64,000 bases of DNA from Psychrobium sp. MM17-31 (GTDB lineage: Bacteria > Pseudomonadota > Gammaproteobacteria > Enterobacterales > Psychrobiaceae): the NCBI RefSeq assembly GCF_022347785.1, contig NZ_JAKRGA010000003.1, positions 744,001 to 808,000 of the forward strand, in the 5' to 3' direction. The stretch's first letter is position 1. Every line of letters begins with the position of its first letter. Both the position numbers and the translations under genes were made by a program. Below, in pieces: positions 1-64,000 of the stretch. The notes under the pieces are model-generated. The model did no database searches, was not told where the DNA came from, and saw only the letters and a program-made list of their open reading frames with translations.

Positions 1-1
1 C

Positions 2-160
2 ACTCACCGCCCTGATCGTCATCATTTTGAGCTTAACGGCAAGCCAGCCGAGCGCATCGTGCTTGGTGACTGGTACGAACAAGGCTCGTCACTTGTTGTA
101 ACACCAGATGGCATGTCGCTCGAAAACCAAGCATTTATTTCACCCAAAGTTGAAGATTAA
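2..160 (+). CDS. lpxH: LpxH, UDP-2,3-diacylglucosamine diphosphatase (C-terminal fragment)
   Basis: Only the last 52 codons are in the window; the gene begins to the left. The reading frame opens with T-H-R-P and contains the stretch VLGDWYEQGSSLVV, which matches the C-terminal end of LpxH metallophosphoesterases, where a His from a THRP motif binds metal and a V-L-G-D/A-W strand follows. LpxH removes UMP from UDP-2,3-diacylglucosamine in lipid A synthesis, at the inner face of the cytoplasmic membrane. The frame ends in TAA, and bamE follows 82 bp downstream. The family call rests on a short tail, so another calcineurin-like phosphoesterase cannot be excluded. Confidence 0.72.
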   Translation, partial: THRPDRHHFELNGKPAERIVLGDWYEQGSSLVVTPDGMSLENQAFISPKVED

Positions 161-242
161 AATTTAATTTGGACTTTGGGGAACCCCTTGGCTATTATGC
201 CCTCCAAGTTGAGTACTAACGACGTTATTTATTTGAGGAAAC

Positions 243-611
243 ATGAGTTTAAAATCTGTATCACAAGCGCTGCTAATCGCATCACTAACATTGACCTTGC
301 CAGCGTGTTCTTTTGTCGATTGGTTGGTATACAAACAAGACAAACCTCAAGGTAACTTCTTAGAGCAAAAAGACATCGACAAACTCCGTGTTCAAATGAC
401 CAAAGAGCAAGTAGCCTTCATCATCGGTCGCCCAGTGGTTGACGATGTTTACGGCGGCGACAAATGGCGCTACGTTTACCACTTTAAATCAGGTCGTAAC
501 GCAGCAATCACCTACCGCGAGCTAATCTTAAACTTTAAAGATAATAAGTTAGTTGATATGACAGGTGACTACACACCAAACGACGCGTTTAACACGCCAA
601 TCGCTGAATAA
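243..611 (+). CDS. bamE: BamE, outer membrane protein assembly lipoprotein
   Basis: This 122-residue lipoprotein belongs to the SmpA/OmlA (BamE) family, the small non-essential subunit of the BAM complex that inserts beta-barrel proteins into the outer membrane. A type II signal peptide ends in the lipobox L-P-A-C with Cys22. The core shows the family pattern: K-E-Q-V-x-x-I-I-G-R-P, then DKWRYVYHF and a final strand ending L-V-D-M-T-G-D. A Shine-Dalgarno GAGG lies just before the ATG. It faces rnfH-ratA-smpB, the neighbourhood seen in many gammaproteobacteria, but a pilin gene separates it from rnfH here. A strong hairpin terminator follows the gene. Confidence 0.95.
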   Translation: MSLKSVSQALLIASLTLTLPACSFVDWLVYKQDKPQGNFLEQKDIDKLRVQMTKEQVAFIIGRPVVDDVYGGDKWRYVYHFKSGRNAAITYRELILNFKDNKLVDMTGDYTPNDAFNTPIAE

Positions 612-632
612 ACTGTCTTAACTTACAAACAC

Positions 633-669
633 AAAAAGGCCGCGCTTAGATAATAAGCGCGGCCTTTTT
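633..669. terminator. Bidirectional Rho-independent terminator between bamE and the pilin gene
   Basis: Perfect 16-bp arms (633-648 and 654-669) enclose the 5-base loop GATAA. The stem carries the GC core GGCCGCGC and is flanked by five A on one side and five T on the other, so it can end transcription of bamE and of the convergent pilin gene. Confidence 0.93.
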
Positions 670-684
670 AATGAAACTAACTTT

Positions 685-1203
685 TTATAAATTGACGGTG
701 ACTTCGCCAGTATTCGAATTATAAAAAATTGTATAACTCGGTTCAGCAACATATTCATAAGTACAGGTGCTAGCACTATACCTTGCTCGATAATCCTCAG
801 AGTCATTGCTATTAACAGTAGCGCCCTGCGTATCCATTACTGAATTCCAAACATCGATGCAGTCATTTGTGCTATTCATCGTTAAGCTCGTACCTCGACT
901 ATCAGCCGGATAGCCAAAACTATTCACCGACAAGTGCCTATGATTTGGATTCGTCGACGAAACAATCTGGTTGGCATCCTTAATAAAATCTTGTACTGCC
1001 TGCCCGTTGCCTCGAAGTTGCCACGCTAAATGAACTTGATCGACACCCGCTTTAAATGCAGCTCCCACACCTTTTATTGTCGCTTGTTGTGCTTCATCCC
1101 GCACATCAACAAATTTAGGCGCTGCAACAACAGCTAAAATGCCTAAAATAATAATAACGACAATCAATTCAATTAACGTAAAACCGCGTTGGCGCTGTAA
1201 CAT
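685..1203 (-). CDS. MSHA-like type IV pilin
   Basis: This 172-residue prepilin has a short leader (MLQRQRG) cleaved before Phe8, the class III motif GFTLIELIVVIIILGILAVV with the conserved Glu5 of the mature protein, and A-A-P-K-F after the helix as in MshA-type pilins. Two cysteines in the C-terminal half (N-D-C-I-D and S-T-C-T-Y-E-Y) probably form the D-region disulfide. PilD-type peptidase would process it at the inner membrane. There are no assembly genes nearby, so it is an orphan (minor) pilin relying on a distant MSH or type IV pilus system. It sits inside the normally tight bamE-rnfH junction, which suggests insertion. A GGTGAG Shine-Dalgarno precedes the ATG. Confidence 0.85.
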   Translation of the reverse strand: MLQRQRGFTLIELIVVIIILGILAVVAAPKFVDVRDEAQQATIKGVGAAFKAGVDQVHLAWQLRGNGQAVQDFIKDANQIVSSTNPNHRHLSVNSFGYPADSRGTSLTMNSTNDCIDVWNSVMDTQGATVNSNDSEDYRARYSASTCTYEYVAEPSYTIFYNSNTGEVTVNL

Positions 1204-1255
1204 AATTAACTCACCGTAATCCCTGTAAAACCTATGTATAAAGTATAGACCTTGA

Positions 1256-1600
1256 TTAGTCCTTTTTTCTTACCTGATTGACACGACCACCTGTCACTTT
1301 ATCTGCGCGCCCTTCTGCAACAGCTTTCTCTGCACGACGCAAGCGAGCCGCTTTAGGGTCGGCGATTAACGGGCGATAAATCTCAATGCGATCGCCATCG
1401 CGACAAGTGTCAGTCAGCTTAGCCGTGCGATTAAACACGCCAACCTTTGGTTTGGTAAAATCAAAATCGAGAAAATACTTATCGATGCCTGACTTGGCAA
1501 TAATCTCGCTAATCGTCGATTCGCTATCAACCGACAATTCAATAATCTTTTGTTTTTGTGGCGTGGCAAAAGCCACCAATACATTAATTTGCTCACTCAT
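1256..1600 (-). CDS. rnfH: RnfH/RatB family ubiquitin-like protein
   Basis: A small protein of the RnfH (RatB, UPF0125) family with a beta-grasp fold, encoded next to ratA in many gammaproteobacteria; its molecular role is not firmly known. Diagnostic features are V-x-V-A-F-A-T near the N-terminus, K-V-G-V-F-N-R, and D-G-D-R-I-E-I-Y-R-P-L-I-A-D-P-K followed by a basic tail rich in R-R-A. The longest frame starts at a GTG two codons upstream (1606); I prefer the ATG at 1600, which begins MSEQ. The start overlaps the end of ratA by 8 bp, indicating translational coupling in a ratA-rnfH operon. Confidence 0.9.
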   Translation of the reverse strand: MSEQINVLVAFATPQKQKIIELSVDSESTISEIIAKSGIDKYFLDFDFTKPKVGVFNRTAKLTDTCRDGDRIEIYRPLIADPKAARLRRAEKAVAEGRADKVTGGRVNQVRKKD

Positions 1601-2024
1601 AAACACGTTTCGCTCGTTCGCTAAAGGCCGTAACCATATTGCCTGCTAGTTCTTTAAAAATCTTTCCAAACGCCAACTCAGCCAATTTATTATCAAACTC
1701 AAATTCTAAATCTAAGCTGACTTTACACGCATTGTCATCCAGTGCTAAAAACGACCAACCACCTTGTAATAACTTAAACGGACCGTCCACCAGCTGCATA
1801 TCAACGCGCTGATTCTCAAGCAGTGTATTGCGCGTCGTAAAGGTTTTCTTAATCCCCGCCTTTGATACATCAACGCTCGCCACCATCACATTGCCATCAA
1901 ACGATACAACACGCGCACCAACACAACCGGGTAAAAACTGCGGATAAGACGCAACATCATTAACTAAATCATACATTTGCTGCGCGCTAAACATCACCAG
2001 CGCACTACGGTTTACTTGAGGCAT
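1593..2024 (-). CDS. ratA: RatA, ribosome-association (START/COQ10 fold) protein
   Basis: A 143-residue protein of the polyketide cyclase/START COQ10 family. Family hallmarks are MPQVNRSALV, M-Y-D-L-V-N-D-V-A-S-Y-P-Q-F-L-P-G-C and the closing F-S-E-R-A-K. E. coli RatA is reported to bind 50S subunits and block 70S formation; homologues are also linked to coenzyme Q binding, so which role applies here is open. An AAGGAAG Shine-Dalgarno precedes the ATG, and rnfH follows with overlap. It is divergent from smpB with about 215 bp between them, the usual arrangement. Confidence 0.9.
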   Translation of the reverse strand: MPQVNRSALVMFSAQQMYDLVNDVASYPQFLPGCVGARVVSFDGNVMVASVDVSKAGIKKTFTTRNTLLENQRVDMQLVDGPFKLLQGGWSFLALDDNACKVSLDLEFEFDNKLAELAFGKIFKELAGNMVTAFSERAKRVYE

Positions 2025-2240
2025 AACTCTTCCTTTACAAAATCGGCGCTATCATATCACAAGCGCCCTTAAATACTCATACCTAAGCGGATACAAATAC
2101 TTAACAGCTAACAACTTCTAATGTCTTCGCTTGCTTGCCGCTGTGATCTTGGTAAACTTAGCCACAATTTCAGCGTCGCAACACTTCTTGATTCATTAGT
2201 TTTCATTTCACGCGACCTCATCAGTTAAGAGTTAAATCAG

Positions 2241-2726
2241 ATGGCAAAAAACAAAGGCAACAAGAAAACCAGTCCGGGTAATATTGCCAAAAATAAAAAG
2301 GCGCATTTCGAATACGCCATTTCAGAAAAAACCGAAGCAGGTCTTGAGCTACAAGGCTGGGAAGTAAAATCAATGCGCACTGGCAAGGTCAACATGACTG
2401 AAGCCTACTGTATTGTGCAAAATAACGAGATTTTACTGCTTGGTTGTCACATCACACCGCTCAACACCGCATCGACACACGTATTTTGCGATCCAGAGCG
2501 GCCGCGTCGCCTGCTGCTTAATCGCCGTGAAATCGACAAGCTGAAAGGTTTAGTCGATCGCCAAGGTTTCGCCATCGTTGCCATCAGCCTCTACTGGAAA
2601 GGCCCATGGGCAAAAGTTGAAATCGGTTTAGGTAAAGGTAAACAAGCCCACGACAAGCGCGACGACACCAAACAGCGCGACTGGGAACGTGAAAAATCAC
2701 GTGTCATGAAAGATTCACTGCGCTAA
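2241..2726 (+). CDS. smpB: SmpB, tmRNA-binding protein
   Basis: This 161-residue protein binds the tRNA-like domain of tmRNA and delivers it to stalled ribosomes for trans-translation. Visible family features include an N-terminal basic stretch and K-K-A-H-F-E-Y, then [13 protein letters not shown], the A-Y-C sequence, H-I-T-P, and the basic C-terminal tail [10 protein letters not shown] that becomes helical in the mRNA channel. Length is typical. Its RNA partner ssrA lies about 115 bp downstream on the same strand. Confidence 0.97.
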
Positions 2727-2757
2727 TAACTTAGCGCACTATCGATTAATTACTTGC

Positions 2758-2793
2758 GACTAATTGCTTGATATTCCATCAAGTAATTAAGTC
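2758..2793. repeat. Hairpin between smpB and ssrA
   Basis: Inverted repeat arms at 2761-2772 and 2778-2789 match at 11 of 12 positions around a 5-base loop, and can be extended to G-A-C / G-T-C ends with a one-base bulge. No T-tract follows, so it is more likely an mRNA 3'-end or processing structure than a classical terminator. Confidence 0.45.
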
Positions 2794-2842
2794 ACTGGTT
2801 GCTCAATGCGCCAAGCGCGCGTAGAATAGCCATTATCGCTTT

Positions 2843-3197
2843 GGGGGCGATTCAGGATTCGACGGGATTCTCGAAACCCAAGGTGCATGCCGAGGGGCGG
2901 TTGGCCTCGTAAAAAGCCGCACTTAAATCTATTCGCAAACGACGAACAGTACTCTCTAGCCGCTTAGGCCGCTAGCTTTCCACCCACGTGTGCTTGTGCG
3001 CTGGGATTCGGAAAGTCACACTACACAGGATCGCGTGGAAACTTCGTCTGTAGTTGAAGCGTTAAAATTTAATCAGGCTCGCCAATATCAATCCTGTCTG
3101 TCGGAGTGATTGCGGTTAACCTAAAGACATGACTAAGCATGTAGGACCGAGGATGTAGGTTTTTCGGACGCGGGTTCAATTCCCGCCGCCTCCACCA
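2843..3197 (+). ncRNA. ssrA: tmRNA (ssrA), trans-translation RNA
   Basis: The 5' end GGGGGCG pairs with CGCCTCC before the 3' ACCA to give a 7-bp acceptor stem with one G-U. The 5' part GATTCAGGATTCGACGGGAT and the T-arm GGACGCGGGTTCAATTCCCG are diagnostic. The resume ORF runs 2935-2967 (GCA to TAG) and encodes the tag ANDEQYSLAA, with the usual ANDE start and LAA degron. smpB is just upstream. The 3' end is intact although a mobile island appears to have inserted here. Confidence 0.97.
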
Positions 3198-3223
3198 CAT
3201 TCGGGTCTGTTACCGCAGACCTT

Positions 3224-3262
3224 AAAAAGGGGCTAATCAGTTTTCTGATTAGCCCCTTTTTT
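3224..3262. terminator. Rho-independent terminator downstream of ssrA
   Basis: Perfect 17-bp arms (3224-3240 and 3245-3261) around a TTTT loop, with core GGGGCTAATCAG and a T-tract. It lies 27 bp after the tmRNA 3' CCA. It may have arrived with the island, because a second, different AAAGCCC...GGGGCTTT hairpin follows the displaced ssrA fragment at 5534-5575. Confidence 0.9.
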
Positions 3263-3351
3263 AATTCTCGAATTTTGATTGTTCGTGGAAATATACTTAC
3301 AGAGTAATGGGTGCCTATTTTCATTTCAAATCTTTATTTCATCTTCTACTC

Positions 3352-3828
3352 TTAGATAGTTCCTGATTCACATTGCTGTTTTCGCAAATTATATTCCTCA
3401 ATCAAAGGTGTTTTTAAATCAACTACAACGATATCTGATACTCCAATTCCTGTATCAACTTCTTGAATCCAAATAGAGATATTATCTTCATCTATTTTTC
3501 TGTTTAGCATATAACTTTTACCAGCCTCAAAATTCACTTTGAAATGCGCAAAAGCCTCCCTTTTACTGTTGGGAATATCCCGTCTGAAAACTCTAGCTTT
3601 AACCCATAGCTTATGCTCACCTGCAATGTACTGTTTTGGCTGAGTCCAAGTTATCGGCTTATTTTTAAAACACATTAGATGAACATACTCTAATTGCCGC
3701 CCTTTATCTCTTTTGAAATTCTCAAATCTGAAGTGTTCTTCTTTTATCTGTGCTTTGATTGGCAATAAGGAACAGCCAGAAAGTATAAAACTAAAAAAGC
3801 CTGTCAGTATTAATGTCAATTTTTTCAT
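3352..3828 (-). CDS. Hypothetical lipoprotein
   Basis: A 158-residue protein of unknown function. The N-terminus MKKLTLILTGFFSFILSGCS is a type II signal peptide with lipobox L-S-G-C at Cys19, so the mature protein should be lipid-anchored in the cell envelope. The rest is a mixed, rather basic sequence without a motif I recognise; it resembles small periplasmic domains made mostly of beta strands. A GGAAA sequence lies shortly before the ATG. It lies in the AT-rich island next to ssrA and has no obvious operon partner, with 375 bp separating it from the DUF2971 gene upstream. Confidence 0.7.
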   Translation of the reverse strand: MKKLTLILTGFFSFILSGCSLLPIKAQIKEEHFRFENFKRDKGRQLEYVHLMCFKNKPITWTQPKQYIAGEHKLWVKARVFRRDIPNSKREAFAHFKVNFEAGKSYMLNRKIDEDNISIWIQEVDTGIGVSDIVVVDLKTPLIEEYNLRKQQCESGTI

Positions 3829-4203
3829 AATTTTTCCGTATTAGATTAGCATCAAACAGCTTGGGTGAAAATTTGTGCCTGTCCCTTTTTTTCGCATTCA
3901 CCTACCGAACGGCAACATTTAATATGAACAATATTCCCACTTAACTCTTCGTTCGACTTAAGAACCACTTCCATTTCATTTACACTCAATGCTACAAGAT
4001 ATTATTTCATGTTATTCCTTTAATTTTTAATAGCGTTATATTGATTACTTTCAAGCGCAGTAATCAATATAGTCTTCACACTAGCTTCCAATTCAAATAC
4101 CAATCAGGAGACTAAATTCAATTAATTTGGACTTGAATTATATCCCCGCCGATAACGAATCAAGACTCCATTTTATTAATCAAATTGACCTCACCATAAT
4201 GAA
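3829..4203. other. Gene-free AT-rich stretch within the island
   Basis: No coding frame with a credible start is visible on either strand. The stretch must hold the promoter of the lipoprotein gene and the end of the DUF2971 transcript. No clear hairpin with a T-tract was found. A short G-T-G-C-C-T-G-T-C-C-C followed by T-rich DNA occurs near 3876. Confidence 0.5.
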
Positions 4204-5169
4204 TTAAATATTTCTAAATGGACAGTGAGAGCTAGTAATCTCTACACTCAAATTTTTTCTCGTAGTCATTGATTTCATTCCAAATGCAGAATCCGATTTA
4301 TGCTCACAAGGGCCAATAATTATCTCTTTAATGTTTTTCAGTTCAATTGGATATTTAATATAAGGGACAACCGTTCCTATTGCACTAATTCTAAAACAAT
4401 CTTCTCTAGTGCTTTCCACCATAAAAGAATCAGCTTTCTCATCTAATTTAGGATGAAACTCGTTCCTTGCCTCATAATAATCAAACGACTCATCGCCATT
4501 GATCGTAAACCCCTGTAAACAAGATGTAATAAACCTTACTTCCTTTTCATCCTTAAACTTTTCATTCTTGTATGAAGCAAAAAAAAACAAAGCTGCCTCG
4601 CATAACTCAAAACTAGTTACCCCAAAAAATCTAGAGTATTTTTCATCACTCCACCCATCAATATAACGATCGAAGCATTCAATAATAATTGACGCTAGTT
4701 CGTTAACTAATTCATCGATAACCTCATCTTTATCCGTAAAATACTTCACATCTACAAGCTCTGAAGTTGTATTAGCTATAATTAGTTTGTTATCCGTAAA
4801 ACTATCTCTTTCAAAATTCAAACAGTAAGATGTATTCCCACCTCCGTAAGTTAGCCAATGCGCCAGGTTATCCCTCTCCGTCGTGAAAGAAGTAATATAA
4901 AAAGCTGCATTCATAGCGTATTTTTCAAGCATATTTTCTAATTCAGATAACAAGCTCTTCGACGTTTCCTCGAAACGCTTGTGCTTTTCATTAACTTTTA
5001 TAATGGTCTTCTGCGTAATTAATTCATAATTATCAACAGTTACGTTATAAGCTTCCTTTATCTCTTTCGTGTCATTCATAAATCTAAAGTGAGTTGACCA
5101 TAGATTGCTCTGTTCAACTATTCCAAGCAACCCATGTCCACTTGTATAGTGATACAAATTATTTTCCAT
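4204..5169 (-). CDS. DUF2971 domain protein
   Basis: A 321-residue cytoplasmic protein with the DUF2971 pattern: N-terminal LYHYTSGHGLLGIVEQ, then L-W-S-T-H-F-R-F-M-N-D-T-K-E-I, a central D-N-L-A-H-W-L-T-Y-G-G-G, and I-K-E-I-I-I-G-P near the end. Members occur scattered in mobile islands; their biochemical role is unknown, although the N-terminal fold has been compared with ADP-ribosyl-transferase-like enzymes, which makes a role in defence or toxicity possible but unproven. The frame is open for 25 codons upstream (to 5244); I chose the ATG at 5169 because the domain starts a few residues later and an AGGGAAAG sequence precedes it. No partner gene is adjacent. Confidence 0.75.
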   Translation of the reverse strand: MENNLYHYTSGHGLLGIVEQSNLWSTHFRFMNDTKEIKEAYNVTVDNYELITQKTIIKVNEKHKRFEETSKSLLSELENMLEKYAMNAAFYITSFTTERDNLAHWLTYGGGNTSYCLNFERDSFTDNKLIIANTTSELVDVKYFTDKDEVIDELVNELASIIIECFDRYIDGWSDEKYSRFFGVTSFELCEAALFFFASYKNEKFKDEKEVRFITSCLQGFTINGDESFDYYEARNEFHPKLDEKADSFMVESTREDCFRISAIGTVVPYIKYPIELKNIKEIIIGPCEHKSDSAFGMKSMTTRKNLSVEITSSHCPFRNI

Positions 5170-5499
5170 CGTTTTTACTTTCCCTACATATTTGTATTGA
5201 GACAAATACGCTACAACCAAATACAAATCAAGTGAAATGATCAATAATTTGTGACACTCATAATTATCTCTTTGAATTATTGAGACTAACTCTGCTGTCG
5301 TATCTAAAATCCAATTTTATAGAGCAAAAGAAGCTCGTCTCTATTCCAGAATTAGCATCAATAAAGCCTTAATGTAATATGTTGTTCTGCCTACATATTG
5401 ACGACAAAACTCCGCTCAAATAAACTTGCGCCAAAACATCTCAGTAATTCGGTTTTTTGAGATAATTGAAGGTAAAGTTGTGATTCTTGTTCCCCTGCA

Positions 5500-5577
5500 T
5501 CCACCACATTCAGGTTTGTTATCACAGACCTTACAAAGCCCTACCATGTTAATTGGCGGGGCTTTATTTTGAGCTAA
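5500..5577 (+). repeat. Degraded copy of the ssrA 3' end plus terminator (putative attR)
   Basis: Positions 5500-5533 match the tmRNA 3' terminus and flank (3191-3224) at 30 of 34 bases, and the four preceding bases TCCC are shared as well. A hairpin follows with AAAGCCC (from about 5535) pairing to GGGGCTTT (to about 5575), probably the original ssrA terminator. The upstream T-arm is not conserved, so this copy is not functional. Confidence 0.7.
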
Positions 5578-5597
5578 ATGAATTGACAGGATAATCA

Positions 5598-6356
5598 GTG
5601 ACAACACAACAAGTTTTGAACGCAGTTTTACTAGCAACTGCGACCTTCGCGATATCAACAGCGCATGGATTTACCCCAACACCACACAACAATCAAAAGA
5701 TAGAATCTTTTAGCCAAGCCAAAAAGAAGCTCCTAGCTAACGTCTATAACGACCATCGCACAACCTTATATTGTGGCGCTTCTTTTAACGGTAAAAAGCA
5801 GGTAGTCGATTACAAAGGCTACACCAGCTCAAAGTATAAAAAGCGCGCCAAGCGAATTGAATGGGAACACGTGGTGCCAGCAGAAAACTTCGGCCGCGCT
5901 TTTGCTGCTTGGCGCGAAGGTGATGCGCAATGTGTGAACAGTAAGGGCAAGAAATACAAAGGTCGTCGCTGCGCCAATAAAGCCAGTAAAGAATATCGTC
6001 TGATGCAAGCTGACATGTATAACCTATTCCCCGCTATTGGCGCTGTAAACGCCTATCGCAGTAATTTTAACTTTGTAATGCAGCCGCAGGAAAAGTCTGA
6101 CTTTGGTGCTTGTGATATGCGCATCGAAAACAAAAAAGCGCAACCACCTAAAGAGGCGCGTGGACGAATAGCTCGCACCTACCTCTACATGGACAGCGCC
6201 TACAAACATTTCAAAATGAGCCGTGCGCAGCGACAATTGATGCAAGCGTGGGACAAACAATTCCCGACATCATCGTGGGAATGTCAACGTTATCAGCGCA
6301 TCAAAAAGATCCAGCTCAACGAAAACGACATCATGCAACAGCGCTGTGCGGCTTAA
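5598..6356 (+). CDS. endA: Endonuclease I (EndA/Dns family), secreted DNase
   Basis: A 252-residue non-specific nuclease of the endonuclease I family, exported to the periplasm or medium to degrade DNA. The beta-beta-alpha-metal motif R-I-E-W-E-H-V-V-P-A-E-N carries the general base His91, and Q-A-D-M-Y-N-L-F-P-A-I-G-A-V-N supplies metal ligands. Cysteines (T-L-Y-C, G-D-A-Q-C, R-R-C, G-A-C-D, W-E-C) fit the disulfides of Vibrio Vvn/Dns enzymes. The start is GTG: TAA lies two codons upstream in frame, and AGGA sits 6 bases before. The signal peptide (about residues 1-24) lacks the usual positive N-terminus, perhaps because island insertion just upstream changed the original start. Confidence 0.93.
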   Translation: MTTQQVLNAVLLATATFAISTAHGFTPTPHNNQKIESFSQAKKKLLANVYNDHRTTLYCGASFNGKKQVVDYKGYTSSKYKKRAKRIEWEHVVPAENFGRAFAAWREGDAQCVNSKGKKYKGRRCANKASKEYRLMQADMYNLFPAIGAVNAYRSNFNFVMQPQEKSDFGACDMRIENKKAQPPKEARGRIARTYLYMDSAYKHFKMSRAQRQLMQAWDKQFPTSSWECQRYQRIKKIQLNENDIMQQRCAA

Positions 6357-6427
6357 ATACTTTAATGATAATTTGGAACGTCCTTAACTATCCCATAATT
6401 TGCCTTCTTTACATTTGACTCTGGTGT

Positions 6428-6449
6428 CGCATACTTTTAAAAGTATGCG
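6428..6449. repeat. 22-bp perfect palindrome after endA
   Basis: Arms of 11 bases (CGCATACTTTT and its complement) meet without a spacer, followed by CTTTAGTATTT. It lies 72 bp after the endA stop in a 265-bp gene-free stretch before the next pilin. It may be a weak terminator hairpin or a dimeric regulator site. Confidence 0.5.
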
Positions 6450-6621
6450 CTTTAGTATTTCGAGTATCTATATCTTCTTCTTTTTTATGGATAAACATCC
6501 AAATTGAGGTTCCGCTCATTAAGATTTAAATGTTATATTGAGCAAAAGTTAAGTATCACTTCTCAATGGTTTCGTTATATTTAGCTTTACACCAAGAGCT
6601 AAAAACATCTGGTAAATATCA

Positions 6622-7185
6622 ATGCATCAATTTAAAAACACACCAAACAAACAGCAAGGTTTTACGCTAATTGAGCTCATCGTTGTTATTATTATTTTAG
6701 GAATTATTGCTGTTACTGCGTTACCAAAATTTGTTAACTTCTCTACTCAAGCTCACTTGTCTGTATTCAAATCGACATTTGGTGCGTTCAAATCAGCAAT
6801 GAATTCTCAACATCTATTATGGATCACGCGTGGTTCGCCTAAAGGTACAGATGCGCTTAACTTAAATGGTGATCTTGACTTTAATAGCTTTGGGTTACCA
6901 GCTGGTATTGATGATGGGGCAAACGTTGACTCACCAAAAGATTGTGTAGATATCTTCAATAGTATTATGAATGCTAGTGCATTATTAGCTGTACCTATTA
7001 ACGATGGCAACGGAATAAAAAATCTCAGTCAGGATGTAGATATTGCAGTCACTAATAATTCTAGCATTTGCTATTACACTTTCGTGACTGAATCAAAAGA
7101 AGTTGGCTATAACGCTCGTCAATTCAGATATTTATACACCACTGGAGAGGTAATAGAGTGGCCTAATGGCTTTACTCTACGATAA
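6622..7185 (+). CDS. MSHA-like type IV pilin (second copy)
   Basis: A 187-residue prepilin with a 13-residue leader ending N-K-Q-Q-G, cleavage before Phe14, and the class III helix FTLIELIVVIIILGIIAVTA with conserved Glu5, followed by L-P-K-F-V-N. Two cysteines (K-D-C-V-D-I-F and S-S-I-C-Y-Y) correspond to those in the pilin at 685-1203, so the two genes are paralogues, but the bodies have diverged. There are no pilus assembly genes nearby, so it depends on a distant secretion system. It is isolated: 265 bp after endA and about 145 bp before the transglycosylase gene. Confidence 0.85.
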   Translation: MHQFKNTPNKQQGFTLIELIVVIIILGIIAVTALPKFVNFSTQAHLSVFKSTFGAFKSAMNSQHLLWITRGSPKGTDALNLNGDLDFNSFGLPAGIDDGANVDSPKDCVDIFNSIMNASALLAVPINDGNGIKNLSQDVDIAVTNNSSICYYTFVTESKEVGYNARQFRYLYTTGEVIEWPNGFTLR

Positions 7186-7330
7186 CTATAAGTTAGCGAA
7201 TTACTTATATTATTACTTTCAACTTAATGGGTTAACCACTGAGAACTTGTTACTCGTTACGATGTATCAATATTAACGTATTACGCCCAATAAATTGGGA
7301 TTATTTTATTGTCTAATTTGGTTCATTTAC

Positions 7331-9460
7331 ATGTTAAAACAATTGGTTGCTTGTTTCTTTACGTTAATTTTTCTCAGCGCCTGTGGCGAAGCACCTAGCC
7401 AATCTGAAAGCACCAGACAAGCCACGCCAGCTGCACCGACCGCTACTGTTCAACCAGCCCCGATTGAACCAAGTCAGCCGAAAGCGCCTCGCAAGCCAAC
7501 CCTAGTTAACGAAAAAAGAGACTGGAATAAAATAAAGCAACTCAAAGTCATTCGAGCACTAAAGCTAAAATGGGAAGAGCCCACCAGCCTGCCGCGAGCT
7601 GGCGTTACTAGCCGTGTTCACATCGACTTATTTAATGACTTTGCAAAACAGCATCAATTAAAGGTGCAGTGGATAAACGTTGATAACTTAGCGCAAATGT
7701 TTGAGTTACTCAGTCAACACAAAGCCGACATCATTCCGCGCCACCTAAGTATTACGCCGCATCGGTTAAAGTCTATGAGTTTTAGCCAACCCATCATGTT
7801 AGATCAGGAATTGCTCATTGCTGCGGAGACAACGCCCTCCCCAACCACTGAGCAAACCGTTAAAGTACATGTGCCAAAAAGTAGTGCCTATATTGAATCA
7901 ATTCAAAAAGCTTACCCACAGTGGACAATCACGGAGTTTGCCGACGACATCAATCAAGAGCAACTCGCTGATGACTTGCTTGCAAATAAATTCACTTTCA
8001 CCGTGCTCGACAAAAATGCGTTCGATACATTAAAGCACTATCGACAAGGCTTGAAATCCCTTATAACGCTGCCTGAAACCAGAAAACTTGCATGGGCCGT
8101 AGCGCTAGAAAACAATTCGCTTTTAGAAAAGCTCAATAACTTTATCGCAGTCCACCATATCAGCAGTAGCACAGCGCAACCTCGTTTTCTTGACTTAACA
8201 GCGATGAAAGAAAAACACTTACCGCTGCGCATGATCACTAAAAACAGCCCCGAAACCTACTTTATGTGGCGCGGTGAGCTTGTTGGCTTTGAATATGAAT
8301 TGATGCATGAGTTTGCCAAACGCCATAAACTTCGCTTAGAAGTTGTTGTTGCCGACTCGTATCAAGAGATGGAGGATCTGCTTAATCAAGGTAAAGGTGA
8401 TGTTATTGCCTCGGCGCTCACCAAAACAGACAGCCGCATGCAGCAACTCACTATGAGTAGAAAATATCATACGGTATCTGAGTTATTAGTCAGTCATGAG
8501 CAGAGTGATAAAATCACCCAGCTTGCGGATTTAAACGGCCGCAGTATAACCGTGAGAAAATCCAGCGCCTTTTGGCAAACCGCACAGCAATTAGCTAAAG
8601 AATACGGCGCTATCATTGTTGCCGCCGACGAATCACTCTCAACGGAACTACTCATCGCACAAGTGGCGAACCAAGAAATTGACCTCACCATTGCAGACAG
8701 CGACTTAGTCGCTATTGAGCAAAAGTTTCGATCAAACATCGTTACGCCATTAACACTTAATAATGACATCGAATATGGCTATGCGATGCGTAAAGACAAT
8801 CAGCAGTTGCTCTCGGCTTTAAATCAGTACGCGAAGAAAGAATATCGCCAGCTGTTTTTTAATATCGTTAAAAATAAATACTTTAAAAATACCAAGCACC
8901 AGAAACAGCACAGAGCAAAACGAATTTCAGCAGATTCAGCACTGTCACCCTACGATGTTTTGGTGCAGCCTAAAGCGCAAGAATATCAATTTGATTGGCG
9001 TTTAATCGTCGCACAGATGTATCAAGAAAGCCGCTTTAATCCCAACGCAAAATCAGCCGCAGGTGCGCAGGGTTTAATGCAAATAATGCCGAGAACCGGC
9101 AAAGAAATGGGATTCAATGACCTAACCAATCCCGAACAATCGATAGGCGCAGGTGTGCAATACCTTGATTGGACTCGCGCACGATTTAGTAAAAATCTAG
9201 CGCTGCAAGAACAAATCTACTTTTCACTCGCCGCTTATAATGCGGGTTTTGGCCACGTAAAAGACGCCCAGCTCCTCGCCAAACAAATGAACCTACGCAG
9301 CGATGTGTGGTTTAATAATGTCGAAAAAGCGATGTTGCTACTACAACAACCCAAATACTATAAAAAAGCCCGCTTTGGCTACTGTCGCGGCAGCGAACCT
9401 GTCAATTACGTAAGAGAAATCCAACAACGCTATTTAAGTTATGTCGATATCGTGCAATAA
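7331..9460 (+). CDS. MltF-like membrane-bound lytic murein transglycosylase with two solute-binding domains
   Basis: A 709-residue lipoprotein that should cut peptidoglycan glycan strands with 1,6-anhydro formation. The start is ATG 7331, giving MLKQLVACFFTLIFLSACGE with lipobox L-S-A-C; the frame is open 12 codons further upstream. A Pro/Ala-rich linker is followed by two periplasmic-binding (SBP_bac_3) domains (about residues 60-290 and 300-535), then a C-terminal SLT domain with catalytic Glu566 in Q-E-S-R-F, A-A-G-A-Q-G-L-M-Q-I-M and A-Y-N-A-G. E. coli MltF has one binding domain, so this protein is longer (about 520 usual). The binding domains probably regulate the enzyme in response to wall fragments or a ligand. 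Confidence 0.88.
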   Translation: MLKQLVACFFTLIFLSACGEAPSQSESTRQATPAAPTATVQPAPIEPSQPKAPRKPTLVNEKRDWNKIKQLKVIRALKLKWEEPTSLPRAGVTSRVHIDLFNDFAKQHQLKVQWINVDNLAQMFELLSQHKADIIPRHLSITPHRLKSMSFSQPIMLDQELLIAAETTPSPTTEQTVKVHVPKSSAYIESIQKAYPQWTITEFADDINQEQLADDLLANKFTFTVLDKNAFDTLKHYRQGLKSLITLPETRKLAWAVALENNSLLEKLNNFIAVHHISSSTAQPRFLDLTAMKEKHLPLRMITKNSPETYFMWRGELVGFEYELMHEFAKRHKLRLEVVVADSYQEMEDLLNQGKGDVIASALTKTDSRMQQLTMSRKYHTVSELLVSHEQSDKITQLADLNGRSITVRKSSAFWQTAQQLAKEYGAIIVAADESLSTELLIAQVANQEIDLTIADSDLVAIEQKFRSNIVTPLTLNNDIEYGYAMRKDNQQLLSALNQYAKKEYRQLFFNIVKNKYFKNTKHQKQHRAKRISADSALSPYDVLVQPKAQEYQFDWRLIVAQMYQESRFNPNAKSAAGAQGLMQIMPRTGKEMGFNDLTNPEQSIGAGVQYLDWTRARFSKNLALQEQIYFSLAAYNAGFGHVKDAQLLAKQMNLRSDVWFNNVEKAMLLLQQPKYYKKARFGYCRGSEPVNYVREIQQRYLSYVDIVQ

Positions 9461-9552
9461 CAATCGACTGTGCAGTGAAAACAAAAGTAGCTAATCAGCT
9501 TAAATTCAGTAATATGAACGACAAATAGTAGTAATAATTTGAAGGAAACACA

Positions 9553-9735
9553 ATGAAAATAATCGTAGCCATTCTAGCTGCATGCTTGGCGGGATTTTGT
9601 TTTTATAACGCCTATGGCATTCAAGGCGTTACATTTGGCCGTTTAGGCTACTTAGCAGCTGGCGTTATTTCAACCATCGTCGTATTTGCCCCATTCGTTA
9701 AAAAACACGATGACGAGCAGTCTCGTAAGTTCTAA
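9553..9735 (+). CDS. Small inner-membrane protein, unknown function
   Basis: A 60-residue protein with two predicted transmembrane helices (about residues 2-21 and 31-49) and a charged, Lys/Asp-rich tail K-K-H-D-D-E-Q-S-R-K. A GAAGGAAA Shine-Dalgarno sits at good distance from the ATG, which supports real translation. I recognise no family. It stands alone, 92 bp after the transglycosylase, with which it might be cotranscribed. Confidence 0.65.
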   Translation: MKIIVAILAACLAGFCFYNAYGIQGVTFGRLGYLAAGVISTIVVFAPFVKKHDDEQSRKF

Positions 9736-10059
9736 AAGCGTTTAAAATTCCAACACTTTAATGTCTGTGTCATTCGTTAATGAAATTCCTCGTCCATCTC
9801 AACATCGAATTTTAGTAAACTAACTGGCACCCCCCCCCTCTTTCCTTTTCGATTTAATGAACAATAATTATACGTTTGGCTAATATTTAGTAACAACATA
9901 TGCCTATATTATTCCCTAATATGAGAATTAATTACTTGACGAATTAGTCCAATAAAGTAACTTAAACTCGAATAGATTAATCAATTTTGAGCACCGTAAT
10001 TAGATTAATTTTATAAACCCAATTGCATGAAGCACACGTAGAAACATGGAGATAGTTGA
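9736..10059 (+). other. Gene-free upstream region of the PAS chemoreceptor with a C9 tract
   Basis: No ORF of note. A run of nine C (9830-9838) lies about 220 bp before the chemoreceptor start, in otherwise AT-rich sequence that must contain its promoter. ATGGAGATAG gives a GGAG Shine-Dalgarno 8 bases before the start at 10060. Confidence 0.6.
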
Positions 10060-11364
10060 ATGGGATTTTCCTTATTCAAGGCGCCCGCGCCTGCTGAGCC
10101 GACTGCTGAGCAAATTCAAGCGACTAAATCACATCAAATCTTAGAGAGTTTAAAAAACTCTGTGGCGTTTATTGAATTTACGCCTGATGGCACTATTGTT
10201 GATGCTAATGACAACTTTCTCACTGCTGTTGGCTATTCGCTCGCTGAGATTAAAGGTAAGCACCATCGAATTTTCTGTGATCATGCCTACACCCAAACCA
10301 ATGAATATTTAACCTTTTGGCAGAATTTAGCTGCTGGTAAGTCGTTAACCGATCGCTTTTTGCGTTTTGATAAATCAGGCACACCGATTTGGTTAGAGGC
10401 CAGTTATAACGCGGTTCGCGACGAAGATGGAGCGATTCGCTCCGTGGTTAAAATAGCCAGTGATATTACTGAATTCGTTGAAAAGTCCAATATTCAAGAA
10501 GGTATTTTAGCAGCGCTAGATCGCTCATCAGCCATTATTTCATTCGAGCTTAACGGCACCATTATCGAAGCTAACGATAATTTCTTAGGCGCAACAGGCT
10601 ATAGTTTAAGTGATATTCAAGGACAACATCACCGCATGTTCTGTCCTGATGAGATTACTAATAGTCGCGACTACAGCGATTTTTGGGACAAGCTAAATCG
10701 CGGTGAGTTTGTGCAAGGTTTATTTGAGCGTCGCGATTCCCATGGCAACGTATTGTGGTTAGAGGCCAGTTATAACCCAATTCGCGATGCTAACGACAAG
10801 CTCATTCGTATCATTAAATTCGCCACTGATGTTACCGAGCGTGTGACTAACATTAAAAATGCCTCTAGTGCTGTGCATTCGACTGTTGATGCCACTGAGC
10901 AAGTTTCTGCCGAGGGACGCGAAGTGTTGGATCAAAGTGTCGGCATTATGGACGATGTCACCAAAAACGTTGAAGTGGTGGCCAGTGATATCAATGCGAT
11001 TAACGAGCAATCGGATAAGATTAGCAATATCGTCAGTACGATTTCATCAATCGCCGATCAAACCAATCTGCTTGCCCTAAACGCCGCTATTGAAGCCGCT
11101 CGTGCTGGTGAACAAGGTCGTGGATTTGCGGTTGTTGCCGATGAAGTAAGACAACTTGCGGCGCGAACTAGTGCGTCGACAGCTGAAATATCTGAGGTAG
11201 TGAAAAATAACGCGGCCTTGTCTGCCGTGCTATCTAGAAATATTGTCGAAACCCAAGAAAAAGCGCAAGAAGGCAAAGGTTTCGTGTCAGAAGTGAACAC
11301 TATTTTTGGCAAGATCAATCAAGGAATGAGTGGCGTCATCGCCGCAGTTGATCGTTTGCAATAA
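10060..11364 (+). CDS. Soluble PAS-PAS methyl-accepting chemotaxis protein (BdlA/Aer-like)
   Basis: A 434-residue chemoreceptor without transmembrane segments or HAMP. Two similar PAS domains (about residues 25-145 and 150-265) each begin with A-F/S-I-E/I-F-x-x-x-G-T-I and end with V-K-I-A-S-D-I-T or I-K-F-A-T-D-V-T, typical of haem- or flavin-binding redox sensors. The signalling hairpin follows, with the highly conserved [20 protein letters not shown] and [12 protein letters not shown]. Architecture and length resemble BdlA-type proteins that link redox or nutrient state to chemotaxis or biofilm dispersal. It is monocistronic and ends at a terminator. Confidence 0.9.
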
Positions 11365-11390
11365 TCTCTCTACGTTTTATGGCTCTCACT

Positions 11391-11417
11391 GCCCATATCA
11401 GCTGTATGGGCCTTTTT
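11391..11417 (+). terminator. Terminator after the PAS chemoreceptor
   Basis: GCCCATA (11391-11397) pairs with TATGGGC (11405-11411) around a 7-base loop, followed by C and TTTTT. Confidence 0.85.
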
Positions 11418-11527
11418 GCTCTCATCCCGCCTAATGACACACTAGTTCTTAGACCAAATTCCCACTATTTACTCAACGACATTTTCGATATTTCTGTTAT
11501 GGTTAAAATAAAAGGGCTTAGTAACAG

Positions 11528-13045
11528 ATGACAAATAATGTGGGATTTTCAACATCAGCAATCGACTTGACGCAAATCAATCAGTCACCGCAAGGCATCG
11601 ACCAACAGATTAATCAGTTACTCACGCCAATCGCCGACACCTTTTCCAGTATTATTTTCTACGCCATCACCATTGGTGATAGCAAAATTCCTTTGATTCT
11701 TGTGTGGCTTATTGTCGCGGCGCTCGCCTTTACCTTGTATTTTGGCTTTCTCAACATTCGCGGCTTTAAACATGCCGTAAAAGTCGTTAAAGGTGATTAT
11801 TCAAATCCTAATGATCCCGGTGAAGTTAGTCATTTTCAGGCATTATCCACCGCACTTTCTGGCACTGTCGGCCTTGGTAATATCGCGGGTGTTGCAGTCG
11901 CTATCTCCATCGGTGGCCCAGGTGCTACCTTTTGGATGATAATTGCTGGCCTGCTCGGCATGTCGACTAAATTTATTGAGTGTAGTTTAGGCGTTAAATA
12001 CCGTCACATTGACGAGACAGGCAAGGTGCGCGGTGGCCCTATGTATTATTTACGCGACGGCCTCGCTGAGCTCGGCTTTGCAAAACTTGGTAAAGTACTC
12101 GCCGTATTTTTTGCTATCTGTTGTGTCGTTGCCTCGTTGTGTGGCAGTAATATGCTGCAGTCGAATCAGGCCTATCAACAATTTTTAGTCGCTATGGGTG
12201 GTGATAGCTCAATATGGAGCGATAAAGGCTGGCTGTTTGGCACCATTCTCGCAGCGTTAATTGCTGTGGTGATTATTGGCGGCATTAAGAAAATCGCTAA
12301 ATTTACCTCAACCGTCGTGCCTGTTATGGCAGGAATATACTTGCTTGCGGCGCTATTTATATTGGCGGTTAATATCACGGAAATTCCCCGCGCCTTTGGC
12401 CTTATCTTCGAAGGTGCCTTTAATCCAGAAGGAGTTATGGGCGGCATTGTAGGCGTTATCATTCAAGGCTTTAAACGCTCGGCATTTTCCAGCGAAGCGG
12501 GTATGGGGGCTGCCGCTATCGCCCATGCCACCGCATCTACCAAAGAGCCAATTCGCGAGGGTTATGTTGCGCTGCTTGAGCCGTTTATCGATACCGTGGT
12601 TATTTGTACTATTACCGCTCTAGTGATTGTTATTACGGGTGCTTACACCTCATCAGATGGCATAGACGGTGTCGTGCTTACTTCCCGCGCTTTTGAAAGC
12701 GTTATTTGGTGGTTCCCTTATTTACTCAGCGTTGCTGTTTTACTCTTTGCTATTTCAACGATGATTTCGTGGGCCTATTACGGCTCTATCGCATGGGGTT
12801 ACTTAGTCGGCGATTCTAAGGCCTTGGATTTACTCTACAAGTTTATTTTTTGCTTGTTTACGATTATCGGCGCATCAATAAGTTTAAAGGCAGTTATCGA
12901 TATTTCAGATGCGATGTTTTTCTCAATGTCGATAGCCAATATTCTTGGGTTATATCTATTGGCCCCTCTAGTTAAGCGCGATTTATTGAGCTATCAGACA
13001 AAGTATCAGCATAATTCAACGGCAACAGCGCCTGCAGGAGAATAA
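11528..13045 (+). CDS. AGCS family sodium:alanine (amino acid) symporter
   Basis: A 505-residue inner-membrane carrier of the alanine/glycine:cation symporter family, driven by sodium. After a longer-than-usual soluble N-terminus (about 50 residues) come roughly 11 helices. Family signatures are G-F-L-N-I-R-G-F-K-H-A, A-L-S-G-T-V-G-L-G-N-I-A-G-V-A, G-P-G-A-T-F-W-M, V-R-G-G-P-M-Y-Y, and F-K-R-S-A-F-S-S-E-A-G-M-G. The M20 amidohydrolase gene begins 7 bp downstream, so the pair is probably an operon importing an amino acid or N-acyl amino acid and hydrolysing it inside; the true substrate is not visible. Confidence 0.92.
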   Translation: MTNNVGFSTSAIDLTQINQSPQGIDQQINQLLTPIADTFSSIIFYAITIGDSKIPLILVWLIVAALAFTLYFGFLNIRGFKHAVKVVKGDYSNPNDPGEVSHFQALSTALSGTVGLGNIAGVAVAISIGGPGATFWMIIAGLLGMSTKFIECSLGVKYRHIDETGKVRGGPMYYLRDGLAELGFAKLGKVLAVFFAICCVVASLCGSNMLQSNQAYQQFLVAMGGDSSIWSDKGWLFGTILAALIAVVIIGGIKKIAKFTSTVVPVMAGIYLLAALFILAVNITEIPRAFGLIFEGAFNPEGVMGGIVGVIIQGFKRSAFSSEAGMGAAAIAHATASTKEPIREGYVALLEPFIDTVVICTITALVIVITGAYTSSDGIDGVVLTSRAFESVIWWFPYLLSVAVLLFAISTMISWAYYGSIAWGYLVGDSKALDLLYKFIFCLFTIIGASISLKAVIDISDAMFFSMSIANILGLYLLAPLVKRDLLSYQTKYQHNSTATAPAGE

Positions 13046-13052
13046 GCCCATT

Positions 13053-14180
13053 ATGAACAGTCAGTTATTACGCCGAAAACTTCATCAGCACCCAGAGCTA
13101 TCACTTGAAGAACATGATACGGCAGCGCGAATTATCGACTTTATGCATGCGCTTAACCCTGATGCAGTAGTGAAAAATATAGGTGGCACAGGCGTCGCTA
13201 TTACCTTTGGCAACATGGAGAACAGTGAAGAAACGCACGTCATGCTGCGCTGTGAATTAGATGCCCTGCCAATTACCGAACTCAACACTTTTGCCCATAA
13301 ATCACAATGCCACGGCGTATCACACAAATGTGGTCATGATGGTCACATGGCGATTCTTGCTGCCGTTGCTGAGCATTACAGTCAACACAAGCCCCAAAAC
13401 GGCCAAGTTACTTTACTGTTTCAACCTGCCGAGGAAACAGGTCAAGGTGCGGAAGCTGTTATTAACGATCCACAATTTCAGCTTTCACCCGATTACGTGT
13501 TTGCCCTCCACAATGTACCGAAATTTGAAATGGGAGAAATCATCGTAAAATCAGGCACCATGTGCTGCGCATCTCGAGGCGCAACAATTCGCTTTGAAGG
13601 TAAAACAGCCCATGCAGCGCAGCCAGAAACAGGCATTAGCCCAGTGCACGCCATTCATGCATTAATTCCTGTGCTCACCGATATGCCACAATTAATTAAT
13701 GTAACTTCTCCATTTACGTTCGCGACTATTGTCGGCGTGAATATTGGCGAGAAAGCCTTTGGCACTGCGCCTAGTTTAGGTGAGGTTTACGTAACACTGC
13801 GCAGCGAAACCGACGCTGAAATGAGTCAGCTCATTTGCGAAATTGAAACACAGGCCACAGCACTGGCTGAGCAACATCAATTATCGTTATCGGTGAATTA
13901 TGAAGATGTATTCGATGCGACTGTTAATCATCCACAAGCGGTAGATATCATCAAATCCGCATTAGCAGACGAGTCCGTTACGCTAACCGATACGCCGTTT
14001 CGATGGTCAGAAGATTTTGGACGCTTCACGCAGCGTCACTGCGGCGCGCTGTTTGGACTAGGCGCAGGTAAGGCCACGCCTGATTTGCACAATGCGGATT
14101 ATGATTTTCCCGATGAACTCATTGCCACAGGCAGTGGATATTTTGTTAAGCTCATCGATCACATTTTAGACCTTAAATAG
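13053..14180 (+). CDS. M20D family metal-dependent amidohydrolase (N-acyl amino acid hydrolase type)
   Basis: A 375-residue cytoplasmic peptidase-family M20 enzyme of the hippurate hydrolase / IAA-amino acid hydrolase group, which cleaves N-acyl amino acids. Visible motifs: H-Q-H-P-E-L-S near the N-terminus, metal motif K-C-G-H-D-G-H (about residues 91-97), F-Q-P-A-E-E-T-G-Q-G-A with the catalytic Glu pair, and A-L-H-N-V-P. The dimerisation domain carries K-T-A-H-A-A-Q-P. It follows the AGCS symporter by 7 bp. Its last 8 bp overlap the convergent diguanylate cyclase gene, so no terminator separates them. Confidence 0.9.
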   Translation: MNSQLLRRKLHQHPELSLEEHDTAARIIDFMHALNPDAVVKNIGGTGVAITFGNMENSEETHVMLRCELDALPITELNTFAHKSQCHGVSHKCGHDGHMAILAAVAEHYSQHKPQNGQVTLLFQPAEETGQGAEAVINDPQFQLSPDYVFALHNVPKFEMGEIIVKSGTMCCASRGATIRFEGKTAHAAQPETGISPVHAIHALIPVLTDMPQLINVTSPFTFATIVGVNIGEKAFGTAPSLGEVYVTLRSETDAEMSQLICEIETQATALAEQHQLSLSVNYEDVFDATVNHPQAVDIIKSALADESVTLTDTPFRWSEDFGRFTQRHCGALFGLGAGKATPDLHNADYDFPDELIATGSGYFVKLIDHILDLK

Positions 14181-15246
14181 AATAGCGATTACGCCCCTGC
14201 TCTTTTGCGCGATAAAGCGCTTGATCTGCACGATGGTAAATCGCCTCATAACTACTAATACTGCCTTGAATACAGGCACAGCCGATACTGACAGTCACTT
14301 GACTCGATACCGCCGAATTTGGATGAGGAAATTGCTTGCCCTTTAAGGTGTTAATCACGTTCTGGGCGACAATTTGGCAATCGTCGAGATCGGTATTAGG
14401 GAGTATGATTCCAAATTCTTCACCGCCAACTCGGGCAACAACATCTGTTTCACGCTTAACGGCTTCTCCCAATGTTTTCGCTATTTGCTTGAGGCATTGA
14501 TCGCCTTGCCAATGGCCCAAACTGTCGTTGTAGCGCTTAAAATAATCGACATCGAGGATCATAAGCGACACTGGTTGCTTGTTTCGATTATGCAATTCTA
14601 GCAAGTAATTAAGCTTTTCATCAAAGGCGCGGCGGTTATAGATTGCCGTTAAATCATCAATATTACGCAATACGGTGAGCTCTTTATTAAGCTCGACGAG
14701 TTTGCGGTGAGATTCCACTAAGCGCGTGTTGTGATTGACATGGGTAATAATAATCGCTGCGACAAAAAATGGGTATTTGATAAAAGAAACGAACAGCGGC
14801 ATGCCCGATAAATCAACGTAATAAACCTGATAAAAAAGATGCGCAGCCATAATGGGAATGGTGCTTGCGATGACCATGAATCGGCTGGAATTAAAACACA
14901 TTAATAACGAGAAAAAGCCGAGCAATAGCACCTTTTCCACCGCAGACTCTTCGCTCCACATCAGCATAATGCTATGCGCCATAAACAGCCAACTGACAAT
15001 GACAATCAACGCCCCTGTGAGGACAATGTTATTTGGGAAGACCTTATATTTGCGCAGTTCAATGAAGTAGTAACCACATCCCACCACAAAAAACGTTAGA
15101 TTGGCCAAATAGATTGGCGTGGCATACAAATTATCGCTAAAAGCATAATAACCAAGAATGGCTTGCACAAAACTCACCGTTGCCCACAACCACTTAAACG
15201 CTTGAGCACGGTTACAATAATCGACTTCTATAAATTGACTATTCAT
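14173..15246 (-). CDS. Membrane-bound diguanylate cyclase (GGDEF)
   Basis: A 357-residue protein that makes c-di-GMP from GTP. The N-terminal half holds about six hydrophobic helices (residues ~15-185) with no recognisable sensor family, followed by a short coiled linker and a GGDEF domain. The active site is R-V-G-G-E-E-F-G (G-G-E-E-F at 274-278), and the inhibitory I-site RETD sits exactly five residues upstream, so it should be active and product-inhibited. D-D-L-T-x-I-Y-N-R-R at the domain start is canonical. It is a single gene, convergent with and overlapping the M20 gene. Confidence 0.9.
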   Translation of the reverse strand: MNSQFIEVDYCNRAQAFKWLWATVSFVQAILGYYAFSDNLYATPIYLANLTFFVVGCGYYFIELRKYKVFPNNIVLTGALIVIVSWLFMAHSIMLMWSEESAVEKVLLLGFFSLLMCFNSSRFMVIASTIPIMAAHLFYQVYYVDLSGMPLFVSFIKYPFFVAAIIITHVNHNTRLVESHRKLVELNKELTVLRNIDDLTAIYNRRAFDEKLNYLLELHNRNKQPVSLMILDVDYFKRYNDSLGHWQGDQCLKQIAKTLGEAVKRETDVVARVGGEEFGIILPNTDLDDCQIVAQNVINTLKGKQFPHPNSAVSSQVTVSIGCACIQGSISSYEAIYHRADQALYRAKEQGRNRYSI

Positions 15247-15346
15247 AGGCGATCTCTTTGAAAGAATAAAACAGGAATATATTAAAACCTGTTAATAGTA
15301 TAGTGCTATTTTCTTATTAAAACTCAAACCCAGTTCAAGAATATTT

Positions 15347-16222
15347 TTAAATAAGTTCAACGCCTGTTGCATCCGCCAACTGTCTGCGCATGCGCTGCAG
15401 TGACTGATAAGGACGCAAATTAGCAATGAGTGCGCGAACCATCGTCTGGTTGACTTGTTCTTTATCTAACTCACTCTCGATAAGCTGCAAGGTATCCAAT
15501 ATTGCTCTACGTTCTACCGCATCCATGGTTTCGCAGGTTTCGCGCATTGCTATCAACGCACTTTCCGCTTTTTCACGCTGTGCTTGTTCACTGTCTAAAT
15601 CACGGGTGAGTGGAAAATTTTCACGCGTTAATAACGGCTCAAGATCTGACACCACCAAAGATGATATTGAGCTATCAATACAAAAAGCAACTAACGACGC
15701 ACAGCGCTCAATGGAAAAATCAGCTTCATCGAGGGTGAGATAAACTGAATATTCTTGGAGCAAACCATTCACCAAAGAAACGATATCAAACAACCAAGGT
15801 TTGATTTTTTCACCATAGGCCTGAGTCAACACACGCTGCTGTGAGAGATGATAATTGAGCCTACATTCTTGAACGACAGACATCAGTTCTTGCTCCATCA
15901 CCAGAACATCGTCAGTCATAAATACTTGAATGAATGACCGCTCATTCAGCACTTCTTGAAACTCCTGCGCTAAATAAGCTTGCAACAATGCGCGCTCTTG
16001 TAACGTCGAATTTTCCAATAACTGTTCTACTAAACGGCAGCCTTTTTCGTCCGACTGCAATATCAGTGCTTTGACGATATCTATCTTACTCGCAAAATAC
16101 GAATAAACCGATCCCTTTGCGATACCTGCACTCTCAGCAATATTAGCAATAGTAGTGCCCCGAAACCCTTTCTCGATAAAAATGGCTTTAGCGGTAGATA
16201 AAATGAGATCGCGTTTTGACAT
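15347..16222 (-). CDS. TetR family regulator divergent from ABC exporter
   Basis: A 291-residue TetR-type repressor, longer than the usual 190-220. The N-terminal helix-turn-helix reads F-R-G-T-T-I-A-N-I-A-E-S-A-G-I-A-K-G-S-V-Y-S-Y-F (about residues 20-43). The middle ligand domain is poorly conserved, and the last 90 residues are rich in Glu/Arg/Leu and probably coiled coil, an unusual extension. It is transcribed divergently from the exporter at 16370, and two TGACC-N4-GGTCA palindromes lie between them, so it probably represses the exporter and itself. The inducer may be a toxic compound that the exporter removes. Confidence 0.88.
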   Translation of the reverse strand: MSKRDLILSTAKAIFIEKGFRGTTIANIAESAGIAKGSVYSYFASKIDIVKALILQSDEKGCRLVEQLLENSTLQERALLQAYLAQEFQEVLNERSFIQVFMTDDVLVMEQELMSVVQECRLNYHLSQQRVLTQAYGEKIKPWLFDIVSLVNGLLQEYSVYLTLDEADFSIERCASLVAFCIDSSISSLVVSDLEPLLTRENFPLTRDLDSEQAQREKAESALIAMRETCETMDAVERRAILDTLQLIESELDKEQVNQTMVRALIANLRPYQSLQRMRRQLADATGVELI

Positions 16223-16277
16223 ATAAAATTTGCAGCGCAGTTAAACAATGGGCTAACTATGCCACAAAAATCGACAT

Positions 16278-16291
16278 TGACCAAGTGGTCA
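16278..16291. promoter_or_regulatory. TetR operator O1
   Basis: Inverted repeat TGACC-AAGT-GGTCA, the common layout of TetR-family operators. It lies just upstream of the exporter -35 box and about 56 bp from the tetR start, so it can control the divergent promoter. Confidence 0.75.
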
Positions 16292-16292
16292 C

Positions 16293-16321
16293 TTGACAAT
16301 TGACCAACCGGTCATTATTTT
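16293..16321 (+). promoter_or_regulatory. Promoter of the ABC exporter gene
   Basis: TTGACA (16293-16298) and TATTTT (16316-16321) are separated by exactly 17 bases, and operator O2 fills the spacer. The exporter ATG is 48 bases downstream of the -10 box. Confidence 0.7.
16301..16314. promoter_or_regulatory. TetR operator O2 inside the promoter spacer
   Basis: TGACC-AACC-GGTCA, same arms as O1, centre 23 bp away (about two helical turns). A weaker third half-matched site, TGACC-AAGG-GTTCA, lies at 16342-16355. Binding here would directly block RNA polymerase. Confidence 0.75.
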
Positions 16322-16369
16322 AGATTTAAAGTCTACAAAAGTGACCAAGGGTTCAAGTTAGAGGTTTAT

Positions 16370-18043
16370 ATGTCAGAAACTGCAGCAACACACCAATCGC
16401 TTTGGAAGCTACTTGCTCCAATGCGCCCTACCAATCGCTCCTTTGCAGGATTAACCTTACTGGTGCTGATTACCACAGCATTAGAGTTAGTGCTGCCGCT
16501 TTATTCCAGCCATCTTGTCGATTCGATTGGTGTGCAAGGCGTGAGCACCAGTCTCATAGTGGGGTTAATTGTTATTGTATTGGCGGGTGCGGTTTGTGAA
16601 GCTATTCTCAGTTGGTATGGCGGCCGCCTCGGTCATCGCATCAGTTACAAGCTGCGTTTTAGTTTGATTGGGCGCTTACTTAACAGTCAAACTAGCCAAA
16701 TGGATAACGAACACAGTGCTGAGCTAAGTGCCCGAGTAGTCAATGATTCATTCGAGGTAAAGTCGGTGTTAGCTGAAGACTTAATTGGTCTCCTCAGCGG
16801 CACAATTTCACTCTTTGCCGTTATCAGCATTATGTTTGTACTCGATTGGCGACTCACCTTAGTGCTCGTTGGTTGTGTAGTCACGGGTTTTATTTTAATC
16901 ACGCCGATTGCCTTAATGATGAATAATGTGGGTAAATCGATGCAGGCAGCAGAAGCAAACTTACTAAAATACTTAACAGAGTGGCTGCGATATGCCCGCC
17001 TCATAAAAGCTCATAATGCCAACGAGCAACTTCATCAAAAATCGAAAGGACTGCTCGACGAGTGTTACAAGCACGAGATGAAAGCCACTTTTATCGAATC
17101 TCTTATCGGTCCTATCGCTAATCTCGTCTTAATGATCAGCATGATTGCCATCTTAGGTTTTTCTGCGCATTGGATGGCACAAGGTACTATGACGCTCGGC
17201 ACAGTAACCGCATTCTTGCTCTATTTATTTGGTTTGGCCTTTCCATTGATGTCGATGGCGATGTTCTTTACCAATTTAAATCGCGCTATTGGCACCTCAA
17301 GTCGATTGTCTGAAATCGACAGCCTTAAACAAGAAGCCGTTAGTGGTGAGCAAGCGCTAACAAAAGTTGAAAGTGTTGCGTTTAACGAACTGAGTTTCTC
17401 TCGTGGTGAGCAGCAGATCCTTAACAAGGTGTCACATCAATTCAATGGCGCGGGCTTGAGTGTGGTGATTGGTGAAAGTGGCAGCGGTAAATCGACACTT
17501 CTTAACCAATTACTCGGATTCTATCCGGAAACACACTCACAAATCGCCATCAACCAACAGCCTTTAGCCAGTTATAATCTCAAGCAGCTACGCCAAGCTA
17601 TCGCATGGGTCGACCAAGAGCCTAAACTACTACATGCAACAATTAGGGAAAACCTAACTTTGGGCCTCGATGAGGACCTTAGCCAAGAGTCACTATTTAA
17701 CACCCTGCGTCAAGTTGGTCTTGACGATTGGTTAACACGCATTAATCACGATTTAGATGCCGTGGTGTCAGAGCAAGCTAATCAATTCTCAGGTGGCGAG
17801 AAGCAGCGCTTTGCCATTGCGCGAGCCATGCTACGACAAGCAAAAATTATCTTACTCGATGAACCAACATCGGCGTTAGATAAGCAAAAGAAATCGGCGT
17901 TAATGTCGCTTATTCGCGAGCTGGCAACAGACAGACGAATTATTATGATCTGTCATGATTTAGAGCTTATCGATAACGATGACGAAGTGATTGAAATTGC
18001 CGATGGCAAGATAGCGAGTAGTAAAGAGCCTATCGAAAATTAG
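16370..18043 (+). CDS. ABC exporter, fused permease and ATPase
   Basis: A 557-residue half-transporter of the MsbA/LmrA-like exporter type. Six transmembrane helices occupy about residues 20-310. The C-terminal nucleotide-binding domain has Walker A G-E-S-G-S-G-K-S-T (368-376), the signature F-S-G-G-E-K-Q-R, Walker B I-I-L-L-D-E-P-T-S-A-L and a switch His (I-C-H-D). It would act as a homodimer exporting lipophilic compounds or drugs; no peptidase domain is present, so bacteriocin processing is unlikely. The gene is controlled by the adjacent TetR protein through operators in its promoter. The DMT permease gene follows closely and may be cotranscribed. Confidence 0.9.
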   Translation: MSETAATHQSLWKLLAPMRPTNRSFAGLTLLVLITTALELVLPLYSSHLVDSIGVQGVSTSLIVGLIVIVLAGAVCEAILSWYGGRLGHRISYKLRFSLIGRLLNSQTSQMDNEHSAELSARVVNDSFEVKSVLAEDLIGLLSGTISLFAVISIMFVLDWRLTLVLVGCVVTGFILITPIALMMNNVGKSMQAAEANLLKYLTEWLRYARLIKAHNANEQLHQKSKGLLDECYKHEMKATFIESLIGPIANLVLMISMIAILGFSAHWMAQGTMTLGTVTAFLLYLFGLAFPLMSMAMFFTNLNRAIGTSSRLSEIDSLKQEAVSGEQALTKVESVAFNELSFSRGEQQILNKVSHQFNGAGLSVVIGESGSGKSTLLNQLLGFYPETHSQIAINQQPLASYNLKQLRQAIAWVDQEPKLLHATIRENLTLGLDEDLSQESLFNTLRQVGLDDWLTRINHDLDAVVSEQANQFSGGEKQRFAIARAMLRQAKIILLDEPTSALDKQKKSALMSLIRELATDRRIIMICHDLELIDNDDEVIEIADGKIASSKEPIEN

Positions 18044-18120
18044 ATTTACAATTTTCGGTTGAGTCACTCATTGTTTTGCTGCAAAGTAGCGGCTCAATGA
18101 GTGACGATGGATCTAGGGCA

Positions 18121-19008
18121 ATGTCCAACTTTTTACAGTTAGTTTTTCTCGGCGCAGTTTGGGGAGCATCTTTTTTGTTTATGCGAGTTGCCGCTATTCC
18201 CCTTGGCCCAGCCGTACTCATTGAAGGTCGCGTTCTTTCTGCCGCTATTGTGCTTAGTTTGATTGGCTTGTACTGGCGCAAAAATCTCAATCTTATGAGG
18301 CATCCAAAACACTTTTTGATCTTAGGTGTTGTGAACACTGGATTACCGTTTTTGCTCTTTGCCTATGCAGCACAAACCCTTAATGTTTCTACGTTAGCTA
18401 TCTTAAATTCTACAGCTCCCATATGGAGTGCCATTATTGGCGCTGTTTGGTATAAAACTCGCTTGTCACTGTCGGTGATTGTGGGATTGATTTTAGGGAT
18501 CTGTGGCGTTGTTATTCTAGTCGGATGGGATGCAATTAAACTGGGCTCTAATGCGATACTGCCAATTATCGCTGGTGCCGGAGCTGCATTTTGTTATGGC
18601 GTTGCAACTAACTATGCGAGTCACGCGCCGAAAATAGAAGCCTATAGTAATGCCCATGGCAACATGTGGGCTGCGGCAATATTAGTGTTGCCAGTCATTG
18701 CCTTTTTACCAGCTGCCGGCCCCGTTGATGCGAATATCGTTATTGCCGTGCTAATGCTCGGCATTTTATGTACCGCTATTGCATATCTCATTTATTTCAA
18801 TTTAGTCGCCCAAATTGGCCCTTCATCCACGCTTTCAGTTACCTTTTTGATTCCCGTTTTTGGCATATTATGGGGTAACTTATTCTTAGGTGAGCCAGTG
18901 GGGCTCAATACCTTATTTGGCGGAACCTTGGTAATCATAGGCACCATGTATGTCACTGGTTTTTCACCTAAAATGCTCTTAAAAAGGAAAACAGCACAGC
19001 CAAATTAA
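18121..19008 (+). CDS. EamA/DMT family permease
   Basis: A 295-residue drug/metabolite transporter with ten predicted helices in two EamA repeats. The N-terminus L-G-A-V-W-G-A-S-F-L-F-M-R-V-A and the second repeat with A-Y-L-I-Y-F-N-L-V and F-L-I-P-V-F-G-I-L-W-G are typical. The substrate cannot be read; relatives export amino acids or metabolites. The frame is open to a TTG at 18076 and an ATG at 18097; I chose ATG 18121 because the first helix begins at once, as in the family, although the AGGG there is very close to the start. It follows the ABC exporter by 77 bp. Confidence 0.85.
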   Translation: MSNFLQLVFLGAVWGASFLFMRVAAIPLGPAVLIEGRVLSAAIVLSLIGLYWRKNLNLMRHPKHFLILGVVNTGLPFLLFAYAAQTLNVSTLAILNSTAPIWSAIIGAVWYKTRLSLSVIVGLILGICGVVILVGWDAIKLGSNAILPIIAGAGAAFCYGVATNYASHAPKIEAYSNAHGNMWAAAILVLPVIAFLPAAGPVDANIVIAVLMLGILCTAIAYLIYFNLVAQIGPSSTLSVTFLIPVFGILWGNLFLGEPVGLNTLFGGTLVIIGTMYVTGFSPKMLLKRKTAQPN

Positions 19009-19116
19009 CAATTAATTAACAACGGTCTCGTTTTTTTTGACTTGATGTGATTAGATAGTATTACTTCATACTAATGGACGACACTTTTTGCGCAGGATGC
19101 AAGTTTTAAGGTGACC

Positions 19117-21219
19117 ATGATTAAGCTCAACATAAAAACCAGAATCGTTGTTTTCGTTGTACTCTTTGAATTAGTCGCTTATGGCGCGATTCAAATATTT
19201 AATCATGTCATCTATAAGAAGGAACTTTTAGCGTTAAAAACCCAAGAAATTCAACAAATCTTCCATGTTGGTAACGAAAAAATCAACGCTGTTACACTAC
19301 TCCTAGAGCGCAATGCAATACATTTAGCCGAAGTTGGCGAGCACCTTTATCAACTCAAGCAACAACAAGAGCTCAAAGACGATCAACTCGTCGATTTATT
19401 TCGGCAGTCACTGATTAGTAACTTTAGAGGTTTCCCTGAAGCCGTTGGTGGCGGCATTTGGTATGAGCCATACGCCTATGATAAGCGAGAACAATTTTTC
19501 GGTCCTTATGCTTATAACACCGACAAAGGGGTCGAGTTTACCTGGAGCTTGAGTACCATAGAGTACAATTATCACAGCATGGATTGGTACCAAGTGGCAG
19601 TGAAGTCTAACTGGGGAAGCGACCAGCCAGCCTACAAACCGGTCATTTGGACTCCGCCCTATGTCGATGATGCCGCTACTTATTCGTTAATGATGACGGT
19701 CGACGCCACCATGTATGACGATAATCGCAAGCCCATTGGCATTTCAACAGTGGATTGGTCTTTGGCGGATATTACCAAATTTATCAGTGGTTTAAACGTC
19801 ACGCCAAATTCACAAAATTTCATGATCCACATTGATTCACAGCAGATCCTGAGTTTTCCTGCGTTACTTGCAGATCAGGCTCAGTGGCAGTCATTGCCAT
19901 GGTTTAATGAATTTTTTATCGATATTCCCGTCGACTCTCTGATGCAAATTGCCGATATTGAATTGTCTGGCGTGTTATATCAGGTCTATTTCACTCGCAC
20001 CCAATCTGGTTTTATCTTTGGCTCATTGATCCCAGCTAGCGATTTAGAAAACGATGTCAATGAAATTACTTGGATTACCTTATTAATGGGCAGTCTTATT
20101 GGCTTACTATTTTTAGCAGTTTTACTGGTGTTTCTGCGCTTATTATTTTCACCATTTGACCGTGTATTAGCACAGATAAAAGCGTCGATTACTCATGAAG
20201 AAGTCGATAACGAAGTTGTCACTGTGCATGCGATTGATTATCCACAGCGCAATGAATTTACGCCAATTATTGAAGCGCTAAACGAAGTGTACGGCCAAGT
20301 TAACACCTATATTAGTGATATTTCTCTGCATAATGCGCGGTTAAAAGTTTCCAAGCTAGAAGTAAAGCGCCTCAATGAGCAATTGGAAGAAAAAGTTATT
20401 GAACGCACTGAACAACTGCGCCTGAAAACCGAAGAAGCACAGGCTTCCCTCACTCACTTGCAAAACACTCAACGTCAACTTATCGAGCAAGAGAAGCATG
20501 CCTCGCTAGGACGTCTCGTCGCGGGAGTTTCGCATGAAATCAACACGCCACTGGGGGTAAGTATCACCGCCTGCTCTTACATCTTTGATGAACTAGAGCG
20601 CCTCAAAGAAAAAATCGCAGATCAATCGTTAACCAAAAACGATTTCGAGCAGCGCGTGCAACGTATTGCCGAAAGTGCTCAAGTACTTGAGGTCAATTTA
20701 AAACGCACCGGCGAGCTTGTATCAAGCTTTAAACAACTCGCGGTTGAAGAGTGTGACGAAGATATTCGCGAATTTGATATCGCTGATTATTTGGTAGAAC
20801 TTATTGCGACTCTTAAGCCTAAAGTGAATCGCCACGAACACCATATTAATGTGTTTAAAGCGCCAAAACCTATCAGTATTCGCTCTAACCCTGCTGCGAT
20901 TTCACTCGTTATTAGCAATATTGTTGATAACGCATTAACGCACGCCTTTAGACAGCCTCATGGCCATATCTTTGTAGAAATGCAGGATCTGAAAAATGAA
21001 ATGTGTATTGTCATCAAAGACGATGGCGACGGCATGGATGAAGAAGTGGCTAGCCTGATTTTTGATCCATTCTTTACCACCACTCGCGGTGGGGGCAATA
21101 GCGGTTTAGGCATGCACATCGTTTACAACATTGTCACGCAGCAGTTACATGGCAATATTGAATGTAGAAGCACATTAGGGAACGGTACAGAGTTTGTGAT
21201 TACCCTGCCTAAAGATTAA
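19117..21219 (+). CDS. Cache-domain sensor histidine kinase
   Basis: A 700-residue inner-membrane kinase. One transmembrane helix (about 8-28), a large periplasmic dCache-like sensor (about 30-305, with G-I-W-Y-E-P-Y and M-D-W-Y), a second helix (about 310-340), a coiled linker R-L-N-E-Q-L-E-E-K-V-I-E-R-T, then HisKA with His473 in V-S-H-E-I-N-T-P-L-G and HATPase motifs D-N-A-L-T-H-A, D-D-G-D-G-M and N-S-G-L-G-M-H. The HEINTPLG H-box marks the subgroup often linked to Cache sensors. No receiver or response regulator is adjacent, so the partner is elsewhere. Start is ATG 19117; the GTG at 19111 is part of its AAGGTGA Shine-Dalgarno. Confidence 0.9.
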   Translation: MIKLNIKTRIVVFVVLFELVAYGAIQIFNHVIYKKELLALKTQEIQQIFHVGNEKINAVTLLLERNAIHLAEVGEHLYQLKQQQELKDDQLVDLFRQSLISNFRGFPEAVGGGIWYEPYAYDKREQFFGPYAYNTDKGVEFTWSLSTIEYNYHSMDWYQVAVKSNWGSDQPAYKPVIWTPPYVDDAATYSLMMTVDATMYDDNRKPIGISTVDWSLADITKFISGLNVTPNSQNFMIHIDSQQILSFPALLADQAQWQSLPWFNEFFIDIPVDSLMQIADIELSGVLYQVYFTRTQSGFIFGSLIPASDLENDVNEITWITLLMGSLIGLLFLAVLLVFLRLLFSPFDRVLAQIKASITHEEVDNEVVTVHAIDYPQRNEFTPIIEALNEVYGQVNTYISDISLHNARLKVSKLEVKRLNEQLEEKVIERTEQLRLKTEEAQASLTHLQNTQRQLIEQEKHASLGRLVAGVSHEINTPLGVSITACSYIFDELERLKEKIADQSLTKNDFEQRVQRIAESAQVLEVNLKRTGELVSSFKQLAVEECDEDIREFDIADYLVELIATLKPKVNRHEHHINVFKAPKPISIRSNPAAISLVISNIVDNALTHAFRQPHGHIFVEMQDLKNEMCIVIKDDGDGMDEEVASLIFDPFFTTTRGGGNSGLGMHIVYNIVTQQLHGNIECRSTLGNGTEFVITLPKD

Positions 21220-21241
21220 GGAAAATAGGTATAGAAAAGCA

Positions 21242-21277
21242 AAAAGCCCGTTTAATCAATTGATTAAACGGGCTTTT
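21242..21277. terminator. Bidirectional terminator between kinase gene and tRNA-Ser
   Basis: A perfect 36-base palindrome (18-base arms) with AAAA and TTTT ends and the core GCCCGTTTAATCA. It lies 22 bp after the kinase stop and 10 bp beyond the tRNA 3' end, so it serves both. Confidence 0.92.
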
Positions 21278-21286
21278 CTAAATAAG

Positions 21287-21377
21287 TGGCGGAGAGATAG
21301 GGATTTGAACCCTAGAGGGGCTATTAACCCCTGCCGGTTTTCAAGACCGGTGCATTCGACCACTCTGCCATCTCTCC
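21287..21377 (-). tRNA. tRNA-Ser (UGA anticodon)
   Basis: Reading the minus strand: acceptor GGAGAGA pairs with TCTCTCC, the anticodon stem CCGGT/ACCGG holds loop CTTGAAA with anticodon TGA, a long variable arm AGGGGTTAATAGCCCCT identifies a class II tRNA, and the T-arm is TAGGGTTCAAATCCCTA. The CCA end is encoded. Confidence 0.97.
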
Positions 21378-21509
21378 GCAGCTGGTGATGCGCATATTAG
21401 TGAGCTTTTTGGATCTTGTAAAGCCTAATTTTAAAATAAAAATTCAATTGCGCACCTTATAACCAAAACTGTTGTTTTTTCAACGATTAGGTTGATTTCC
21501 CCTAATCAG

Positions 21510-22166
21510 TTACGGCGATAACAATTTGCGTTGCCAATTATCGGCATCGTCTTTGGTAAAGGTATAACGGTCGTGTAGGCGATCGGCACGGCCCTGCCAC
21601 AACTCAATAGTATGCGGTGTTAGTTTAAAGCCGCCCCAAAACGGTGGCAGTGGGATCTCTTGTCCTGCGTATTTCGCTTCAATTTCTTTTACTTTCGCCG
21701 CCAGCGTTTCTCGGCTATCGATTTCACTACTTTGATATGACGCCCATGCGCCAATTTGACTGCCGCGAGGACGCGAATGGAAATAAGCCAAAGACTCTGC
21801 TTCGCTAACGCGCTCTATGCTGCCTTCAACGCGAACTTGACGCTGCAGAATATTCCAATGGAAAACCATGGCAGCATGGGGGTTATCTGTAAGCTCTTTA
21901 CCCTTACGAGAGCCGTAATTGGTAAAGAACACAAACCCACTATCATCAAAGGACTTTAATAACACCACACGAGCTGAGGGCTTACCTTCAGGTGTAGCCG
22001 TTGCCAAGGTTAGTGATTCAGGCAATACGATACCCGCCTCTTGGGCTTGTTTAAACCACTGGCCAAACATCGCGATAGGATCGTCAAGTACATCGACGTT
22101 GACATTCGACCCAGTCACCCCTTGTCCTGCTGTTATTAAGCAGCGTAATTTAGTGAGAAACGACAT
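21510..22166 (-). CDS. pdxH: Pyridoxamine 5'-phosphate oxidase
   Basis: A 218-residue FMN flavoenzyme that oxidises pyridoxine- or pyridoxamine-phosphate to pyridoxal-phosphate, the last step of vitamin B6 synthesis and salvage. Conserved stretches: P-S-A-R-V-V-L-L-K, F-F-T-N-Y-G-S-R-K-G, R-Q-V-R-V-E-G, Y-F-H-S-R-P-R-G-S-Q-I-G-A-W-A, P-P-F-W-G-G-F and the closing D-R-L-H-D-R with terminal L-S-P. The frame extends 14 codons upstream; ATG 22166 is chosen because AAGGAA precedes it and the length then matches the family. The first 30 residues are less conserved than in enterobacterial PdxH. Confidence 0.93.
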   Translation of the reverse strand: MSFLTKLRCLITAGQGVTGSNVNVDVLDDPIAMFGQWFKQAQEAGIVLPESLTLATATPEGKPSARVVLLKSFDDSGFVFFTNYGSRKGKELTDNPHAAMVFHWNILQRQVRVEGSIERVSEAESLAYFHSRPRGSQIGAWASYQSSEIDSRETLAAKVKEIEAKYAGQEIPLPPFWGGFKLTPHTIELWQGRADRLHDRYTFTKDDADNWQRKLLSP

Positions 22167-22251
22167 AATTTCCTTAACAACTAATATTTTTCGGCAATTG
22201 TACAGCAAGTCATACGACGAGGTGTATGGATATGATCAACTTTGTATTCAT

Positions 22252-24360
22252 TCACGAACTTAACAAGTTGACTAAGCCACTAAATCGCTTGGTATGTGCC
22301 AGCGCCATCTTTTGCAAAATCCCCGCATCACTAAATATTTCCACCGATTTCTTGGCGCGGGTAATGCCCGTATACAGCAATTCTTTAGTGAGTAGTGGCG
22401 AAAAAGTTTCTGGCATCGCCATTACCACGTGCTCGAACTCTGAGCCTTGCGATTTGTGAATCGTCATTGCATAAACAGTGTCACAATCAGGTAATCGCGA
22501 TGGTAAGAATGATTTTATGCTGCCGTCAGCCATTTTAAAGTAGACCCGATTAGGACTGCGCTCATCGCCATCAAAGTCAGGCAGTACAATTCCAATATCA
22601 CCATTGTATAACTGGAGGCTGTGATCGTTACTGGTGATCATCACCGGACGACCGATGTACCATACACCTTGTTTAGGGGCAATAAGCTGATGTTTAATGA
22701 GCTGCTGTTCTATTTTCTCGTTAAGGGTATCCACCCCAAGTGCACCATTTTTAGTAGGGGCCAGTAATTGAAATTCGCCAAATTGCGCCAACAGCGCTTC
22801 AACGCCAACAGCGTTGCTCAATGCGTTGGCATTGGTGAGATAATCTTGATAGCCAAGGGATGCCAATCGAATTACCGCCTGCTGTGGTTTGTCTTGCGTA
22901 TGAAGCGCTATATCGTCAAAGCCTTGTTGCCACACGGCCTGCAATGCACTGATATCACTTCGATTGACGGCACTAGCAAGTACGCCGATACCGGATTTTT
23001 CGTTAAAGCGATAACTCTTTTGCAATAAACATAAACTGTCATCTATGACGCTGCCCTGCTGATTATTGTGGCACAGTTCATCAATAACAAATCCCATTTG
23101 CTCCGTTAACCAGGTTTTGGTTTGCTGGCTGTAATTAGGGCCATTACTAATGCCATGACAGATATCAGCAAACACAGCGCCAGCTTCTACTGAAGAAAGC
23201 TGATCTTTATCGCCTAGCAGCACCAACTTAGTATGAGGAGCGATGGCATCAAACAGCTTACTCATCAAACTAATATCAATCATGGATGCTTCATCAACAA
23301 TCAGCACATCGACGTGCAGTTTATTGCTCTTATTGTGCTTAAACGCCTGCCTGTTGGGAATAACACCGAGTAATCGATGAATAGTACTCGCTTGCGTCGG
23401 AATCAGCTGTTTTAACTGTTCATCGACATTTAACCGCTTAATTGCGCCGCTAATAGATTCGGTTAATCGCGCAGCTGCCTTACCTGTCGGTGCTACAAGC
23501 TCGATGTTTAAGCTTTGGTTGTTATCAAGTGCTTGTCCCACCAGCAATGCCAACAGTTTAATCACCGTCGTCGTTTTACCTGTGCCAGGCCCCCCTGAAA
23601 TCACGCTAAATTTACTGGCACTTGCTTGGGCAACGGCCACTTGTTGCCAGTCGATACGCTGTGCAGGAGAGAACTGTTGATAGAGTTCTTCTAGTTCCGC
23701 TATAGAATCGATATTGCTGAGATATTGCGCCATCGCCTCGCTATCAACGCCGATATCTTCTCGCAGGTGAAAATAATCACTGCAAAAGCTATCTAATTTT
23801 AGCCCTTGCGCTTTAAGAGCTTGTAATTGCTGCCAGCAAAAAGCTATATCGACTCGAAACAAGTCATTTAAACGAGCGGCTATATCGCTGTGCGCTATGG
23901 TTGTCGAGCGCTGATGAAGAAATTGGCTAATCGCTTGTTCACTGTGCCAATAACGCTGTAGATACAAGCGGTTTGCCACCAACATTAACGGCGCGTTCTC
24001 ACCAACATTCTTGCTATTATTAAGCGCCTGAGTCATGTCTTGCTGCCATTGGCTCGCACTTGAATTAACGGCATTAAACAACGGTGTTAACAAGCTGCTT
24101 CGCACAAAAGGTGGTAAATTGAATAAGGTATCTAACTGGTTATTATCAAGATAAACACAAACATGCCCCTGCCCCGATTGATAACTAGCTACAGCAGCCG
24201 CTAGCACCACCAGCGGTGAAGGCTCAAACCGCGCGATAAAGCGCGCAAATTGATAATCAAGCACTCGAATATGTTTATCGCGGGACAGTTGCTCTAACTG
24301 AGTCAATAGCGCTTGCATTTTATCGCTGTTATCAATAATTTCAGTTTTTTCTAGACTCAT
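22252..24360 (-). CDS. recD: RecD, exonuclease V alpha subunit (5'-3' helicase)
   Basis: A 702-residue SF1B helicase, the fast motor of RecBCD. Motifs: Walker A G-G-P-G-T-G-K-T-T-T (about 254-263), D-E-A-S-M-I-D (motif II), G-D-K-D-Q-L, and the C-terminal I-H-K-S-Q-G-S-E-F-E-H-V and Y-T-G-I-T-R-A-K. The ATG overlaps the recB stop by one base triplet frame (ATGA), so translation is coupled. With recC and recB upstream it completes the double-strand-break repair and DNA-degrading enzyme. The gene ends about 85 bp before the pdxH start on the same strand. Confidence 0.96.
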   Translation of the reverse strand: MSLEKTEIIDNSDKMQALLTQLEQLSRDKHIRVLDYQFARFIARFEPSPLVVLAAAVASYQSGQGHVCVYLDNNQLDTLFNLPPFVRSSLLTPLFNAVNSSASQWQQDMTQALNNSKNVGENAPLMLVANRLYLQRYWHSEQAISQFLHQRSTTIAHSDIAARLNDLFRVDIAFCWQQLQALKAQGLKLDSFCSDYFHLREDIGVDSEAMAQYLSNIDSIAELEELYQQFSPAQRIDWQQVAVAQASASKFSVISGGPGTGKTTTVIKLLALLVGQALDNNQSLNIELVAPTGKAAARLTESISGAIKRLNVDEQLKQLIPTQASTIHRLLGVIPNRQAFKHNKSNKLHVDVLIVDEASMIDISLMSKLFDAIAPHTKLVLLGDKDQLSSVEAGAVFADICHGISNGPNYSQQTKTWLTEQMGFVIDELCHNNQQGSVIDDSLCLLQKSYRFNEKSGIGVLASAVNRSDISALQAVWQQGFDDIALHTQDKPQQAVIRLASLGYQDYLTNANALSNAVGVEALLAQFGEFQLLAPTKNGALGVDTLNEKIEQQLIKHQLIAPKQGVWYIGRPVMITSNDHSLQLYNGDIGIVLPDFDGDERSPNRVYFKMADGSIKSFLPSRLPDCDTVYAMTIHKSQGSEFEHVVMAMPETFSPLLTKELLYTGITRAKKSVEIFSDAGILQKMALAHTKRFSGLVNLLSS

Positions 24361-27300
24361 GACAAGGCACCTGCGTCTATTGTATCGGCGTTAAACAATG
24401 CATCGAGCTCTTCGATAAAGGCTTTTGATGGTCGGTTATAGAAAATTCCTTCACCGCCATCACTGGTTTTATCCATGCCTCTTACAAACAGATAAAATAC
24501 GCCGCCAAAGTGGGTTTCAAAGTCATAATCAGCCATGCGCGATTTGAGTAAACGATGCAGCGCTAGACTGTAGAGCTGATATTGAAAATCGTAGCGGTGA
24601 TCTATCATCATATTCGTCATCGCATCCATTGAATAATCACTGCGCTCATCGCCAAGGTGATTGGATTTGTAATCGAGCACGTAGTATTTGCCATCGGCAA
24701 TAAATACCAAATCGATAAAGCCTTTTAGCATGCCTTTAACATCGCTAAATCCCAGTGGCGCGCCTTGTTTAGACAAAGGATCGTGTTTAGCCAAACAGCG
24801 ATTGAGTTGCCCAGCGTTGAGGGATTCAATCGGCATAAAAAACTCCATCTCTACTTGTTTATCCTGCATCGTCAGCATCGACAAGGTAAAGTTTGGCGGC
24901 AATTGGCACTCACTCTCTCTTTGAACGAGCGGCGTATTAAGCACATCATCAATCAGCTTTAATAAAATCGGCTGCCAGTCTTCATCAAACTCACTTTGTG
25001 CTAACAGCTCAGAGACCTTGTCGCTAAATACCTGTGGATTTTGTTCACTAAAATCAATTTCTTCGAACAAGGTGTGTAAGAAAGTACCCGCATCAGCGCC
25101 CCGCGGAAAGCTAAACACCGATTGCTCCACCATTTGCTCTAGCGGATTGGCATCAACGTTAGCCAAGGCTTCTTCCCAATCGATAACCAAGCTCTCAACG
25201 CTAGCATCAATATCTTGTTCGTTGTGACTATGGCTGGATTTCGACAGTGCCGAATAACTGGTGATCCAATAATTATTTTCAATCTCGCCTTCAAAATGTC
25301 GCGCAACTAAAGTTTCATTAGTTACTTCTTGTTGCTGATAACGCGGCATAGCCTCTAGCGGCGGCAGACAAAGGCTAATTTGCGAATGTTGCGCACTAAT
25401 TTCTTCAAGCCGTGTTTTTAACGCGCTTGCATTTGTCTCCTCACTGCCGAGATACAAATAGCCAACTGCGGTTTTATGAAGATCTGTGGTTTTGGCTTTA
25501 TTGGCGACACCGCTTTTCACTGGCGCAAAACCCAGCCATGCGTGATGCACAGCGCGGGTGATGGCAACGTAAAACAAGCGTAAGTCCTCTGCCAAACGCT
25601 CTTTATCTGCAGCGGCAATGGAGTCACTGTCAAACGTTAAGTCCACCACGCATTTATCGTCTTGGTGATAAATTGGCTCTTTGGCGCTGCGGGCACTACA
25701 AATAAATGGCAAGAATACCAAGTTGTATTCCAAGCCTTTAGATTTGTGTATGGTGACTATTTGCACCAAGTTATTGTCAGACTCAAGACGCAATTGCTGC
25801 TCTTGGTTTTCTTGTCCCACATTGTTAATTTGATCGCCAAGCCAATGGAGCAAGGCATGTTCGCCAACAATCTCAAGACTTTGTTGCTGAAGAATTTCAC
25901 CAAGGTGCATCAAGTCCGTCAATTGCCGCTCACCATTTGGCTGTGACAATAACTGACTCGGCAATTGTTGCTGATGCATAAATTCCCGCAGCATGGCTAG
26001 CACGCCAACACGCTGCCAGCGCCCTAAATAATAATGACACTCATCGACAAGTTGCTGCCACGCTTGTTCATCATTGTTAAGACGCTCCAATTGAAGCAGG
26101 GATTGCGCCATCAATGGCGTGGCCATGGCACTGCGAATAGCGCGCCCGTCATTAGGATTGGCAATGGCGTGCAGTAATCTGGCGCAGTCTTGTACCAAGC
26201 TGCTGGCAAAAATACTATCGCGATTGGATAAATAGACACTGGCAATACCTTGCTTTGACAATTGCTCTTTCACCATTTGCGCTTCGCGTCCGGTGCGAAC
26301 TAACACCGCAATATCGCTGGCTTTTACGGGGCGTAGTTCACCATCTTTTTCAAATCCAGCATGGCCGTGATTGGCTTTTGTCAAAATGTCATTGATTTGA
26401 TTGGCGCAAGCGAGTGCCATCTTTGCTTGATAATCACCGTTAGATAAGGTGTCCTCTCCGTCGACTAGCCACTGAGAAATAGCGCCTTGCGGCTTGTCAT
26501 CAATGGTAAAAGTCGTCGCCGTTGGCACAGATTTTACCGCGGAAAATCCGATGTCATCACGATATATAAAAGGAGCCTCAGCTTGCTCAAACAAGGCATT
26601 TGTCGCAGCCACCATATCCGGTGTCGAGCGATAGTTTGTGCCGAGGGTGTAATGATTTTCAACGCTATTACGGGCTTTAATGTAGGTAAAGATATCGGCG
26701 CCGCGAAAGCTATAAATCGCCTGCTTGGGATCGCCAATCATCAATAAGCCTGCAGCGGCTTGTTGGCCATAAATAGTACTAAAAATCTGATACTGCATTA
26801 AATCAGTATCTTGAAACTCATCAATCATCGCCAGCGGATACTGGGTGCGAATTTTACTCGCCAGCGTTTCCGCTTGTGGGCTAACTTGATGGTCCAATGC
26901 ACTACTTAAATTCACCAACAAATCATCAAACGACATCAGCGATTGCTGCTTTTTATGGGCGGTAACATGGGCTCTGGTGTAATGAATCGCCTTGGCTAAA
27001 ATAGCGGGCTTGAGATCGACATCGGTTTGGCGAAATTTATGTACATCATCAAAAATAGGTAGCGATGGCGCAGCGCCCTTTTTAGTTTTCTCCACCAAAA
27101 TTGCGCTATCAAATTTTTCTAACGATTTTGGCAAGATTATCGACGTTGTTTGCTGCTGCGCCCAATCGGTCACTTCATCAAGCCATTTGGGTAAATTGCG
27201 AGTGCTATAACTTCGCTTATCAACCCCTGATTCTTTCAGGTGGGTAGCGATTTCGCCATAAGCAGCGAGCCATTTCGATTTAAAGCTATCGATTTCGCTG

Positions 27301-28034
27301 ATAATACTATCGAGAGATTGCGTTAACGACGTTTGGCTCAGCGGTGCATTAAACTGCAAATAAGGATCGGTAAGATAACGAGTAATATCTCGCAATAAAT
27401 CTTGCGGCGATTGATACAAACTTGCCACCAGCTTGGCCAACATAAAGTCACTAGCGCTATTGGTGTGATAAAAATGCTCACGCCAAAAATCTTCAATCGC
27501 TTGTGTTCTAATATCAGCTTGCTCAGTAATAAACTCGGTTTCAAAGTAACTGCCAGATTCAAACGCATGCTCTTTTAACATGCGCTGACAAAAACCGTGA
27601 ATGGTGAAAATTGCCGCCTCATCCATTTGCCTTACGGCGTTGAGCAGCAATTGTTCTGCTTGTTTGTGATCAACGACACTGTCGAGTAATTGGCTAATTA
27701 AAGGATCGTCGCTAAATCCTGCAATAAAAGCTTGCCGCGTTTGCACTATGCGCGAGCGAATGCGATCTCTTAATTCACTGGTCGCAGCTTCAGTAAAGGT
27801 CACTACCAAGATTTCATCAACAGACAAGGGTCTTGGATGCGCATTATCCCCGCCATGCCCAAGTAATAGTCGTAGATAAAGTCCTGCGATGGTGTAGGTT
27901 TTACCTGTACCTGCGGAGGCCTCAATCAAACGTTCTCCTACCAAAGGCAGACTCATCACATTTAACTGCTGAGGCGTATTTTGAGTGCTAGTATTTTTAT
28001 TACTAATGTTTTGAGTGCTAATGTTAGTCATCAA
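24357..28034 (-). CDS. recB: RecB, exonuclease V beta subunit (3'-5' helicase and nuclease)
   Basis: A 1225-residue UvrD-like helicase with a C-terminal nuclease. Walker A A-G-T-G-K-T is at 41-46, motif II D-E-F-Q-D-T-D near 404, then L-G-T-N-Y-R-S-T and V-T-I-H-K-S-K-G-L-E-Y. The nuclease shows G-F-I-D-L-V-F and V-L-D-Y-K-S-N with Asp1121 and Lys1123. It overlaps recC by 11 bp and recD by 4 bp. The first 26 residues are Asn/Thr/Gln-rich and encoded by an imperfect duplication around TTTTGAGTGCTA (27979 and 28010); the conserved part starts at Met27, so the true start could also be at 27956. Confidence 0.96.
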   Translation of the reverse strand: MMTNISTQNISNKNTSTQNTPQQLNVMSLPLVGERLIEASAGTGKTYTIAGLYLRLLLGHGGDNAHPRPLSVDEILVVTFTEAATSELRDRIRSRIVQTRQAFIAGFSDDPLISQLLDSVVDHKQAEQLLLNAVRQMDEAAIFTIHGFCQRMLKEHAFESGSYFETEFITEQADIRTQAIEDFWREHFYHTNSASDFMLAKLVASLYQSPQDLLRDITRYLTDPYLQFNAPLSQTSLTQSLDSIISEIDSFKSKWLAAYGEIATHLKESGVDKRSYSTRNLPKWLDEVTDWAQQQTTSIILPKSLEKFDSAILVEKTKKGAAPSLPIFDDVHKFRQTDVDLKPAILAKAIHYTRAHVTAHKKQQSLMSFDDLLVNLSSALDHQVSPQAETLASKIRTQYPLAMIDEFQDTDLMQYQIFSTIYGQQAAAGLLMIGDPKQAIYSFRGADIFTYIKARNSVENHYTLGTNYRSTPDMVAATNALFEQAEAPFIYRDDIGFSAVKSVPTATTFTIDDKPQGAISQWLVDGEDTLSNGDYQAKMALACANQINDILTKANHGHAGFEKDGELRPVKASDIAVLVRTGREAQMVKEQLSKQGIASVYLSNRDSIFASSLVQDCARLLHAIANPNDGRAIRSAMATPLMAQSLLQLERLNNDEQAWQQLVDECHYYLGRWQRVGVLAMLREFMHQQQLPSQLLSQPNGERQLTDLMHLGEILQQQSLEIVGEHALLHWLGDQINNVGQENQEQQLRLESDNNLVQIVTIHKSKGLEYNLVFLPFICSARSAKEPIYHQDDKCVVDLTFDSDSIAAADKERLAEDLRLFYVAITRAVHHAWLGFAPVKSGVANKAKTTDLHKTAVGYLYLGSEETNASALKTRLEEISAQHSQISLCLPPLEAMPRYQQQEVTNETLVARHFEGEIENNYWITSYSALSKSSHSHNEQDIDASVESLVIDWEEALANVDANPLEQMVEQSVFSFPRGADAGTFLHTLFEEIDFSEQNPQVFSDKVSELLAQSEFDEDWQPILLKLIDDVLNTPLVQRESECQLPPNFTLSMLTMQDKQVEMEFFMPIESLNAGQLNRCLAKHDPLSKQGAPLGFSDVKGMLKGFIDLVFIADGKYYVLDYKSNHLGDERSDYSMDAMTNMMIDHRYDFQYQLYSLALHRLLKSRMADYDFETHFGGVFYLFVRGMDKTSDGGEGIFYNRPSKAFIEELDALFNADTIDAGALS

Positions 28035-31000
28035 CAGTCTCCAACAATTGGCGCACAGGGAGTAAAACGGCTAATGCAAGTTCAATCATTTGTGTTTGTA
28101 ACTTCTCGTTTAATATCTCAAAATTTGCGCCGTTGACGCAGCGTGCTAGGTAAGCATCTTGCCCTTCGCCATGAATCCGCATATTGCCATTAAACCTATC
28201 TTTAAAGGCCCGATTTGCCTTTTCAATGGTCTTTTCATCATCGACTAGCTGGCTGCGTTCTTCATCAAAGCGTGTATCAAGATAGCGCCAACCACTTTGC
28301 AGTGCCAAAGGTAAGGGCTTAGTTAGCCCCTCAATGTACATATCGACGAGTGCAGTTAAGCGCAAGTGTGCTTCTTGTTGAGTAATGGCATTAAACAGCC
28401 ACTGACCATCTTGCGTAAACATCGCCATTTGACTTTGTTGGTGTGGCGATACCACGCAAAAACACAAAAACTGCACGTAGCATTCAACGAAAAACTTAGC
28501 GTTAGCCTTCCCCGGTTTGTAGCGCACTAATAATCGCTGATTGTAATGTTCTTTTAGCCAGCCCTGAATTGCGAACCTTTGCTGGTGGCTGTTAATCGCA
28601 ATATCGACTTCAACATCGTCACTCGGCGCAGTTAGATAGGGTTTTATGGCACTTGCCAATGGCGACATAACTTGTTGCTGCTCAGTTAAAAATAAATCGG
28701 CAAAATGCGCATGCGGCAATACACCTAAGGCTCGTACATGGCGCTGGGTACTTTGATCGGCGTGATGAATATAGCCTTCTAATAGCTGTTGTTTAACCTG
28801 ATAACTGACTAAGCCGTCAGGGGCGAATGGCTCACTGTCGAGTAACTCGCCATCTTCATCGTTAAAATAAACACCAAGACGCTGATTAAAAAAGTATTGC
28901 GCAGGGTGCTTTATAAAACGCGTTAATTGCTCTATCGCGATGACATTAGAATCAATTAGCAGCTGTAAGGACTGCGCCGCAAGGTGATCTTCTTGCTGCG
29001 CCTTATTGTGGGCACCAAGCCAATCCCGTTGATAAGAAAACAGTTTGTTTTTAGCATCAGTTGATTGTGTCTCTCCATTGTAATAAAGAGGACTAAAAGG
29101 CGTTAACGGATGCTTGCAAACCAGCTTTTGAATGATCGACTTGCTTGCCGCTTCAGCATCTAATTCTTGATCGGAGGCCAAACGGTAGGACAACGAAATA
29201 TAATCGATAACCTCATTTAATAAAACGCTAGCACAGCGCTCGCTATTATCCTTAATACTGCGGCCACAATAACTCAAATAGAGTTTATCTTGCGCACTTA
29301 ACATCGCTTCTAAAAATAGATATCTGTCGTCATCGCGGCGACTACGATCGCCTTTTTGATGCTGATTCGCCATTAAGTCAAAGCCGATAGGTGCAATTGA
29401 GCGCGGGTAAACACCGTCGTTCATGCCTAAAATACACACCACGCGAAAAGGAATGGAGCGCATCGGCATCAGCGTACAGAAATTTAGTTTACCAGCGAGA
29501 AAACGTTGACTACTGGCACCTGTTTCAAGCTTACTTTGCAAGTGCGCCAACAATACTTCATGACTAATCGCTGCTCGATAATCTGCCAACGTGAGTTCTT
29601 GCGCCAGCGCAGCGAGTGCATCATTGATAATAGCCAGTTCGCTTTCGCTCTCCGCTGATTCGCTATATAAATCATTAAGCATATTGGCAATCAAGTGCTG
29701 CCATTGCTCAATCGTCTTATCCCCCAACAATTCTGCGCTGTACTTAGAAATTAACTCAACAAAATAACTCAGTTGCCCTAGCGTTTCGGCGGCGAGACCG
29801 ACGGTTTCAGGATAAGCGAGAATATCTTGCCACAATGACCCGCCATTATTTTGCAGTGGATCGGTTTCGCTCTGACTATAACCTTTGAGCATGCGATTAA
29901 GGCCAAACAACCAGCTATTGGTATAAACGCCTTGCTCTCCAAGACCTTGACGAATTCCCGACTCATCGATCCAGCGTTTTAACCCGTCGATGTCGCTAGC
30001 CGTTAGTTCAAACTTGGCCATAATTGCCGGTACTTCTAACAGGCTAAACAATTCGCTAGCACTCTTGCGAAGGTGGGTTAATGACATCAAGGTCAAAAAG
30101 CTGAGCAAGATCGGATGTTCTTGCGCCGCACTGCGATCTGAAATGGAAAAATCGATATAGTTGTGGGAATGAGAAAACACCGCCTGAATATAAGGACTGT
30201 AGGCATTAACATCAGGCATCATTACCACAATGTCTTTTGGCGTCAGTGTTGGATCTTGATGCAGCACCGCCAAGATTTGATCGCGCAGCACTTCCACTTC
30301 CCGCATTGGGCTATGACAATCGTGAATAACGATAGAATCATCGTCATCAGCGATTATTCGTCTTGGACTAAGATCGCTAAGCTGTGCTTTAGTGCGTGGA
30401 ATAAAGCTTGAGTCTTGTAACTCGAGAATATCATCGTTGAGTAAATCGAGTAGATTGCGCTGCTCACTTGGCACAAAAGCATCAACTTCTTGTGCTTCCA
30501 ACTCCAACAATAGCGCCAGATTATCGCGGCCTAATTTGCCCATTGATGCTAACAGTGGATTGCCAACAGTTAATTCGCCAAGGGCGTTAAACTGTTGCTC
30601 TTCAAGTAATTGAGGCTGCTCGCTGACGGCCACTTGCTCACTAAAATCATCGAGATTGAGCTGCTGGTACTGCCGTTTACTAAGTTTGGCTAAGTAACGT
30701 TGGTCGACAATATCGCCCCAGTAATGCTGACACGGATTATTTAAAAAGAAATGAACCTCACAATGCTGCGCCATCATTTTAAGCGCTTGTAAGTACTTTG
30801 GCGGCAGCGCCGAAATACCAAACACGAAAATGCGTTTGGGCAATTTTTTAGCAGCATCTTTGCTATCTAACGCAGTGAGTAAATGTTCATAGAGGTTGGC
30901 GCGATGGTAATGGCTCTGACCGCTGGCGGTAATCACCTCAAACAGCTTGCGCCATAAAATCCCCTGCCAAAGTTTATCTCGACAAGTCGAAAAGTCGCCG

Positions 31001-31449
31001 TTTTGCCATGCTTCAATCCACTGTGGACGATACACTAAATACTGATCGAAAATATCCGCTACTTTATAGGCTAATTGATACAGCTTTAAAGGCTCATCAT
31101 CGGTGAGGTAATTATTGAGCTCATCAAATTCTTGTTGTTGCAGATATTGTGGCAACAGCTTAATTATCTGCCACGCCATAGCATCTTTATTAAAGGCGCT
31201 ACGCTCTGGCACATCGGGTAATAAATCGACAAAGGTTTGCCAAATAAAGCTCGCTGGTAGCGGGAAAGCGACATTGGCACAGATCCCAAACTCTTTAGCC
31301 AGTTCCAGTTTAAGCCATTGTGCCATACCGGGACTTTGCACCAGTATTTTTTCCGATTCAAAGGGATTAGCAAGAGGTTGTTGGCTAATAATATGCGCTA
31401 GAATGCTCTTTAAAACGTCGAGTTTATTTGAGTGGTAAAGTCTAAACAC
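28024..31449 (-). CDS. recC: RecC, exonuclease V gamma subunit
   Basis: The 1141-residue RecC subunit, an inactivated helicase/nuclease homologue that recognises Chi and holds the complex together. The N-terminus F-R-L-Y-H-S-N-K-L-D and V-Q-S-P-G-M-A-Q-W-L-K-L-E are diagnostic, as are M-P-M-R-S-I-P-F-R-V-V and G-M-N-D-G-V-Y-P-R. Length is in the usual range. It is first in the order recC-recB-recD, all overlapping; ptrA, which interrupts the E. coli locus, is absent. It is divergent from the signalling operon at 31632, with about 180 bp between. Confidence 0.96.
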   Translation of the reverse strand: MFRLYHSNKLDVLKSILAHIISQQPLANPFESEKILVQSPGMAQWLKLELAKEFGICANVAFPLPASFIWQTFVDLLPDVPERSAFNKDAMAWQIIKLLPQYLQQQEFDELNNYLTDDEPLKLYQLAYKVADIFDQYLVYRPQWIEAWQNGDFSTCRDKLWQGILWRKLFEVITASGQSHYHRANLYEHLLTALDSKDAAKKLPKRIFVFGISALPPKYLQALKMMAQHCEVHFFLNNPCQHYWGDIVDQRYLAKLSKRQYQQLNLDDFSEQVAVSEQPQLLEEQQFNALGELTVGNPLLASMGKLGRDNLALLLELEAQEVDAFVPSEQRNLLDLLNDDILELQDSSFIPRTKAQLSDLSPRRIIADDDDSIVIHDCHSPMREVEVLRDQILAVLHQDPTLTPKDIVVMMPDVNAYSPYIQAVFSHSHNYIDFSISDRSAAQEHPILLSFLTLMSLTHLRKSASELFSLLEVPAIMAKFELTASDIDGLKRWIDESGIRQGLGEQGVYTNSWLFGLNRMLKGYSQSETDPLQNNGGSLWQDILAYPETVGLAAETLGQLSYFVELISKYSAELLGDKTIEQWQHLIANMLNDLYSESAESESELAIINDALAALAQELTLADYRAAISHEVLLAHLQSKLETGASSQRFLAGKLNFCTLMPMRSIPFRVVCILGMNDGVYPRSIAPIGFDLMANQHQKGDRSRRDDDRYLFLEAMLSAQDKLYLSYCGRSIKDNSERCASVLLNEVIDYISLSYRLASDQELDAEAASKSIIQKLVCKHPLTPFSPLYYNGETQSTDAKNKLFSYQRDWLGAHNKAQQEDHLAAQSLQLLIDSNVIAIEQLTRFIKHPAQYFFNQRLGVYFNDEDGELLDSEPFAPDGLVSYQVKQQLLEGYIHHADQSTQRHVRALGVLPHAHFADLFLTEQQQVMSPLASAIKPYLTAPSDDVEVDIAINSHQQRFAIQGWLKEHYNQRLLVRYKPGKANAKFFVECYVQFLCFCVVSPHQQSQMAMFTQDGQWLFNAITQQEAHLRLTALVDMYIEGLTKPLPLALQSGWRYLDTRFDEERSQLVDDEKTIEKANRAFKDRFNGNMRIHGEGQDAYLARCVNGANFEILNEKLQTQMIELALAVLLPVRQLLETVDD

Positions 31450-31533
31450 AAACCCTCTGATAAGTGACTGATTAGAAAGCTTTGATTATCTATTAAAGCA
31501 GTGAAAAAAGACAATAAAACAGCGCAATAAAAA

Positions 31534-31551
31534 AACTATTGCTCAATAGTT
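31534..31551. repeat. Inverted repeat upstream of the signalling operon
   Basis: AACTATTG-CT-CAATAGTT, 8-base arms with a 2-base spacer, in the recC / signalling-operon intergenic region. The T-run at 31560-31566 is 8 bases away, so it may be a terminator or a dimeric regulator site. Confidence 0.4.
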
Positions 31552-31631
31552 ACACTCATCTTTTTTTATGATATGTTGGATTTTCATCATATGTTATTCT
31601 CAAGTAATAGGTAGCGTTAAAAGGAATTAAG

Positions 31632-31703
31632 ATGTTTAAGAAGTTGTTAGCAAACGGGTTGTCGTTAGACAACCAAGCAAACGTTGTATTTAGCTGTCAG
31701 TAG
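31632..31703 (+). CDS. Candidate small ORF / leader peptide upstream of hybrid kinase
   Basis: A 23-codon ORF from ATG to TAG with a strong AAGGAA Shine-Dalgarno five bases before the start. The peptide begins MFKKLLANGL and ends V-V-F-S-C-Q. It ends 30 bp before the hybrid kinase start, on the same strand. It is not a signal peptide and has no recognisable homologue. It could be a small protein, a leader peptide influencing translation of the kinase gene, or a remnant. The ribosome site is the main support; expression is not proven. Confidence 0.4.
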   Translation: MFKKLLANGLSLDNQANVVFSCQ

Positions 31704-31733
31704 CAATACTCTTGAATCAAGGACCTATTAATA

Positions 31734-34700
31734 ATGAAAAGAATTCAAGATAAGCTTTTAATTTTACTGATATTAGTAGCTTTGGTTCCAACATTCATAT
31801 CTGAGTTTCTAACCTATCAGTCCACCAAAAATGAGCAAATAAAACAAACCTATTACGAGTTAGAAGCGACTCTTCATCATCGACTCGAGCTCATTAGCCA
31901 ATTATTTGATCGCGAAATTGGCCAAGCAAATACCTTGGCAAAATCCCCGCAAATTATTAATCAAGCCATCGCCTTTAATAACCTTGAACAAACTGACACA
32001 CCAATTGCACCGGATATCGAACGATATCTAGTAAGCGTCAAGGATAAAGAACATCTAAAAAATATCTACCTAGTCAACGCCAGTGGTGATATCAAATTTG
32101 CGACAGCATCCACCGATGATGTCGATTCCAACATATATACTGGCCAATATAATACATCGCCAATGTCGACTATTACCCAAGATGTATTACGGACCAAAGT
32201 CGCTGCCCATTCGCGCTTTGCACCATACAGTGCAGATGGCAACAGTTTTTCTTCCTTTATTGCGCAACCAATCATAGAAAACAATATTCTGCTTGGTGCC
32301 ATCGTGTTTCAGTTATCACCGCAATTTCTATTATCTGTATCAGAAATAGATCCAACACTCGGTGATACAGGTGAAGTATTATTAGCCCATTTAGACGGCA
32401 ATAAAGTGCAATTTCTCTCGCCACGCCGCTTTGCGCAAAAAAATTCAAAGCCCCTTGCATTAGATTTAGGTGCTGAAATGAGCCATGCCATTCAACGCGC
32501 CGTACAAGGTGATTCAGGTCAGGGGGAATCCCTAGATTATCGCCTTGTTGATGTTGTTAGCGTCTGGAAATATTCACCAGAATTTAATATTGGCATTGTC
32601 GTTAAGAAAGATACCGTCGAAACGCTGGCTAATATCAGTGCCATGCAAGTGGCTATTTACGCCATTGTCTTCGCGATTTCCATACCGCTAATTATCTTCG
32701 CTTACTTTATTTCACGTCATTACACGCGCCCTATTATCAGCATGGTAAATTCTACCAATGCCATTGCCAGTGGCGATATGGAACAAGAGCTAGAAGTTAC
32801 TTCACAAGATGAAATAGGCCAGCTTGCGACCTCGATTAATGAAATGTCTAATCACATTAACGAAGCATTTCAAAATGAAGAAGCCGAGCGCTGGTTGCAA
32901 GAGGGGATGGTAAAACTCTCAGAAACCATGCGTGGTAACCAAATCAGCACTGATTTAGCAGACAACATAGTGTCTTTTGTGTGTGGTTACCTCAATGCCA
33001 AAGTCGGCTCTTTATATATTGTCAAAGACCAAGAATTAGAGCTTGCTGGTGGATTTGCGTTTGTACCCCACTTTGCCAACCAAACCATTGAATTTGGCGA
33101 CGGCCTTATCGGCCAAGCGGCAATCTCTAAAAAAGTCATGACAATATCTGATCTTCCTGAAGATTATGTGTCTATCAGTTCGAGCATGGGGGAAATCTCC
33201 CCGCAAACACTGATTATATTTCCACTTTTAAAGGATGATGTTGTCGTCGGCGTAATGGAACTAGGTTGGTTAGAAAAAGCCCATAGCGAAGCTTATCGTT
33301 ACGTCGAAGCGATAACAGAATCAATTGCAACAGCGCTGAGTGTGGCGGAATCTCACCAGAAACTGCAAGAGCTCCTCGACCAATCGCAACAACACATGGA
33401 AGAGTTACAAGTTCGTGAAGAAGAGCTTCGCGCAATCAATGAAGAAGTTGAACAACGCTCTACGCAGTTAGCGAATTCGCAGAAAAAACTCGAACAACAA
33501 TCACAAGAGCTGCACGCAACAAATGAAGCGCTAGAGCATAAAAACGCAGCGATTGAAGCCAAAAATACCGAGATTGAAAAGTCGCGCCAAGAGATTTCAG
33601 AAAAAGCCGAGCAACTTGAAGCATCGAGTCGTTACAAGTCAGAGTTTTTGGCCAACATGTCTCACGAGTTACGCACACCATTAAACTCGATGTTAATTTT
33701 ATCTCGAATTCTCGCCGATAACGAAGACGGTAATCTTGACCAAGACCAAGTTGAGTCATCAAAGGTAATCCATCGCAGTGGTCAAGAACTATTGTCACTG
33801 ATCAACGATATTCTCGATCTATCGAAAATCGAAGCGGGTAAAATGGAAGTGCTTTATGAGTCTTACAATCTGCGTGATATCACCTATGAGCTCAATGGTC
33901 AGTTTAGTCCTATTACCAATGAAAAAGGACTTTCTTTTGAAATTGATGTCGATAATGAAGTGCCTGCTGAAATGGCACTGGACGTGCAAAAAGTACAACA
34001 AATTCTAAAAAACTTGTTATCAAATGCCGTTAAATTTACCGAAGTCGGTAGTGTAAAAATCCAAGCAAAATATGCCGATGCTGGCAGAAAATACCATCAA
34101 CAGGCCCTCAACGAGAACCCTGTGCTAGCCATTTCAATTATCGATAGCGGTATCGGCATTTCAGAAGAAAAACAAAAAGCGATTTTCGAGGCCTTTCAAC
34201 AGGCTGACGGCTCAACCAGTCGCAAATATGGCGGAACTGGCTTAGGTTTAACCATCTCGAGACACTTAACTAGCCTAATTGAAGGTGAATTAGGTGTTGA
34301 AAGCACTCCCGACCAAGGCAGTAAATTTACGCTCTACATTCCGGTGAAAGATGCGATAGAAAATACTGAGGAAATCGAAGAGCCATCGATGTTTAGTTCA
34401 GATCCTAGTGCGATAATGTCATCACCAGCATCGGTTATCACTGTGAGTGCGCCAGTTACAACGCCACCAATCGCAGAGTCCGTTCAGCAACCGTTGGAGT
34501 CGCCGACGCTAACAGCTGCAGAAATCAAGCAAACTATTGATGCCAGTGGCAGCGATAACAAAGTCGTGGTTATTATCGAAGATGATGTGAACTTCTCAAA
34601 AGTGTTGGCTACCCTAGCTAAAAAATCAGGGTTTGACTGCGTATTAGCAAGCACAGGCGCTCAGGGCATTAACCTTGTCAAAGAGCACAAACCTTGCGGC

Positions 34701-35807
34701 GTAATTCTCGATTTAGGACTGCCTGATCTACCGGGCGCCGATATATTAGAGATTCTAAAAGAGCAACCAGAAACGCGTGATATTCCTGTGCACGTGATAT
34801 CAGGCCATAACAAAACCAAAGAGCTTACCGACAAAGGCGCGGCTGCATTCCACCAAAAACCCATTGCAACTCAGGAGATTCGAACCTTGCTTTACAGCCT
34901 AGTGAAAGAATCACCAAGTCAAAGTGAACAACAGCTAATTGTGTTTGATCAAGGTGATAGCAATACCGACATCGATTTAGCCTTCTTAGACGACACGACC
35001 ATGAATGTGGTAACAGTGCATTCTTTAGATGAATTATCCCATAATTTAGGTAATGCCGGTGAAAGTGTTAGCGGTATCATTATCAAGAGTAACCAGCTCA
35101 CCGAAGAGCAACTCTCTTGGCTTAGTGATAATCATCAATATAACGACGAGCGCAACATTTCTGTTATTGTCTTTGTCGATCAAGCACCAAGCCAAGAACA
35201 AGTTATCAGCATGGAACAATTAGATTGCCATGTGATTATTGAGGGCGCCCATTCCAATGAACGCCTACACGACGAAGTATTATTGTTCTTATCAAAAGTA
35301 GAGCCGCACAGCGAACAAGAGTCGACCAATCCGACGTCACCGCCTGTTGCTGATGTTCCTATCGCATCGACTCCGTTGCCGCAGCAAGCAACGCCATCTC
35401 CTACAAATGATGGCCAGACAAGCTTCGAGGGCTGTGAAGTACTTTTAGTGGATGATGATTTACGCAATACCTTTGCTCTGTCTAAAGTCCTCAAGAAGCA
35501 AGGCATGAAGGTGACCCTAGCTGACAACGGACAAATGGCACTTGAAAGATTGGAAGCCAATAGCGCCATCGATATTGTGTTAATGGATATCATGATGCCG
35601 GTGATGGACGGCCACGAAGCAATGCGTCAAATTAGAGCACAAGAAAAGTACGCCAATTTACCGATTATTGCCCTTACGGCTAAAGCAATGCAGGAAGACA
35701 GACGTAAATGTGTAGAGGCTGGCGCCAGTGATTACCTCACTAAACCAGTAGATATCGATAAGCTCATTGCGATGATGCGCGTCTGGTTGTATCAAGAAGT
35801 GACTTAA
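31734..35807 (+). CDS. Hybrid sensor histidine kinase with Cache, HAMP, GAF and multiple receiver modules
   Basis: A 1357-residue membrane kinase. Order: helix (8-25), periplasmic Cache sensor (about 40-300), helix (about 305-327), HAMP (328-380), GAF (about 400-540), coiled coil (545-630), HisKA with His644 in M-S-H-E-L-R-T-P-L-N, HATPase (about 745-880, G-G-T-G-L-G-L), receiver 1 (945-1060, phospho-Asp993), a degenerate receiver-like module (about 1065-1190) without acidic pocket, and a final receiver (about 1235-1352, Asp1285, K-P near the end). Such kinases integrate an external ligand and an internal GAF signal. It is followed directly by CheR and a c-di-GMP protein, so output probably goes through the latter's receiver. 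Confidence 0.92.
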   Translation: MKRIQDKLLILLILVALVPTFISEFLTYQSTKNEQIKQTYYELEATLHHRLELISQLFDREIGQANTLAKSPQIINQAIAFNNLEQTDTPIAPDIERYLVSVKDKEHLKNIYLVNASGDIKFATASTDDVDSNIYTGQYNTSPMSTITQDVLRTKVAAHSRFAPYSADGNSFSSFIAQPIIENNILLGAIVFQLSPQFLLSVSEIDPTLGDTGEVLLAHLDGNKVQFLSPRRFAQKNSKPLALDLGAEMSHAIQRAVQGDSGQGESLDYRLVDVVSVWKYSPEFNIGIVVKKDTVETLANISAMQVAIYAIVFAISIPLIIFAYFISRHYTRPIISMVNSTNAIASGDMEQELEVTSQDEIGQLATSINEMSNHINEAFQNEEAERWLQEGMVKLSETMRGNQISTDLADNIVSFVCGYLNAKVGSLYIVKDQELELAGGFAFVPHFANQTIEFGDGLIGQAAISKKVMTISDLPEDYVSISSSMGEISPQTLIIFPLLKDDVVVGVMELGWLEKAHSEAYRYVEAITESIATALSVAESHQKLQELLDQSQQHMEELQVREEELRAINEEVEQRSTQLANSQKKLEQQSQELHATNEALEHKNAAIEAKNTEIEKSRQEISEKAEQLEASSRYKSEFLANMSHELRTPLNSMLILSRILADNEDGNLDQDQVESSKVIHRSGQELLSLINDILDLSKIEAGKMEVLYESYNLRDITYELNGQFSPITNEKGLSFEIDVDNEVPAEMALDVQKVQQILKNLLSNAVKFTEVGSVKIQAKYADAGRKYHQQALNENPVLAISIIDSGIGISEEKQKAIFEAFQQADGSTSRKYGGTGLGLTISRHLTSLIEGELGVESTPDQGSKFTLYIPVKDAIENTEEIEEPSMFSSDPSAIMSSPASVITVSAPVTTPPIAESVQQPLESPTLTAAEIKQTIDASGSDNKVVVIIEDDVNFSKVLATLAKKSGFDCVLASTGAQGINLVKEHKPCGVILDLGLPDLPGADILEILKEQPETRDIPVHVISGHNKTKELTDKGAAAFHQKPIATQEIRTLLYSLVKESPSQSEQQLIVFDQGDSNTDIDLAFLDDTTMNVVTVHSLDELSHNLGNAGESVSGIIIKSNQLTEEQLSWLSDNHQYNDERNISVIVFVDQAPSQEQVISMEQLDCHVIIEGAHSNERLHDEVLLFLSKVEPHSEQESTNPTSPPVADVPIASTPLPQQATPSPTNDGQTSFEGCEVLLVDDDLRNTFALSKVLKKQGMKVTLADNGQMALERLEANSAIDIVLMDIMMPVMDGHEAMRQIRAQEKYANLPIIALTAKAMQEDRRKCVEAGASDYLTKPVDIDKLIAMMRVWLYQEVT

Positions 35808-36665
35808 TTGGTGGTTAAAGAAGTAGGAACAGTAAGTAACGAACTTACTGCACAACACGATGAAATAGAGTTTCAACTAGTGTTGCATGCAATAAAGCTT
35901 AAGTATGGTCACAACTTTGATGAGTATGCACAAAAATCGTTAAAACGCAGACTCGAATACCACGTTGAAAAGCACGAATTCGAAAGTCTAACAGACATGA
36001 TTAAGCCAATAGTTCATGATGAAGCGTTTTTTGAAGATTTATTAAATACAGTGTCGGTACCCGTTACAGAAATGTTTCGCGACCCGCTGTTTTTTAAGAC
36101 ATTACGAGACAAAGTATTACCTTTGCTAGCAACCTACCCCAGTGTCAACATTTGGCACGCTGGGTGTGCAACTGGTGAAGAAGTCTACTCGATGGCGATA
36201 ATGTTAGAAGAAGAAGGCCTCTATGATCAATGTCATATCTACGCCACCGATTTTAACGCCAGTTCGCTGAGAATAGCGCAGGAAGGTATATACAGTTATG
36301 CTCGAATGCAGAAATATACGGAAAACTATTACCTTGCCGGTGGCAAGCGCAGTTTTTCGGATTATTACCATAGCCATGAAGATGGCTTAAAAATGGACAA
36401 AGGATTAAACCGCAATGTTACTTTTGCCAAACACAATTTGGCCAGTGATAGCGTCTTCGGTCAATTTAACCTGATCTTATGCCGCAACGTGTTAATTTAT
36501 TTTGGTAAGCCATTGCAAGAAAAAGTGTTTTCGCTGTTTAGCGAAAGTATTTTACCACTGGGATATTTGTGTTTAGGCAGTCATGAATCATTGGATTATT
36601 CACGTGCACTAACACGCTATGAAACCGTTTTTGATAAACACAAGATTTATAGAAAAAAGCAGTAG
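35808..36665 (+). CDS. CheR-type protein-glutamate O-methyltransferase
   Basis: A 285-residue SAM-dependent methyltransferase. An N-terminal helical CheR domain (E-F-Q-L-V-L-H-A-I-K-L-K-Y-G) precedes the catalytic part with V-P-V-T-E-M-F-R-D, SAM motif W-H-A-G-C-A-T-G-E-E-V-Y-S, Y-A-T-D-F-N and L-I-L-C-R-N-V-L-I-Y-F. The beta-subdomain that contacts receptor tails is present. No cheB, cheA or receptor gene is adjacent, so the target may be the neighbouring kinase or another signalling protein. The start is uncertain: TTG at 35808 abuts the kinase stop and GTG follows at 35811; no ATG occurs before codon 64. Confidence 0.9.
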   Translation: MVVKEVGTVSNELTAQHDEIEFQLVLHAIKLKYGHNFDEYAQKSLKRRLEYHVEKHEFESLTDMIKPIVHDEAFFEDLLNTVSVPVTEMFRDPLFFKTLRDKVLPLLATYPSVNIWHAGCATGEEVYSMAIMLEEEGLYDQCHIYATDFNASSLRIAQEGIYSYARMQKYTENYYLAGGKRSFSDYYHSHEDGLKMDKGLNRNVTFAKHNLASDSVFGQFNLILCRNVLIYFGKPLQEKVFSLFSESILPLGYLCLGSHESLDYSRALTRYETVFDKHKIYRKKQ

Positions 36666-36725
36666 ACATGACCTTTACAAGGAATTGGTGCAATAACGGA
36701 TGTTTGTAAAATGAAGGAAGTAGCC

Positions 36726-38858
36726 ATGGAACACCAGCGACCGAAAATTTTGCTGGTCGATGACAGACCAGAGAACTTGTTTGCTCTTGAGCAAACGTTG
36801 AAGCCGCTCAATGCCTCACTTACCCGCGCGATGTCGGGAGAGGAAGCTTTGTCTCAAGTTCTACGTCAGCAATTTGCGTTAATATTAATGGACGTACAAA
36901 TGCCTGGTATGGATGGCTTTGAAGCCGTTAGCTTAATGCGGGACTATGACGACACCAAGAACGTGCCCGTCATTTTCGTTACGGCCATTTCCAAAGAACG
37001 TCAGTTTGTCGAACAAGGCTATGAATCAGGAGCGGTTGACTACTTATTTAAACCCATAGCACCAGGCGTTTTACTTAGTAAAGTCAAAGTATTTTTAGAG
37101 CTAGAAAAACAACGTATTGAGCTAGAAGAAGCTGTTAAGAAAAACCAGCAAATGGCAGCTCACAATGAAACCGTACTCGATTGTATTATCGAGGGTATTA
37201 TTTCTTTTAACAGTCAAGGACTTGTCGACTGGGCTAATCCGACAGCTTTGCGCTTGCTCGGCATGACATTGCCACAAATAGCCAAATCGCGCTTGTTTGA
37301 CTTATTCCATCTTGATCCAAACCAACCACCAATCGAATGGGATGACTTTGAGCAAACCAAAGCTAGTGGTGGCCACGCGCAGATCCGCAGCAGCGATCAT
37401 TTGCTCAAACGTCCTGACAAAACCACCTTTCCGGTGGAGTTTTCAATGTCTGGCTTTACGGAAAATATCCAAGATGGCGGTGTATTTTCATTCCAAGACA
37501 TCACAGAGCGTAAATGGGCAGAAAACGAACTTATTCGCTTAGCGCAAGAAGATTCTTTAACTCAATTACCTAACCGTGCCCTGTTCCACGAGTTTTTGCG
37601 CGTGAGCATTCAAGAGCGAATGCGCGATGACGGTAACCTAGCATTGTTGATGCTAGACATGGACGACTTTAAGCGCGTTAATGACACCTTAGGCCACGAC
37701 GTTGGTGATAAGTTATTGCAATCTGTCTCGGCGCGCCTCGAAGAGTGCTTACGCCAAGGTGATTTGGTGGCACGTTTAGGTGGAGATGAGTTCGGTATTA
37801 TCTTGCCTGTAATTCGCAAATCAGACGATGCTGGCCGCGTCGCCAACAAAATCTTAAAGTCTTTCGAAGAACCGCACCAACTTGGTAGCTACACGCTGAC
37901 CGTAGGGGCAAGTATCGGCATAAGTACGTATCCTGAAGGTGGTACCGACATGCAAGAGCTGATTAAATCAGCAGATACCGCTATGTATCACGCCAAGGGG
38001 CAAGGTCGAAATAACTTCCAATTCTTCTCCCGTGAGATGCAAGAACGTGTATTAGCCAAAGACACACTTGAAAAAGAGCTTATTGTCGCGCTCAAAGAAC
38101 GTCAGTTCATTAGTCATTATCAACCGAAAATAGCCGCCAATGGCGACTTAACTGGCTACGAAGCACTAGTTCGTTGGCAACATCCAACCCGTGGCCTAGT
38201 GTTCCCAGGCGATTTTATTGAACTGGTGGAAGAAACAGGACTAGTTGTCGAACTTGGTAAGCAAATGCTTGAGATGGCCTGTGAGCAAAACAAACGCTGG
38301 ATCGACGAAGGCGTCGTTGCGCCAAATACCACAGTAGCTGTTAACGTATCGGTTAGACAATTAAGCGAAAAATCTCTAGTTAACACTATTAAAGAAGTAT
38401 TAGACACAACAGGCTTAGCGCCGGAATGTTTAGAAGTTGAAATAACCGAATACACCATGATGAATGATGTTGAACATGCGATTATCGTGTTATCTCAGTT
38501 GCGTGAGCTTGGGGTGAAAGTCGCGATTGACGATTTCGGCACTGGCTATAGCTCCCTCACCTACTTGTCTAAGTTGCCGCTTAACACGCTAAAAGTTGAC
38601 CAGTACTTTGTGAACGGCATTGGTGAAGATCCCGGTGACGAGTCCATCGTAAAAGCGACTATTCACCTCGCGCACAGTCTTAATTTAGAAGTCACGGCCG
38701 AAGGTGTTGAAACTGACGATCAGCGCAAATTCCTGATTGAAAATAATGTAAATTATCTGCAAGGCTATTTCTTCTCAAAACCGCAAGGCGCGGAAAGTTT
38801 GCAGCAATGGATTTTAGAGAAAAACTTTGCTAATACACCAAAGACATCTCTCGTTTAA
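36726..38858 (+). CDS. Response regulator with REC-PAS-GGDEF-EAL (c-di-GMP turnover)
   Basis: A 710-residue cytoplasmic protein. Receiver (about 5-125; L-L-V-D-D-R, phospho-Asp in L-I-L-M-D-V-Q-M-P), PAS (about 145-265), GGDEF with A-R-L-G-G-D-E-F and I-site RQGD five residues before it, and EAL with Y-E-A-L-V-R-W, V-N-V-S-V-R-Q, E-I-T-E, I-D-D-F-G-T-G-Y and L-K-V-D. All key residues of both catalytic domains are present, so it may make or break c-di-GMP depending on the receiver. The hybrid kinase upstream is the likely phosphodonor. Start: ATG 36726 has AAGGAAG at ideal distance; the ATG at 36711 only precedes that site. Confidence 0.93.
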   Translation: MEHQRPKILLVDDRPENLFALEQTLKPLNASLTRAMSGEEALSQVLRQQFALILMDVQMPGMDGFEAVSLMRDYDDTKNVPVIFVTAISKERQFVEQGYESGAVDYLFKPIAPGVLLSKVKVFLELEKQRIELEEAVKKNQQMAAHNETVLDCIIEGIISFNSQGLVDWANPTALRLLGMTLPQIAKSRLFDLFHLDPNQPPIEWDDFEQTKASGGHAQIRSSDHLLKRPDKTTFPVEFSMSGFTENIQDGGVFSFQDITERKWAENELIRLAQEDSLTQLPNRALFHEFLRVSIQERMRDDGNLALLMLDMDDFKRVNDTLGHDVGDKLLQSVSARLEECLRQGDLVARLGGDEFGIILPVIRKSDDAGRVANKILKSFEEPHQLGSYTLTVGASIGISTYPEGGTDMQELIKSADTAMYHAKGQGRNNFQFFSREMQERVLAKDTLEKELIVALKERQFISHYQPKIAANGDLTGYEALVRWQHPTRGLVFPGDFIELVEETGLVVELGKQMLEMACEQNKRWIDEGVVAPNTTVAVNVSVRQLSEKSLVNTIKEVLDTTGLAPECLEVEITEYTMMNDVEHAIIVLSQLRELGVKVAIDDFGTGYSSLTYLSKLPLNTLKVDQYFVNGIGEDPGDESIVKATIHLAHSLNLEVTAEGVETDDQRKFLIENNVNYLQGYFFSKPQGAESLQQWILEKNFANTPKTSLV

Positions 38859-38874
38859 CGGTTAAACCAACAAT

Positions 38875-38916
38875 AAAAAAGGGCGTTTGAAATTTTTCAA
38901 AACGCCCTTTTCTTTT
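38875..38916. terminator. Bidirectional terminator between signalling operon and dsbA-like gene
   Basis: AAAAGGGCGTTT-GAA and TTCAAAACGCCCTTTT form a stem with one bulge, flanked by A-rich and T-rich tracts. It ends the c-di-GMP operon and the convergent thioredoxin-fold gene. Confidence 0.88.
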
Positions 38917-38927
38917 AGATTTTCTTA

Positions 38928-39611
38928 CTACGGATTTGTTAGTAAGTACTCAATTAAGTTGTCTAATTGTTGTTCTGGCGTAACTTCGTTTGCCTCAGCC
39001 CCGACTGGAATGTAGTTAATCATTACACGATATTTATCGTTAACGATTAAATCCGGCGTAAAGCGCACTTTATCGCTATTTGCCTTGTTAACCATTTCAC
39101 GCACACGCTCTAAGGTTGCTTCGCTATTCATTGTCTCTTTGAATTTAGCGGCATCAACACCTAAACCACTAAATAATTCAACAAGGTGACTGTAATCTCC
39201 TAAATATTTCTTTTGTTTGAAGTGACTATCGAACACCGCCTCAACAAAGCCTTCTTCAACATTTAACTCTTGAGCAGCCGCTACCCCAAAGGTCATCGCT
39301 TTGCCCCACTCAGGGCGCTGCTGTGGTAGGAAAATCACGTGAGAGCGCTTAAAATCAACGTCTTTGGCTAATGATTTTTTCATCGATTTAATTAAGGGCT
39401 CAGTGTTGTAACAATGGCCACAATACAGTGAAAAATGTTCAATGATTTGTGGTTTCGCCGACGGCGTATCACGAACTAACTCATAATCTTTACCCAGTTT
39501 AAAACTATGAGCTTTTTCTTGTCCTGCTTCTTTAGCTGAAGGCGAACAAGCAATAGCACCTGATAACAACACTAATAATGAGGTTGCTTTAACGACTTTC
39601 AAAAACGACAT
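38928..39611 (-). CDS. DsbA-family thiol:disulfide oxidoreductase, probably lipid-anchored
   Basis: A 227-residue periplasmic thioredoxin-fold protein. The redox motif is C-G-H-C within F-S-L-Y-C-G-H-C, and the cis-Pro loop is R-F-T-P-D. A-F-G-V-A-A-A-type helical insertion and length fit DsbA. The signal ends G-A-I-A-C-S-P-S, so it could be a lipoprotein, although Ala rather than Leu sits at the -3 lipobox position. Start ATG 39611 is preferred over the open frame to 39662 because AAGAGAAG precedes it and the signal peptide then begins properly. It introduces or shuffles disulfides in exported proteins such as the pilins or EndA. Confidence 0.85.
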   Translation of the reverse strand: MSFLKVVKATSLLVLLSGAIACSPSAKEAGQEKAHSFKLGKDYELVRDTPSAKPQIIEHFSLYCGHCYNTEPLIKSMKKSLAKDVDFKRSHVIFLPQQRPEWGKAMTFGVAAAQELNVEEGFVEAVFDSHFKQKKYLGDYSHLVELFSGLGVDAAKFKETMNSEATLERVREMVNKANSDKVRFTPDLIVNDKYRVMINYIPVGAEANEVTPEQQLDNLIEYLLTNP

Positions 39612-39775
39612 AACGCTTCTCTTTTTAATAATATCTCGCCGAATTCTACCCGCTAATAACATTGATTTACAAACAATTTAACTAATCAGAGCAGCGGCGG
39701 CTTTAAAATGTTGTATAGTAGCGACAATTTCGAAAACCCACTTCAACTTAGATTGAACACAAAAGAGTTAAATAA

Positions 39776-40975
39776 ATGATTATTAAGCCTAAAATTCGTG
39801 GTTTCATCTGTACAACCACTCACCCAACGGGTTGTGAAGCTAACATCTTAAAACAAATCGAATACACTAAAGCGCAGCCAAAATTAGAAGGCGCGCCAAA
39901 GAATGTATTAGTTATCGGTTCGTCAAGTGGTTACGGCATGCCTTCTCGTATCAGTGCAGCCTTTGGTGGCGGCGCTAACACCATTGGTGTTTTCTTTGAG
40001 AAAGAGCCGACAGAAAAGAAACCAGGTAGTGCAGGCTACTACAACGCAGCTGCTTTCGACAAAGCAGCGACAGACGCCGGTCTTTACGCAAAAAGCTTTA
40101 ACGGTGATGCATTCTCACACGAAGCGAAGCAAAAAGTTATCGATACGATTAAAGAAGACTTAGGTCAAATCGATTTAATCGTTTACTCACTTGCTGCGCC
40201 AGTTCGTAAACTGCCAGATAGCGGTGAAGTGATCCGCTCTTGTCTAAAACCAATTGGTGAGACTTACACCTCAACAGCTATCGATACTAATAAAGACACT
40301 ATTATCGAAGCCTCTGTTGAGCCAGCAACTGAGCAAGAAATCGAAGATACTATCACCGTAATGGGCGGCCAAGATTGGGAGCTATGGGTAAATACGCTAG
40401 CTGACGCAGGCGTATTAAGTGATGAATGTAAAACCGTTGCTTATAGCTACATCGGTACCGAAATCACGTGGCCAATCTATTGGGATGGCGCGCTAGGTAA
40501 AGCAAAAGAAGATTTAGATCGTGCAGCGGCGGCATTAAACGAGCGTTTAGGTCAAACTGGCGGTCAAGCCAACGTTGCCGTACTTAAGAGCGTAGTAACA
40601 CAAGCGAGCTCTGCAATTCCTGTGATGCCACTATACATCGCCATGGCCTTTAAGATCATGAAAGAGAAAGGCATTCACGAAGGCTGTATGGAGCAAGTTT
40701 TCCGTCTGTTTAGCACACAGCTATACAACGGTGGCCAAGCGCAAACTCTTGATGAGAGCAACCGCTTCCGTTTAGATGATTGGGAACTTCGCGACGACGT
40801 ACAGCAAGCCTGTCGTGACATCTGGCCACAAGTAACTACAGAGAATCTATTCGATTTAACAGATTACGCTGGCTACAAAAAAGAGTTCTTACAGTTATTC
40901 GGCTTTGAAGTTGACGGCGTAGACTACGACGCTGACGTTAGCCCACTAGTGGATTTCGACGTTAAAGCTATCTAG
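39776..40975 (+). CDS. fabV: FabV, trans-2-enoyl-ACP/CoA reductase
   Basis: A 399-residue single-domain short-chain dehydrogenase-type enoyl reductase that uses NADH to complete each elongation cycle of fatty acid synthesis. The N-terminus [12 protein letters not shown] and [11 protein letters not shown] dinucleotide loop are characteristic, and the Y-x8-K active site is [10 protein letters not shown] with Tyr235 and Lys244. This type is common in Vibrio and marine gammaproteobacteria and resists triclosan. It has its own promoter region and terminator, separate from the fab cluster at 49.7-55.5 kb. Confidence 0.96.
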
Positions 40976-40993
40976 TATTAACTTCATCGACAT

Positions 40994-41026
40994 AAAAACC
41001 TCGCCCAGTAATGCGCGAGGTTTTTT
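40994..41026 (+). terminator. Terminator after fabV
   Basis: AAAAACCTCGC (40994-41004) pairs with GCGAGGTTTTT (41015-41025) around a 10-base loop, ending in a six-T run. Confidence 0.88.
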
Positions 41027-41176
41027 ATTGTCAGTTAATCGTGACAGGGAGAGTTGACAGCACATCACCAACTTTTTGCAAAATTAGTCTTATTAATAGT
41101 ATTCACAGGTCACAATCTGCGTTAGATTAAGCTCAAATAAAAAGGCACAGTGCCATTGTCATATAGGAATATCATC

Positions 41177-42370
41177 ATGTTAGAGCAATTATCCCCACTA
41201 CCAGCGGATCCGATTTTAGGCTTATTGAAAGCCTACGGCGAAGACACTAATCCCAATAAAATCGATTTAGGTGTGGGTGTTTTTAAAGATGACAACGGCC
41301 ATACGCCAATCCTCGATTGTGTAAAAACTGCCGAGCGCCAGCGCACTGAGACTGAAACCTCAAAAATCTATATCGGCCCAACCGGTGAAGCGGCGTTTAA
41401 CGAGCACATGACGCAATTAATTTTTGGCAATCATCAAGCGCTAAGTGATAACCGTGCTCGCACCATTTCTACCCCGGGTGGTACCGGCTCACTGCGCGTT
41501 GCAGCTGAATTTATCAAAGCCTGCAAACCAAATGCGAAAATTTGGTTATCAAACCCAACGTGGGCAAATCACAACGGCCTATTTAGCGCAGCGGGCCTGA
41601 CGATTGAGTCTTACCCATATTACGATTATGAGACTAAATCACTCGACTTTGATGCCATGCTCACCACCTTAGCCGCTGTTCCTGCTGGCGATGTGGTATT
41701 ACTACACGCGTGTTGTCACAACCCAAGTGGCATGGACTTATCACAAGAGCAATGGCGTCAAGTGACTCATCTTGCAAAACAAAACGGTTTTACCCCGCTT
41801 ATCGACATGGCCTATCAAGGTTTTGGCTTAGGGTTAGATGAAGATGCGTTCGGTCCACGCCTGATGGCACAAGAGCTAGAAGAATTGTTATTGTGTAGTT
41901 CTTGCTCTAAAAACTTTGGTTTATACCGCGAGCGAATTGGCGGCTTTACCCTTATTGCCAAAGACGCGCCAACAGCTGATATCGCTTACTCGGTTGTATT
42001 GTCGGTAGTACGTAGTATCTATTCGATGCCACCTGCGCACGGTGCAGCAATTGTAAGCACTATTCTTGCCAGTGATGACTTAACTAACCAATGGCATGAT
42101 GAACTCGCCGTAATGCGTGAGCGCATTAGCAACAACCGCCAAATGCTAGTCGATGCGCTCGCTGATGAAGGTGTGACACGCGATTTTAGCTTTATCACTA
42201 AGCAGTCTGGCATGTTCTCTTTTCTCGGTATTACCCCTGAACAAGTTGCAACACTGATCAAGGATTACAGTATCTACATGGTTGATTCGAGCCGCATCTC
42301 AATCGCGGGTATTAGCAAAGACAACGTTAAATATCTCGCGCAATCTATCGCCAAGGTAATCGCCGAGTAA
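41177..42370 (+). CDS. Aromatic/aspartate aminotransferase (class I, PLP)
   Basis: A 397-residue transaminase of the AspC/TyrB group, exchanging amino groups between aspartate or aromatic amino acids and 2-oxoglutarate. Features: N-x-I-D-L-G-V-G-V-F-K-D, T-P-G-G-T-G-S-L-R, A-C-C-H-N-P-S-G-M-D, the PLP lysine Lys245 in S-C-S-K-N-F-G-L-Y-R-E-R and the closing Y-x-V-D-S-S-R-I-S. Start is ATG 41177 (MLEQLS); upstream codons to GTG 41150 are open but lack a ribosome site, whereas AGGA precedes the ATG. Substrate preference between Asp and aromatic acids cannot be settled by eye. Confidence 0.9.
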   Translation: MLEQLSPLPADPILGLLKAYGEDTNPNKIDLGVGVFKDDNGHTPILDCVKTAERQRTETETSKIYIGPTGEAAFNEHMTQLIFGNHQALSDNRARTISTPGGTGSLRVAAEFIKACKPNAKIWLSNPTWANHNGLFSAAGLTIESYPYYDYETKSLDFDAMLTTLAAVPAGDVVLLHACCHNPSGMDLSQEQWRQVTHLAKQNGFTPLIDMAYQGFGLGLDEDAFGPRLMAQELEELLLCSSCSKNFGLYRERIGGFTLIAKDAPTADIAYSVVLSVVRSIYSMPPAHGAAIVSTILASDDLTNQWHDELAVMRERISNNRQMLVDALADEGVTRDFSFITKQSGMFSFLGITPEQVATLIKDYSIYMVDSSRISIAGISKDNVKYLAQSIAKVIAE

Positions 42371-42393
42371 AACTTGACGCAGATCACACAACA

Positions 42394-42420
42394 GGCACTT
42401 TAATTCAAAGTGCCTTTTTT
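42394..42420 (+). terminator. Terminator after the aminotransferase
   Basis: GGCACTTT (42394-42401) and AAAGTGCC (42407-42414) enclose a 5-base loop, followed by TTTTTT. Confidence 0.9.
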
Positions 42421-42676
42421 ATTACTAATTAACCACTCAAATCAATAACACAAAACAAACAAACGCTTAACAAACAATCGAACATACGAATAAAGCAATC
42501 ACTTCAATTTTTCCGCAAAAAAAATCAGCAAAACTGAAATTGGCTACTACGCTTAGATCTAACAAAATTCAATGCGCAATATTCCATAGAAATTCAAGGA
42601 AATTGCGAAATTCAGAGATTTTAGCAGTACTGATGACTTTATTGACGCCATACATTCTCCTTAAAAAATAACCACT
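42421..42676 (+). other. Gene-free region upstream of the protease leader
   Basis: AT-rich DNA with no credible ORF. It must contain the promoter for the protease transcript. Because a terminator-like hairpin (42677-42722) follows, this stretch could also encode a small RNA or a long regulated leader. No specific promoter elements stood out with confidence. Confidence 0.4.
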
Positions 42677-42722
42677 GCCTTAGTGATTACATGCTTAATG
42701 CATAAACACTAGGGCTTTTTTT
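42677..42722 (+). terminator. Terminator-like hairpin in the protease leader (possible attenuator)
   Basis: GCCTTAGTG (42677-42685) pairs with CACTAGGGC (42707-42715) over nine positions with one G-U, with a smaller ATGC/GCAT hairpin in the loop, followed directly by seven T. It stands well after the aminotransferase terminator and about 145 bp before the protease ATG, so it would stop transcripts initiated in between unless anti-terminated. Confidence 0.6.
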
Positions 42723-42809
42723 GTTTTTTAATTTTATGTATGCATTTTGTTAACAACAGGACAAGTTGGATTTAACAATGAAACTTGTTCTCTCTAAAAA
42801 TAAAAACGA

Positions 42810-42846
42810 GGCACCGACTACTGGGAGAGACAGTAGCCTGAGTGCC
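42810..42846 (+). promoter_or_regulatory. Structured 5' leader hairpin next to the protease ribosome site
   Basis: A two-tier stem: GGCAC (42810-42814) with GTGCC (42842-42846), enclosing CTACTG (42818-42823) with CAGTAG (42831-42836) around the loop GGAGAGA. It ends four bases before the AAGGAA Shine-Dalgarno (42850-42855). A GGA in a hairpin loop close to the ribosome site is the kind of place CsrA/RsmA binds, which is inference. Confidence 0.55.
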
Positions 42847-42864
42847 AATAAGGAAATTAATAAT

Positions 42865-44691
42865 ATGTCTAGCAAATTATTAAAAACCTCGTTAGCGCTA
42901 ATTCCGTTAACGATTTCACTCAATCTTGCCGCCAAAGGTAAAGATCCCCTAGTCGGCCAGCAATGGCATTTAAAGAACAAAGGCCAAGCAGCTTTTTCTG
43001 CCTCAGGCGGTGTAAAAGGTAAAGATTTAAAAGCGCTCACAGCCCATAAAAAGGGATTCAAAGGCCAAGGCGTACAAGTTTCAGTAGTGGATACAGGCGT
43101 ACAGATTGACCACATTGACTTACGTGACAATGTTGTTGCTGGCTCACAAAATCTGGTTAATGGTGGTCTTTATCCCCTCGATTTAAATGGCCATGGTACA
43201 GCCGTAGCAGGGATCATTGCCGGTGTTGGTTACAACAACGAAGGGATACGCGGCGTTGCTCCTAAAGCCAGTCTCAATGGCTTTAACTTCCTCGAAGAGC
43301 AAAGTATGCAATCATTTTTAGATTCTCACGGTAAGAGTGAAGGCACCAAGAATACCAATGTTTTTAACCAAAGTTACGGTGGTTCAGACATTTTCCCGCG
43401 CGCCTATGATCTTGAAAATGATCTCGAGCTAGCGATGATTGAAGAAACTTACAAAGACGCTAGCATCAACAATGACAAAGGTCGCGGTGCCGCCTTTGTA
43501 AAATCAGCTGGTAATGGTTTCAACTTCTTTGGTTATGGCCCGTTTTTTATTCTTCCTGGCAACTACTTTACCGCAGCAGAAAATGGTGAAGTGAGAAATC
43601 AAGGCTTACCGATGGAGAATGCCAATGGTGAAATTAACGATGCTAACTTCTGGAATATCGTCGTTAGTGCGGTTAATGCCAATGGTAAACTTTCAAGCTA
43701 CTCGTCAGTAGGTGCAAACGTGTTTATGACGGCTACAGGTGGCGAGTTTGGCGAAGACGCTCCTGCAATGGTTACAACCGATTTGATGGGCTGTGCGGAA
43801 GGGTTTAATAACACTGATGAAGAGGCGACTAACACCCTACATGGCGGTACAGACATCGATCCAAACTGTAACTACACCAGTGTCATGAATGGTACTTCAT
43901 CTGCTGCTCCAAGCCTATCTGGTGCCATTGCAGCAGTTATGTCAGCCAACAAGAACATCACAGCACGTGATGCTAAACACATCTTGGCAAAGACTGCGAC
44001 CCAAGTAGACAAAAAGCATCCTGGTGTAACACTGCGTTTTAACGATGCAGATGGTAATCCAGTTGAATATCCAGCGGTTGACGGTTGGCAGAAAAATGCC
44101 GCAGGCATGAAATATCACACCTTCTATGGGTTTGGTATGCCAAACATCACTAAAGCGGTAAAAATGGCATCGAAAAAAGGCAAAAAAGCTTATAAAAAGC
44201 TGCCGAAGCTAAAAATTTCACCTTGGATGATCCGTAATACACATGATTTTATTCCAGATGCATCGGCGACGGGCGCTGAATCTGTTTATAAAGCTGACAT
44301 GCCAGAAAACTTCATCATTGAAGGGGTACAGGTCAAACTCGACATCGAGCACGCACGATTAAGTGACTTATCAATTGAGTTAATTTCACCATCTGGCACT
44401 CGCAGTGTATTAATGACTCCTCGCTCTGGTGCATTCTTAGGACAAAATGCAGTTGCAGAGCCAGATCCGGGCCTACGCGATCAGCTAATGCTTTCTACCA
44501 ATTTCTATGGCGAAAAAGCCCGAGGTAAGTGGAAACTTCGCGTCGTTGATACTGGCGGTGAAGGCGATGGTGATTGGATTTTATATGATAGACGAGATTT
44601 CTCTCGCACTACTATTTCGCCAGATAATAATGCTGAAGAAGGTGTGTTAACTGGTTGGTCAATTCGTTTCTTCGGTCATCAAGGAAAATAA
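42865..44691 (+). CDS. Secreted kexin-like S8 serine protease with P domain
   Basis: A 608-residue subtilase. The signal peptide ends near A-A-K-G, then the mature enzyme starts almost at once with D-P-L-V-G-Q-Q-W-H-L, so no N-terminal propeptide is present. Catalytic residues are Asp76 (V-V-D-T-G-V), His110 (N-G-H-G-T-A) and Ser345 (N-G-T-S-S-A-A-P), with oxyanion Asn217. The C-terminal P domain (about 455-605; L-S-D-L-S-I-E-L-I-S-P-S-G-T, W-K-L-R-V-V-D) is typical of kexin/proprotein convertase relatives. Start ATG 42865 has AAGGAA; the frame is open 33 codons upstream through the leader hairpin. The next gene is translationally coupled. Confidence 0.92.
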   Translation: MSSKLLKTSLALIPLTISLNLAAKGKDPLVGQQWHLKNKGQAAFSASGGVKGKDLKALTAHKKGFKGQGVQVSVVDTGVQIDHIDLRDNVVAGSQNLVNGGLYPLDLNGHGTAVAGIIAGVGYNNEGIRGVAPKASLNGFNFLEEQSMQSFLDSHGKSEGTKNTNVFNQSYGGSDIFPRAYDLENDLELAMIEETYKDASINNDKGRGAAFVKSAGNGFNFFGYGPFFILPGNYFTAAENGEVRNQGLPMENANGEINDANFWNIVVSAVNANGKLSSYSSVGANVFMTATGGEFGEDAPAMVTTDLMGCAEGFNNTDEEATNTLHGGTDIDPNCNYTSVMNGTSSAAPSLSGAIAAVMSANKNITARDAKHILAKTATQVDKKHPGVTLRFNDADGNPVEYPAVDGWQKNAAGMKYHTFYGFGMPNITKAVKMASKKGKKAYKKLPKLKISPWMIRNTHDFIPDASATGAESVYKADMPENFIIEGVQVKLDIEHARLSDLSIELISPSGTRSVLMTPRSGAFLGQNAVAEPDPGLRDQLMLSTNFYGEKARGKWKLRVVDTGGEGDGDWILYDRRDFSRTTISPDNNAEEGVLTGWSIRFFGHQGK

Positions 44692-44693
44692 TC

Positions 44694-45173
44694 ATGAAAA
44701 AATTAAGCCTATTAATTGCTAGTACAATGCTTTCAGCGACAGCATTAGCAGCTGACTTTGATTTACCGCCGTTGAAAGATCAAGCACAAATGTTTGTTGT
44801 CGGCACTGTGGAAATAGACGGCGTGAGTTATCAAAAGCTATCCCATAGCCAACTAGTTAATGATGCGCAAATTGCTACACGTTCGCTTAAAGCCTCACAA
44901 GGGCTCTTCGCTGGAGATATGGTTAAAAAAGGCAAACTCTCTTACGTTGAACGAGTAAGTGGCAGTTTTCTAATTTCTGGAAAAAATAGCGCGGAACTTA
45001 AACAAGCAGCTCAAGCACACGGTCTTACCGTAAAATACACTGTCAGCAACAAGGCGATTGTATTAGCACCAGAAGGCAAAGAACTCACTGCAATTTTGAA
45101 CGCCTTAAAGAGCGATTCACGCATTAACGTCGCAAAATTAGAGCGCGTTAGTCAGCGAATGCAGCCTGAATAA
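44694..45173 (+). CDS. Small secreted protein, putative external chaperone of the protease
   Basis: A 159-residue protein with a type I signal peptide (MKKLSLLIASTMLSATALAA). The mature part has two alpha/beta halves resembling a protease propeptide fold: M-F-V-V-G-T-V-E-I-D-G-V-S-Y and L-K-Q-A-A-Q-A-H-G-L-T-V-K-Y, ending in a polar tail Q-R-M-Q-P-E. It starts 2 bp after the protease stop, with AAGGAA inside the protease gene. In Aeromonas sobria the kexin-like ASP needs the downstream-encoded ORF2 protein to fold, and size and position agree here. Sequence homology to ORF2 is not established by eye, so the function is inference. Confidence 0.6.
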   Translation: MKKLSLLIASTMLSATALAADFDLPPLKDQAQMFVVGTVEIDGVSYQKLSHSQLVNDAQIATRSLKASQGLFAGDMVKKGKLSYVERVSGSFLISGKNSAELKQAAQAHGLTVKYTVSNKAIVLAPEGKELTAILNALKSDSRINVAKLERVSQRMQPE

Positions 45174-45228
45174 CAGTCATAGCCCAATATTATTAGAAGA
45201 ATCTAATAATCGCTAAATGAGCAACGAT

Positions 45229-45256
45229 AAAAACGCATCACAAGATGCGTTTTTTA
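45229..45256 (+). terminator. Terminator after protease partner gene
   Basis: AAAAACGCATC (45229-45239) and GATGCGTTTTT (45244-45254) around a 4-base loop, continuing into T and A. Confidence 0.9.
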
Positions 45257-45482
45257 TTAATTTTAGTAAACAGTTCTCTGCTAATCGCATCACAAAACGA
45301 ACATTTCCTCATACTACTAAAGTCTGAAATCTCAGCAATCAAACCGCGATCAATTGGCATACAAGCAATAGAAAGGTATTATTGAGAGCATCCAAGCTAA
45401 ACAAAAACTATAATAAAAGCATTGGAATTAAGAGCAGCTATCTCAAAGTCGTATCGTGAAAACTGCAGCCATCTAATTTTTG
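45257..45482 (+). other. Intergenic region upstream of the EAL gene
   Basis: No ORF or hairpin of note is visible. It must hold the promoter of the EAL protein gene; no clear Shine-Dalgarno precedes that gene. Confidence 0.4.
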
Positions 45483-47138
45483 ATGCTAGCGACCCCAACA
45501 ATGAATAACGTTGAACAGATTTTATTACCGTCAATCACGGTAAAAAATGGGGCGTTAAAAGGATGTAATGCCGTATTTAGTGAGCGATTTGGCTTTAATG
45601 CTAAAACGTTAAATGGTTATCAATTAAAAGACTTGCTAACGCTTGATGGCGGCCAATCAATCGCTTTTCTGATTGAACAGCCGAATCAAGCTCACCGCGC
45701 TCAACTTAAAAACCGCCATCATTACGAACTCCCTGTTGATGTGGTGTGCCGACCATCGTCCGATGATTCACAATGTTACGATATCTTTTTCCGCGTTATC
45801 GAAGACAAATCCCTCGATAGTGTAACGGGACTTCCCAATGGCTGGGCAATTAGCAGCCGTGCCAATTATCTACTCACCTTACCGGCTAAAAAGGCGCCAC
45901 AACTAGCCGTGATAATTTTTAGAGTCGATAACTTCTCAACGTTAAACTTTCGCCAAGGTTATAGCGTCGGTGATGAATATTTAGAAGTCCTAGGCAATAA
46001 ACTTGTCGCGCTGCTCGGGAAAGAGTATTTAGTTGTCCGATTTTCTAACGCCAAATTCGGCATCTTGATTGAGGATTATCAGCAGCTTCCCTTCGCCCAA
46101 TTTGAAGCGCTTGTTAGTGAAAAGTGCCACGCTATATGCGCGATTACAGACAAGCCTTTGCAGTTATCTGACAACGTAAAAGTACACAAGAGTTTTAGTA
46201 TTGGTGTTAGTGAATTAAGTGCTAATTATTCAAGCTACTTTGCCATGGAAATTGCTACTGAAACCGCAATGCACCAAGCGGCGAAATACAGCTACTCCAA
46301 ATTCATCTTTGCTACTAGCGAACTCACCGATAAGCTACTCATGCGCAAATTAATTATCGATGACTTTCCGCAGGCAATTAACGACTGCACTATCACTCAG
46401 CACTATCAACCACAATATTGTCTATCCTCTAAAAAGCTGATGGGGTTAGAGGCTCTTTCACGTTGGTATCATCACGAATTAGGCAATGTATCACCTGCTT
46501 TCTTCGCCGCCATTGCCGAAGATATCGGCCTACATTTCGAATTTGATCTTCATGTTCTTCATCAGGTATGTCGTCAGGTAAAAAATTGGCTCGACGATGG
46601 TTTTAATGTGCCACGTGTATCTGTCAATATCTCCTTTAAAACACTAGAAATGGCCACCTTTGTCAAACGAGTAACAGACGTTCTGAATGAGACAAATTGC
46701 CCAGCAAATTTGATAGAGATAGAAATCACTGAAACCACCAGTATCAACAACATCAATAACTTGATCGACAACGTGCGCCAAGTAAAACAGCTAGGTATTC
46801 ACATTGCGATCGACGATTTTGGCGTTGGCTATTCATCGCTTAGCCTAATTCGCCGTCTCCATAGCGTTATCGACAAACTCAAACTCGATAAGAGCCTGAT
46901 AGATACCTTGTGTCACACCACCACCGACCAAGAATTTATTCGCCATATTATTGAATTAGGCGGCGTGCTTGGATTAGATATTCTTGCCGAAGGTATTGAG
47001 CATCATGAGCAGCAAGCCTTGTTAGAGCAATTGGGATGTAAGTTTGGTCAAGGCTATTTCTTTGAAAAGCCACAACCAGCCTCGCAGATTGTGAGTTATC
47101 TAGTTCCTCAATATTCTCAAGAAGTTGTCAAACCGTGA
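45483..47138 (+). CDS. EAL-domain c-di-GMP phosphodiesterase with degenerate GGDEF
   Basis: A 551-residue cytoplasmic protein: an N-terminal PAS-like region (about 10-105), a GGDEF-family domain whose active loop reads R-F-S-N-A-K-F-G instead of G-G-D-E-F, and an EAL domain with L-E-A-L-S-R-W, V-S-V-N-I-S-F, E-I-T-E-T, I-D-D-F-G-V-G-Y, L-K-L-D-K and A-E-G-I-E. The cyclase half should be dead, possibly binding GTP as a regulator, whereas the phosphodiesterase residues are complete. It is a single gene. Start is uncertain: ATG 45483 chosen; TTG 45480 and ATG 45501 are alternatives and none has a good ribosome site. Confidence 0.88.
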   Translation: MLATPTMNNVEQILLPSITVKNGALKGCNAVFSERFGFNAKTLNGYQLKDLLTLDGGQSIAFLIEQPNQAHRAQLKNRHHYELPVDVVCRPSSDDSQCYDIFFRVIEDKSLDSVTGLPNGWAISSRANYLLTLPAKKAPQLAVIIFRVDNFSTLNFRQGYSVGDEYLEVLGNKLVALLGKEYLVVRFSNAKFGILIEDYQQLPFAQFEALVSEKCHAICAITDKPLQLSDNVKVHKSFSIGVSELSANYSSYFAMEIATETAMHQAAKYSYSKFIFATSELTDKLLMRKLIIDDFPQAINDCTITQHYQPQYCLSSKKLMGLEALSRWYHHELGNVSPAFFAAIAEDIGLHFEFDLHVLHQVCRQVKNWLDDGFNVPRVSVNISFKTLEMATFVKRVTDVLNETNCPANLIEIEITETTSINNINNLIDNVRQVKQLGIHIAIDDFGVGYSSLSLIRRLHSVIDKLKLDKSLIDTLCHTTTDQEFIRHIIELGGVLGLDILAEGIEHHEQQALLEQLGCKFGQGYFFEKPQPASQIVSYLVPQYSQEVVKP

Positions 47139-47214
47139 ATTAAAGAGCGCCAATAGGCGCTCTTTAGTTATTTACGACCTATCACACTAATCCTCATCAA
47201 CTAGAACAAGATAC

Positions 47215-47243
47215 TTGTCAAACTATAAAAACGGGTGTTTAAT
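47215..47243 (+). promoter_or_regulatory. Promoter of the aldehyde dehydrogenase operon
   Basis: TTGTCA (47215-47220) and TTTAAT (47238-47243) with a 17-base spacer, 33 bp before the ATG. Confidence 0.5.
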
Positions 47244-47245
47244 AG

Positions 47246-47262
47246 ACCGACTAATCAGTCAA
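47246..47262. promoter_or_regulatory. Probable TetR operator
   Basis: GACT-AATC-AGTC (47249-47260) sits within A-C-C-G-A-C-T-A-A-T-C-A-G-T-C-A-A, just after the -10 box. The likely ligand is the TetR protein encoded at 48712. Confidence 0.55.
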
Positions 47263-47275
47263 TTTGAGTTATTTT

Positions 47276-48712
47276 ATGAACACTGTAACATCATCAAGGA
47301 TGCCCAGCGCCACACCGCAAACGTTACAAGCACAGTTAACATCGCAAAAACAGGCTTTCATAAATGCGCCAGTATCAGATGCTAAAGAGCGAATTTGCTG
47401 GCTTAAAAATCTCAAACAAGCACTGTTATCCCATCAAGAAGAGTTGATTGCGGCGATGGCGAAAGACTATGGTCAGCGCCCGCATAATGACTCGTTAATT
47501 GGTGATATTTTGCCTTGTGTCATGAACATCAATTACACCATTAAACGCCTTAAGAAATGGATGAAGCCAAGCCGTCGTCATGCAGGTCTCCTACTTGCTC
47601 CTGCGACAGTGCGAGTTGAATATCAGCCGTTAGGTGTGGTTGGTATCGTTGTGCCGTGGAATTTTCCAGTAATGCTGTCGATTGGGCCCTTGATTACTGC
47701 ACTAGCAGCGGGCAACCGCGCTATGCTAAAACTCTCAGAGTTTACGCCGCATACCAACAAGGCCATTCGCACTATGCTAGCGAGTGTATTTAATGATGAG
47801 CAAGTTGCTGTCGTTGAAGGCGAAGCGGATGTTGCAGCAGCTTTTTCATCGCTTCCTTTTGACCATTTAATTTTTACTGGCTCAACAACAGTTGGTCGTC
47901 ATGTTATGCGCGCCGCTGCTGATAATTTAACACCAGTGACTTTAGAATTAGGCGGTAAATCACCAGCGATTATCGCGCCAGATATGCCAATAGCCACCGC
48001 GGTAGAACGTCTAATCTTTGGTAAGTGTTTAAACGCCGGACAAATTTGTATCGCACCAGATTATGTGTTCTGCCCCAAAGATAAAATTGACGAATTTGTC
48101 GCCGAATATCAGCGCCAATTCGTGGCAATGTATGGTGATCAAAAAGAGCGTAGCGATTACACCAATATTATTAATGACGCACAGCACCAACGCTTACTTT
48201 CTTGGTTAGATGATGCAAAGGCCAAAGGTGCAACAATTACTGCTGCCGATGACCTTGAGATTGATCACGACAGTCGTAACTTAGCGACGCAACTGGTCAC
48301 TAACGTCAATGAAGATATGCTGTTAATGCAACAAGAGATCTTTGGCCCGATTTTGCCAATTCTGCCCTATGAAAAATTATCTGACACTGTCGATTACATT
48401 GCAGCGCGCCCCCACCCATTGGCGCTTTACATCATGAGTTTTGATAAAAGTACTCAGCGCTATTTACTCGATCACACCCAAAGTGGTGGCGTATGTATTA
48501 ACGACACCATTATGCATGTTGCTGCGGATGACGCGCCTTTTGGTGGCGTGGGTCAATCAGGTATGGGACACTACCACGGCCGCGAGGGCTTCTTAACATT
48601 CTCGAAAGCAAAAACCGTGCTGTCACGTGGCAAGCTCAATACTGGCAAACTGGTATTTCCACCTTATGGCACTTGGATCCAAAACTTAATGGTTAAACTA
48701 TTTGTACGTTAA
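47276..48712 (+). CDS. Aldehyde dehydrogenase (coniferyl aldehyde dehydrogenase type)
   Basis: A 478-residue NAD(P)-dependent aldehyde dehydrogenase of the CalB-like group, oxidising aryl or aliphatic aldehydes to acids. Catalytic Glu224 (T-L-E-L-G-G-K-S-P) and Cys258 (N-A-G-Q-I-C) are present, as are V-V-P-W-N-F-P and F-T-G-S-T-T-V-G. The C-terminus ends in a hydrophobic stretch (W-I-Q-N-L-M-V-K-L-F-V-R) that could associate with membrane. Start ATG 47276; the frame extends four codons to a TTG. The stop overlaps the start of the TetR gene (TAATG), so the regulator is coupled. Likely role is detoxification of aldehydes under TetR control. Confidence 0.87.
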   Translation: MNTVTSSRMPSATPQTLQAQLTSQKQAFINAPVSDAKERICWLKNLKQALLSHQEELIAAMAKDYGQRPHNDSLIGDILPCVMNINYTIKRLKKWMKPSRRHAGLLLAPATVRVEYQPLGVVGIVVPWNFPVMLSIGPLITALAAGNRAMLKLSEFTPHTNKAIRTMLASVFNDEQVAVVEGEADVAAAFSSLPFDHLIFTGSTTVGRHVMRAAADNLTPVTLELGGKSPAIIAPDMPIATAVERLIFGKCLNAGQICIAPDYVFCPKDKIDEFVAEYQRQFVAMYGDQKERSDYTNIINDAQHQRLLSWLDDAKAKGATITAADDLEIDHDSRNLATQLVTNVNEDMLLMQQEIFGPILPILPYEKLSDTVDYIAARPHPLALYIMSFDKSTQRYLLDHTQSGGVCINDTIMHVAADDAPFGGVGQSGMGHYHGREGFLTFSKAKTVLSRGKLNTGKLVFPPYGTWIQNLMVKLFVR

Positions 48713-49290
48713 TGAAGTTAACAAAACGGGATTTACTGCTAAACAGCGCGCTGTCGCTGTTTAGCGAGCAAGGTATTCACAGCACATCTACTGCCTCAAT
48801 AGCCAAGCACGCTGGTGTCGCTAACGGTACCTTATTTCATCATTTCGAAAACAAGCAAGCATTAGTTGCCGCCTTGTACGTATCGTGCAAACAACAATTA
48901 GCTGCGACGCTAGTGGTTGACGACACGTTAGTCGCCGCACCATTAAAACAGCAAGTGCAAACGCTGTGGCAAATTAGTCTCGATTGGGCAATAAATAACC
49001 CAAAGCAGTTTATGTATTTTCAACAAGTGGCTATCGAAAATGCCCTGCCGCAAGCAATGCGAATTGATGCCATGAAAAATGAGTTATCGATTTTAGAAAC
49101 CATGCTCACAGTAGGCCAATCACAGGGGCTAGTGGTAGATTTTCCGCTGGATTTATTATTAGATCACTGCCAATCACAAATCCTCGCCAGTGGCTTGTTC
49201 TTTATTAACAATCCTGCGCTAATTAATAATCAAGATTATACAAACAGCGCCTTTGAGTTGTTTTGGCGGGCGATAGCCATTGAAGCCTAA
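48712..49290 (+). CDS. TetR family regulator of the aldehyde dehydrogenase operon
   Basis: A 192-residue repressor. The helix-turn-helix is I-H-S-T-S-T-A-S-I-A-K-H-A-G-V-A-N-G-T-L (about residues 20-39), followed by F-H-H-F-E-N-K, and the ligand domain is of TetR_C type with F-Q-Q-V-A-I-E-N. Its ATG overlaps the dehydrogenase stop codon, so both come from one mRNA and the protein probably represses the promoter at 47215 through the GACT-N4-AGTC site. The inducer may be an aldehyde or fatty acid derivative. Confidence 0.9.
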   Translation: MKLTKRDLLLNSALSLFSEQGIHSTSTASIAKHAGVANGTLFHHFENKQALVAALYVSCKQQLAATLVVDDTLVAAPLKQQVQTLWQISLDWAINNPKQFMYFQQVAIENALPQAMRIDAMKNELSILETMLTVGQSQGLVVDFPLDLLLDHCQSQILASGLFFINNPALINNQDYTNSAFELFWRAIAIEA

Positions 49291-49672
49291 CAATCCTTCA
49301 GCATCCTCATTAAGACATCTCACACTGTTAGTGAGTATTAGCTACATCGCGCTGCTGGCCTACATGATTAATCTATTGCCGGATGTATGGCAGCAAATCG
49401 TTATGAGCTACAGCGTTTTTATCAATGCACTAGCTATGTTATTTACGTGGCAAGACAAATCTGCGGCGATTAACAATAAACCTCGAATAAGTGAGTTAAG
49501 ATTTTATGTTTTAGCCTGTTGCGGCGGTTGGGTAGGCAGTTATCTAATTCAGCGCCTGCGTCGTCACAAAACACAGAAGCAGCCTTTTAAAACATTATTC
49601 TGGCTGTGCGCTTTAGTACATGTCTTAATAGTAGGCGGAGTGTACTGGAAAGTAATTTCGGCACTCCAATAA
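49280..49672 (+). CDS. DUF1294 family small membrane protein
   Basis: A 130-residue protein of the DUF1294 family: three to four helices with W-Q-D-K-S-A-A-x-N-N-K-P-R-I-S-E-L, G-G-W-V-G-S-Y and R-R-H-K-T-Q-K-Q-P-F-K, which match the family core. Function unknown. It overlaps the end of the TetR gene by 11 bp, so it is the third gene of that operon, though its start is a TTG (49280) without a strong ribosome site; a start at a later GTG near 49329 would keep the core. Convergent with fabF. Confidence 0.75.
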   Translation: MKPNNPSASSLRHLTLLVSISYIALLAYMINLLPDVWQQIVMSYSVFINALAMLFTWQDKSAAINNKPRISELRFYVLACCGGWVGSYLIQRLRRHKTQKQPFKTLFWLCALVHVLIVGGVYWKVISALQ

Positions 49673-49698
49673 AGCTACCCCGATAAAGCAACCCCAAT

Positions 49699-49726
49699 AA
49701 AAAAGCCTGCTTCGAGCAGGCTTTTT
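49699..49726. terminator. Bidirectional terminator between DUF1294 and fabF
   Basis: GCCTGCT (49705-49711) and AGCAGGC (49715-49721) with a TCG loop, A-tract before and TTTTT after. Confidence 0.92.
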
Positions 49727-49743
49727 CAATCAGTATAAATAAC

Positions 49744-50985
49744 TTACTTAACTTTACTAAACAACAACGAGCCGTTGGTGCCGCCAAAGCCAAACGAGTT
49801 ACACAATACGTGATTTAATTCTTTCTTACGTGCGCCTTCTGTCACGTAATCTAAATCACAACCTTCATCTGGGTTATCTAGATTGATGGTTGGTGGCATA
49901 ACTTGATCGCTAACAGCTAGCGCGGTAAAGATAGCTTCTACTGAACCCGCCGCACCTAACAGGTGACCAGTCATTGATTTAGTTGAGCTAACCGCGAGTT
50001 TGTAAGCATGGTCGCCAAACACGGCTTTAACTGCAGCAGTTTCGGCCTTGTCACCAGCGGGTGTTGAAGTACCGTGGGCGTTAATGTAGCCAACTTCTTC
50101 TGGCGCAACGCCGCCATCTTTAAGGGCATTAACCATAGCTGCTGCTGCACCAGAGCCATCACTTGGTGGTGACGTCATGTGATAAGCATCGCCGCTCATA
50201 CCGAAACCAGATAATTCAGCGTAGATTTTTGCGCCACGTGCTTTCGCATGTTCGTACTCTTCAAGTACCATGATGCCAGCACCTTCGCCCATCACGAAAC
50301 CGTCGCGATCTTTGTCCCATGGACGTGATGCAGCTTGTGGGTTTTCATTGTTAGTAGATAACGCTTTAGCCGCACCAAAACCGCCTAAACCAAGTTCAGT
50401 AGTGGCCGCTTCTGCGCCGCCCGCAATCATCACATCGGCATCACCGTAAGCAATCATACGCGCCGCGTGACCAACGTTATGTACACCTGTAGTACAAGCG
50501 GTTGTAATGGCAATGTTTGGTCCTTGGAAACCGTAACGAATAGATAAGTTACCAGCAATCATGTTAATGATGGTGCCAGGTACGAAGAATGGTGAAATCT
50601 TCTTAGTGCCCGTTTTAGCCATTTGTGCGTGAGTAGATTCAATTAAGCCTAAACCTCCCATGCCTGAACCAATAGCGACACCGATACGCGGTGCATTTTC
50701 GCTTGTTACTTCTAAACCACTGTCTTCAATGGCTTGAACGCCAGCAACCATACCGTATTGGATAAACTTATCCATACGACGCGCTTCTTTTTTCGGCAAG
50801 TAAGGTTCCATGTCTAGATCTTTAACTTCACCTGCGAAATGCGTTGTATAAATGCTTGTATCGAATGAAGTGATAGTATCAATACCGCTTTTACCTGCTA
50901 AAACACTTTCCCAGCTTTCTGCAACAGTATTACCAACAGGAGAAACCATCCCCATACCTGTTACTACAATACGACGTTTTGTCAT
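49744..50985 (-). CDS. fabF: FabF, beta-ketoacyl-ACP synthase II
   Basis: A 413-residue condensing enzyme that elongates acyl-ACP with malonyl-ACP, including the C16:1 to C18:1 step. The Cys-His-His triad is visible: T-A-C-T-T-G, N-A-H-G-T-S-T and [18 protein letters not shown] at the N-terminus and [10 protein letters not shown] at the end are family markers. It is the last gene of the fab cluster, about 160 bp after acpP, followed by a shared terminator; the pabC-mltG-tmk-holB genes that often follow are absent. Confidence 0.97.
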
Positions 50986-51144
50986 TTCATACCTTCCAAA
51001 TTTATTGAATTCTTGCTGCTATTTGCTTCAAACTATCGCGATATTCATTAATTTGCAGCGAATAGCAGTAAACATGCTTATTTAAAATTTTGCACCAGAT
51101 ACAACAAAGGCGGCAAAAGCCGCCTTTTCAATGCAAAGTTATAA

Positions 51145-51378
51145 TTAACCTTGAGCGCTGTTTACGTAATCAATAGCAGCTTGAACTGTAGTGATTTTTT
51201 CAGCTTCTTCGTCTGGAATCTCAGTGTCGAATTCTTCTTCTAGAGCCATTACTAGCTCAACAGTGTCTAGAGAGTCAGCACCTAGGTCATCTACAAAAGA
51301 TGCACCGCTAACTACTTCTTCTTCTTTAACACCTAGTTGTTCAACAACAATTTTCTTTACGCGTTCTTCAATGCTCAT
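51145..51378 (-). CDS. acpP: Acyl carrier protein
   Basis: A 77-residue acidic carrier with the phosphopantetheine serine in [10 protein letters not shown]. It carries growing acyl chains for the neighbouring Fab enzymes and for lipid A and phospholipid synthesis. It is separated by gaps of about 160-170 bp from both fabG and fabF, so extra promoters for high expression are probable. The sequence [11 protein letters not shown] is canonical. Confidence 0.98.
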
Positions 51379-51550
51379 GGCAATTTTTCCTGTTTTTACA
51401 GAGTCATAAAATATGGGGCTAGTTTAGAGGAATAACCAAACAAATCAATAACTGAAATGCTGGTCAAACCAGAAATTTAACAGCATTATCGCCGAAATTT
51501 CCCCCCATTTGTCAACAATTTATTTTTTTTATCAAATGAGCTAAATCAAT

Positions 51551-52291
51551 TTAGCCCATGTACATACCACCGTTTACATGCAATGTTTCACCATTGATGT
51601 AAGCAGCCATGTCAGATGCTAAGAAAGCAACTGCGCCGGCAATTTCTTGTGGTTTCCCTAGACGATTCGCAGGTACTTTAGACAAGATAGTGTCTTTTTG
51701 CTCGTCGTTTAGTTCCTCGGTCATATCCGTTTGGATGAAACCAGGAGCAACAGTATTTACTGTAATACCGCGAGATGCAACTTCTTGTGCTAAAGATTTT
51801 GTAAAACCAAGTAAACCAGCTTTAGCAGCACAATAGTTCGCTTGACCTGGGTTGCCCGAAGAGCCTACTACAGAGCCGATATTGATGATGCGACCATCGC
51901 GCTTTTTCATCATGTGACGTAAAACAGCTTTCGAGATTTTGAATACTGAATTTAGGTTAGTAGAAATGATGTCATCCCACTCTTCGTCTTTCATACGCAT
52001 CATTAGATTGTCGCGTGTGATACCAGCGTTGTTAACTAAGATATCAACACCGCCGAAATCAGCTTTGATAGCGTCAAATAGCGCAGTGATAGAATCATTA
52101 TCAGTAACGTTTAATACTAAACCTTTACCGTTATCACCTAAGTATTCGCTGATGTTGTTCGCGCCGTTTTCACTGGTCGCCGTTCCAACAACAGTTGCAC
52201 CGCCAGCTGCGAAAATAGTCGCAATTTCTTTACCAATTCCACGACTAGCACCAGTGACTAATACAACTTTACCTGAAAAATCAAAACTCAT
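51551..52291 (-). CDS. fabG: FabG, 3-oxoacyl-ACP reductase
   Basis: A 246-residue NADPH-dependent short-chain dehydrogenase that reduces 3-oxoacyl-ACP. Cofactor loop T-G-A-S-R-G-I-G, N-N-A-G, catalytic Ser-Tyr-Lys in I-G-S-V-V-G and Y-C-A-A-K-A-G, and N-V-A-P-G-F-I-x-T-D-M. Start is ATG 52291 (MSFDFSG) with GGAG before it; the open frame to 52303 adds four residues. It follows fabD by 12 bp. Confidence 0.97.
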   Translation of the reverse strand: MSFDFSGKVVLVTGASRGIGKEIATIFAAGGATVVGTATSENGANNISEYLGDNGKGLVLNVTDNDSITALFDAIKADFGGVDILVNNAGITRDNLMMRMKDEEWDDIISTNLNSVFKISKAVLRHMMKKRDGRIINIGSVVGSSGNPGQANYCAAKAGLLGFTKSLAQEVASRGITVNTVAPGFIQTDMTEELNDEQKDTILSKVPANRLGKPQEIAGAVAFLASDMAAYINGETLHVNGGMYMG

Positions 52292-52303
52292 GGTTTTCTC
52301 CAA

Positions 52304-53233
52304 TTACTTTTCTAAAGCGGCAGTTAAGCTGGCAACATCTGTTGTTGCTACGCCACTAACGCTTTTTTCAATGCGTTTTGCAAGACCTGACAATACTTTG
52401 CCCGGACCAACTTCAATTTGAGTAGTTACGTCGTTAGCCGCAAAGAACTGAACTGTTTCAGACCAACGTACAGGGCTAAATAACTGACGTTTTAATGCGT
52501 CTTTAATGGCAGCAGGCGAGTTTTCAATCGCAACATCAACGTTATTAACTACTTTTAACGTTGGCTCATTGATTTCAATGCTATCTAGTTGCGCCGCTAA
52601 CTTATCCGCAGCTGGTGACATTAATGAACAATGTGAAGGAACAGAAACAGCTAGTGGCAATGCACGTTTAGCGCCTGCTTCTTTACATAATGATGATGCA
52701 CGCTCAACCGCTTCTTTGTGACCTGCGATAACCACCTGACCAGGTGAGTTAAAGTTAACAGGTGAAACAACTTGACCTTCGCTTGCTTCTTCACAGGCTT
52801 TAGCAATTGCATCGTCAGCTAAGCCAATGATTGCAGCCATTGACCCTGTACCTTCAGGCACAGCTTCAAGCATGTATTGACCGCGTAGTTCAACTAATTT
52901 AATCGCATCTTCAAATGCGATTGCACCGGCACATACCAATGCTGAGTATTCACCTAGGCTGTGGCCCGCTAGAAAATCTGGTTGCGCGCCGCCTTGCTCA
53001 TTCCAAACACGCCAGATTGCAACACTTGCTGCTAATAATGCAGGCTGTGTGCGATCGGTACGATTTAAATCTTCAACTGGACCATCTTGAACGAGTGCCC
53101 ATAAGTCATAGCCAAGAACTTCTGACGCTTGTGCAAAAGTCTCTGTAACAATAGCGTGCTCGCTCGCAATATCGCTAAGCATACCTAAGGCTTGTGAGCC
53201 TTGGCCTGGGAATACTATCGCCGTTTTTGACAT
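52304..53233 (-). CDS. fabD: FabD, malonyl-CoA:ACP transacylase
   Basis: A 309-residue transferase that loads malonyl groups onto ACP. N-terminal F-P-G-Q-G-S-Q, nucleophile motif G-H-S-L-G-E-Y-S-A-L-V, a later V-P-S-H-C-S-L-M with the catalytic His, and E-V-G-P-G-K-V-L. It lies between fabH and fabG in the usual order, with AGGATAA before the ATG as ribosome site. Confidence 0.97.
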   Translation of the reverse strand: MSKTAIVFPGQGSQALGMLSDIASEHAIVTETFAQASEVLGYDLWALVQDGPVEDLNRTDRTQPALLAASVAIWRVWNEQGGAQPDFLAGHSLGEYSALVCAGAIAFEDAIKLVELRGQYMLEAVPEGTGSMAAIIGLADDAIAKACEEASEGQVVSPVNFNSPGQVVIAGHKEAVERASSLCKEAGAKRALPLAVSVPSHCSLMSPAADKLAAQLDSIEINEPTLKVVNNVDVAIENSPAAIKDALKRQLFSPVRWSETVQFFAANDVTTQIEVGPGKVLSGLAKRIEKSVSGVATTDVASLTAALEK

Positions 53234-53317
53234 GATAATTATCCTTTGTAAATTTTTACTGTTAAATCAATAAGCGCGCCGCAGCGCACCTATTATTATT
53301 TGTGTATTAGATGACAA

Positions 53318-54283
53318 TTAGTAGCGAACTAAGGCAGAGCCCCACGAGAAACCAGCACCAAATGCTTCAAGTAGCAATAGCTGACCGCGTTCGATACGAC
53401 CATCGCGCACTGCCTCATCAAGTGCAATAGGCACAGACGCCGCAGAAGTGTTACCGTGTTTAGCAAGCGTTAGTACAACTTGCTCCATTGGCATCGACAA
53501 TTTCTTCGCCGTTGCACTAATGATGCGGTAGTTTGCTTGGTGTGGAACTAACCAATCGATATCTGATTTTTCTAAGTTGTTGGCTTCTAGTGTTTCACTT
53601 ACCACATTGCTTAGTTGAGTTACCGCGAATTTGAAGACTTCGTTGCCTTTCATTTCGATGTAACCTTCAATTGGATCTTCGGGATTTGGGTTGCGAGGTA
53701 CCGCACGTGATTTCAATAAATCACCGTGTTTACCCGCACTGCGAATATGAGTCGATAGGATGCCCTGCTCTTCGCTTGCACCTAGTACTGCCGCGCCAGC
53801 ACCGTCACCAAATAAAATGATCGTCGAACGATCTTCTGGATGACATAAACGCGATAATACATCGGCGCCAATGACGAGAATATTTTTAGCATTGCCAGAT
53901 TTTATGTATTGATCAGCAACACTCATTGAAAAGATAAAGCCAGAACAGGCTGCCGCCACATCAAATGCAGGGATTGGCGCTTCAATACCTAATAATTCTT
54001 GCAGCTGACAAGCTGCCGCTGGGAAGGCGTTTTCACCACTTGTGGTACCAAAGACAATCATGTCGATGTCATTTGCAGTCAAACCCGCCATGTCTAACGC
54101 GTTTTTCGCTGCTTGATGCGCCATGGTAACTACTGATTCAGACGCGTCTGAAATACGACGTTCGCTGATGCCGGTACGGGCAGTGATCCACTCATCGCTC
54201 GTATCAACCATCTTTTCAAGATCGCTATTACTACGTACTTGTGTCGGCAGATAGCTACCGGTCCCTAAAATTTTTGAATACAT
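53318..54283 (-). CDS. fabH: FabH, beta-ketoacyl-ACP synthase III
   Basis: A 321-residue initiating condensing enzyme joining acetyl-CoA and malonyl-ACP. The Cys-His-Asn triad is visible in [15 protein letters not shown] and [18 protein letters not shown] near the N-terminus is the CoA-binding signature. It sits 30 bp after plsX and 84 bp before fabD, in the conserved order. Confidence 0.97.
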
Positions 54284-54313
54284 GATGAAAGCTCTTGTGA
54301 AGACAGTTCGAAG

Positions 54314-55339
54314 CTAACAGATTTTTTCTAATAATATAGATTCTAAGCTGTCTTGAATTCTGTCAGGAACACGCTGTTCAACTTCGCTAATTGCTTGTTT
54401 AATGGCATTAAAAAATGCTTGTTGATCGGCGTTGCCATGACTCTTGATTACTATACCGCGCAATCCTAGCAGACTTGCACCGTTGTACTGGTCGGGTTTC
54501 ACCTTACAGAGGACATTTTTAAGAAAAGGTGTGGAGATAAACGACAAAAATCGCATTAACAAACTCGAATTCGCCGCTTGTTTTAGATGCTCAAACAATA
54601 AATTTGCAACTCCCTCTGTGGTCTTTAGGCTGATGTTGCCTACAAAACCGTCACAGACTATAACGTCAGTATTGCCCTCAAATATCTGATGCCCTTCTAT
54701 ATAACCAATGTAATTAAGCTGACAGGTTTCCTTGAGTAACTCCGCTGTCTGTTTAACGACATCGTTACCCTTGATGGCCTCTTCACCAACGTTTAACAAA
54801 GAGATACGCGGCTTATTAATATCATTAATTTTCTGCGCAACCACTGAGCCCATCACAGCAAACTGCAATAAGGTGTCGGAATCACAGCTAACATTAGCAC
54901 CGAGATCGAGCATATACACAGGCTTATTTTGCAGTGTTGGCAAGGTTGAAATGAGCGCTGGTCTGTCAATACCCGGCAGGGTCTTTAACACTAACTTGGC
55001 CATGGCCATTAAAACCCCAGTGTTACCTGCGCTGACACAGGCACTAGCTCGACCTTCTTGCACCATGTCGATTGCTTTACGCATAGACGATTCACGACGA
55101 TTGCGAATAGCCGTTAACGGTCGGTCGTTCATAGTGACAATTTGACTGCAATGTTCAATGTGCAAGCGATTACTATGGGGAAAGTCAGCAGGAATATATT
55201 GCTTAATGGCGTTTTGGTCGCCGAATATGGAAAGTCTTAAGAAGGGAAAGCGTTCCAGTGCCTGCAGCGATGCAGGCACTGTCACTTGGGGGCCAAAGTC
55301 GCCCCCCATGGCATCTAACGCAAGGGTTAGATCACTCAA
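54314..55339 (-). CDS. plsX: PlsX, phosphate acyltransferase
   Basis: A 341-residue peripheral membrane enzyme that converts acyl-ACP to acyl-phosphate for phospholipid synthesis. L-A-L-D-A-M-G-G-D-F-G-P at the N-terminus, V-S-A-G-N-T-G-V-L-M and V-C-D-G-F-V-G-N are family motifs. The start codon is TTG at 55339, with AGGCGA upstream and the rpmF stop 12 bp away; no earlier ATG exists in frame. A rare start in a coupled position may tune PlsX levels. Confidence 0.95.
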   Translation of the reverse strand: MSDLTLALDAMGGDFGPQVTVPASLQALERFPFLRLSIFGDQNAIKQYIPADFPHSNRLHIEHCSQIVTMNDRPLTAIRNRRESSMRKAIDMVQEGRASACVSAGNTGVLMAMAKLVLKTLPGIDRPALISTLPTLQNKPVYMLDLGANVSCDSDTLLQFAVMGSVVAQKINDINKPRISLLNVGEEAIKGNDVVKQTAELLKETCQLNYIGYIEGHQIFEGNTDVIVCDGFVGNISLKTTEGVANLLFEHLKQAANSSLLMRFLSFISTPFLKNVLCKVKPDQYNGASLLGLRGIVIKSHGNADQQAFFNAIKQAISEVEQRVPDRIQDSLESILLEKIC

Positions 55340-55351
55340 AGTAATCGCCTA

Positions 55352-55522
55352 TTATAGCTCGATTACTTTTTTGCCACGGTAGTAACCGTCAGCAGTGATG
55401 TGATGACGACGGTGAGTTTCACCAGTTGTCTCATCAACACTTAGTTGAACGCCAGTTAGCGCATCGTGTGAACGACGCATGCCACGTCTTGAACGTGATT
55501 TTTTACTTTTTTGAACAGCCAT
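55352..55522 (-). CDS. rpmF: Ribosomal protein bL32
   Basis: A 56-residue basic ribosomal protein, too short for a routine ORF cut-off. It reads [20 protein letters not shown], then [10 protein letters not shown] and ends in [10 protein letters not shown]. There is no zinc-binding Cys set, as usual in gammaproteobacteria. Flanking genes yceD and plsX give the conserved yceD-rpmF-plsX order. A GGAG Shine-Dalgarno (TTAGGAGACC) precedes the ATG. Confidence 0.97.
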
Positions 55523-55542
55523 GATGGTCTCCTAAAAAAACC

Positions 55543-56061
55543 CTATTTCTTTAATTTTTGTAACACCGCGAACGGGTTTGGACGTTCCTCAACACTTTCG
55601 TCGATTTCACCCAATGTGTAATCTTGTTCAACTGAACAATCTTCCACATCGTGCATCGGGAAAAATGGAATTGAAACGATAAACTCATCTTCGATAAGTT
55701 CAGCGATTGCAATATGTCCATTCTCGTCCACATCGACTGGGTCGTAAATGTCCGGTATGTCATCCTCCTTGAACTTCTCAGTCAAAGGTGAATAACAGAA
55801 TTCCACAGAAATACTCTGCTTATATTCATGCATACAACGCTGACAAGTCAGGGAGACTTCGCCTTGCGCGTGACCGGTTACGATCACAGTGCCCTGTTCG
55901 TCAGTATCACAAGAAAACTGTACCTGTATGTCGCTACAGAATCCGGCGGACGCATCCAACAATCTCGACAATTGAGCGTTATCGATTCTACCTTCGTAGG
56001 TCGAGCGCATTTTAGCCGCTTTGATTGGATCAAGCGTCAAAGGTATCTTTACTAGTTGCAT
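55543..56061 (-). CDS. yceD: YceD/DUF177 protein
   Basis: A 172-residue protein of the DUF177 family, found next to rpmF in most bacteria. The C-x-x-C in L-T-C-Q-R-C-M and acidic stretches (D-V-D-E-N-G-H, E-D-C-S-V-E-Q) are typical. In other organisms the family is linked to 23S rRNA accumulation and ribosome assembly; the precise role is unclear. It is first in the fatty-acid cluster, 20 bp before rpmF, so the promoter for the whole set should lie in the 140-bp gap to the Maf gene. Confidence 0.92.
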   Translation of the reverse strand: MQLVKIPLTLDPIKAAKMRSTYEGRIDNAQLSRLLDASAGFCSDIQVQFSCDTDEQGTVIVTGHAQGEVSLTCQRCMHEYKQSISVEFCYSPLTEKFKEDDIPDIYDPVDVDENGHIAIAELIEDEFIVSIPFFPMHDVEDCSVEQDYTLGEIDESVEERPNPFAVLQKLKK

Positions 56062-56203
56062 GGTCGCGCATCTTATAGATCACAACGCCACTAGTCAAAG
56101 GAAAATCCTCAAATCTAGTGGTTTTTTTTCATCTCATGATAAACTTAACGAAAATTAAGCCATCAGACCGAAAAACGGTTACAAAATCAACGACTACAAG
56201 CCT

Positions 56204-56809
56204 ATGTATAAGCCCCAAAACCGACCGCTGATTCTAGCATCAACCTCACCTTTTCGTCAGCAAATTCTCCAAAAAATCCATGTAGATTTTGAATGCGCCA
56301 AGCCTAATGTTGACGAAACGCCACTAGCAAATGAGACAGCAACCGCGCTAGTACAGCGTTTGGCGCTTGCTAAGGCCAAAGCGTGCGAGGATCAATTTAA
56401 CGATCATTTGATCATCGGCGGCGATCAAGTTGCGGTGGTAAACGGTGAAATTGTAGGCAAACCGCATAATTTTGAAAACGCTTTTGCCCAGCTTAAACGC
56501 GCCAGTGGCCAAACAATCACCTTTTATACTGGATTGTGCTTGTATAATAGTGGCACTAAGACACATCAAGTCGTGGTTGAACCATTTCACGTTCACTTTC
56601 GCCAGCTAACTGACGAAATGATCACAGGCTATTTAGAAACAGAACAACCATATAGCTGTGCGGGCAGCTTTAAAAGTGAAGGACTAGGCATCGCCTTATT
56701 CGAGCGCTTAGAAGGTAAAGATCCCAACACACTTATTGGCCTGCCACTGATTACGCTAATCGATATGCTTAATAAAGAAGGCATTAATCTGTTGGCGCAG
56801 CTAAGTTAA
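56204..56809 (+). CDS. yceF: Maf-like nucleotide pyrophosphatase (YceF type)
   Basis: A 201-residue Maf/HAM1-fold enzyme. L-I-L-A-S-T-S-P-F-R at the N-terminus, E-T-A-T-A-L-V-Q-R-L-A, G-G-D-Q-V and G-K-P-H-N-F are the Maf signature, and the S-F-K-S-E-G-L-G-I and G-L-P-L-I-T-L-I segments fit the YceF group, which prefers m7GTP-type modified nucleotides. It acts as a house-cleaning pyrophosphatase. It is divergent from yceD, as in E. coli. Confidence 0.93.
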   Translation: MYKPQNRPLILASTSPFRQQILQKIHVDFECAKPNVDETPLANETATALVQRLALAKAKACEDQFNDHLIIGGDQVAVVNGEIVGKPHNFENAFAQLKRASGQTITFYTGLCLYNSGTKTHQVVVEPFHVHFRQLTDEMITGYLETEQPYSCAGSFKSEGLGIALFERLEGKDPNTLIGLPLITLIDMLNKEGINLLAQLS

Positions 56810-56882
56810 TACTGAGTTTTCGTCGTCAATATCAATAGATGGTCTACACTCTTTACTCTATTAATTATAAAAGGACTTAAAC

Positions 56883-57560
56883 ATGCTCCATCTTAGTGAT
56901 CAAAATTTCATTCACCCCGAAACAAAACTATATCGAAATAATACACAATTTCAGGCGTTTCCTAATCACGAGGAAGTCAAATTTAACAACGAGCAGTTTT
57001 TTGCTATTGGCAAGCTAAACGTTAAAGATATCGTAAAAGATTGTGCAGATGACGTATTTCTAGGGTATCCACCAAGTGAATGGTTAGCAGAGCAAGAATA
57101 TATAACTTACGCGCTCATTGATGGCCAGTGGCAATTAGATGTCGACGATCTCGATGAATGGGAATTTGATTTTGAAGATGAACAAGCACGTTACGACGAT
57201 GTAAAGGCGTTTCACAACGAGCATGGTTTTATTCAATACCATCCAAATGATGAACCTGATGAATCTCGAAAGAGTGGCTTAGTCAACATTGGCGGTCAAG
57301 CGCCAACGGGTTGGAACTGGGATGCCTATTTGTGGGAAAACGAAGAGGAATCAGATGCACTCTATGACGCATCAGAAGACGAAGAAAGTGAAGAGTCACA
57401 AGCCATATTAAAACGAGCCATTATTATGAAAGTTGGCTGTGATATATATCATTACATTGCTCATGTTCAATGTATGAATTATGCCGAAAGTAGCGCTGAT
57501 TTAATCTATTTCTACAATCCGCAAAAAAAGCGTGTCGTGATGGGCGTAGATTACTCATAA
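56883..57560 (+). CDS. Acidic protein of unknown function
   Basis: A 225-residue protein, very rich in Asp and Glu, especially in D-V-D-D-L-D-E-W-E-F-D-F-E-D-E and the low-complexity stretch E-D-E-E-S-E-E-S near residue 170. No signal peptide, helices or family were recognised; the segment G-G-Q-A-P-T-G-W-N-W-D-A looks folded and may be diagnostic. An AAGGACTTAAAC context serves as ribosome site. It stands alone between the Maf gene and a terminator, so the context says little about function. Confidence 0.8.
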   Translation: MLHLSDQNFIHPETKLYRNNTQFQAFPNHEEVKFNNEQFFAIGKLNVKDIVKDCADDVFLGYPPSEWLAEQEYITYALIDGQWQLDVDDLDEWEFDFEDEQARYDDVKAFHNEHGFIQYHPNDEPDESRKSGLVNIGGQAPTGWNWDAYLWENEEESDALYDASEDEESEESQAILKRAIIMKVGCDIYHYIAHVQCMNYAESSADLIYFYNPQKKRVVMGVDYS

Positions 57561-57593
57561 CCAAATATAGTTAACTTTTAATTATGCAGTGTA

Positions 57594-57620
57594 AAAGCAA
57601 TAGCCCGTAGGCTATTGCTT
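57594..57620. terminator. Terminator between the acidic protein and AGE genes
   Basis: AGCAATAGCC (57596-57605) pairs with GGCTATTGCT (57610-57619) around CGTA, with A and T on the outer sides; it suits both convergent genes. Confidence 0.88.
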
Positions 57621-57625
57621 TCTAT

Positions 57626-58795
57626 TTAAAGCGCTCTTAATACTTCAAAACATGCACCAAGCGTATGATAGTCACATTTAGCACCAGCGCTGGATTTTTC
57701 GTTACTATAAGCCCTATTGTCTCTAGTTACCACTCTAAACCAAGCACCATGCTTGTGATCTATCAGGTGCTGCCAACTGTATTGCCACAACGCTTGGTAA
57801 CTATCAAGAAACTTAGCCTGTCCAGTTTGTTGATAAAGTAAGGCTGCCGCTGCAAAGCTTTCGGCTTGAACCCAGAAATATTTGTCGTCATCACACCAAA
57901 CCCCATCGACATCGAAACCATAGACGAGACCACCGCACTGTTGATCCCACGCTGTTTGATAGGCATATTCGAATAACTGCGCAGCTTTATCCACCAACCA
58001 TTGTTTAGGCTGATATCGATTTAATATCAGTAACAGTTTAGACCATTCTGTTTGATGACCAGGCTGAAATCCCCAAGGTCGATAAAGGTTTTTGGGATCA
58101 TCTTTATTGTATTGCCAGTCTATTTCAAAATCTTGCGTATAATGCTCCCAAACCAGTCCGTCAGAAAGATTTGCTTGGCGCTGTGTGATATTTTCCGCAA
58201 CCAACAATGCCCGCTCAAGAAACACGTTATCTTCAGTTGCCTCATAGGCAGCAATGAGCGCCTCGCATAAATGCATATTAGCGTTTTGGCCACGATAGTT
58301 GCTTAGTGCACCATCTACAGTTATTTCATCCGCGTACAAACCGTGTTCTTTTTGCCAAAATCGTACTTCTAACAATTCGAAAACTCGATACAGTTGCTCC
58401 TTTGTGTCAATAATTCGATGTTTAATGCAATTTGCATAGGCGAGCAATACAAAAGCATAACCATAAGCCTGTTGGGTCATATCGATTGGAAGATGGTTAT
58501 CAAGGGTCCACGCATAGCACTCACTATCACTTTGCCAATGAACTTGTTCAATATAGTCCAAACCGTGTTTAGCAATCGCTTTATAGTCAGGACGCGCTAA
58601 CATATCTGACGCAACCGCATAATTTACAACGATTCGAGTGCTACTAACTAGGTGGCGGACGTTAGGAGCAAATACTTGCCCGTCATCGAGAAAGTTTTGA
58701 AAATAACCACCAGATTTGTCGACAATTCGTTTATCGTAAAACGCCATAATTGAACGACAATGATCGCGTAAAAATGATTTATCATGAAAATTCAT
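57626..58795 (-). CDS. AGE-family sugar isomerase, probable mannose isomerase
   Basis: A 389-residue member of the N-acylglucosamine 2-epimerase superfamily, an (alpha/alpha)6 barrel that includes mannose isomerase and YihS-type enzymes. Motifs G-G-Y-F-Q-N-F and R-H-L-V-S-S-T-R-I-V-V-N-Y, N-A-N-M-H-L-C-E-A, the W-G-F-Q-P-G-H-Q-T-E-W-S-K-L-L and K-Y-F-W-V-Q-A-E-S segments carry the conserved His/Glu residues. With the PfkB kinase directly upstream, mannose-to-fructose isomerisation is the best guess. Start ATG 58795 is chosen over the in-frame TTG at 58807. It is the last gene of the minus-strand operon. Confidence 0.85.
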   Translation of the reverse strand: MNFHDKSFLRDHCRSIMAFYDKRIVDKSGGYFQNFLDDGQVFAPNVRHLVSSTRIVVNYAVASDMLARPDYKAIAKHGLDYIEQVHWQSDSECYAWTLDNHLPIDMTQQAYGYAFVLLAYANCIKHRIIDTKEQLYRVFELLEVRFWQKEHGLYADEITVDGALSNYRGQNANMHLCEALIAAYEATEDNVFLERALLVAENITQRQANLSDGLVWEHYTQDFEIDWQYNKDDPKNLYRPWGFQPGHQTEWSKLLLILNRYQPKQWLVDKAAQLFEYAYQTAWDQQCGGLVYGFDVDGVWCDDDKYFWVQAESFAAAALLYQQTGQAKFLDSYQALWQYSWQHLIDHKHGAWFRVVTRDNRAYSNEKSSAGAKCDYHTLGACFEVLRAL

Positions 58796-58825
58796 AATGT
58801 TATTCAACTCTAATTAACATCGACA

Positions 58826-59785
58826 TCACATCGACAAGGGACCAATATCACTGACACTCGGTAACGCTGGAAATGCGCCATAACGACTCACAGCATGAGC
58901 GCCACAACGCGCCGCATAATCAATGACTGCCGACAACTGCTCACCATGCTCTAAAAACTCAACAGGATTTTGTTGCTGACTCAATGCGCACAAAAAGCCG
59001 CCAATAAAGGCATCTCCTGCAGCAGTGGTGTCCAACGCATCCACTTTAGGCGTTGGTAACGTCCCTTGGTAACCATCGCCATAAAACGCAATCTCACCTG
59101 CACCATTGGTCACCAGAATAAGTAATACACCATTATAGATGAGCGACTGTATATATTGCTCGACATCACCCTGTGCTAGATATTCCAGTTCATCGCGCGA
59201 GAATTTCAGCAAGTCGCTCTGGCGAGTAAACTCATTAACCGTTTCTATGTTGGCATGACCATGGCGCCACAAGTTGTGACGTAAATTTACATCAAAACTC
59301 ACTAACGCATCTTGGCTGCGAGCTGTGTCAATGAAACGTTGAGTCGTTTCGCAAATACCTTTATCCGTTAACGTATTGCTACAAAAATGCGCGATATCTC
59401 CAGCATCAAACCAGCTACTACTGATTTGCGGTGGAATCATCACTAAATCGGCGGTGTTATCGCGATAGAATGAAAAGCTGCGCTCTCCGTCATCGTCAAG
59501 AGAGACAAATGCCAATGCTGTTTTTGCAGTAGGGTGGCGAAGAATAAATTGCGTATTTACCTGATATTGACTCAAAGCACTTACCAAAAAATCGCCAAAG
59601 TTATCGCTGCCTATCTGCCCAGCAAATGAGGCGTTGCCGCCAAGCTTTGCAATCGCAACAGCAACATTTGCCGGAGCGCCACCGGGATATTGCCGATACT
59701 CATTGAGGGAAAGCGTCTCTTCATCGACGCTATTGATAGCAATAAAATCAATTAATGCCTCACCAAAACAAACGACAGTGCTCAT
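58826..59785 (-). CDS. PfkB-family sugar kinase, probable fructokinase
   Basis: A 319-residue ribokinase-fold kinase. The N-terminal signature G-G-A-P-A-N-V-A-V-A-I-A-K-L-G-G and the C-terminal D-T-T-A-A-G-D-A-F-I-G-G-F with the catalytic base Asp are complete. C-F-G-E-A-L-I-D-F resembles bacterial fructokinases. It sits between the hydrolase and the isomerase with gaps of 18-31 bp, so it should phosphorylate the product of the isomerase, yielding fructose-6-phosphate. Substrate assignment is by context. Confidence 0.88.
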   Translation of the reverse strand: MSTVVCFGEALIDFIAINSVDEETLSLNEYRQYPGGAPANVAVAIAKLGGNASFAGQIGSDNFGDFLVSALSQYQVNTQFILRHPTAKTALAFVSLDDDGERSFSFYRDNTADLVMIPPQISSSWFDAGDIAHFCSNTLTDKGICETTQRFIDTARSQDALVSFDVNLRHNLWRHGHANIETVNEFTRQSDLLKFSRDELEYLAQGDVEQYIQSLIYNGVLLILVTNGAGEIAFYGDGYQGTLPTPKVDALDTTAAGDAFIGGFLCALSQQQNPVEFLEHGEQLSAVIDYAARCGAHAVSRYGAFPALPSVSDIGPLSM

Positions 59786-59806
59786 TACCCTACTCCTAGC
59801 TCTTTG

Positions 59807-61075
59807 TTATAAGCACCAATGTAGTGCGATTGCTGCCGTCCAAGAAAACGCATCGCCACCACAGCCTGCACCCGTTTCACAATTAAAGTATTCAAAATAC
59901 CCTGTTTGCTCGACTAGCGCTTGAGTCGATGCCTTTATTTGCTCGGCTTCCTCAGCAAATCCATAATGTTGCATGCCATTAGCGATCAACCAATTGATAT
60001 GTAGCCATACTGGCCCGCGCCAGTAACGTTGCGGCTCATATTTATCTGAGGTAGGAATTGTTGAAGCCATTCCGTAGTCAACGGCACTTAGCCATTGACG
60101 AGAGATAGTCAGCAAAGACGCCGCTTGCGCTTCGCTAGCCAACTCACCATATAAAGCCATCATAGTGCCCGTTGTCATGACTTTTACAAATTCATCAGTA
60201 ATAGCATTTTTATTGTAAAAGCTTTGAGTTTCCTCATCCCAAAGTGACGAAATGGCTTGCTGTGTTAACAAATGACGCGATGCTAAGTCATCAATGGCAG
60301 ATTGTTCAGTGCCATATTCATCGCAAATAGCCAGTAAATCTTTGGTGGCTTTGTGCAATATCGAAATAATGCCTACATCGTACATTTTGTATGGGCAGTG
60401 CTGAAAAATTTGTTCACTATCAAAATTGTGCTGCTTGTAGAAATCCACCAAATAAAGATAACGATCATATTCGGCTGCATGTGGCCTTTCAGCGGCATCA
60501 ACGTGCTCTAAATCCTTACGCTTATACTGCCAAGTAACCGGCGGCACAGCAGCCAGACTTTCATCCCACGCTGGACTGTTATCCATGCCAGACTCCCATG
60601 GATGATAGCTAACCACAAGCCCCGTTTTACGCGGATCGCGCTCGTTATACCACCACTGATGATAAGCAACTAGCTTATCTAACATTGCATCAATTTTAAC
60701 TTTGGCAAGCTCGCGATCATTTGCTACTTCTAGCATAATTTTCACCACACTCGCTAACACAGGCGGCTGTGAAATGGATGTCGTTGCAGGTTTTTGAGCT
60801 GTCCCCCAAACATCAGCACCTGGAAAATAACTATCGACTTCTTCATGGAAAATAATATGCGGGATCATGCCGTTGTCCCACTGCCCTTCAAGTAACTTTT
60901 CTATCTCTAACCACGCACGCGACTCGTCGATCTTCATCCAGCCCAATGCGGTAATTGCCGCGTCCCAATTCCACTGAAACGGATATAAGCCATGAGTTGG
61001 AATTGTATATCCCCCCATATCATTTTTGCGCAGTATGTCTTTTGCTTGTTCAATAAGTGACTCTCGGTTTGCCAT
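59807..61075 (-). CDS. GH63-like glycoside hydrolase, probable mannosyl- or glucosylglycerate hydrolase
   Basis: A 422-residue cytoplasmic enzyme with an (alpha/alpha)6 glycosidase pattern: Y-P-F-Q-W-N-W-D-A-A (catalytic Asp region), S-I-S-Q-P-P-V-L-A, H-P-W-E-S-G-M-D-N-S-P-A-W-D, R-Y-W-R-G-P-V-W-L-H-I-N-W and G-G-D-A-F-S-W-T-A-A. These match GH63-related hydrolases that act on small osmolyte glycosides such as mannosylglycerate and glucosylglycerate. No signal peptide, so the substrate must be imported first. First gene of the minus-strand operon; divergent from the TonB receptor. Trehalase (GH37) is a related alternative. Confidence 0.8.
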   Translation of the reverse strand: MANRESLIEQAKDILRKNDMGGYTIPTHGLYPFQWNWDAAITALGWMKIDESRAWLEIEKLLEGQWDNGMIPHIIFHEEVDSYFPGADVWGTAQKPATTSISQPPVLASVVKIMLEVANDRELAKVKIDAMLDKLVAYHQWWYNERDPRKTGLVVSYHPWESGMDNSPAWDESLAAVPPVTWQYKRKDLEHVDAAERPHAAEYDRYLYLVDFYKQHNFDSEQIFQHCPYKMYDVGIISILHKATKDLLAICDEYGTEQSAIDDLASRHLLTQQAISSLWDEETQSFYNKNAITDEFVKVMTTGTMMALYGELASEAQAASLLTISRQWLSAVDYGMASTIPTSDKYEPQRYWRGPVWLHINWLIANGMQHYGFAEEAEQIKASTQALVEQTGYFEYFNCETGAGCGGDAFSWTAAIALHWCL

Positions 61076-61346
61076 ATTATTTTCTCTTTTTTGTAAAGGT
61101 CAATTAACTCGTTTTGAGTATTAAATCACTATAAAAACTTAAATGAAAGAACTTTTAAACCCAAAATGAGTTGTTTTATCTTTTGAGCTATGTTTTACTG
61201 CTTACGTAACTTGAGTGAATAACATACAAAAACCACGTGTTATATAACCTGTATTTGTTGAAAGATAGATAGCAGGGTTTCACTTGAGCTTCATACATCA
61301 CAAAAATATATAAATAGTATAATAATCAAATAAAAAGGTGGGGTTT
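61076..61346. promoter_or_regulatory. Divergent regulatory region of the sugar locus
   Basis: The 13-base motif AACTCGTTTTGAG (61106-61118) recurs inverted as AACTCATTTTGGG on the minus strand (61160-61172), 11 of 13 bases identical, centres 54 bp apart. A C-T-T-T-T-G-A-G lies nearby at about 61180-61187. Such paired sites between divergent operons are likely bound by one regulator. No promoter boxes are certain. Confidence 0.5.
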
Positions 61347-63806
61347 ATGAAATACAGTAAGGTCTGGCAAGTGCTATCTCTAGTCTTGGCGTCATCATCA
61401 ACTGCGGCATTTGCAGCAGAGGAAAAAGAAGCGCCAAAAAAAGAGAAAGCACCTGAAGTTATCTTAGTAACAGGTTCGAGCGTTTTGCGTTCTGAAGCTG
61501 ATACGCCAGCGAAAACAACTTGGTTTAACAACGAAGAAATCGCGCGAACGGGCTTTACCAGCCAAGCGGACATCTTATTGTCAGTACCAGGCATCAAAGT
61601 AGAAGGCGGCGGTGGTGAAGTTGCCACTAACGCCTTTGTTCGCGGTTTACCTTCCGGTGGCCAGTTTCAATTTACCCCACTTAACTATGATGGCATGCCA
61701 GCGTTCCAATCGGGCATGACCTCGTCAGCACAAGATGTTTACTATCGTCCAGATATCGGCATCGAGCGTGTGGAATTTGTTGGTGGCGGTGTCTCTAACC
61801 TGTTTGGCCCAGGCTCAGTTGCAGGCATTATTAACTACATCTCTAAGAAAGGTAGTGATACGCCGGAAACAACGATTCAGTTAGAACTCGCTGAAGATGG
61901 ACGACTACGTACTGATTTTTTTAACGGCGGCGCAATTTCAAGCGATGACAACTTATACTACGCCATGTCAGGTTACTACCGTTACGATGAAGGCCCGCTA
62001 GATACCGGACTGCCAACTAAAGGATATCAATTACGCGGTAACATTCACAAAGAAACAGACAATGGCTTCTTTACTGTTTACGGCCAAATGATTAATGACA
62101 ATGTCCAATTTTTCTTGCCACTGCCACTCGATGGCGCTAGTCGTAATCGTCTGAAAGGCAACGACGGTAACACTGTCTATGTAGGGCAATCTGTCGCCGC
62201 TGCTGAGCTCTCATTCCCTACAGCTGACGGTCAATATCAATCACCAATTAGAGATGGTGTTTCAACAGTGGGTGGCTCAATCGCCATCGAGTTCTCAAAC
62301 GAACTAACAGAAAATTGGACGCTTAGTGGCAAGGCAAAAGCCGCAGACTACGAACATCAATTTAATCTATTTTTAGATGGTGACGGCATTGCCAATTCAC
62401 CTGAGCCTCAGCAAGGCTATGTCACCAATAGTGCGCGTAACATTAATGGCCAAAGTCTTACCGACACTTACGGCACGCCGTCATTTACATGGGCGGAAAC
62501 AGGCAATGCATTACCTGACAATTACCTATTATTCGGTAACCGTTTGTTAGATCGTCAGCGCGATGGTGATTTTTTTAGCACTGAATTTAACTTAGCTGGT
62601 GAAATCAGTACTGAATCATTTACCCATAACCTCAACATTGGCGTGTTCTTTATTAACGCCGAGCAGATGGATTACAACGTACTTTCAAGCTATCTCGCCG
62701 ACTTTAGCAATGGTAAAGATGCCCGTTTAGTTAATTTATCTTTCACCGATGGCAATGGAAAGGTCACTCATTACTCACGCAATGGTGTCGTAGGTCCAGG
62801 TACGAGTTACACTAACAAACAACTGACCTCTCGTCGCGCAGCCTTCTACATTACCGACCAAATGGAGAACGACCAATGGGCGTTTGATATTGGTATGCGT
62901 ATTGAAAACGCCAAAGGCACCACCAAAAATGAAGGCCGTGAGACAGTCACACTGTCAGACGATGAGTCTTTAGCACACAATCTGCAAGTTAATTCGACTG
63001 GTAATGGTCAATTTACTTATGGTGAAGTAAGCACCACTGAAGCCGCCTTCTCTGCTGCCGCGCTGTATAAAATGGACGATCAAGACATCAACCTTTACGC
63101 CAATGCATCTAAAGGCTATTTCTTCCCGCAAATTCGCTCAATTCGCTTTAACGCCAACGGTGAGCCACAAAGTTACGAAGGGGAAGATATTACGCTTGCA
63201 ACCTTGGGTATCAAATACTTCCCAGAAGATCTCTACATCGATGCCTCATTGTTTATGGCTAATTTAGACAATCGTCGCTCAGTAGATTTTGAAAATGATG
63301 GCATCGGTGGGATCCGCGAAATCGTTAATACCGTATCGACTGAGACCGTGGGTCTAGAAGTTATTGGTCGTTATACTATTTCCGATGATTTAACTATCGA
63401 CGGTAACATTACCTATCAAGATGCCGAGTTCTCTGAAGGCGGCAACGTGGGTAAACAGCCACGCCGACAGCCAGAATTCTCAGGTAACCTAGGTATTGCC
63501 TACAATGATGGTGTGATCGACTCTCGCTTAGGTATTAGCTACTTTGGTGACAACTATGCAAACGACTCAAATAGCGTAGAGCTCGACGGCCATAACATCG
63601 CCACGTTTGATGTTGGCTACACATGGGAGCTAGCACGTGACCAAAAACTGCGTTTAGGTTTTGGTGTGTGGAACTTGTTTGATAGCGACGGTATTACCGA
63701 AGGCTCTCCTCGACAAGGTAACGCCCAGGTCTCTGGTGGCGAATTCTTCGTCGGCCGTCCAATCTTGCCTCGTAGAATGAGCATCACGGCTAGATACGAC
63801 TTCTAG
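61347..63806 (+). CDS. TonB-dependent outer-membrane receptor
   Basis: An 819-residue receptor with signal peptide (ends S-S-T-A-A-F-A-A), a charged Glu/Lys linker, plug domain (V-I-L-V-T-G-S, I-L-L-S-V-P-G-I-K-V, F-V-R-G-L-P-S-G, I-G-I-E-R-V-E-F-V) and a 22-strand barrel ending R-M-S-I-T-A-R-Y-D-F with the C-terminal Phe for BAM insertion. It should carry the locus substrate through the outer membrane using TonB energy. No N-terminal signalling domain is present. Start ATG 61347 overlaps an AAGGTGGGG ribosome site; the GTG at 61338 is part of that site. Confidence 0.93.
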   Translation: MKYSKVWQVLSLVLASSSTAAFAAEEKEAPKKEKAPEVILVTGSSVLRSEADTPAKTTWFNNEEIARTGFTSQADILLSVPGIKVEGGGGEVATNAFVRGLPSGGQFQFTPLNYDGMPAFQSGMTSSAQDVYYRPDIGIERVEFVGGGVSNLFGPGSVAGIINYISKKGSDTPETTIQLELAEDGRLRTDFFNGGAISSDDNLYYAMSGYYRYDEGPLDTGLPTKGYQLRGNIHKETDNGFFTVYGQMINDNVQFFLPLPLDGASRNRLKGNDGNTVYVGQSVAAAELSFPTADGQYQSPIRDGVSTVGGSIAIEFSNELTENWTLSGKAKAADYEHQFNLFLDGDGIANSPEPQQGYVTNSARNINGQSLTDTYGTPSFTWAETGNALPDNYLLFGNRLLDRQRDGDFFSTEFNLAGEISTESFTHNLNIGVFFINAEQMDYNVLSSYLADFSNGKDARLVNLSFTDGNGKVTHYSRNGVVGPGTSYTNKQLTSRRAAFYITDQMENDQWAFDIGMRIENAKGTTKNEGRETVTLSDDESLAHNLQVNSTGNGQFTYGEVSTTEAAFSAAALYKMDDQDINLYANASKGYFFPQIRSIRFNANGEPQSYEGEDITLATLGIKYFPEDLYIDASLFMANLDNRRSVDFENDGIGGIREIVNTVSTETVGLEVIGRYTISDDLTIDGNITYQDAEFSEGGNVGKQPRRQPEFSGNLGIAYNDGVIDSRLGISYFGDNYANDSNSVELDGHNIATFDVGYTWELARDQKLRLGFGVWNLFDSDGITEGSPRQGNAQVSGGEFFVGRPILPRRMSITARYDF

Positions 63807-63817
63807 TGTGTTATACA

Positions 63818-63852
63818 GTGAGAAACATTGGCTTGATGTCGATGTTTCTCAC
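63818..63852 (+). terminator. Intercistronic hairpin between TonB receptor and symporter genes
   Basis: Perfect 11-base arms GTGAGAAACAT (63818-63828) and ATGTTTCTCAC (63842-63852) with a 13-base loop, followed by TTTGCTTTTT. It may partly terminate receptor transcripts and so set the receptor-to-symporter ratio. Confidence 0.7.
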
Positions 63853-63882
63853 TTTGCTTTTTACCTGTAAGGCATTTCTGTT

Positions 63883-64000
63883 ATGAATTATTTTGACTAC
63901 GCCATTATCGGCATCTATCTCTTTTTACTTATCTTCATGGGCTATAAACTGCGAGGGCAGTCGAGCAAAAACGACTATTTTCTCGGTGGCCGCAGTGTTG
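63883..64000 (+). CDS. Sodium:solute symporter (SSS family), N-terminal fragment
   Basis: The first 39 codons of a gene that runs out of the window. MNYFDYAIIGIYLFLLIFMG forms a first helix and S-S-K-N-D-Y-F-L-G-G-R-S-V is the classical SSS motif after it. It would import the sugar or glycoside across the inner membrane with sodium, matching the upstream receptor. AAGG lies about 10 bases before the ATG. Confidence 0.88.
   Translation, partial: MNYFDYAIIGIYLFLLIFMGYKLRGQSSKNDYFLGGRSV

Follow-up and report, generated by a model that had tools for sequence, protein, structure and literature searches.

We identified a block of seven genes in the genome of Psychrobium sp. MM17-31 that we read, with a probability of roughly three in four, as a regulon devoted to the catabolism of an alpha-hexosyl-D-glycerate; the most likely substrate is 2-O-alpha-D-mannosyl-D-glycerate (mannosylglycerate, or digeneaside). 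That a hexosylglycerate is used is nearly certain; mannose is the likely sugar half, and glucosylglycerate is possible. In the proposed pathway, a TonB receptor would carry the intact solute over the outer membrane and a sodium symporter would then import it to the cell interior, where a GH63-type hydrolase would cleave it in the cytoplasm to mannose and D-glycerate. An AGE isomerase would convert mannose to fructose, a PfkB kinase fructose to fructose-6-phosphate, and a MOFRL kinase glycerate to 2-phosphoglycerate, so that both halves would reach glycolysis. We infer these substrates and the direction of flux; the gene families, conserved active sites and recurring gene set were read directly from the sequences. 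An earlier note had proposed the uptake steps, the cytoplasmic cleavage and the entry of the sugar into glycolysis, and our analysis supports that interpretation.

The block spans about 10.4 kb (57626-67984, coordinates continued past position 64000). The window, that is, the whole stretch of 64,000 nucleotides that was analyzed, ends within the block rather than at its border, and the glycerate 2-kinase-like and ROK genes follow beyond it on the receptor strand. The minus strand encodes isomerase, PfkB kinase and hydrolase; the other four genes, for the TonB receptor, the symporter, the glycerate 2-kinase and the ROK regulator, are on the plus strand. The gene families and divergent arrangement claimed in the earlier note agree with the open reading frames and their Pfam matches, and the glycerate kinase and regulator that it suggested looking for beyond 64000 are both present, the glycerate 2-kinase first and then the ROK gene.

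The hydrolase (59807..61075) matched the Pfam family 'MGH1-like' (PF22422) at 3e-93, and more weakly Trehalase (7.7e-18) and GH63 (2.6e-08). Its closest solved relative, aligned near full-length at 2.6e-117, is the Thermus thermophilus mannosylglycerate hydrolase (MGH) TTHA0978 (2z07/4wva-c); 4wva is identified as Thermus MgH in sections of PMC6608630. The same sections supplied a list of 13 catalytic and substrate residues of the Mycolicibacterium hassiacum glucosylglycerate hydrolase (MhGgH), all of which are kept: the catalytic acid D165 and base E395 (D182 and E419 in MhGgH), invariant in 90/90 aligned rows, and Y31, W35, W37, D38, Y83, Q103, G163, R197, Y203, Y351 and W352, equivalent to MhGgH Y36, W40, W42, D43, Y88, Q115, G180, R216, Y222, Y375 and W376 (PMC6608630). 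Across the 90 rows, 12 of the 13 positions are invariant and one is conserved in 89, and the Thermus enzyme equals the host hydrolase at all 13 as well as at a loop-E Phe. This Phe, which replaces Gln434 of MhGgH, is general (89/90 rows), and no residue telling mannosyl- from glucosylglycerate was found in the alignment. PDB 5ohc and its relatives, which we take to be the M. hassiacum glucosylglycerate hydrolase, are more distant from the host hydrolase (222-230 bits).

Public records label relatives of this protein 'trehalase family glycosidase', and the Pfam Trehalase match points the same way, but a trehalase-like hydrolase lying next to unrelated sugar genes is exceedingly improbable: that match is much weaker than the one to MGH1-like, none of the 16 matched PDB sequences bears a trehalase name, and a glycerate kinase lies within the locus. 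Mannosyl- and glucosylglycerate hydrolases matched far better than trehalases in Pfam, NCBIfam and the PDB alike, and we rejected a trehalase function. Since no signal peptide was seen by eye, the hydrolase was taken to be cytoplasmic. The evidence supports its prediction as a mannosylglycerate/glucosylglycerate hydrolase of the GH63 type.

The isomerase (57626..58807, although by eye an internal ATG at 58795 looks the better start), predicted to be an AGE-family D-mannose isomerase of the YihS type, is the genome's sole match to PF07221 (2e-100). Its best PDB match is 5x32 (2.8e-136, 458 bits), followed by 3gt5 (449 bits), which carries an epimerase name and for which we know of no assay; the other PDB glucosamine 2-epimerases scored at most 64 bits and cellobiose 2-epimerases at most 58. 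With NCBIfam models, mannose isomerase (207 bits) outscored N-acylglucosamine 2-epimerase (69) and cellobiose 2-epimerase (66), and both sets of scores disfavor the N-acylglucosamine epimerase identity that the earlier note had named as one possible objection to the pathway. Sections of PMC7762179 describe 5x32 as the mannose isomerase of Marinomonas and place the active-site histidines of the P. geniculata mannose isomerase at H179, H251 and H395; the host counterparts are H179, H251 and H381, the third placed by motif rather than by alignment to the P. geniculata enzyme. The neighboring PfkB-family gene (58826..59785; PF00294, 5e-56; best PDB 3ljs 'Fructokinase', 1.6e-67) most likely encodes a fructokinase, judging from these matches. 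Four of the enzymes fall below the equivalog cut-offs of their best NCBIfam models: the hydrolase ('glucosylglycerate hydrolase', GluglyHdase, 353 against 550 bits), the isomerase (ManIsomPseudo, 207 against 600), the PfkB kinase (fructokinase PRK09434, 221 against 450) and the glycerate kinase (glycerate 2-kinase, 212 against 550). GluglyHdase is a narrower glucosylglycerate model, whose cut-off was also missed by the hydrolases of loci L007, L010 and L019.

The block was absent from its site in all five same-genus genomes with contigs spanning that site, and it turns up again in a scatter of other gammaproteobacteria, as well as on a plasmid of Catenovulum. A hydrolase clade of 14 rows (SH-aLRT 96) contains all 10 AGE-bearing loci out of 88. 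Receptor, symporter and ROK genes each occur in 14/14 of the clade loci; the glycerate kinase occurs in 9/14 and is absent from five, and AGE is absent from four, whose whole genomes gave no AGE match at 1e-60 (n = 4). Strong AGE matches (449-474 bits) do occur in the genomes of three ABC-type loci (L019, L037 and L064). Loci L017 and L018 hold a sucrose-phosphorylase-like GH13 gene between receptor and symporter, a possible glucosylglycerate phosphorylase.

These AGE-less and GH13-bearing loci, together with the top NCBIfam model of the hydrolase, lend some weight to the same regulon having glucosylglycerate, or both glycosides, as its natural substrate, with the AGE isomerase acting on glucose or having a side role. 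GH63 hydrolases of this particular class take both glycosides, and MhGgH is almost tenfold better on glucosylglycerate, as reported in sections of PMC6608630. However, glucose once freed would require neither an isomerase nor a fructokinase, and the isomerase is closest to mannose isomerase. The characterized P. geniculata mannose isomerase is weakly active on glucose, and its kcat/Km is 9.7 for mannose versus 0.2 for glucose, about 50-fold better (PMC7762179, in part). We consider a glucosylglycerate substrate possible but rather unlikely, and mannosylglycerate remains the preferred one.

Beyond the intergenic region lies the TonB-dependent receptor (61338..63806; Plug PF07715, 2.5e-14), for which ATG 61347 is by eye a likelier start than GTG 61338, and which has relatives in the equivalent place of sister loci. 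The symporter (63883-65463, L002:7883-9463; SSF, 5.5e-41) has a full product of 526 aa, and only the first 118 bases of its gene (63883..64000) fall inside the window. It is nearest to iodide and monocarboxylate carriers, with SGLT behind, and this anion-carrier kinship fits an anionic solute. The glycerate 2-kinase (65518-66765, L002:9518-10765, beyond the window) exceeded the Pfam cut-offs for both DUF4147 (PF13660, 5.9e-71, 239 bits) and MOFRL (PF05161, 3.4e-34, 118 bits); it is the genome's sole PF13660 match, and its best PDB match is 2b8n, 'glycerate kinase, putative' (9.3e-63). The specificity of receptor and symporter cannot be read from sequence, which, with the GH13 partner at L017 and L018, leaves some room for a different small mannoside or glucoside as the substrate, such as mannosylglucosylglycerate or some other alpha-hexosyl acid, of which glycerate would be only one product. 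This is improbable given that the glycerate-contacting residues Y31, W35, Y83, R197 and Y351 of the hydrolase are kept and that most clade loci carry the glycerate kinase.

The regulator (66830-67984, L002:10830-11984, beyond the window) exceeded the cut-off for ROK (PF00480, 1.9e-30), stayed below that for MarR_2, and holds a QQTxSR-type helix in its N-terminal part. The zinc motif CxCGxxGC, typical of ROK proteins, is absent from all 15 ROK proteins scoring >200 bits in the compared loci, the host's included. Between the divergent genes lie two palindromic predicted operators, the hydrolase-proximal AACTCGTTTTGAGTA (61106..61120), which precedes the start of the hydrolase gene by 31 nt, and the receptor-proximal AACCCAAAATGAGTT (61158..61172), 52 bp from the first copy. 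A pair spaced 52-53 bp was found in 9/9 loci, in each of which its score sum was matched by 0/1000 shuffles, and the window holds two matches to the pattern versus 0.13 expected. Operator scores of at least 12 occurred in five of seven further ROK loci and in none of the 71 loci without a ROK match >200 bits; L017 and L018 miss the operator (3.1 and 7.4). The predicted receptor promoter (61171..61199, plus strand) has a -35 box TTGTTT (61171-61176), a 17-bp spacer and a -10 box TTTACT (61194-61199), and its -35 box begins inside the receptor-proximal operator, an arrangement common to 9/9 loci. This operator pair with its -35 overlap is a new element of the locus. The palindromes are tied to the ROK gene by association of occurrence, and binding is predicted on that basis. 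The ROK protein would repress the divergent hydrolase and receptor operons via the two palindromes, which, with about five turns between them, would lie on one face of the helix, and occupancy of the receptor-proximal one would overlap the -35 box; repression, looping and the inducer are what we infer here. A wider regulon was rejected: genome-wide, the pattern occurred at 10 places versus 11 for the reversed control, and seven of the eight matches outside the locus fall within reading frames of at least 110 codons and so are probably chance.

The host is probably a consumer of the solute rather than a producer, since neither of the two 3-phosphoglycerate synthases covered by our search matched over cut-off. 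Mannosyl-3-phosphoglycerate synthase (PF09488) had no match in the host genome, whereas Thermus composti rang among 14 control genomes, and glucosyl-3-phosphoglycerate synthase gave only weak matches of at most 58 bits (cut-off 262). Recycling by a producer was rejected on these results. From the genera of its relatives, we presume the host to be marine, which is probable. A red-algal polysaccharide diet was rejected because GH16 had no match in the host genome; sulfatases scored over cut-off at four places. A red-algal source of the solute, against which the lack of a GH16 match also counts, is a guess, drawn only from the alga-linked carriers Catenovulum (source 'algae') and Pseudocolwellia agarivorans (by name).

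Several known systems share parts of this locus. Thermus makes mannosylglycerate itself, and the T. composti genome has the synthase family that is unmatched in the host; unlike Thermus MGH, the host hydrolase is surrounded by receptor, symporter, isomerase, kinases and regulator. The E. coli mngR/mngA/mngB system has mannosylglycerate as a common substrate, but its phosphotransferase uptake, GH38 mannosidase acting on the phosphorylated solute and GntR regulator are not among the host's seven genes. In alphaproteobacteria, Deinococcus and Meiothermus, hydrolase operons with an ABC transporter (L008-L010, L019, L117 and others) share the hydrolase family and in some cases a glycerate kinase (L010, L065 and L090), but use ABC import, mostly have a LacI-type gene, and hold an in-locus AGE in 0/59 ABC rows. 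Barbeyron reportedly described, in 2016, digeneaside degradation genes of Zobellia galactanivorans. The M. hassiacum hydrolase, which shares its family and catalytic Asp/Glu with the host enzyme, serves recovery from nitrogen starvation (PMC6608630, in part). In excerpts of two papers, the Zobellia genes were sought by homology in Maribacter (PMC8072126) and digeneaside is listed among predicted PUL substrates (PMC6298971). The likeness to the host lies in the proposed food and the alga-associated bacteria, and Zobellia belongs to the Flavobacteria; digeneaside use having already been proposed there, the host locus is a further variant of that theme.

In many red algae mannosylglycerate ranks among the principal small solutes, and the literature searched yielded no description, at the level of genes, of how gammaproteobacteria use it via a TonB receptor. 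We lean towards the view that marine gammaproteobacteria share a horizontally moving digeneaside regulon, with a constant core of receptor, symporter, hydrolase and regulator and a mannose arm that can be exchanged (isomerase with PfkB, isomerase alone, or a diverged AGE with a hexokinase-family gene). Between its divergent promoters, a ROK repressor lacking the zinc motif would bridge two operators separated by about five helical turns. The locus supplies a candidate for each step from the outer membrane to glycolysis, plus a regulator with its putative DNA site, which makes the pathway directly testable, and the gene set offers a marker for consumers of the solute in genomes whose hydrolase now reads 'trehalase family glycosidase'.

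For the candidate pathway for a mannosyl (or glucosyl) glycoside that the earlier note placed at 57626-64000, four genes were confirmed in both coordinates and family, namely an AGE isomerase, a PfkB kinase and a hydrolase on the minus strand and a TonB receptor on the plus strand. When we read the contig (window C3:744001-808000; 4.17-Mb host genome) beyond the window end, the symporter, with 118 bases inside the window and the remainder beyond it, was followed on the same strand by a DUF4147/MOFRL glycerate kinase gene and a ROK regulator gene; the note had suggested looking for a glycerate kinase or regulator past 64000. With the window numbering carried on past its end, the whole block extends from 57626 to 67984 (~10.4 kb, seven genes, two orientations). 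After the ROK gene come genes for a HAD phosphatase, RluC and RNase E, all three named by eye from the sequence.

The hydrolase matched PF22422 (MGH1-like; 3e-93), and its top PDB match was 2z07 (TTHA0978; 2.6e-117), followed by a mycobacterial hydrolase (4e-67). In PMC6608630, 4wva, identical in sequence to 2z07, is Thermus MgH, and all 13 residues given there as conserved across these enzymes are identical here, in line with the hydrolase class that the note had proposed. Numbering was mapped by counting along the PDB alignment, then checked against 90 aligned rows drawn from the best 80 of 586 relatives and others. Across these rows 12 of the 13 residues were invariant and Q103 was present in 89, a constancy partly built in, since five of the 13 fall within the patterns (YPFQWNW and WESGMDN) used to gather loci in the bacterial genome scan.

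The isomerase, the sole PF07221 match in the host genome, was closest in the PDB to 5x32 (458 bits), then 3gt5 (449), with 134 to 138 bits against YihS-type chains and at most 64 against other chains named glucosamine 2-epimerase. 5x32 is labelled N-acylglucosamine 2-epimerase in the PDB and is cited in PMC7762179 as the Marinomonas mediterranea mannose isomerase. By motif match, H179, H251 and H381 correspond to the histidines reported at 179, 251 and 395 in the P. geniculata enzyme. The top PDB matches were 3ljs 'Fructokinase' for the PfkB kinase and 2b8n 'glycerate kinase, putative' (9.3e-63) for the glycerate kinase, the sole PF13660 match in the host genome. Hydrolase, isomerase, PfkB kinase and glycerate kinase all scored below their NCBIfam equivalog cut-offs. 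The symporter's nearest solved relatives were iodide and monocarboxylate carriers, with SGLT behind these, a kinship that would fit, without proving, an anionic solute.

From the genome scan we took the best 80 of 586 hydrolase relatives and scored neighbours in these and in six loci fetched earlier, with the window scored via its extended contig and a Meiothermus locus (L117) typed from annotation; in L117, an annotated sugar phosphorylase adjoins the same type of hydrolase. A quick tree without bootstrap (90 rows: 88 loci, some cut by contig ends, and two PDB references) placed the window in a 14-row clade (SH-aLRT 96) with Pseudocolwellia agarivorans, a Kangiellaceae MAG, Paraglaciecola, Alteromonas hispanica, Aestuariibacter, a Catenovulum plasmid, three Woeseiaceae MAGs, a Pseudomonadales MAG, another gammaproteobacterial MAG and two more genomes. 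In this sample, all 14 clade loci had receptor, symporter and ROK genes; ten had AGE, nine a glycerate kinase and four PfkB. AGE was scored in none of 74 loci beyond the clade, a weak AGE-like gene in L055 (144 bits) having been discounted beforehand. ABC-transporter hydrolase operons (L008, L009, L010 and others), common in Rhizobium, Sinorhizobium and Microvirga among the matches listed and mostly annotated, where annotated, as 'trehalase family glycosidase', may be hexosylglycerate scavengers.

The mannose arm varied among clade loci, comprising isomerase and PfkB in the window, L013, L014 and L017, and isomerase without PfkB in L011, L012, L015, L018 and L020. On Catenovulum adriaticum plasmid pCadTS8_1 the place of PfkB is taken by a hexokinase-family gene (L007:13255-14445; annotated hypothetical) that is closest, among solved structures, to eukaryotic hexokinases. 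Next to it lies a highly diverged AGE gene, the reaction of which is uncertain because its top PDB match reached just 31 bits. A whole-genome check at 1e-60 found AGE in 17 of 50 genomes: 8 of the 12 clade genomes covered and 9 of 38 others. Of these nine, L019, L037 and L064 had strong matches (449-474 bits), and the remaining six scored 215-312 bits.

It is possible that the released sugar is glucose rather than mannose: the hydrolase class accepts both glycosides, AGE was not found at 1e-60 in four clade genomes (L016, L021, L022 and L045), and in two Woeseiaceae MAGs the receptor and symporter genes are separated by a GH13 gene resembling sucrose phosphorylases (L017:6114-7826 and L018:5499-7220), the product of which may act on glucosylglycerate and is possibly a glucosylglycerate phosphorylase. 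However, a mannose-type isomerase and probable fructokinase sharing the hydrolase transcript are hard to explain by glucose release, and absence of AGE is still compatible with mannose use by another route.

The hydrolase was found at 1e-30 in 3 of 295 sampled genomes of the order, host included, and in none of the genus's eight other genomes, not all of which are complete. The block site was retrieved from six of these eight, with both flanks covered in five; the block was missing in all five, where maf lies near HAD-RluC-RNase E. L103 retains the small gene at 56883, with ~70 bp in place of the window's 10.4 kb. In L104 (genome G152) a glycerate kinase gene (9581-10846), which may be a remnant or stepping stone, stands alone at the site; of the 18 others compared, its product is the closest to the window's own (56.6%).

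A palindrome with consensus AACCCAWWWTGGGTT, which the note does not mention, is present twice in the divergent region; the pattern ACYCRWWWYGRGT, drawn up after the sites were seen, matched the window twice against 0.13 expected. With a matrix omitting the scored locus, its training sites having been chosen by visual inspection of these same regions, the best two divergent-region sites were 52 or 53 bp apart in 9/9 loci. The summed score was matched by 0 of 1,000 shuffles in each, and the spacing was seen in 8 to 22 of 1,000. Sites scoring at least 12 upstream of hydrolase or receptor occurred in five of seven further loci with ROK matches >200 bits, none in training; the operator was missing from L017 (3.1) and L018 (7.4), both with such a match. 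None of 71 loci without one reached 12 (highest 11.1), and a genome-wide pattern search of the host found no further credible sites outside the locus. In all nine loci, the receptor-side operator ends in two bases that, with the G after them, form the TTG at the start of a predicted -35 box, and of the spacers from 12 to 23 bp, one of 17 bp gave the best -10 match (mean 3.89 of 6). As 52-53 bp is about five helical turns, the two sites lie on the same side, and repression with a DNA loop between them would be the natural reading. CxCGxxGC, a typical ROK motif, was not found in any of the 15 ROK proteins examined. A strong copy of the operator also lies upstream of the receptor in each of two loci of sphingomonad type (L032:6076 and L035:6093), in which genes for a glycerate kinase, an MFS carrier and a ROK protein accompany that for the receptor; the pairing of regulator and site thus extends beyond the gammaproteobacterial locus.

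Literature searches on mannosylglycerate with TonB, glycerate kinase or catabolism gave no such locus by title or abstract start among the matches listed, and none was described for glucosylglycerate with glycerate kinase. In PMC8072126, Maribacter was screened for the Zobellia genes of digeneaside degradation and homologues were found, and PMC6298971 includes digeneaside, the mannosylglycerate of red algae, among possible PUL substrates. Within the literature searched, three features appear to be new: the gammaproteobacterial gene set, its interchangeable mannose arm and the operator pair associated with ROK. The host genome gave no match to mannosyl-3-phosphoglycerate synthase, and for glucosyl-3-phosphoglycerate synthase no match reached the cut-off; on these results the locus more likely serves for food than for recycling. 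Some genomes that carry the locus are alga-linked, but the host genome gave no match to GH16, and that the food is of red-algal origin would be a guess from ecology.
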